From: a virus
Length of the DNA: 24,191 nt
IMG/VR virus record: IMGVR_UViG_3300048591_000011
Coordinates: 1 to 24,191 of that record
Reading direction: 5' to 3' (one strand)
Below are positions 1 to 24,191 of the stretch, one piece after another. The translations under genes were made by a program, and so were the position numbers. The notes under the pieces were generated by a model that saw nothing but the letters and a program-made list of their open reading frames with translations, searched no databases and was not told the DNA's origin. The stretch's first letter is position 1, and each line of letters begins with the position of its first letter.

Positions 1-1860
1 CTTCATTCTGTTATCACGTCCAAGAGCTTGGATATCCTCAAGAGGACCATCTCTCCAGAACGGAGCATAAGTATTCTTGTAGTAGTCTCTAGCCGCCGTG
101 GCTGCTTCTTTAACATCAGGACGACCACTGGCAGCAAGATAATCCAGTTGTTTATCAGAGATAATCTTTTTTAATTTACTTAATTCTCTTGCTTTACCAT
201 AATCTCCACTTACACGAAACTTTGTAATTTCATCTGTGAGTTCAAAGTTAGCAAACTCATTAAGTTTCTTGAAGTTATCATCTAAGTTCTTGAGTTTATC
301 AGAGAGGTTTTTAGGAAGATAATCCATATAGCTTTCGACACTATCCCAGATATTAGGATCAATTTGTGCATCATCAGGAATGGCTGCATAAAGATCATCC
401 TTAGTTTTAGTCATAATATCAGAAGCTTCATTGATGTTATCAACAATCTGATCTACTCTCTTGTTTTGGACAGAAGAAAGATCAATGTTAACTTCATCAC
501 CTAACTCTTTTAGTTTCTCACCAAACGTAGGATCATTTTTAATTAAATCAGTGATATCATCTTGGGACTGAACAATTTGTCTTTCGACATCAAGTACTTC
601 ATCACCCATTGCAGTGATGTCATCAAGAACAGCACCTTGAATTGCTCCCTTACTTTCATCAGCAGCCTGTACACCACCAGCTAAATCCTCAGTAGTATTT
701 AATAAACGCTCTGTTTCCATGGCAGGTTTATGCATAGCAGTCTCAAGCTCAGGAGAACCCTTGCCTTCTGCACCAGCACGAATACCTCTGGCCCTGGCTT
801 TAGTTACTTCATCGCCTTCACCAAGACCCTCTTCGAGAGCAGACATGGTATCACGCTTAAAACCAACCTCGCCAATATCATCATTGACTGTGAAGAAGGT
901 GTCAGAATTCTTTTGAATGATGTTAATGATTTCATCTTTTCTAGCCTCTATCATTTCGATAGTATCACCATCTTGAATTTGATAAACTCTGGAAAGAATA
1001 TCATCAACAAGAGTTTTCTTCATTCCATGAGTATTACCAAGATTAGCAATAGGTTGAATGATAAAGTCATTAACAAGTTTACTAGTTCCAACCATAGCTC
1101 TGCCAGCAGCTTCACCACCAGCAGCTAACGCAATAGCATCACCAAGAAGATTAACTCTCTTCTTTAATAGTTCTTCACTAAAGGCTCCGTTGTCATCTTC
1201 ACCAAGACCTTCCCAGATCAGACCATTTTGTCCGATAAGAATAGAATCTGTCTCAGCATCTTGACCGACAGCAGCACCACCTTCAGCAAATAAGCTTTTA
1301 ACAGCAGTAACTACCATCTTTTGTTTATTTGAAGCTTTTGCTAGTCCACTAACAATGCCAGATGTGACCTTAGTACCTAGGCCAAGTCCACCAGCAAAAC
1401 CTCCAGCGACTTCACCACCAGTAGTAAATAAATCACCACTAATCGATCCTTCTCTGGGAGATTCATATTTAGGGACACTTTGCCTAAAAGACTCTGCTCT
1501 ATTTTGTCCTGTTAAGAAATCTGTAGCAGCGAGGCCAGTTTCTGCAATATTAGCAGGGACGTTAGACAGACCACCAACAAAGTCTTGGAAACTAGGTGGA
1601 ATACCTGCCTCCATACCAGAACCTTCAAAATTCCATTTAGGAGACTCTACAGGAACTTCTGGTTGAGGTTGTGATTCAGGGGCAAGAGGCTCTTCGGAAA
1701 AAGCCCCTGTACCCTGTAGAAAGTCTGTAGCATCTACACCTTGAGGTTGATCAGCAGGATTACCAAGCATCTGTTGAAGAGCCTGATAAGCCCCTTGTTC
1801 ATTAGCACCTTCTACTTCATAAATAGAACCATCTGGTGCCTCAATTTCAAATACTGCCAT
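1..1860 (-). CDS. Large putative internal virion / DNA-ejection protein, C-terminus cut by window edge
   Basis: The frame is open from the ATG at 1860 to the window edge with no stop, giving at least 620 residues. The N-terminus reads MAVFEIEAPDGSIYEVEGA and continues with GAYQALQQML. I recall this short PDG..YEV.GA..GA..AL pattern at the start of many large podovirus internal or ejection proteins. A Pro/Gln/Glu-rich linker follows (about residues 35-75), then Gly/Ala-rich helical segments (about 140-165 and 240-260) that could be membrane-active, then a long charged helical region. The start overlaps the stop of the upstream gene as TAATG. The last-gene position in the structural series fits T7 gp16-like proteins, but no lytic transglycosylase motif is visible in the part present. 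The role is inferred from size, position and composition. Confidence 0.65.
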   Translation of the reverse strand, partial: MAVFEIEAPDGSIYEVEGANEQGAYQALQQMLGNPADQPQGVDATDFLQGTGAFSEEPLAPESQPQPEVPVESPKWNFEGSGMEAGIPPSFQDFVGGLSNVPANIAETGLAATDFLTGQNRAESFRQSVPKYESPREGSISGDLFTTGGEVAGGFAGGLGLGTKVTSGIVSGLAKASNKQKMVVTAVKSLFAEGGAAVGQDAETDSILIGQNGLIWEGLGEDDNGAFSEELLKKRVNLLGDAIALAAGGEAAGRAMVGTSKLVNDFIIQPIANLGNTHGMKKTLVDDILSRVYQIQDGDTIEMIEARKDEIINIIQKNSDTFFTVNDDIGEVGFKRDTMSALEEGLGEGDEVTKARARGIRAGAEGKGSPELETAMHKPAMETERLLNTTEDLAGGVQAADESKGAIQGAVLDDITAMGDEVLDVERQIVQSQDDITDLIKNDPTFGEKLKELGDEVNIDLSSVQNKRVDQIVDNINEASDIMTKTKDDLYAAIPDDAQIDPNIWDSVESYMDYLPKNLSDKLKNLDDNFKKLNEFANFELTDEITKFRVSGDYGKARELSKLKKIISDKQLDYLAASGRPDVKEAATAARDYYKNTYAPFWRDGPLEDIQALGRDNRMK

Positions 1861-3596
1861 TAGTTTTTCTTTCTAATTTTGTATCCATTAATCTCTACTG
1901 CTCCACTTGGAGAAGTGTTGATTTTTGCGCTATCTCTAAAGATTTGCCAAGCTCTTTGGATTTTAGTATTACTATTGGTGCTAAGGCTTTCATCCATCGG
2001 AGTAGTTTCAAAGTGCTTAGGAGTATAACCCCAATAGTCACCAAACGCTCTGATAGAAGGATGCTGTTGAAGACTACTACCCATGAGATCAACTTCATTG
2101 ACAGAACCAGTCAAAATAAGACCTAAGTTCTGTCTGAATTTATCAACAGTGGTACCTTGTCCAACTGCATCCATAAAGACTTTTCTTTCAGGTTCAGATA
2201 GACTTCTACCTTCTTGACCCTTCATAGAAGCGATATCATAAGCAAGAAGAGCTTTCTGAACTTCAAATAAACCCTTGGCAGTAGCTAAATCATTACCAGC
2301 AGTGCCGAGTAAATCTTGAAGTCTCTTTTCCTGTTGCTGTAACCAAGCTTTATTCTTAGGATCAAGTTCACCACCATCAGATGCAGTCTTAGTAACATAG
2401 TTTGCACCGACGGCAATTTCTTGAATCCACTTTTGAGCACCAGAAAAAGCACCAGCAGTGATATCGGCGAGGACTGCACCATTAGTCATTTCAACTAATT
2501 CATTCATATTGGCAGCTTTGTCTAATGCACTAATAGTGGCATTTTGAGACTTACGATATTCCTCGAAAGGCTTATCAACCTCTTTAGTCACAGCCTGAAC
2601 TGCATCGTACTCTTCTTTAGAAACAGGCATGACTTTACCTTGCACTGGTTGACCAGTAATAGAGTCAATCCATTGACCATTATCATCCTGATTAGCACGA
2701 ACAGTAGTTTCATAGCCATTAGGACCAAAGACATTCACAGGAGCATCTCTGGTAATAAGACCCTCTGATTCTGCTTTCTTTTGTGCCTTAAATGCTTCTG
2801 CACTCTTTAAGATTTTAACACGTCTATCAGCAATATCTATACGTCCTGGATCACCAGAATCCATAGCGTGCATTTGTTCAAGAAGGGCCTCTTCTAGAGT
2901 ATTAAACTTATCAGGCTCAGGAGTCTTCTTCTTAGTGTATTTAATTTTAGCTGCTTGCATGACAGGAGAATTGAAATCGCTTCTCATGATTTTATCAAAA
3001 TCTTCACGAGAACTCTTTGTTATATCCATAACCTGTTGTTCAACTTCACCAATACGTCTGGCATCTCTTTTAGCAGCCATGCCCGGAAGCATTTTATCCA
3101 TGAAGCCTGCTTGAGACTCTAGAGGATTAATTGGTGCTTGTGGAGCAGGGCCAGTGGCTTGAGTAGCACCAGCAACGCTAGTAGGATCACCAGAAGGAGA
3201 ATTGGTAACAGAAGGACTGGACAAACCAGCATCCATCATCTGAGCATCTTCAGTCTGAGCAGGTTCAGGAGTAGAAGGAAGTTCAGCAGAAGGACTAGCC
3301 ATTTCGAACTCACCACCAGCAATAAGCTCTTGGATATCGTCACCGTTGAGGCCAGAACTTAACCATTCATACATCTTAGGCCAGAGCTTTTCGTCTCCAG
3401 CAAAATCTCGAGCATAGGTCTTTGCAGCCCGAATTCTCTTAGAGTCTTCAGACTTTTGCTCTTCATATTTTTCTCTACGAGTAAGAAACTCATTGTAAGT
3501 GAGTTTAAACATGTCGTCTTTCTTTTTGGCTCTACGCTCCATACCAGAGTTAAAACTCTCAGCAAAAGCGGGGCCAAAACCAGCCATAAAACCCAT
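1860..3596 (-). CDS. Putative virion structural / internal protein (578 aa)
   Basis: I cannot assign a named family. The N-terminus (MGFMAGFGPAFAESFNSGME) is a short hydrophobic, amphipathic stretch followed by a strongly charged helix (about 20-65). It resembles the starts of internal virion proteins in marine podoviruses and cyanophages as I remember them. A disordered Pro/Ser/Thr/Ala linker spans about 100-160. The rest is helical and Lys/Glu/Gln-rich, and near residue 470 it carries GQEGRSLSEPERK, a motif type I associate with phage structural proteins of this kind. It overlaps both neighbours as TAATG, so it is probably translated in step with the 171-aa and the large left-edge protein. 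An ejection or core role is inference from position. Confidence 0.6.
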   Translation of the reverse strand: MGFMAGFGPAFAESFNSGMERRAKKKDDMFKLTYNEFLTRREKYEEQKSEDSKRIRAAKTYARDFAGDEKLWPKMYEWLSSGLNGDDIQELIAGGEFEMASPSAELPSTPEPAQTEDAQMMDAGLSSPSVTNSPSGDPTSVAGATQATGPAPQAPINPLESQAGFMDKMLPGMAAKRDARRIGEVEQQVMDITKSSREDFDKIMRSDFNSPVMQAAKIKYTKKKTPEPDKFNTLEEALLEQMHAMDSGDPGRIDIADRRVKILKSAEAFKAQKKAESEGLITRDAPVNVFGPNGYETTVRANQDDNGQWIDSITGQPVQGKVMPVSKEEYDAVQAVTKEVDKPFEEYRKSQNATISALDKAANMNELVEMTNGAVLADITAGAFSGAQKWIQEIAVGANYVTKTASDGGELDPKNKAWLQQQEKRLQDLLGTAGNDLATAKGLFEVQKALLAYDIASMKGQEGRSLSEPERKVFMDAVGQGTTVDKFRQNLGLILTGSVNEVDLMGSSLQQHPSIRAFGDYWGYTPKHFETTPMDESLSTNSNTKIQRAWQIFRDSAKINTSPSGAVEINGYKIRKKN

Positions 3597-4111
3597 TAGA
3601 TTTCCTCACTCATTTCTTCTGATGCACCAGCCATACCCATAAAACCACCACCTTCAGATTGTTCTTGAATAACAGGAAGTTGTTCTTGAACATTTTGGCT
3701 AACACTGGCAGCCTTTTTCTTATTGATTTTCTTCAATTCACTAAAGAAAGCCTTGGTCGGAACGGGTTTAGTACCATCAATACCAAGATTGTATTCGATA
3801 TCATAACCTTTGGCCATAAGACAAATGATGTGGGAAATAGGACCAGCCATAATAATACCCATGTCAATAGTCCATTTGCCCTGAGAAACTCCAGACATGA
3901 TGGCCATTTCAGTTAAGGCATCCACCGGAACTCCTAATTCCAACATAGTAAGAAGACCAATAGAACCCTCTTCTGAGGTTAGTTTTTCCATTGCAGCTTC
4001 AATAGCTTTGTCTAAATCAGTGAACTCCGGTGGTCTATGCCACGGTAGATTTTTTGTATCCCTAAGAAAGTTTTCTCCGGGGATAGGACCATCAAAGGGA
4101 TCAATCGCCAT
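3596..4111 (-). CDS. Conserved-looking phage protein of unknown function (171 aa)
   Basis: The N-terminus MAIDPFDGPIPGENF followed by KNLPWHRPPEF is a recognisable pattern (PIPG, then PW.RPP) that I recall from hypothetical proteins in the structural clusters of other marine phages. Nobody's functional assignment is known to me. A moderately hydrophobic central stretch (about 80-100, MGIIMAGPISHIICLMAKGY) might be a membrane-associated helix or buried core. The C-terminus is Lys-rich, then Gln/Glu/Gly/Met-rich and probably flexible. It overlaps the 50-aa gene upstream and the 578-aa gene downstream as TAATG. It may be a chaperone, a minor virion protein, or an assembly factor for the large proteins around it. 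Confidence 0.6.
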   Translation of the reverse strand: MAIDPFDGPIPGENFLRDTKNLPWHRPPEFTDLDKAIEAAMEKLTSEEGSIGLLTMLELGVPVDALTEMAIMSGVSQGKWTIDMGIIMAGPISHIICLMAKGYDIEYNLGIDGTKPVPTKAFFSELKKINKKKAASVSQNVQEQLPVIQEQSEGGGFMGMAGASEEMSEEI

Positions 4112-4263
4112 TATTTTTTATCTCCTAGAAATTCTTTTTCAAGACTGTCCATGTACTTCTTATTATACTTAGGTGGCTTGACTTTAGATAAAGCACCAAG
4201 CTCTTTGTCTTTCCAATAAGCTTTCATAGATTTTCTAATAGCTTCTGTAATCATTTTATCCAT
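4111..4263 (-). CDS. Small basic protein, unknown function (50 aa)
   Basis: This short gene fills the space between the 803-aa and 171-aa genes. It begins MDKMITEAIRKSMKAYWKDK and ends in KEFLGDKK followed by TAA, and its stop overlaps the next start as TAATG, the junction type used throughout this series. An AAGGA ribosome binding site lies about 6 bases before the ATG, inside the space after the upstream stop. It is rich in Lys and Tyr and has no membrane segment. Coding support comes from perfect junction geometry, the ribosome binding site and the lack of any other explanation for the interval. Its function is unknown. Confidence 0.65.
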   Translation of the reverse strand: MDKMITEAIRKSMKAYWKDKELGALSKVKPPKYNKKYMDSLEKEFLGDKK

Positions 4264-4273
4264 TTGTTAATCC

Positions 4274-6685
4274 TTAGAACAACCAATCAAAGAATGAGCT
4301 AGCACCTTGTCCAACGATAGAACCAATAAGACTACCAGTACCAGCACTGTCGGCAGCATCACTTTGTAACTGCGCTTGTAGACGAGTTACAGCGATAGCA
4401 TTTCTTCTATTAGCTTCATTCTCTGTGGACTGCCACAGGTAACCAAGCATATTATCTGAACGATCCCAAATCTGATTTAGTTGTTCAGTAGAAAGACCAA
4501 CCATGTTCTTTACATCGGTAGCAGCAGCTTCAAAGGCTTGTTGATTCTCAGTGAGAGTAACTGTCTGACGCCACTTAGCGTTAGAAACGTCAATGTTATA
4601 CTGCATATTTCTATAGAACTGTTCTCTTTGGTTTTCAAGACCAGCATTGAACTGAGCCATTTGATTACGCTCAGAAGCATTGAAACGTCCTTGAGCATTA
4701 GCCTCAGAGACATTTAAACCAGTCATGTCATTGCTCTCAGAGGCATTAAACCTATCTTGAGCATTGGCACTGTCGGCATTAAAGCGACTTTGCTGGTTTG
4801 CCTCAGTCATATTCAGTGCAGTCATATCATTAGTTTCGGCTGCATTAAATCTATTCTGAGCATTAGCTTCAGTGGTATTAAACCTAGACTGAGAGTTACT
4901 CTGATCTACATTGAATTGTGTCATCTGATTACGTTGAACAGTATTCAAGGCAGTCATGTCATTTCGTGCCTGAGCATTAAAACGAGCCTGAGAATTATAT
5001 TGGTCAGAGTTAAACTGACGCATATTGTTTATTTCAGAAACGTTAAATTGCTTCATGGTATTAGTCTGGTTTGCATTAAACTGACTAACCTGAGTACCTA
5101 ACTCATCGTAGAAACGATCCATCTCATTTTGAGACTGAGCAGTAAAAAGACGTTGAGCATTAATCTGCTTACCATCTTCAAACAGAGCTTGAACTCTATT
5201 CTGATTATTAATAACGGCAGCCTGTTGTCTGTTGTTCAGATTGGCTAAATCCATTTGTAGGAAAGCCTGAGAATTCTGAACAGCAGCAGCCAAACGAGCA
5301 TCCATATTCTGGGACTCTAATTTCGCAAGAACATTAGCCCTGTTAATCGTGGACTGTTGTTTGTTGTCCAAATTTTGTAGCGTTAGTGTTTGGAAGAACT
5401 GTGCATCTTGCTGAGCAATAGGAAGTGATGCTTCAAGGAGTGCCTGAGCCATAGCGGCAGTAGCAGCAGTTCCAGTCATACCAGAGAAACTGGCAATTCT
5501 GGAGACATTACGTGCAGTAGCCTGTGCCCAAGAAGGAATCTTGGGGTTACCCTGTGCATCAACAAACTGGCTTTGAAGAGCCTCAATTTGTCCTTGAAGA
5601 GTAGTCTTAGGGTCAACTTCACTAGGGTCTAAGGAAGCGTGTTCCTTAAGGGCTTCGCCTGCAATACTTTGATCAAACGTTTGCATGTCAGTAGTGACAG
5701 CATTAGGATCAATCTGAGCACCTTGACTTACAGTACCTTGAGCAGCAGTCATATCCTGAGCAGCTACATCACCATAAATCTCATGGGCCTGATAAGTATT
5801 GGTTGCACCCTGTTGGGCAGCTTGTGCTTGTGCAGCAGGACCAGTCGTAGCGGCAGTAGCCGTAGAGGTAGCCGCAGTAGTGGCTTGACCTGTAGCAGTC
5901 TGACCTTGAGCAGTTGTAGCAGCAGTGGTGTCAGCATTCGCAGCAGTACCCTGTGCAGTATCAGCAACAGTAGTGTTTGCTAAAGCCGTGTCACCTTGAG
6001 CCGTGCCAGTAATACTCACATTAGCGTTAGTACCACTAGGGTCCATAGGATCGGCAGGAGCAATATTAGTACCTTCGGCATTAGGGTCAATACCCGGAAG
6101 GTTCTCAGACAATTGCATATCGTCATTGAAGAAAGTACCTGGATCAGTAACTAATTGACCAGCATAATCCACAACGTTGGTTTGCCCCGGAATATCAGGA
6201 TCAGGAGTACCCGGAACTACCTGAGTAGTTTGAGTAGGATCATTTGGTAGAACAGGCGTGGGAGTAGGGGTCGGAGTGGGAGTAGGCGTTGGTGTAGGAG
6301 TCGGGGTGGGAGTAGGTTGACCGGGCTGAGAACCCCAACCAGTATCACCTTCACCGGGGGGATTATCAGTTTGGCCCCAGCCACCCATATCCATACCACC
6401 CCAGCCACCTCCACCACCACCTTGGCCGTCATTGGGGCTAATACCACCATTGTTAGGGCTTACAGGATTGGTAGGTTTATCAAAAGTAGCAGTGGGACCT
6501 CTGACCTCACCATTAACCGTAGGGTTGATAAAACGAGGATCAGGGTTCGGATTGGGAACAGGAACTGGTTGATCAGGGGCTACATTACCACGAGCAATAG
6601 CTTGATCTCTGGAGGCTTGATACACATTTCTAAGAGTTTGGGGTAAAGCCATCCATTCATTGTAAGGAAGTAAAGAATAATCCAT
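4274..6685 (-). CDS. Large repeat-rich putative virion protein with 11-residue repeats (803 aa)
   Basis: The protein has clear zones. Residues 35-120 are Pro/Asn/Gly-rich. Residues 124-144 are a Thr-Pro dipeptide run. Residues 220-290 are Ala/Thr/Gln-rich low complexity. Residues 400-530 are Gln/Asn-rich helix. Residues 535-699 are 15 consecutive 11-residue units of the type (Q/R/A/G)(F/L)N....N.(M/Q)., with no insertion or deletion. Residues 700-770 are helical, and the C-terminus is Gly/Ser-rich ending in the hydrophobic SSFFDWLF. An 11-residue period suits a long, slightly right-handed coiled coil or helical bundle. It lies just after the lysis genes and before other likely ejection proteins, so a core, ejection-conduit or fibre role is plausible. 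A specific function cannot be read from the sequence. Confidence 0.7.
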   Translation of the reverse strand: MDYSLLPYNEWMALPQTLRNVYQASRDQAIARGNVAPDQPVPVPNPNPDPRFINPTVNGEVRGPTATFDKPTNPVSPNNGGISPNDGQGGGGGGWGGMDMGGWGQTDNPPGEGDTGWGSQPGQPTPTPTPTPTPTPTPTPTPTPVLPNDPTQTTQVVPGTPDPDIPGQTNVVDYAGQLVTDPGTFFNDDMQLSENLPGIDPNAEGTNIAPADPMDPSGTNANVSITGTAQGDTALANTTVADTAQGTAANADTTAATTAQGQTATGQATTAATSTATAATTGPAAQAQAAQQGATNTYQAHEIYGDVAAQDMTAAQGTVSQGAQIDPNAVTTDMQTFDQSIAGEALKEHASLDPSEVDPKTTLQGQIEALQSQFVDAQGNPKIPSWAQATARNVSRIASFSGMTGTAATAAMAQALLEASLPIAQQDAQFFQTLTLQNLDNKQQSTINRANVLAKLESQNMDARLAAAVQNSQAFLQMDLANLNNRQQAAVINNQNRVQALFEDGKQINAQRLFTAQSQNEMDRFYDELGTQVSQFNANQTNTMKQFNVSEINNMRQFNSDQYNSQARFNAQARNDMTALNTVQRNQMTQFNVDQSNSQSRFNTTEANAQNRFNAAETNDMTALNMTEANQQSRFNADSANAQDRFNASESNDMTGLNVSEANAQGRFNASERNQMAQFNAGLENQREQFYRNMQYNIDVSNAKWRQTVTLTENQQAFEAAATDVKNMVGLSTEQLNQIWDRSDNMLGYLWQSTENEANRRNAIAVTRLQAQLQSDAADSAGTGSLIGSIVGQGASSFFDWLF
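4589..5083 (-). repeat. Coding array of 15 tandem 33-bp (11-residue) repeats
   Basis: These are residues 535-699 of the 803-aa protein. Units begin at residues 535, 546, 557, 568, 579, 590, 601, 612, 623, 634, 645, 656, 667, 678 and 689, each with F or L at unit position 2 and Asn at position 3 in nearly all, and Asn at position 8 in most. NDMT followed by ALN or GLN recurs at unit starts 579, 623 and 656, which suggests duplications of multi-unit blocks. Weaker 11-residue spacing may extend back to about residue 434. Confidence 0.9.
6254..6316 (-). repeat. Thr-Pro dipeptide run in the 803-aa protein
   Basis: About ten consecutive Pro-Thr pairs (residues 124-144). At DNA level the codons vary: CCT, CCC, CCG and CCA for Pro, and ACT, ACC, ACA and ACG for Thr. 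It is therefore not a clean DNA microsatellite. A stiff, extended linker is the likely physical role. Confidence 0.9.
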
Positions 6686-6687
6686 AT

Positions 6688-6873
6688 TTATTTCACCGTG
6701 AATAAGAGGGCATGGAATTTATCCCAAAGTGCCCATATTGTTAAAACACCACCACCTACAATCCAAATCCAATTAGATTTAAGTTTGTTTGTTAGTGTGT
6801 CATATGCGATACGTTCACTTGCGATTTTCTTTAGAGCTTCTAACTCTTTCTTGTCAAATTCTTCTTGGCTCAT
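6688..6873 (-). CDS. Small single-pass membrane protein in the lysis cluster (61 aa)
   Basis: The first 33 residues are charged and helical (MSQEEFDKKELEALKKIASE...). A hydrophobic helix follows at about 34-51 (NWIWIVGGGVLTIWALW), and the tail is short. The start overlaps the stop of the holin-like gene as ATGA, so the two are probably co-translated. A small protein with a soluble helix and one membrane segment next to a holin could be an accessory holin, antiholin or spanin-like factor. There is no lipobox and no paired outer-membrane lipoprotein is seen here, so spanin is not supported. Lysis involvement is inferred from location. Confidence 0.65.
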   Translation of the reverse strand: MSQEEFDKKELEALKKIASERIAYDTLTNKLKSNWIWIVGGGVLTIWALWDKFHALLFTVK

Positions 6874-7238
6874 TTGAATAACCCCTTTATTCCACTAGTA
6901 AAGAAGTAACCACCAAGACAAATCATCATCACACTATAAAGCTCAGGAGAAAGTGGATCAGTAGTGCCCAGTCCTAACATCTTATCCCAAACAACTAATT
7001 TGCAGTTGTAGAGAATAAAAGGTACAGACCAGCCGATACGAATCCATCGCTCATAGGGGTCACTCTGTGCAGCAAGTATTGTAGTTTTTCTAGCTTCGAG
7101 AGTGGCAATTCTCTCTTCTGCTGCAATACGTTCTTGTTCTGTTTGTGCATTAATCTTGGACTGGTATGCATTAGTTAAGTCCTTTGTGACTTGACCAAGG
7201 GCAGTCGTGAATAGTTTTCCTAAGATTGTCCATATCAT
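6870..7238 (-). CDS. Holin-like membrane protein, resembles the 3-TM GTA/phage holin family
   Basis: The 122 residues show an N-terminal amphipathic or hydrophobic helix (about 1-17), a charged coiled-coil stretch (25-55, Glu/Arg/Ala-rich), a hydrophobic helix (about 67-85, IGWSVPFILYNCKLVVW), a loop with LGLGTTDPLSPEL, and a last hydrophobic helix (about 100-117). The block from SDPYERWIR through KLVVWDK and the TDPLS loop matches my memory of the holin family first linked to gene transfer agent release. Such proteins permeabilise the inner membrane so that the endolysin reaches peptidoglycan. It lies two genes after the endolysin, with TAATG and ATGA overlaps on its two sides. Confidence 0.7.
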   Translation of the reverse strand: MIWTILGKLFTTALGQVTKDLTNAYQSKINAQTEQERIAAEERIATLEARKTTILAAQSDPYERWIRIGWSVPFILYNCKLVVWDKMLGLGTTDPLSPELYSVMMICLGGYFFTSGIKGLFK

Positions 7239-7411
7239 TATTTTGTCTTATTAAAATAACGAGAGTAAAGAACCCAACCTAAAGTAAAGGCTGCCATTCC
7301 TGCACCAACCAAGGGCTCAATCAATCCCTCATCTAAACCTTTTGAAGTAACTAAATAAGTTGCAACAGAGATAAGAGAATATCTAGTTAGAATTTCTAGT
7401 GCTTCTTTCAT
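7238..7411 (-). CDS. Small two-helix membrane protein after the endolysin (57 aa)
   Basis: This gene fills the interval between the endolysin and the holin-like gene. It starts MKEALEILTRYSLISVATYL and ends SRYFNKTK. There are two hydrophobic stretches, at about residues 11-24 and 34-50, with a short loop carrying Lys, Asp and Glu. A strong AGGAGGT ribosome binding site precedes the ATG and lies within the last codons of the endolysin gene. Its TAA overlaps the next ATG as TAATG. Size, two membrane helices and placement between endolysin and holin suggest a second holin or a holin regulator. This is an inference, as no family is recognised. Confidence 0.75.
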   Translation of the reverse strand: MKEALEILTRYSLISVATYLVTSKGLDEGLIEPLVGAGMAAFTLGWVLYSRYFNKTK

Positions 7412-7412
7412 T

Positions 7413-8555
7413 TTACTTACCTCCTAACAGTTTAAGTATGAGTAGTGTTAAAACGCTCATAAAGCCTCCTACAGGAGCTTCAGTTTTTTCTGGTACTTCC
7501 ACCTTCGGAACATCAGGAATCGTCTGTACGGGGCTTACAAGTAGGCTACCGTCCTTCTTCTTGATTTGTTCTAGGATGTAACTAGAATTCTTACCTTCTA
7601 GAGACCAAGACAGTGGATTACGTCTCTTCTGGTGCATGATAACACCAACAGCAAGACTATCACCACGAACAATCTGACCATCATAGAGAATAGCTAATTG
7701 TTTATATTCAGAACTCTTAGGATGAACACCATCCTTTTCCCATTGCTTAATGTGGTAAAGAGGAACACCTTTAGACTCTGCTACTTCTTTTACAACCTTA
7801 GAGACACCTTGAGTTTTAGCACCATTAGGATTAGGTAGTATAACTATAGGAGTTCTACCTCTGTTAATGGAATTCTCAAGAGCTTTCTCAAGAGGTTTTC
7901 TAACAACTTCTGGAGTTGCCCAATCGTTACTACCCATGGAGAGTAATTCAAAGAGTCCAACAGAAGGTTCAGAGGTTTCAATCACTGGAGTATTTGTGTT
8001 ATAACCACCAGCCTTAAGACCTTTCTCAAAAGTAAGAGCAATCTTACCAATTTGAGTAGCTTTATCTGTCCCGTTAACAATACGTCGGGCACCCACATAT
8101 TCTTTAAGGTCTTCTGCGTCTGACTCATCAATGTCATCAATGTAGTCATCTAAGTCTTTACCAGTGTATAGACCCTTCTCCATACCAACAAAGAGAGCAG
8201 GAAGAGCATATTCCCATTCGAGTAAAAGATCAGGATCATCCGTAAGATCAACACCAATCTCTTTACCCATCTTAATATAGTTATCTTCCCAAGTAGTTTG
8301 AATAAGCCCACGGCCATGCCAAGGGTAATACCTGAGATTCTTCTTTCTCCATGCCTCTGATAGCCAATAGGCTTCTACAACAGGATGCATAGTTTGAGCA
8401 GACTCCCACCAAGCAGTAGCAAGAATATACGCTAAGTCATTTATAGGAGTCTTTCTCTGAATGGCGTAATCAAGAACTTTTTCTAGACCCACAACGTTCT
8501 GAGTCGTGAGGTTCAGACTAGGACGAATAGAATCATAGAATTTTTGTTTGTTCAT
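7413..8555 (-). CDS. Endolysin: GH19-type muramidase domain plus SGNH-hydrolase-like domain with permuted motif order
   Basis: Residues 1-185 look like the glycoside hydrolase family 19 lysozyme/chitinase fold: WWESAQ with candidate catalytic Glu51, a second Glu61, and the family signature HGRGLIQTTWEDNY at 80-93. This domain would cut the glycan backbone of peptidoglycan. Residues 195-340 carry SGNH-hydrolase signatures in an unusual order: MGSNDW (208-211 is GSND), DGVHP (275-279), GDSLAVG (298-304), then a Gly in EGKNSS (321). SGNH enzymes are esterases or lipases using Ser, His and Asp; in phage lysins they could deacetylate wall or glycan. The C-terminus (363-379) is a short hydrophobic tail. 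It sits between the tail fibre and the membrane protein genes. GH19 is confident; SGNH assignment is good from motifs; activity is untested. Confidence 0.85.
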   Translation of the reverse strand: MNKQKFYDSIRPSLNLTTQNVVGLEKVLDYAIQRKTPINDLAYILATAWWESAQTMHPVVEAYWLSEAWRKKNLRYYPWHGRGLIQTTWEDNYIKMGKEIGVDLTDDPDLLLEWEYALPALFVGMEKGLYTGKDLDDYIDDIDESDAEDLKEYVGARRIVNGTDKATQIGKIALTFEKGLKAGGYNTNTPVIETSEPSVGLFELLSMGSNDWATPEVVRKPLEKALENSINRGRTPIVILPNPNGAKTQGVSKVVKEVAESKGVPLYHIKQWEKDGVHPKSSEYKQLAILYDGQIVRGDSLAVGVIMHQKRRNPLSWSLEGKNSSYILEQIKKKDGSLLVSPVQTIPDVPKVEVPEKTEAPVGGFMSVLTLLILKLLGGK

Positions 8556-8564
8556 TGTTTTTCC

Positions 8565-9959
8565 TTAAACGAAATAGAAACCAGTGACGATAACAGAGCC
8601 TGCAACGTCAATAGGAAGTGCGGTAGCACCCACAGCAGAAGCGATAGTTTCAAGAATAATACCAGTCCCAGAGTTTGATCGGGCACATAAATCACCAGAA
8701 TAAGTGATGGATATAGGTCTGATAACAAAAACATCAAGTGAAGATGCGGCTGAAAACGGTAAGTTTGCCACAATCATATTACCTGTACCTGTGTGAGCAG
8801 ACCACGTAACAGCTAGAGAGAAATTAACAACATTACCAATCTTAGTATATTTACCTGTCTGAACTGAATAAGTACCAGAGCCAGTAGTTGAAGTTCCATC
8901 AATACGTGGAGTAAAAGTACCCTCTTCGTAATCATCAAGAGTATTAGCATTAGCAGAGGCATTCTGAGTAGCAGGGAATACAATCTGACCCGAAGAAGCT
9001 CCAGAGAGATCAATAGGACCAGAGAATGCTAAGTTACCCGAAGAGTGAGTAATAGTGTAGTTGCCGTTAGCGTAGTTAGTCACTGCCCCAGAAGCAAGAA
9101 ATAAATCAGACCAACTAACATTGTTTGTTCCTAAAGCTGCACCATCATTAGCATCTGGTTTCACCGGTGCATCAAACGAATAACCTTGTCTTCCGGTAAA
9201 AGTCAAGGAAGCACCAAAAACATTTAAGGCCGAAATAACTGCACCACCATTGAACCAGTTGATTTCACCACCGGAAGCCAAGTGAAGATCAGACCAACCA
9301 GTGCCAGAGGCACCAAGAGCGGCTGCATCGTTAGCAGTAGGGTTTATGGCACCACTAGAAGTTAAGCCTGCAATAGAAGCATAGGTACCACCAGTGAGAG
9401 TTTTACCAGTAAGAGTTACAGCAGCAGGGATACTAATGGTAGGATTACCCGAAGCACCACTACCATTGGTAACAGTTAACTCGTTAGCCGTACCGGTCAA
9501 AGTTCTCTTGGTAAAGGTATCAGCAGCCGTTTGAACAACAAGACCAGCAGTAGAGTTAAGTCCGGCGAGAGCCGTAAGAGTAGCATCGAGAGTTTGGTAT
9601 TGCCTCCAAACAGCAGCACCCGAAGAAGCATCCACACAGATGTAAACGAGATCATTGGTAGTATCAACCCAAATAGAACCAGGACCATAACCGTCACCAG
9701 TGTCATCATTTACTGTTGGTGCCGTAGTACCATCAATCTTATGAATAGCAGCAATACCACCATTAGCAACTTGAAGAACATTAGCAACTGAAGTCTCTAA
9801 GTCAATCTTAGGAGCATTGCCAGAAGTACCATCGTGTTCGTGCCCGGTAGTACCAGAGAAAGCATCCCTGATAGCATTAAATTCTGCATTCAACGGGGCG
9901 GCAAGAACATCTTCACCCGTTTGAATATCTGCTAGGGACTGCCTAGTATAACCAGCCAT
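8565..9959 (-). CDS. Tail fibre protein
   Basis: Residues 1-55 have the usual fibre attachment pattern: [15 protein letters not shown], then GHEHDGT and KIDL. Residues 115-200 hold a module ([20 protein letters not shown], then [17 protein letters not shown]) that I recognise as widely shared among phage and prophage fibre proteins. Two copies of an AND.AALG...WSDL.LASG unit occur at about 206-238 and 267-299, typical of beta-rich trimeric shafts. The C-terminal part (from [11 protein letters not shown], about 346) resembles a common fibre tip domain with the [11 protein letters not shown] motif. It should bind the host surface. It follows the nozzle gene with a TAATG overlap and precedes the lysis genes by 9 bases. 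No chaperone gene is apparent. Confidence 0.85.
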
Positions 9960-11584
9960 TATTCACGTCCTTTCCCTGAAAATTCTACAACAAAACCTTG
10001 CATAGTAAATGGTGCTCCACCAATAGTAACATACGAAAACTGAACAGAGAAACATGAACCTTGGATATTAGTTGCTAGAACATTTCTTGTGGCACCACCG
10101 TAGGTTGATCCATCATCGTATTCAGAACCACCACCATAAGTAATAGGTCCAGCAACAGATTCACCAATATAGTTATTAGGTACAGCGACATTTTCATTTC
10201 CCCAATCAAATCTTACAGAGATATTAAAGTCCACTGAACCTTCGGCTCGAATAAAAGTATTTAACTTTCTCATAAGCTTTCTGATTTCAGTATCACCAAC
10301 ATCTAAATAAGGGGTGGTATAAACTGAAGTAATATCAGCACCATTAAAACTATTAGTTTGTTCTTGTTGGTATAGATAACCATCGTAGTCACCATGGAGA
10401 ATAATTTCTCTGGAGTCTACAAAACCAGACCAAGCACAGTTTGCTCTAATTCCAGTTAATTCACTAAATTCCCAAGAACCTTCTGCTTGTTTTCTTAAAC
10501 AACCAATTAAACCATAGGCATCAGAGACAGTATCAGTACTACCTGAGAAGAAGTATCTAAATTGAGTCTTCTCTCTAAGAGTAACAGCTACTAGATCAGA
10601 CATGTCGTAGTTCTCAGTGAACTGATCCACAGTGTATTGAATAGCCTGTGAGAGAAGAGAAAGTTCAACGTCATTTTGTCTATCAGTGCCAGCAATTGGG
10701 CGAATACCATCGGCAGACAAGAAGAGTAGGTTACCACCAACTTCAACCACAGAGTCTCGAGCAATACAACCAAGATTATTAGTAACATCTTGAAGTACGA
10801 AACCAGAAGTAACATCTGGTACTGCTCTTTTGATGTTGTTTTTACCGAAGATAAAATTCTCATCACGGAAAGGTTTCATTGCTACAACTTCGTAAGAGTA
10901 AATTAACTGGCCTCCGCCAGCAGCAGCAGTCCAAGTAAGAGCATCGGATGGTGCGCAGTAAGAAACAATAGAGGGATCATCACCATCACCAGAGATAAAC
11001 AAATGATTCTTGAAAGAAGTAATGATAGAAGGTTTATCAATTATCTGATTTCCACCCGGAGACCCAGAACCACCAGTATTAGTACTAGTGCATTCGTACC
11101 AATTAGTTCCATTATAAATAACTAATGGATTAACTCCATCAACGAAACCAATCATATTCACATCACCAAAGTTAAATAACTCGGCTCGAACTCTCGTGAC
11201 AGTTCTAAAACCACCATCTGTCGTTGCGTGAGTAATACCAGTGGTGTAAGCAACCCATCCGCTGACAGTCAGTTCATAAAAAGAGTAGGTGTTACTAGAT
11301 TGATCTTTACGAGCAGCGATAACTTCGTAGTCATCTGTCGTAGTATTAAATAAAATCCATGCACCAAGCACAGGACCCTCAGCAGTAGAAGGGGCGACTT
11401 CACCATAAGTGTTGTCATATGTCTTATAACCAGAGAGTCTTCGATAACCACCAGACAAAGCAGTTTCATAGTTAACTAATCGAGTAGCAGCGCCAGGGGC
11501 GTAATCGGAAAGGGTTAGACTGTTGTCGTTAGTATTTAACCCACCTCCGCAGATTACTTTGTATGAGTTAATACGATTAGGCAT
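9959..11584 (-). CDS. Tail nozzle / stabilisation protein, P22 gp10-like beta-propeller type
   Basis: The 541-residue protein is rich in beta strands and aromatic residues. It contains the pattern [30 protein letters not shown] (described here in two pieces: [11 protein letters not shown] and [12 protein letters not shown], about 290-320), which I associate with P22 gp10 / T7 gp12-like tail hub or nozzle proteins of podoviruses. [17 protein letters not shown] and [11 protein letters not shown] suggest further propeller blades. In these phages the protein forms a hexameric tube below the gp4-type adaptor and seals DNA in the capsid. It lies directly after the adaptor gene (TAATG overlap) and before the fibre gene (TAATG overlap), the usual order. 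The assignment is by pattern and context. Confidence 0.75.
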
Positions 11585-12276
11585 TATCTTCTCACCCTTG
11601 TATCATATATGTATTTATCTTTAGGAATAAGGATGAAAGCCATATCAGCAATACCCTTACTAAAATTCTGTTCGTACTTAGCTGCTCTTTCATCATTGTC
11701 CAAGAATATGAACATGTGCATAAGAGCGCCATACGTAATTACATAATCAAATTCAGTGGGAATTTCACTGGTGTCTCCATGTGCAGATAAATCAGTGTGC
11801 TTTTCCCAGTAATTAAAATGAACTGTATAAGCTTCGTCAGGAGAGGGTGTAACACCAAAGCCACCATTATTACTTTCAAAGACATAACGAGGAAGTTCAA
11901 CACCATCAGTAGTACTATCAAGATCATCAGTACGATATTGTTTGTACCATTCATCTTTATTCAAGACTTCAAGTCTTCTGTTATTATCAACACCAATAGA
12001 GGTATCTTTTTCTATATAGAAAGATTCCCAATCTACCATTTTAAAGTCAATAGGCCAAGAGTATTCTTCCTGTCCAACTATCAAGAGTTGGCTCCCAGAA
12101 GTAGCATTAAAAGGCCATTCGAATTTCTGGGCATTGATTTCACGAATGGCATCTAAGACAGCATCCTTAGCAGCAGCTTGAATACCTCTTACAGTCAGAA
12201 AGTCTGCCGAGTCAATAGTGACTTCATTCAGACGACGAAGAACTCTATTAGTTAGTTCAAGGTATGTAGTAGCCAT
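11584..12276 (-). CDS. Head-tail connector / adaptor, P22 gp4- or T7 gp11-like
   Basis: The 230-residue length and the N-terminus (MATTYLELTNRVLRRLNEV, then AAKDAVLDAIREIN and WPFN) match the adaptor family that forms a ring below the portal. The motif GQEEYSWPIDFKMVDWESFYIE is characteristic (about 68-90, quoted in part). The final third has FDYVITYGALMHMFIFLDND and ERAAKYEQNF, also usual in the family. It begins 24 bases after a predicted terminator, so expression probably depends on readthrough or on a promoter not evident in the short gap. A GAGGA ribosome binding site precedes the start. It overlaps the nozzle gene as TAATG. Confidence 0.8.
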   Translation of the reverse strand: MATTYLELTNRVLRRLNEVTIDSADFLTVRGIQAAAKDAVLDAIREINAQKFEWPFNATSGSQLLIVGQEEYSWPIDFKMVDWESFYIEKDTSIGVDNNRRLEVLNKDEWYKQYRTDDLDSTTDGVELPRYVFESNNGGFGVTPSPDEAYTVHFNYWEKHTDLSAHGDTSEIPTEFDYVITYGALMHMFIFLDNDERAAKYEQNFSKGIADMAFILIPKDKYIYDTRVRR

Positions 12277-12300
12277 TATGTATCCTCATTAGAGTTCTGT

Positions 12301-12332
12301 AAGAAAAGGGGGACACCCGAGAGCATCCCCCT
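12301..12332 (-). terminator. Rho-independent terminator after the capsid/decoration genes
   Basis: On the minus strand the stem AGGGGGA (12326-12332) pairs with TCCCCCT (12307-12313) over a 12-base loop, and the run TTTTCTT follows. It begins 11 bases past the stop of the decoration protein gene. It separates the capsid genes from the tail genes, as the T7 Tphi terminator does after gene 10. Because the tail genes continue on the same strand at once, it is probably leaky. Confidence 0.8.
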
Positions 12333-12343
12333 AATAGTTTTAA

Positions 12344-12835
12344 TTACGAACCGAGGGCAGCGATACCGGGAGCTTTACGATCCGAGACATCCATAAGGAC
12401 AGCCCAGATACGCAGTTCACCAGCCGACGGACCAGCAGTTGCCGTAGCGATCAGAAGATCAATCGTGTCAGCCGTGGCACCAATAACAATGGGCTGATAA
12501 GTAGCAGGCTGACTGGCATAAGCACCAGCAACAGCAGCGTCCAGATCATAACCATCAACAAAGGCGTCGGGATCAGTGGTCGTTACACCAAGATCAACAG
12601 TAACGTCAGTTTGAGTGTCGGTCGTTTCCGTAGTTACCTGAAGACCAGCGGCAAGAATAATCGTACCAGCCGGAACATCAATAACTTCAATAACGTCAGC
12701 CGCAGCAAGAGCAGAACCCTTAGCCGTGGTAGCCGCCGCGAGATCGAGGTTCACTTCAACCAGATACGGAAGAGAAGTGTTACCCGAACGGGTAGGGTGC
12801 AACGTGGTCACACCCGAGGTCATATCAATAGCCAT
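12344..12835 (-). CDS. Probable capsid decoration / head protein (163 aa)
   Basis: The protein is Ala/Thr/Asp-rich and very poor in Lys, with alternating beta-strand patterns (VIEVIDVPAGTIILAAGLQV at about 46-66, then VTVDLGVTTTDPDAFVDGYD). Its sequence IEVIDVPAGTII resembles proteins often found next to podovirus major capsid proteins. It follows the coat gene by 17 bases with a strong AAGGAG ribosome binding site and precedes a terminator, so it is probably made in large amounts with the coat. Codon choice and G+C content resemble the coat gene rather than the rest. Decoration or head-stabilising protein is inferred from context; no catalytic motif is seen. Confidence 0.6.
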   Translation of the reverse strand: MAIDMTSGVTTLHPTRSGNTSLPYLVEVNLDLAAATTAKGSALAAADVIEVIDVPAGTIILAAGLQVTTETTDTQTDVTVDLGVTTTDPDAFVDGYDLDAAVAGAYASQPATYQPIVIGATADTIDLLIATATAGPSAGELRIWAVLMDVSDRKAPGIAALGS

Positions 12836-12852
12836 AAATATTTCTCCTTAAA

Positions 12853-13917
12853 TTAGTTCTGGAGACCAATGTTCCAGATCACACGGACCAGAGACTCCGG
12901 ACGGAGAATCTTACGACCGTAAAGCTGCATACCACGAACGATATCAGCAAACGAGTCCGGATCGCGATAGCTTTCCGTCTTGGTGATCTGAGAAGCAGTA
13001 GCTACAGCCGAGTCATGACCAGCAACAACAACGCCGAAGTTGGTCGTGTTACCACCAGCACCATCCGCAGTACCAGCACCAGTGCCGAGGAACGGGAGGT
13101 TATTAGATTCATAGACCTTGAAGCCACGAATCTTACCAGCGACAACCTGACCATTAGTCAGAGCCTCAGAGGTCTGATAATCATGGTTCATAAACTTGGA
13201 GTCTTCGTCGCGAAGGATTTCGAGGAAGATCGGATCAACGACCACCCAACGGCCTTCCTGAGGCACATTATGAAGATCGAGGAAACGATTCATGCGGTTC
13301 AGAACACGAAGCGGGGTCGCATCGTAATCAGTAGCAACAGTACCACGAGTACCAATCGAAACTGCATGGCCAGAAGTACCACCGGACACAAAGTCCGAAC
13401 GGTCAAGCTGACGTTCAGCAAGCCACTCATCAGTACCAGCAGAGGTGTTAGCCACCGAGCCAGAAGTCGTGGTGTTAGCCACCCAGACGCCCGAACTATT
13501 CTTGACGTAACCAGACATATAACCCAGAATCTCCGAGTCATAGGTGTCCTTCATCTTATAGCCAGCACGATCCGTCGCCATATCCATCCAGTTGACGTGG
13601 GAATGCTTCTCTTCGATATCGTCAACCTTGAAGGCAAAGTAGTTAGCCTTGTCAACGACCAGAGAGAAGTCCTCGTCTTCCATATCCTGCGGAGTGATCT
13701 GAGTACCGCGAGCATACTCTTGCACAGTGATCTCAGGCTCCTTGATGATACGAACGGAGTCACCAAAGTTAGAAATTTCACCGAAATAATCGGAGTTCGT
13801 AATACCCTCTACAACCGAGGACTTACGGAAGGCTTTCTGAACCTTCTTAGAGTAGAGAGTCGGCGAAAAGACGCCATTAGGCAGGTTATTGTACCCGCTT
13901 GCCTTTTGAAAAGCCAT
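12853..13917 (-). CDS. Major capsid (coat) protein
   Basis: The 354-residue protein has the features of podovirus HK97-fold coat proteins: N-terminal FSPTLYSKKVQKAFRKSSVVEGITNSDYFGEI, an early G.SVRI..EP.ITVQ.Y strand, the FAFKVDDIEE.....N motif at about 94-110, a variable mid-region, RWVVVDPIFLEIL, and the C-terminal RP..LV....N-like ending (RPESLVRVIWNIG). It lies after the scaffold gene and an intergenic region with repeats, and is preceded by an AGGAG ribosome binding site 7 bases from the ATG. The region is visibly richer in G+C than its neighbours (one 60-base line inside it counts 34 G+C), consistent with codon selection for high expression. No protease gene is seen, in line with a scaffold-type assembly. 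Confidence 0.88.
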   Translation of the reverse strand: MAFQKASGYNNLPNGVFSPTLYSKKVQKAFRKSSVVEGITNSDYFGEISNFGDSVRIIKEPEITVQEYARGTQITPQDMEDEDFSLVVDKANYFAFKVDDIEEKHSHVNWMDMATDRAGYKMKDTYDSEILGYMSGYVKNSSGVWVANTTTSGSVANTSAGTDEWLAERQLDRSDFVSGGTSGHAVSIGTRGTVATDYDATPLRVLNRMNRFLDLHNVPQEGRWVVVDPIFLEILRDEDSKFMNHDYQTSEALTNGQVVAGKIRGFKVYESNNLPFLGTGAGTADGAGGNTTNFGVVVAGHDSAVATASQITKTESYRDPDSFADIVRGMQLYGRKILRPESLVRVIWNIGLQN

Positions 13918-13979
13918 AGTAATTCTCCTATGTAAATGTTAATTTGTTTAATGTTATGTATAAACAAACACTCACAAGA

Positions 13980-14050
13980 GAGGCCAATAAACTATTGGGT
14001 GTCCATACTAGAGGATCAGTCTTTCTGGAGGCCAAATGAATTGGGTAGTC
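13980..14050. repeat. Two direct repeats, each with an internal palindrome
   Basis: Copy 1 at 13980-14003 begins GAGGCCAAT and ends ATTGGGTGTC. Copy 2 at 14028-14050 begins GAGGCCAAA and ends ATTGGGTAGTC. Copy 1 contains the perfect hairpin CCAATA-AAC-TATTGG. The centres are about 47 bases apart. They could be protein or phage polymerase binding sites for the coat gene. Confidence 0.7.
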
Positions 14051-14070
14051 TTACTTTGTATTATTGTCTG

Positions 14071-14108
14071 TTTTAAAAATGATAACTAAAGGTTAGCCTT
14101 TCGGGGCT
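14071..14108 (-). terminator. Possible weak terminator or attenuator after the scaffold gene
   Basis: On the minus strand, AGCC-CCGAAA-GGCT (14095-14108) and AAAGG-CTAA-CCTTT (14088-14101) are overlapping, mutually exclusive hairpins starting 4 bases after the scaffold stop. A T5 run comes 8 bases after the second stem. The stems are short and the T run is distant, so termination is doubtful. Confidence 0.3.
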
Positions 14109-14112
14109 TTAA

Positions 14113-14931
14113 TTATCGACCTGCACCTGTCAGATCATACTTGATTTTCCCTGCACGCATGGCTTCCATAATAGCAGCCTCTTTGCGTTCATATTCGCGA
14201 GGATTCATCTTATCGATCTGGGATTCACTGAATAACCATTCACCTTCTTCCGGATCAGGGGCAGTAGAAATTGTACGAGTTACACTCTCAGCAGCTTCAC
14301 GCTTACTGGGAGCAGGTTTGGATTCTTTCTTACCGATACCCATGTCTGCCTTATAAAGGTCAATAACACGAGAAGCAGCAATAGCATCCCATCCATTAAG
14401 AACATCCACCATCCATGCAGGCTGGCCTTCAACCCATTCCTTAAATTCAGGAGTAGGAAGAATTTTCTTAAAGAAGTCGGGGTGAAGCCTATTTAGTTCA
14501 GCAACAGCTTCATCCATTTTGATCTTGTTTTCAATCTCTTGAACCTTGTTAATACCAGTCTGGTACTTAGCCTCAAGTTCTTTATTGTTCTTTAAGATCA
14601 TAGTCTGGATATGGCCAAAGACATCAGGGTATTTTTTACCCCATGCTTCAACCTCTTCGAGAGTCTTGGGAAACTCAGGACCCTTAGGGGTACTAGCGAG
14701 TTTATTTTCAAGCTCTTGAATACGGGCATCTTTCTCAGAGAGCATCTGTTGGTTATACCTGCGAAGGTCACCATATCTCTTCTTGAAAGTCTCTTCCTCG
14801 TCTGCGGCCACCACAGGGGTAACTACTTGAGGTTTATCTTCCTCTTCGGGAATAGGTCTTACCTGATTTTCAAGCTCGACGATTTCTTGATCTTCCCGTT
14901 GAAGCCGTGCTTCATTTCTATATCTTGTCAT
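14113..14931 (-). CDS. Capsid scaffolding protein
   Basis: The 272-residue protein is highly charged and almost entirely helical. The N-terminus is Arg/Glu-rich, 30-50 is acidic (RPIPEEEDKPQ), and 50-85 is a coiled coil (FKKRYGDLRRYNQQML, then ARIQELENKL). Around 130-160 lies a second helix (IQEIENKIKMDEAVAELNRLHPDFFKKI), and the C-terminus is basic/helical. KRYGDLRR near the N-terminus is common in podovirus scaffolds I have seen. Position directly upstream of the coat gene agrees. Scaffolds direct procapsid assembly and leave before packaging. The start overlaps the stop of the 1226-aa gene as ATGA. Confidence 0.8.
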   Translation of the reverse strand: MTRYRNEARLQREDQEIVELENQVRPIPEEEDKPQVVTPVVAADEEETFKKRYGDLRRYNQQMLSEKDARIQELENKLASTPKGPEFPKTLEEVEAWGKKYPDVFGHIQTMILKNNKELEAKYQTGINKVQEIENKIKMDEAVAELNRLHPDFFKKILPTPEFKEWVEGQPAWMVDVLNGWDAIAASRVIDLYKADMGIGKKESKPAPSKREAAESVTRTISTAPDPEEGEWLFSESQIDKMNPREYERKEAAIMEAMRAGKIKYDLTGAGR

Positions 14932-17900
14932 ATATTCTCCTTCAGGGGTCGTTTCATAGAACGAGTTGCCTTAGATTTACCAATTAGACCACAGACATAT
15001 TCACCAATGTTACACATCTGACGGCCAATGAAATTAGATTTAGGTTCAACACCTATCCTGTAAGCCATTTCTGTTGCCCAACCTTTAACGAAGAAGAACA
15101 GGAACTTTTCAAGAATAGGATGCTTGTTTTGTTTTAAATAAGCCACTATGGGTTCAGCCCAGAGGCGATAGCCCTTAGAGGTATTATCTGAAATATACAT
15201 TGCTGCATATAACTGATCTGCGTGATAGAGTTTAGGATTAAGTTTTCCAGTCTCGAAGAAGTAAGTACAGAGAACTTTATCTCCGCCTCCACCACTTCCT
15301 CCACTGGCTCCTACGTGACCCATACCGGGTTCATTACCGTGGGCACTAGCTGCCGCAGCAGACATATTCCCACCGAAGCCTTGACTACTACCAGAACTAG
15401 AAGAACTAGAGCCAGAAGAACCACCACCTAAACCAGACAATCCCATACCAGTATAACCAGTAGTCATTGAGTGGGAGAAAGTAGAAGTCATATCATCATT
15501 AATTGATGGTGCTGTAATACCCGGAGGGGCTGGTGCAAGACCAGGGGCAGGAGCAACTTTACCATCTGTTCCAAGAACACCTTCGTTCGTGGGAGAAGAG
15601 TAATTACCCAAACCACCGGGACTAAATCCAGGACTTGCAGTTGCAGCGTTGGGGGAACCAAGACCAGTTCCCATACCAGAGGCAGTGCCTCCTAGAGAAC
15701 CAGCACTAGTGCCACCAAAAGATGCTTCAGCAGATTGTTGTGCCGCAGCCGAACCGGGTCCTACAGCAGAACCACCGGAGAAGCTATCAACACCTGCAAG
15801 ACCCTGATCACCAAAACCAGAACCCATTGCATCACTGAAAGCACCAGTAGTACCACCATCACCCGGACCAGCAGAGACTCCAGAAAAGCCTACACCTGCT
15901 GTGCCTGAACCAGAAGAACCAACTCCCGAAGAAGCCGAACCTGATCCAGATAATCCTACACCACTAAAATCAGAAGAGCCAAAACCGACACCACTAACTC
16001 CAGATGTGCCTGAAATACCACCAGAAAAACTTACATCTGATACAGAAGTATTTCCAGTTGTAGAACTACCTATTCCTAAACCAGAACCAATAGCACCTGC
16101 TACAGCAGTTTGTGCGACAGAAGGTCTGCTACCAATTCCAGCCACGCTAACGGTAGAAGGAAGTCCTTGTGGGAAACCTGCTCTACCAGGACCTGGGGTA
16201 ATCTCCATAAAAGTATGTTCACCAACACTGGCTTTACTTGTGGGATCAGCCCAACTAGTCCAAGAAGGAGCTTTCTTCATGTATGAAGCGTGATAAGAAT
16301 TGGCATTAGGAGTTGGAGAAGGATTATCTCCAGTATAAAAACCCATAATAGCTTCTTCAATAAATTGACCAATAGATTTATAACTACTTCTAGTAGTCCC
16401 TAAATTACTAGTCATCAAAGAGTTATATTGACTCGGTGAAAGAACCTTAGCCATATCTCCACCATACGACGGAGAAGCTGCTCTGTTTTCCATTGTACTG
16501 ACGATAGCAGCAATTTCTTGTCTGGCAGTGGCAACAGCATCAGGATCACCTGATCTAATTGCAGCATTAGTCTTAGAGCCGAGTTCCCCTGCGATGGTCA
16601 AAGCCATTGCTTGAATTTCTTCAGGACTTCTCGGAGTTCTTGCCAAAGGATCAGTAACATCTACTCTATCCCTAGAGGGAGATGCACTAGAAAGTCCACT
16701 AGATAATGAATCAGTTACAGCATCTTCAGTGACTTGTTGAGCAATAGATTTTCTACCACCACCTTCAGCACTAAGCATACCAGTAGCTTCAACTTGAGTA
16801 CTATTAGGACCAGGATTTTTACTGGGAGTGGGAATACCACCTTGACTAAAAGCATCTGGAAGCCCATAACTTCGATTTTCTGCAATTTTACTTTCTAGAG
16901 CATTCCCAACTTTACCCCAACCTAATTGTGATGTTGAAGCATTTGGTTGAGCGACGTCGGCATGAATGGAAGTTCCACCCATATAGCCACCTGGTTTGTC
17001 TAAACCAAGTCCAGTAATACCAAGACCAACAAGTTGTTCTGCTACTTTGCCAAGGGATTCTGGATCAGTAACCCTAGAGCCATTAGGACCTACAACATAA
17101 AAATCAGCAGCCTTACCTGTAGTATGTCTAGTAGTGCCAATTTGTCCAGCTTTTCTTGAAGCGTATTTATCTAGTGCTTTGCCAGAAAGACCTTTGGCTT
17201 TACCTTCTTCACGAGCAGCATTGATAGCAGCCACTTGTTCTGGAGAATAAGTACCAGAACTTACAACACCTGTAAATCCTTGGCCGAGAGCTTGGTCCAC
17301 TGCCTGTTCAATAACCGACATAAGACGACTATCAGGGGCAACACCACGACCTTTACCTGATAAATCAGTTTTTGCAGAGGGTTGACCAGTGAGATTACCA
17401 AGACCAGCTTGTGGATCAATACTTCTATTACTAGCAGCAGCAGTTCCGGCGGTGGCAACACCAATACCAGTTTGACCTGCAACATTTCCTGCTATACCAC
17501 TACCAACACCAGTGACACCTTGTCCAGCGGCACCAGAACCAGCTTGTCCTGTAACACCACCCGTCACACTAGGCGCTCTAGAAGGTGCAGGAGCACCAAC
17601 AGGACCTGTTAGACCACCAATAGTATTAATACTAGGGGCAGTTGCAGGAGCCTCTACAGAAGGGGCTGTGACACTAGGGGCAGTTACAGGAACTGGTGTT
17701 GCGAGAGGACTAGGTACATCTTTAAAGGGAGATTTAATTTTTCCTAAATCAATACCAGTAGCTTGTTCAACAACATCTTTTACAGTTTCAGCAACTTTAC
17801 CAAGAATACCAGTAGCTTGTTTTCCATACTCAGCAGCGTGCGCAACTTCAGCAGCTTCTTTAGCTTCAGGAGAAACTTCACTAACTTCAACACCTTTGGC

Positions 17901-18608
17901 TTGAGCACGAGAGGCTGCTTCTTCTGGAGTCATAGTAGTACGACCACTTGCAGTAGAAGCCTCAAGTCCGATAGCTACTTGCTGACCACCAATGTCAACT
18001 TCCGCCACCACACCATGTTGATCTTGAGCAATACTTTTAATAGTATCTTTGGGACCAAGGGAAGGAAGACCAAGAAAACCACGAGCAGCATTTACTGCCT
18101 GAGTATTATTAGCATTGATAGCAGCGTTAATTGCTTTGCCAATCATTCCAGGCATACCAGGGACTGCACTAAGTAATCCCATCACTGCTGGTTTATTAGC
18201 ATAACCAAAGTTGTTTGAAGGGTTTCTATCCATGGCCTCTCGACCAGTTTCATTATCTGGAGAACCGTTTCGTTTGATCCAATTATCTTCAGGGATAATT
18301 TCTTCTTCTGTGCCCTCTTCAGTATTTTCTTCATCAGAAGGATCAGTCAAAGAGTCAGGAAGAAAACCACTATGAGGAAAGTTCTTTAGAGCATCAAGTC
18401 CATGGGGCATACCCTCAGCAGCGGAAAGCCCATGGGGCATATCCGTAGTAGGATAATGAGGCATATTCTCGTTAGAGGGAGAGTAGTTAGTATCTTTTAA
18501 AGTATAACCAGCAAGTGAACTAATCGGATCACCAGTAGCGGCGTCTACATAGACCACACGGATTTTACCGTTTATCTTTTTGATGCGTCTAATAGCAACT
18601 CTCGCCAT
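14928..18608 (-). CDS. Large putative virion-associated wall hydrolase with M15 peptidase-like and SleB-like domains (1226 aa)
   Basis: I start at 18608 (MARVAIRRIKKINGK): a GAAGG ribosome binding site lies 8 bases before it and it is 1 base past the upstream stop, whereas the longer reading overlaps that gene by 36 bases. In this numbering, residues 410-560 carry the Zn-peptidase M15 pattern HTTGKAAD (His495, Asp502) and IHADV (His549). Residues 660-800 match the SleB/CwlJ-type hydrolase pattern: candidate catalytic Glu675 in AGELGS, MENRA, VLSPSQY, then YHASY, APSW and VGEHTF. Residues 850-1110 are Ser/Gly-rich low complexity. Residues 1113-1226 are a separate C-terminal module (CTYFFETGKL..., GYRLWAEPIV, WATEMAYRIG). 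It lies between portal and scaffold, so it is probably a virion protein that opens peptidoglycan at entry, though a lysis role is possible. Confidence 0.75.
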   Translation of the reverse strand: MARVAIRRIKKINGKIRVVYVDAATGDPISSLAGYTLKDTNYSPSNENMPHYPTTDMPHGLSAAEGMPHGLDALKNFPHSGFLPDSLTDPSDEENTEEGTEEEIIPEDNWIKRNGSPDNETGREAMDRNPSNNFGYANKPAVMGLLSAVPGMPGMIGKAINAAINANNTQAVNAARGFLGLPSLGPKDTIKSIAQDQHGVVAEVDIGGQQVAIGLEASTASGRTTMTPEEAASRAQAKGVEVSEVSPEAKEAAEVAHAAEYGKQATGILGKVAETVKDVVEQATGIDLGKIKSPFKDVPSPLATPVPVTAPSVTAPSVEAPATAPSINTIGGLTGPVGAPAPSRAPSVTGGVTGQAGSGAAGQGVTGVGSGIAGNVAGQTGIGVATAGTAAASNRSIDPQAGLGNLTGQPSAKTDLSGKGRGVAPDSRLMSVIEQAVDQALGQGFTGVVSSGTYSPEQVAAINAAREEGKAKGLSGKALDKYASRKAGQIGTTRHTTGKAADFYVVGPNGSRVTDPESLGKVAEQLVGLGITGLGLDKPGGYMGGTSIHADVAQPNASTSQLGWGKVGNALESKIAENRSYGLPDAFSQGGIPTPSKNPGPNSTQVEATGMLSAEGGGRKSIAQQVTEDAVTDSLSSGLSSASPSRDRVDVTDPLARTPRSPEEIQAMALTIAGELGSKTNAAIRSGDPDAVATARQEIAAIVSTMENRAASPSYGGDMAKVLSPSQYNSLMTSNLGTTRSSYKSIGQFIEEAIMGFYTGDNPSPTPNANSYHASYMKKAPSWTSWADPTSKASVGEHTFMEITPGPGRAGFPQGLPSTVSVAGIGSRPSVAQTAVAGAIGSGLGIGSSTTGNTSVSDVSFSGGISGTSGVSGVGFGSSDFSGVGLSGSGSASSGVGSSGSGTAGVGFSGVSAGPGDGGTTGAFSDAMGSGFGDQGLAGVDSFSGGSAVGPGSAAAQQSAEASFGGTSAGSLGGTASGMGTGLGSPNAATASPGFSPGGLGNYSSPTNEGVLGTDGKVAPAPGLAPAPPGITAPSINDDMTSTFSHSMTTGYTGMGLSGLGGGSSGSSSSSSGSSQGFGGNMSAAAASAHGNEPGMGHVGASGGSGGGGDKVLCTYFFETGKLNPKLYHADQLYAAMYISDNTSKGYRLWAEPIVAYLKQNKHPILEKFLFFFVKGWATEMAYRIGVEPKSNFIGRQMCNIGEYVCGLIGKSKATRSMKRPLKENI
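15270..16067 (-). repeat. Ser/Gly-rich low-complexity coding segment
   Basis: About 265 residues in the 1226-aa protein are dominated by Gly, Ser, Ala and Thr (for example SGVGFGSSDFSGVGLSGSG). There are many loosely repeated GVGFSG/GSGFG-like units but no strict period. It separates the SleB-like domain from the C-terminal module and is probably a flexible tether. Confidence 0.8.
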
Positions 18609-18609
18609 A

Positions 18610-18825
18610 TCAATTACCTTCAGCTTTTTGAATAACCTCTTCACGTAATGTTAAGAGTTTTCTGATTTCAGCAATTTGCCCTTGTATTTTATATATTGCT
18701 TCAATCTCTTTTGTATTCTCCAGTTGTTTGTGGAGAGTACTGATACGCGACATGGCATATTTTTCTAAGAGATCATTGTTATGGTTAACCAAAATAAGAA
18801 GTTCTTTGGCCAAGAGTTTATCCAT
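18610..18825 (-). CDS. Small helical protein of unknown function between portal and hydrolase genes (71 aa)
   Basis: The protein is predicted almost wholly helical from its leucine/charge pattern (LLAKELLILVNHNNDLLEKY, then LHKQLENTKEIEAIYKIQGQ), with heptad-like spacing that suits a coiled coil. It has no Cys and no membrane segment. Its start overlaps the portal stop as TAATG and its stop lies one base before the start of the 1226-aa protein, so all three are probably translated together. It could be a minor head protein or assembly factor. The function is unknown. Confidence 0.7.
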   Translation of the reverse strand: MDKLLAKELLILVNHNNDLLEKYAMSRISTLHKQLENTKEIEAIYKIQGQIAEIRKLLTLREEVIQKAEGN

Positions 18826-20942
18826 TATTGAATACCGCCTTGCATTGCATTAGCTCCACCACCAGTAAATCCTTGTTGGTCAGGAGTTGGTGCAGCACCA
18901 GGACCGATATTACCACCACCCGTTTGAGTAGGATCACCAGCCGGAGGTAATCCAGCGGGATTTCCTGCTTGTGCAGGAGGTGCATTGGGATCAATACCCA
19001 TTTTCTGTTGGACTTCTTTGATTAATTCAGCTTGAATACCAGCTTCTCTGGGATCATTAACAACCTTTTCGGGATCAAGATCAAGAGAGGCAGCCAATTC
19101 TCTAAGCAGATAATCCATTTTAACAAACGGAAGCTGAGTGGGATTAGAAGTAAGCTGCATAAACTGCAAGAGCTTTTGACTTCTGACTTCATTTCTCATT
19201 AGAGATTCAGTACCAAGTGCAATAACTTCTAAGTCACCGAGATATTTCTTGTCAAAGTTGAACTGCATATTGAAAGCAAACATTGCCTTACCGAGTGGCA
19301 TAAGCAAATAATCATCAATATTCTTAACAACTGCTTTGACATTCTTATCTGCGGCACCCATAAGCATAGACATACCGGCAGCAGTTCTACCAGTATTCTG
19401 GATACCAGACATACCGTGAGAGTATGAAGGCATACCAGTAGATTCATCAGCTAACTGTCGTGCTTTGTCGAAAAGCATAAGAGCTTCTTGAGAAACACTT
19501 TGAATAGAATGAGAGAACACTGCTTGTCCCGGAGCACCAGACTGTCTTCTAAAGACTTTGCCCGGATAAATACTCATGTCTTGACCAGGAATAAGATTGG
19601 TTTCATCTACTTCAAAAATAAGATTAGATGAAAGAGCAGCATTATCAACAGCAAGTCTCATGAAACCATTCATAAGTAGTTGAGTGTCCATCATGTTTTC
19701 TGCAACACCAATTCCAAAGAAGGAATAAGGATTCAGTTCATAAGGACAAGAGTAATAAGGAATACGTGCGGGAGTAAACGGATTAAGAACAAGTCTGATG
19801 ACCTGATCATTGCAAATCCAAGCATTCACTTGAACTTGATCAAGGAGTTTCATTTCCTTGGGGATTTCTAAATCCATTTGTTCGGCTAGTTCAGTATCGA
19901 GATAACCCCAGTACTCTAAAACCTCAAATCTTTGAATATCTACGTTGTTATCATTGTCTCTGAGAACACTCTCCCAATACTCTTCGTTATAGTTGGGTCC
20001 TTGATCAATAGCATAATCAATACTCTTGCTACGAAAGAAAGGACGCTTCTTTAATTTACGAAGATCAGTCTTAGACATCTTGTGTCTTTGGATAAAAAGT
20101 TCGGCCTCTTCCATGTTTCTAGCATCTGGATCAGGATAGGAGTCCCACACAGACACATGACAAACATCGGCCATAGTTTTCATTTCAGGAATGTAATTAC
20201 CTTGCTCATCCCATCTCGGATATTCCTTAGTCTTGAGATGAGGACCCTTGAAGACACCAGTACCAAAAAGAGGTAGCTCGAAGGCAAAAGAGCGAAGATG
20301 TTTACTAGCATTGGCTTCCTCCAATTGGTCATGGATTAACTTTTCCATTTCCTTGGCTGCAATCTTAGCAGGTTCCCAAGTATATGCTGTGGAAGTTCTT
20401 CCCGGACCCTCTTTAAGTTTACCTTCTGGAACTCTAGAAAGACTATCCTTTAGACCACCAATGGCTTCAAGAATATCTGGTCGAGCAATAGTAGAAGGAA
20501 CTTTAGGACCTTTGCCTTCACCACCTTCACTGTCTTTTTCCGCGGGATCAAAATGAACCGCATCCATGGTGTTGTCAGTAACAACTGGGGTATTATCAAT
20601 TCCAATAGGAAATTTAGAGGCAGAGAAAAGAACATCAATAATCTGAGCATAAGCAGCTAGAACTTTAGTCTTTGTAACTTTGATAAAGGCCTTGCTCTTT
20701 TCAGTATCAGTGAACTGAGTCTCAGGTCCATACAAACCTCTGTAGTTTCTATAGGCTGCTAACCATCTAGTCTCATCTGTAAGTCTTTTGTCTTTTGCTC
20801 TGTTGAATTTCTCCAGAATAAAAGCCACAACACCCTGTAGTTGTTCTCTGTTTTCTTTCTCAGGATCACTCCCTTCGACATAAGAAACAATCTCAGTAGT
20901 GGTATCTGATTCTAGATTAACATTTTCACTTATAAATGACAT
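18825..20942 (-). CDS. Portal protein
   Basis: The 705-residue length is close to P22-type portals (gp1, 725). The N-terminal region is charged and helical (FILEKFNRAKDKRLTDETRW, about 42-61), followed by a hydrophobic helix with KVLAAYAQIIDVLFSA, the typical portal start. Middle motifs include PRWDEQGNYIPEMKTMADVCHVSVWDSYPDPDAR in pieces (DVCHVSVWD, YPDPDAR) and PYYSCPYELNPYSFFGIGVAE, the portal core. MPSYSHGMSGIQNTGRTAAGMSMLMGAADK (quoted here only for its GMSG...GRTAAGMSML part) is strongly portal-like. The last 50 residues are Pro/Gly/Gln-rich and disordered. It follows TerL by two bases. The portal dodecamer is the DNA channel and the packaging motor docking site. Confidence 0.85.
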   Translation of the reverse strand: MSFISENVNLESDTTTEIVSYVEGSDPEKENREQLQGVVAFILEKFNRAKDKRLTDETRWLAAYRNYRGLYGPETQFTDTEKSKAFIKVTKTKVLAAYAQIIDVLFSASKFPIGIDNTPVVTDNTMDAVHFDPAEKDSEGGEGKGPKVPSTIARPDILEAIGGLKDSLSRVPEGKLKEGPGRTSTAYTWEPAKIAAKEMEKLIHDQLEEANASKHLRSFAFELPLFGTGVFKGPHLKTKEYPRWDEQGNYIPEMKTMADVCHVSVWDSYPDPDARNMEEAELFIQRHKMSKTDLRKLKKRPFFRSKSIDYAIDQGPNYNEEYWESVLRDNDNNVDIQRFEVLEYWGYLDTELAEQMDLEIPKEMKLLDQVQVNAWICNDQVIRLVLNPFTPARIPYYSCPYELNPYSFFGIGVAENMMDTQLLMNGFMRLAVDNAALSSNLIFEVDETNLIPGQDMSIYPGKVFRRQSGAPGQAVFSHSIQSVSQEALMLFDKARQLADESTGMPSYSHGMSGIQNTGRTAAGMSMLMGAADKNVKAVVKNIDDYLLMPLGKAMFAFNMQFNFDKKYLGDLEVIALGTESLMRNEVRSQKLLQFMQLTSNPTQLPFVKMDYLLRELAASLDLDPEKVVNDPREAGIQAELIKEVQQKMGIDPNAPPAQAGNPAGLPPAGDPTQTGGGNIGPGAAPTPDQQGFTGGGANAMQGGIQ

Positions 20943-20944
20943 AT

Positions 20945-22864
20945 TTAATATCCAAATACTGAATCGGAGGGTTTGTATCCTTCAAACGGTTTTTGTTTAA
21001 ACCAGTCTTCGAAGGGACTTTTTGATCTTGGCCTGGTCATGATACCATATCTAACAGAATCATAAGTGTGATCAGAAGTATATCTATCATCAATATCATC
21101 AGAACCTTTAGGATCGGCAGGAATAACAGGAAGATCAGATATAATCTGCCTACAAGTATTAAAGAACCTAATTCCTGGGATACCCCTCTCATCGGTCTTT
21201 AGAAGCTCGTGGAGACGGTTCTTACCTGCTACGCGGGAACCTTGCGTTCTATCGCTTGGACGCCATCTACAGCCTTCCCTGATCATTTCTTCGGCAATTG
21301 AGGGACCTAAGTGACCTCTCTGATGCCAACATGAGCTATCAAGGACTCCGTAGGAGATATTTTCACCTCTTTCGAGAGACAGAATAGCTCTAGCTAGATC
21401 GATAGCAGTCATCTTGGATGCATACAATTCTCTATAAACAATCAGATTTTCATCAGGATCGACTGCAAACCAGTGTACTGCACTGTGAGATGAGTAACCA
21501 AAGTCACAACTTCTGAACTTACGCCACTCACTTGGGATGTCAAAAGGTTCCACAACGTGGATTTGTTCACGAAATTCAGAGAAAGCTGCACCATCAGCAA
21601 CATTCCAATCCCCTTCAAGTAACTGCCTACGCTGTTGCTCCGGCAATGACAGAAGAGTACTCTCATATTGACCATCATTCGCAAGATGCGGGTTGTCATA
21701 GAGAGAAGCAGGAATAAATTTTCTATAAAATAGGGGTTCACCTGCTCTAGGATTAGGTTGTCCGGCTTTAGGGTGGGTCGGTGGGTATGTAGCAGGATGA
21801 ACTAATTGCTCGCCATTCTCAATATCGGTAGCTATAAAGGCTTTACCGGGGACTGCGGGGTCAATAAACATCCTTTTAACCCACCCATGGCCGGGGCCGC
21901 CGGGGTTAGTCGTAGCTCGCATAGAAAGACTGTCTTTTAAAGCAGGATCAGTAGTTCTAAGTCGAGAATACAAGTAATTCCATGGAAAAGGGGTGGGATA
22001 TTGTGTTAATTCGTCAAAACCAATCCAAGTAAAGGACTGTCCCTGATAACGAAGCACATCATCGTCTCTTTCGAGATAGGTTAACCAAAGTTGTGCACCA
22101 GAGGGGAAGGACCAAGAGGACTTTTTCTCACTCCAACGTGCTCCGGGGAACACAGCAGGGTATAATTCTTTAGATTTCCAGATTAATTCACGAAGTTCAT
22201 CGTTTGTTCTGCGTAAAAGGAGACCATTAAAGTTCCTAAACGAGAAATATCTCATTGGATCAGCAAGGAGAGCGTAGGATTTACCACCACCAGCGGCTCC
22301 ACCATACAAAACTTGTACTTCTGAGGCTGCAAGGAACTCTGTTTGAGGACCTTCGTTAGGAGTAAAAATGACCTCGCGGTCTTCTGGGACAGAAAAAGAA
22401 GAATAATCTAAGATTCCACTGGCCTCTGAAGGTACTTCCTTGATTCTTTCAAGTCTTTCCTTGCGCTTTTGGGCCATGGTGGCTTTGGCGCGGGCTATCT
22501 GAATCTTTTTAGTTAGAGTTTTTTCTTTTCTCTGTTCTCTTGTGAGCTTTTGTTGCTTAATTAATTCTTTTTTAAGACGTAGTGTTTTAAGTCTTTCGGA
22601 GTCTGGTCGATATTGTAGATATAAGGCTCTCAGACCTTGGTGAGAAAGCTCTTTACCAGTTTCTACAACCAGCCACTCAGTAGCTTTTCGGAGAGACATC
22701 GTTCCTTCTTCAAGATAATCAAATGCCTGTTCGAGAAGCTTTACCCTGTCCCAATTGGGCAGGAAGATATTTGGATCACCGCCTTTCGGATCGTAGGCCC
22801 AAGGAGTCCTACCTTTAGCACTATTTCTAGTCTTAATAGGATATCTAGTTTCTAAATCATTCAT
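20945..22864 (-). CDS. terL: Terminase large subunit (packaging ATPase / nuclease)
   Basis: The Walker A motif GGAAGGGKS lies at 188-196. The Walker B motif is WIGFDELTQY with Asp284 and Glu285. The coupling motif SMRATTNPGG is at 314-322. The C-terminal RNase H-like nuclease shows Asp453 in SCDFGYSSHSA, Asp509 in GVLDSS, and Asp602 in SDHTYDSVRYG. The 639 residues are longer than a minimal TerL because the first 170 residues form an extra part: a helix-turn-helix-like region (about 44-80, MSLRKATEWLVVETGKELSH) and a very basic helix (about 95-142). It overlaps the 111-aa gene as ATGA and precedes the portal by two bases. It should drive ATP-dependent DNA translocation and cleave concatemers. 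Confidence 0.95.
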   Translation of the reverse strand: MNDLETRYPIKTRNSAKGRTPWAYDPKGGDPNIFLPNWDRVKLLEQAFDYLEEGTMSLRKATEWLVVETGKELSHQGLRALYLQYRPDSERLKTLRLKKELIKQQKLTREQRKEKTLTKKIQIARAKATMAQKRKERLERIKEVPSEASGILDYSSFSVPEDREVIFTPNEGPQTEFLAASEVQVLYGGAAGGGKSYALLADPMRYFSFRNFNGLLLRRTNDELRELIWKSKELYPAVFPGARWSEKKSSWSFPSGAQLWLTYLERDDDVLRYQGQSFTWIGFDELTQYPTPFPWNYLYSRLRTTDPALKDSLSMRATTNPGGPGHGWVKRMFIDPAVPGKAFIATDIENGEQLVHPATYPPTHPKAGQPNPRAGEPLFYRKFIPASLYDNPHLANDGQYESTLLSLPEQQRRQLLEGDWNVADGAAFSEFREQIHVVEPFDIPSEWRKFRSCDFGYSSHSAVHWFAVDPDENLIVYRELYASKMTAIDLARAILSLERGENISYGVLDSSCWHQRGHLGPSIAEEMIREGCRWRPSDRTQGSRVAGKNRLHELLKTDERGIPGIRFFNTCRQIISDLPVIPADPKGSDDIDDRYTSDHTYDSVRYGIMTRPRSKSPFEDWFKQKPFEGYKPSDSVFGY

Positions 22865-23196
22865 TTTTTCTCTTTTGGAAATACAACATCAGTAAGTCTT
22901 GTTGGCTTGGAAGTATCTTTAATACTCCTTAACAACTTGGCTCTCCGTTTGACTTCTTTAGGTTCATTATTCAACTCATTCATGAACTTGGTGAACATGT
23001 CAGGCTTCTGTTTCTTAAGAGGGGTCTTATCTCTAAGGTGAACAGAAAACTCTCCAGTCATTGCTTGAAGCTCTTTAGGAGACTCTTTATCAGATTCAAG
23101 AATTATCTCTGTGATCTTATCTTTTTTCTCTTTGGTACGATCATCAATGTTCTTGGATTGTCTCCTACCTTTGAGAGCTTCTTTAAGCTTTCCCAT
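22861..23196 (-). CDS. Small highly basic protein of unknown function between TerS and TerL (111 aa)
   Basis: It is Lys/Arg/Glu/Asp-rich throughout (GKLKEALKGRRQSKNI, KRRAKLLRSIKD) with no hydrophobic core long enough for a membrane segment. It is probably helical and partly disordered. It overlaps the 76-aa gene as TAATG and TerL as ATGA. Two such small genes between the terminase subunits suggest a role in packaging or nucleic-acid handling, but I do not recognise the family. Confidence 0.65.
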   Translation of the reverse strand: MGKLKEALKGRRQSKNIDDRTKEKKDKITEIILESDKESPKELQAMTGEFSVHLRDKTPLKKQKPDMFTKFMNELNNEPKEVKRRAKLLRSIKDTSKPTRLTDVVFPKEKK

Positions 23197-23426
23197 TACT
23201 TAGACCATGTGGTAGAGCCAATCTTGAACTTAGCTTTGTCTTTCTTGGCCTGACCCTTTACTACTTCACCAATGAACCGGGCTTTACCACCTTCAGTAGT
23301 TTCAAAGTCGGGGTACTTTTTCTTTAGGCGTTTTTCAGTCTTCTTCTGAAGTTCATCATAATGAGAACCTTCACGAACAACTGTAACACCACCACCCTTT
23401 AGTGTTTTAAATTTCTTCTTTGACAT
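23196..23426 (-). CDS. Small basic protein of unknown function (76 aa)
   Basis: I start at the ATG at 23426 (MSKKKFKTLKGGGVTVVREG) because the longer open frame to 23525 begins with a hydrophobic, leucine-rich artefact and overlaps TerS by over 100 bases. With this start it overlaps TerS by 20 bases. It is Lys-rich with a short conserved-looking centre (YPDFETTEGGKARFIGEVVK). There is no membrane segment. It is followed by the 111-aa gene with a TAATG overlap. The function is unknown; a DNA-binding packaging accessory is one possibility. Confidence 0.65.
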   Translation of the reverse strand: MSKKKFKTLKGGGVTVVREGSHYDELQKKTEKRLKKKYPDFETTEGGKARFIGEVVKGQAKKDKAKFKIGSTTWSK

Positions 23427-23817
23427 CTTCAGATTCCTTCTCTTCAACAACAGGTCTAGCGCCCTTCGCAGGAAGAATAATAAGACCACCTTGAGGGACT
23501 TTGACAGTAACATCACCAGAACCACCTACACCTGCTCTATCAAGAATTGCAGAAGCTGCTTTAAGGATGGTAACAGCACCAGGATTAGTGGGGTTATCTA
23601 ACAGAGAAACAACTGACCTAGCTGCCTTGATGGAATTAGAGGCTAACATATCTGAAGCAACTTCAATAATTTCCATCTTAAGAGTCTTAACGATATGACC
23701 CTTGGAACTCGGCGCATACCCGGCCATCTTCATAGCCTCATCGATGTCACCTTTGGCTTCTGAACCTAAATAACCCAAGAATAATAACTGTTGGTCATTA
23801 TATTTCTTATCACTCAT
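23407..23817 (-). CDS. terS: Terminase small subunit
   Basis: The 136 residues have the layout of podovirus small terminases: an N-terminal helical DNA-recognition half (NDQQLLFLGYLGSEAKGDID, then AMKMAGYAPSS, with the AGYs motif), a helical oligomerisation part (IEVASDMLASNSIKAARSVV), and the KAASAILDRAGVGG motif at about 85-98, which is typical of this family. The C-terminal tail is Pro/Val then Glu/Lys-rich. It precedes TerL by two small genes. TerS recognises the packaging site and stimulates TerL. Its ATG overlaps the stop of the 46-aa membrane protein as ATGA. Confidence 0.85.
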   Translation of the reverse strand: MSDKKYNDQQLLFLGYLGSEAKGDIDEAMKMAGYAPSSKGHIVKTLKMEIIEVASDMLASNSIKAARSVVSLLDNPTNPGAVTILKAASAILDRAGVGGSGDVTVKVPQGGLIILPAKGARPVVEEKESEDVKEEI

Positions 23818-23954
23818 AGTTTACACTCTTTTCTTTCTGTTTCTTCTTGAACTTTACTAATAGGATTATTTCTGTCGTATATAAAAAATGATATCATAGC
23901 AATAAGAGACCCTATCATACTAAGATCCACAGCTAAAAATATAAATTCCATCAT
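23814..23954 (-). CDS. Small single-pass membrane protein at the head of the late gene series (46 aa)
   Basis: The protein starts MMEFIFLAVDLSMIGSLIAM and continues ISFFIYDRNN, then a charged tail ending KECKL. One hydrophobic helix covers about residues 4-25. The start may also be one codon later. An AAGG ribosome binding site lies about 10 bases upstream, and the TGA overlaps the TerS ATG as ATGA. In T7 a small holin gene (17.5) lies just upstream of TerS gene 18, so a lysis or membrane role is conceivable. The similarity is positional only. Confidence 0.65.
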   Translation of the reverse strand: MMEFIFLAVDLSMIGSLIAMISFFIYDRNNPISKVQEETERKECKL

Positions 23955-23989
23955 TTATTCTAACCTTATGAATATTCTGAAAGCCTTGC

Positions 23990-24019
23990 AGTATAAGGAT
24001 TTACAGTGTTTTTTCTTAA
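23990..24019 (-). promoter_or_regulatory. Possible minus-strand promoter of the late genes
   Basis: On the minus strand TATACT at 23990-23995 is a good -10 match. TTAAGA at 24014-24019 is a weak -35 (4 of 6) with an 18-base spacer. Transcription would start roughly 35 bases before the 46-aa gene. Confidence 0.35.
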
Positions 24020-24032
24020 AATTATGCATAGC

Positions 24033-24077
24033 GTGTATACGGTACCGTAGTACACCCCCCTGGCGATCGCCCCATGG
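24033..24077. repeat. Cluster of perfect palindromes
   Basis: TACGGTACCGTA at 24038-24049 is a perfect 12-base palindrome, extended by GTGTA on the left and GTACAC on the right to 11-base arms with one bulged base. GGCGATCGCC (24062-24071) is a perfect 10-base palindrome and CCATGG (24072-24077) follows at once. A run of six C lies between. No T run follows any of them, so they look like protein binding or DNA-structure sites rather than terminators. Confidence 0.8.
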
Positions 24078-24100
24078 CCGTTATATTTGGACAGAAAGAA

Positions 24101-24143
24101 TACTTATACTTAGAGTAAGTAAAACTATATTTTGAGGTAAGTA
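24101..24143. repeat. TACTTA / TAAGTA hexamer array
   Basis: TACTTA occurs twice in tandem (24101-24112). After GAG the inverse TAAGTA occurs at 24116-24121 and again at 24138-24143, just after GAGG. The inner pair forms the inverted repeat ACTTA-GAG-TAAGT. This layout suits operator half-sites in front of the rightward gene. Confidence 0.65.
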
Positions 24144-24177
24144 TCCAGGTCTAAATTTCAAGTAAAGGAAGGGTACT

Positions 24178-24191
24178 ATGTGGGCCTACGC
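24178..24191 (+). CDS. Start of a rightward gene, cut by the window edge
   Basis: Only ATG TGG GCC TAC (M-W-A-Y) is present. The ribosome binding site AAGGAAGG lies at 24165-24172, 5 bases before the ATG, which is a strong match and the main support. It faces away from the late genes, so it marks the other transcription direction. Nothing can be said of the product. Confidence 0.4.

Follow-up and report, generated by a model that had tools for sequence, protein, structure and literature searches.

The endolysin encoded in a 24,191-nucleotide stretch of viral DNA (the entire stretch analysed, called the window below) is best explained as a two-domain lysis enzyme: a GH19 domain is followed by a circularly permuted compact SGNH hydrolase (about residues 198-345), which we propose to be an esterase. 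We assign this reading a probability of roughly 0.7. The rearrangement itself is its firmest part, as the C-terminal domain is, judged by its sequence, almost certainly a circular permutation of a compact SGNH hydrolase that was cut between blocks II and III.

Domain layout of the endolysin

The features of the gene are given below in window coordinates, with residues counted along the endolysin.

7413..8555, minus strand: endolysin ORF, 380 aa, with GH19 domain, permuted SGNH domain and hydrophobic C-terminal segment (ORF and motif positions)
8001..8555, minus strand: GH19 (chitinase/lysozyme-type) domain, residues 1-185 (profile matches and tblastn)
7686..7964, minus strand: SGNH half B, residues 198-290, canonical positions 48-126, blocks III to V (HMM, 38.8 bits; predicted fold)
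7521..7685, minus strand: SGNH half A, residues 291-345, canonical positions about 4-41, blocks I to II (HMM and pairwise alignment)
7923..7934, minus strand: block III, GSND, residues 208-211, with Asn210 of the oxyanion hole (motif and HMM)
7719..7733, minus strand: block V, DGVHP, residues 275-279, with Asp275 and His278 (motif and HMM)
7644..7664, minus strand: block I, GDSLAVG, residues 298-304, with the nucleophile Ser300 (motif and HMM)
7581..7595, minus strand: block II, GKNSS, residues 321-325, with Gly321 (aligns with the G-x-N/S-S conserved among canonical members)
7416..7472, minus strand: hydrophobic C-terminal segment, residues 362-380, GGFMSVLTLLILKLLGGK (peak of Kyte-Doolittle hydropathy in the protein)

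By profile, the N-terminal domain belongs with the GH19 endolysins: it matches PHROG 181 (endolysin; E 1.8e-21) and, slightly under the gathering cut-off of 25.5, Pfam PF00182 (E 3.5e-5, 24.1 bits). GH19 sequences in the PDB, endolysins among them, were matched as well, and gp29 of Octadecabacter virus DB2 is 43-47% identical to the domain (43% by tblastn). For the residues after 185, nothing significant came from Pfam, PHROGs, NCBIfam or PDB sequences; Pfam PF00657 reached half B weakly (E 0.089) through the last part of its profile (82-205 of 208), where blocks III-V would be expected. At the C terminus, GGFMSVLTLLILKLLGGK forms a helix in a single-sequence AlphaFold2 model whose whole-protein pLDDT is only 39.5, and its hydrophobicity suggests that the tail may aid membrane contact or be membrane-active.

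The sequence-only reading had placed GSND, DGVHP, GDSLAVG and Gly321 in a non-canonical order along this protein, and all four were confirmed at their positions in the 380-aa ORF, with ILPNPN at residues 239-244 and EGKNSS at residues 320-325. Motifs and HMM alignment also bear out its claim that every catalytic residue is present, as Ser300, Gly321, Asn210, Asp275 and His278 are all found. The blocks therefore run III-V-I-II (N-H-S-G), whereas the canonical SGNH order is I-II-III-V.

A large family of compact canonical SGNH proteins

Close relatives of the C-terminal domain or of the whole protein were absent from the viral and genome contigs, bar one GH19-only match, and from the phage collection. 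Relatives were reached with a generic compact-SGNH consensus, used as a query only, which led to natural canonical SGNH proteins of ~120 aa from phages as well as from plasmids of Sphingomonadales and Methylorubrum. A search with an alignment of these phage and plasmid members found the compact domain at at least 568 viral loci, of which 80 were read; the loci examined are canonical (I-II-III-V), and in 49 of 52 non-redundant viral members the domain starts no more than 45 residues from the start of the frame. These sequences make up a large, mostly unannotated family of ~125 aa in freshwater and marine phages and alphaproteobacterial plasmids (L115-L194, L010, L095-L106), and none of the members tested had a significant family in PHROGs or NCBIfam.

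Exchanging the two halves restores a canonical SGNH domain

An HMM was built from 71 canonical sequences (57 viral and 14 from plasmids or phages), with the window sequence excluded. In its native order the domain matched this HMM in two pieces in swapped order, positions 48-126 (38.8 bits) and then 4-40 (8.7 bits), for 49.4 bits overall, whereas the reordered domain gave a single match over positions 4-126 at 53.1 bits. The best-domain score was thus raised by about 14 bits when half A was placed in front; with half A shuffled in the reordered construct it averaged 38.8 bits and reached at most 46.1, and 1000 full shuffles reached at most 5.1 bits. When the native stretch was rotated in 5-residue steps, the best-domain score was highest with the cut just before GDS, and a smaller HMM made only from plasmid and phage members showed the same two-piece and reordered behaviour.

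The homology extends over the whole domain. After reordering it aligned end to end with the canonical member L157, with 45 of 146 columns identical (~31%), and the pairwise score was 131 for the reordered and 103 for the native sequence (shuffles: mean 29.5, maximum 50). Because the two native pieces cover the canonical positions once each, without overlap and with only about seven positions missing, at the new cut, we read the arrangement as a circular permutation. The proposal that the ends of an SGNH domain had been joined and reopened elsewhere thereby gains support beyond motif order, from whole-length homology to canonical SGNH proteins once the halves are exchanged.

No second permuted copy in the collections searched

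Exact-motif DNA patterns were scanned against 2.9 million viral contigs and 85,000 prokaryote genomes, with the window's own and very near records left out; such scans need exact motifs, so diverged permutants could escape, and in the genomes the pattern covered just one of the two codons for Asp. Within these limits, there was no other copy of the III-V-I-II order with intact motifs in the collections searched, and no second in-frame DG[VI]HP-to-GDS arrangement in the viral contigs or the prokaryote genomes. The GAT form of the permuted pattern, which matches the window once, had 0 matches in the viral contigs; the GAC form had 2 in viral and 8 in genome contigs, none of them an in-frame permuted SGNH. 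A CATCC...GDS form picked out 115 stretches in the viral contigs, none of which is in-frame III-V-I-II by regular expression, and the HMM matches in these stretches were canonical, apart from weak sub-threshold ones.

Predicted structure of the domain

The 150-residue domain was modelled with AlphaFold2 from an alignment of natural relatives, with 52 fragments for half B and 8 for half A, which gave a mean pLDDT of 70.7 and a pTM of 0.63. In the model, half B folds confidently as an SGNH half: over model residues 21-90, pLDDT is mostly 85-94. Across the GDS region (model residues 101-125) it stays below 50, at about 40, which is weak evidence either way given just 8 alignment rows for half A; the block II helix (model residues 129-139) is the only formed part of this half. 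The best PDB matches of the model are SGNH/GDSL enzymes (TesA, 4rsh, sialate O-acetylesterase and Axe2), many through their second halves. E. coli TesA is the top Foldseek match (E 1e-3, aligned over TesA 59-178), and 4rsh scored Z 7.8, in a range (Z 7-8) where matches can reflect a common arrangement. No AlgX-, AlgJ- or PatB1-type structure was among the 50 structure matches listed, which excludes nothing. We consider it probable that the permuted chain keeps the alpha/beta/alpha core, which would bring Ser300, Gly321, Asn210, Asp275 and His278 together in one site.

The best viral structure match was A0A0E3G768, a 962-aa protein of Synechococcus phage ACG-2014d (E 2e-5, TM-score 0.60, 152 columns), for which gp010 of this phage (L310:9151-11973; 940 aa, annotated endolysin) is the best candidate among the stretches read. 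There is no usable sequence similarity between gp010 and the window. A segment of gp010, HVILTAGSKDF...GAYVIGDQAEEAG, would be consistent with a degenerate copy of the same block order; we treat this as a lead only. A virion 'endolysin' of cyanophage S-SSM4 (L311:2134-4563) has an alpha/beta segment, YAIMTYGTDQ...FGDK. The two segments may represent a degenerate SGNH-like domain in the order III-V-I, without Ser or His.

Source phage and genome setting

The virus that carries the permuted-SGNH endolysin is a marine-type phage. Its terminase is ~62% identical to those of Roseobacter phages CRP-212, CRP-738 and CRP-3 and is related to that of Puniceispirillum phage HMO-2011, and SU10-type portal and adaptor families are also present in the 24.2-kb window, an IMG/VR virus record. 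Neither GH19 nor SGNH was seen at 80 capsid-gene loci of related phages, many of which are short stretches.

Other genes on the minus strand drew our attention. Directly after the endolysin, two small ORFs of 61 and 122 aa (6688-7238) contain hydrophobic stretches, which makes them candidate holin/spanin genes. The ORF at 4274-6685 encodes a protein of 803 aa in which a (PT)n run is accompanied by numerous FN..E.N.M..N/RFN-type repeats, without a Pfam match. A 1238-aa protein (14928-18644), in which Gly and Ser are very abundant, has a weak match to PF07486 (cell wall hydrolase) at residues 713-813 and an HTTGKAADF-like, peptidase-looking stretch; from these features, it is possibly a virion-associated peptidoglycan hydrolase.

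A model for the permuted lysin, and its alternatives

How could the chain have been rewired? In SGNH enzymes, the last helix runs from the catalytic His back towards the start of the first strand, and a short loop such as LYDGQIV can therefore join the two. In the endolysin, this loop would connect the end of the canonical chain, which follows the DGVHP helix, to the GDS strand at its N terminus. The new opening would separate the helix that follows block II from the strand that runs into block III. From the known fold, both new ends should sit on a face remote from the active site. With the new ends there and the old ones near each other, the permutation is sterically reasonable. The arrangement may have arisen when a phage SGNH gene was duplicated in tandem and the outer halves were lost during fusion to a GH19 gene.

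The SGNH domain is probably catalytically active, as its residues suggest. While the GH19 domain would cut the glycan strand of peptidoglycan, the SGNH domain would act as an esterase, most likely taking off ester-linked acyl groups that would otherwise block GH19. Its substrate might be acetyl groups on the cell wall, that is, O-acetyl on peptidoglycan or envelope glycans, although we offer this assignment tentatively. A broader reading, in which an active SGNH of a third topology (III-V-I-II) joined to GH19 is a bifunctional lysin and a recurring phage solution, including the degenerate cyanophage virion-lysin copies, seems rather doubtful to us.

The main rival accepts the permuted SGNH fold and takes catalysis to be lost, leaving a module by which the endolysin binds the cell wall or a glycan. 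Wall-binding domains occupy this position in many endolysins, AlphaFold2 folds the GDS region poorly, and gp010 of ACG-2014d (GSKD...GDQ), with a similar strand pattern but without Ser and His, suggests that catalysis can be lost. However, if the domain were purely structural, some of its catalytic residues should have been lost, whereas S, G, N, D and H are all kept here at ~31% identity to the nearest relatives, and we regard a binding module as unlikely.

Two further alternatives question the permutation itself. A swapped order could come from a misassembly, or from two SGNH copies of which a decaying remnant is left, and the single known instance comes from a contig of an uncultivated virus, with no other permuted copy by the patterns used. 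Such an artefact is nevertheless very improbable: the frame is open through all 380 codons without a break and with sensible linkers on either side, GC stays at 0.38-0.44 along the gene, no other SGNH remnant lies within the 24.2-kb window, and the halves cover the canonical domain once each. It is more improbable still that GDSLAVG occurs by chance near the end of an otherwise unrelated C-terminal domain. This would fit the score of half A in native order, which is below usual significance (i-Evalue 0.074 in the window ORF search), but half A alone reaches 12.7 bits, against 5.3 for the best of 1000 shuffles of itself, and adds its ~14 bits once moved in front. Furthermore, the similarity to L157 is wider than the motif, as HQ.R past block I and the G.NS of block II are shared too. 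We thus retain the two-domain lysin with a permuted SGNH esterase as the preferred reading.

Comparison with known SGNH proteins and lysins

If this reading is true, the window holds a very small SGNH enzyme (~145 aa) that was circularly permuted in nature and has close unpermuted relatives, with a cut point undescribed for the SGNH superfamily in the papers found. With permuted and unpermuted pairs of this kind, one can test directly how plastic the fold is and by which route it was permuted. As part of a lysin, the fusion suggests a glycosidase that cooperates with an esterase clearing acyl groups. The domain also shows why profile libraries miss such proteins, as nothing significant was returned from Pfam, PHROGs or NCBIfam.

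The nearest counterparts are the compact canonical SGNH proteins (such as L157, L177, L128 and L010), which share the core size of ~125 aa, homology over the full length once reordered, and the signatures GDSxAVG, GxNS, GSND, ILP and DGxHP...YK.LA. They differ in their I-II-III-V order and in being nearly all stand-alone short genes without a GH19 fusion, whereas the window domain is permuted and GH19-fused; most of them also have cysteines near block I and before block II (CLILGDS...PEC), which the window domain lacks. E. coli TesA and other GDSL esterases, the best structural matches of half B, likewise have the canonical order, at 175-200 aa and without a lysin fusion. Conversely, gp29 of Octadecabacter virus DB2 (197 aa) shares the GH19 domain and ends after it, without an SGNH domain.

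The sequence-only reading did not regard the arrangement as an established endolysin architecture. No paper on a permuted SGNH in an endolysin, or on the SGNH order N-H-S-G, was found among the open-licence literature; permuted SGNH proteins as such are published, with another cut. AlgX, AlgJ, WssI and PatB1 are structurally intact, circularly permuted SGNH proteins of the order H-S-G-N (PMC9487903, PMC4148444, PMC10302187), and AlgX, AlgJ and PatB1 are a precedent that permuted SGNH enzymes can work. The catalytic residues of AlgX/AlgJ/WssI and of PatB1 (DHHW) are circularly permuted, as in the window domain, but their order is V-I-II-III (H-S-G-N/Y/D), and III-V-I-II thus represents another cut point. 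They also feature DxH or DHHW together with GTSYS or KDS, larger folds and an acetyltransferase function, whereas the window domain lacks these signatures and carries DGVHP and GDSLAVG instead.
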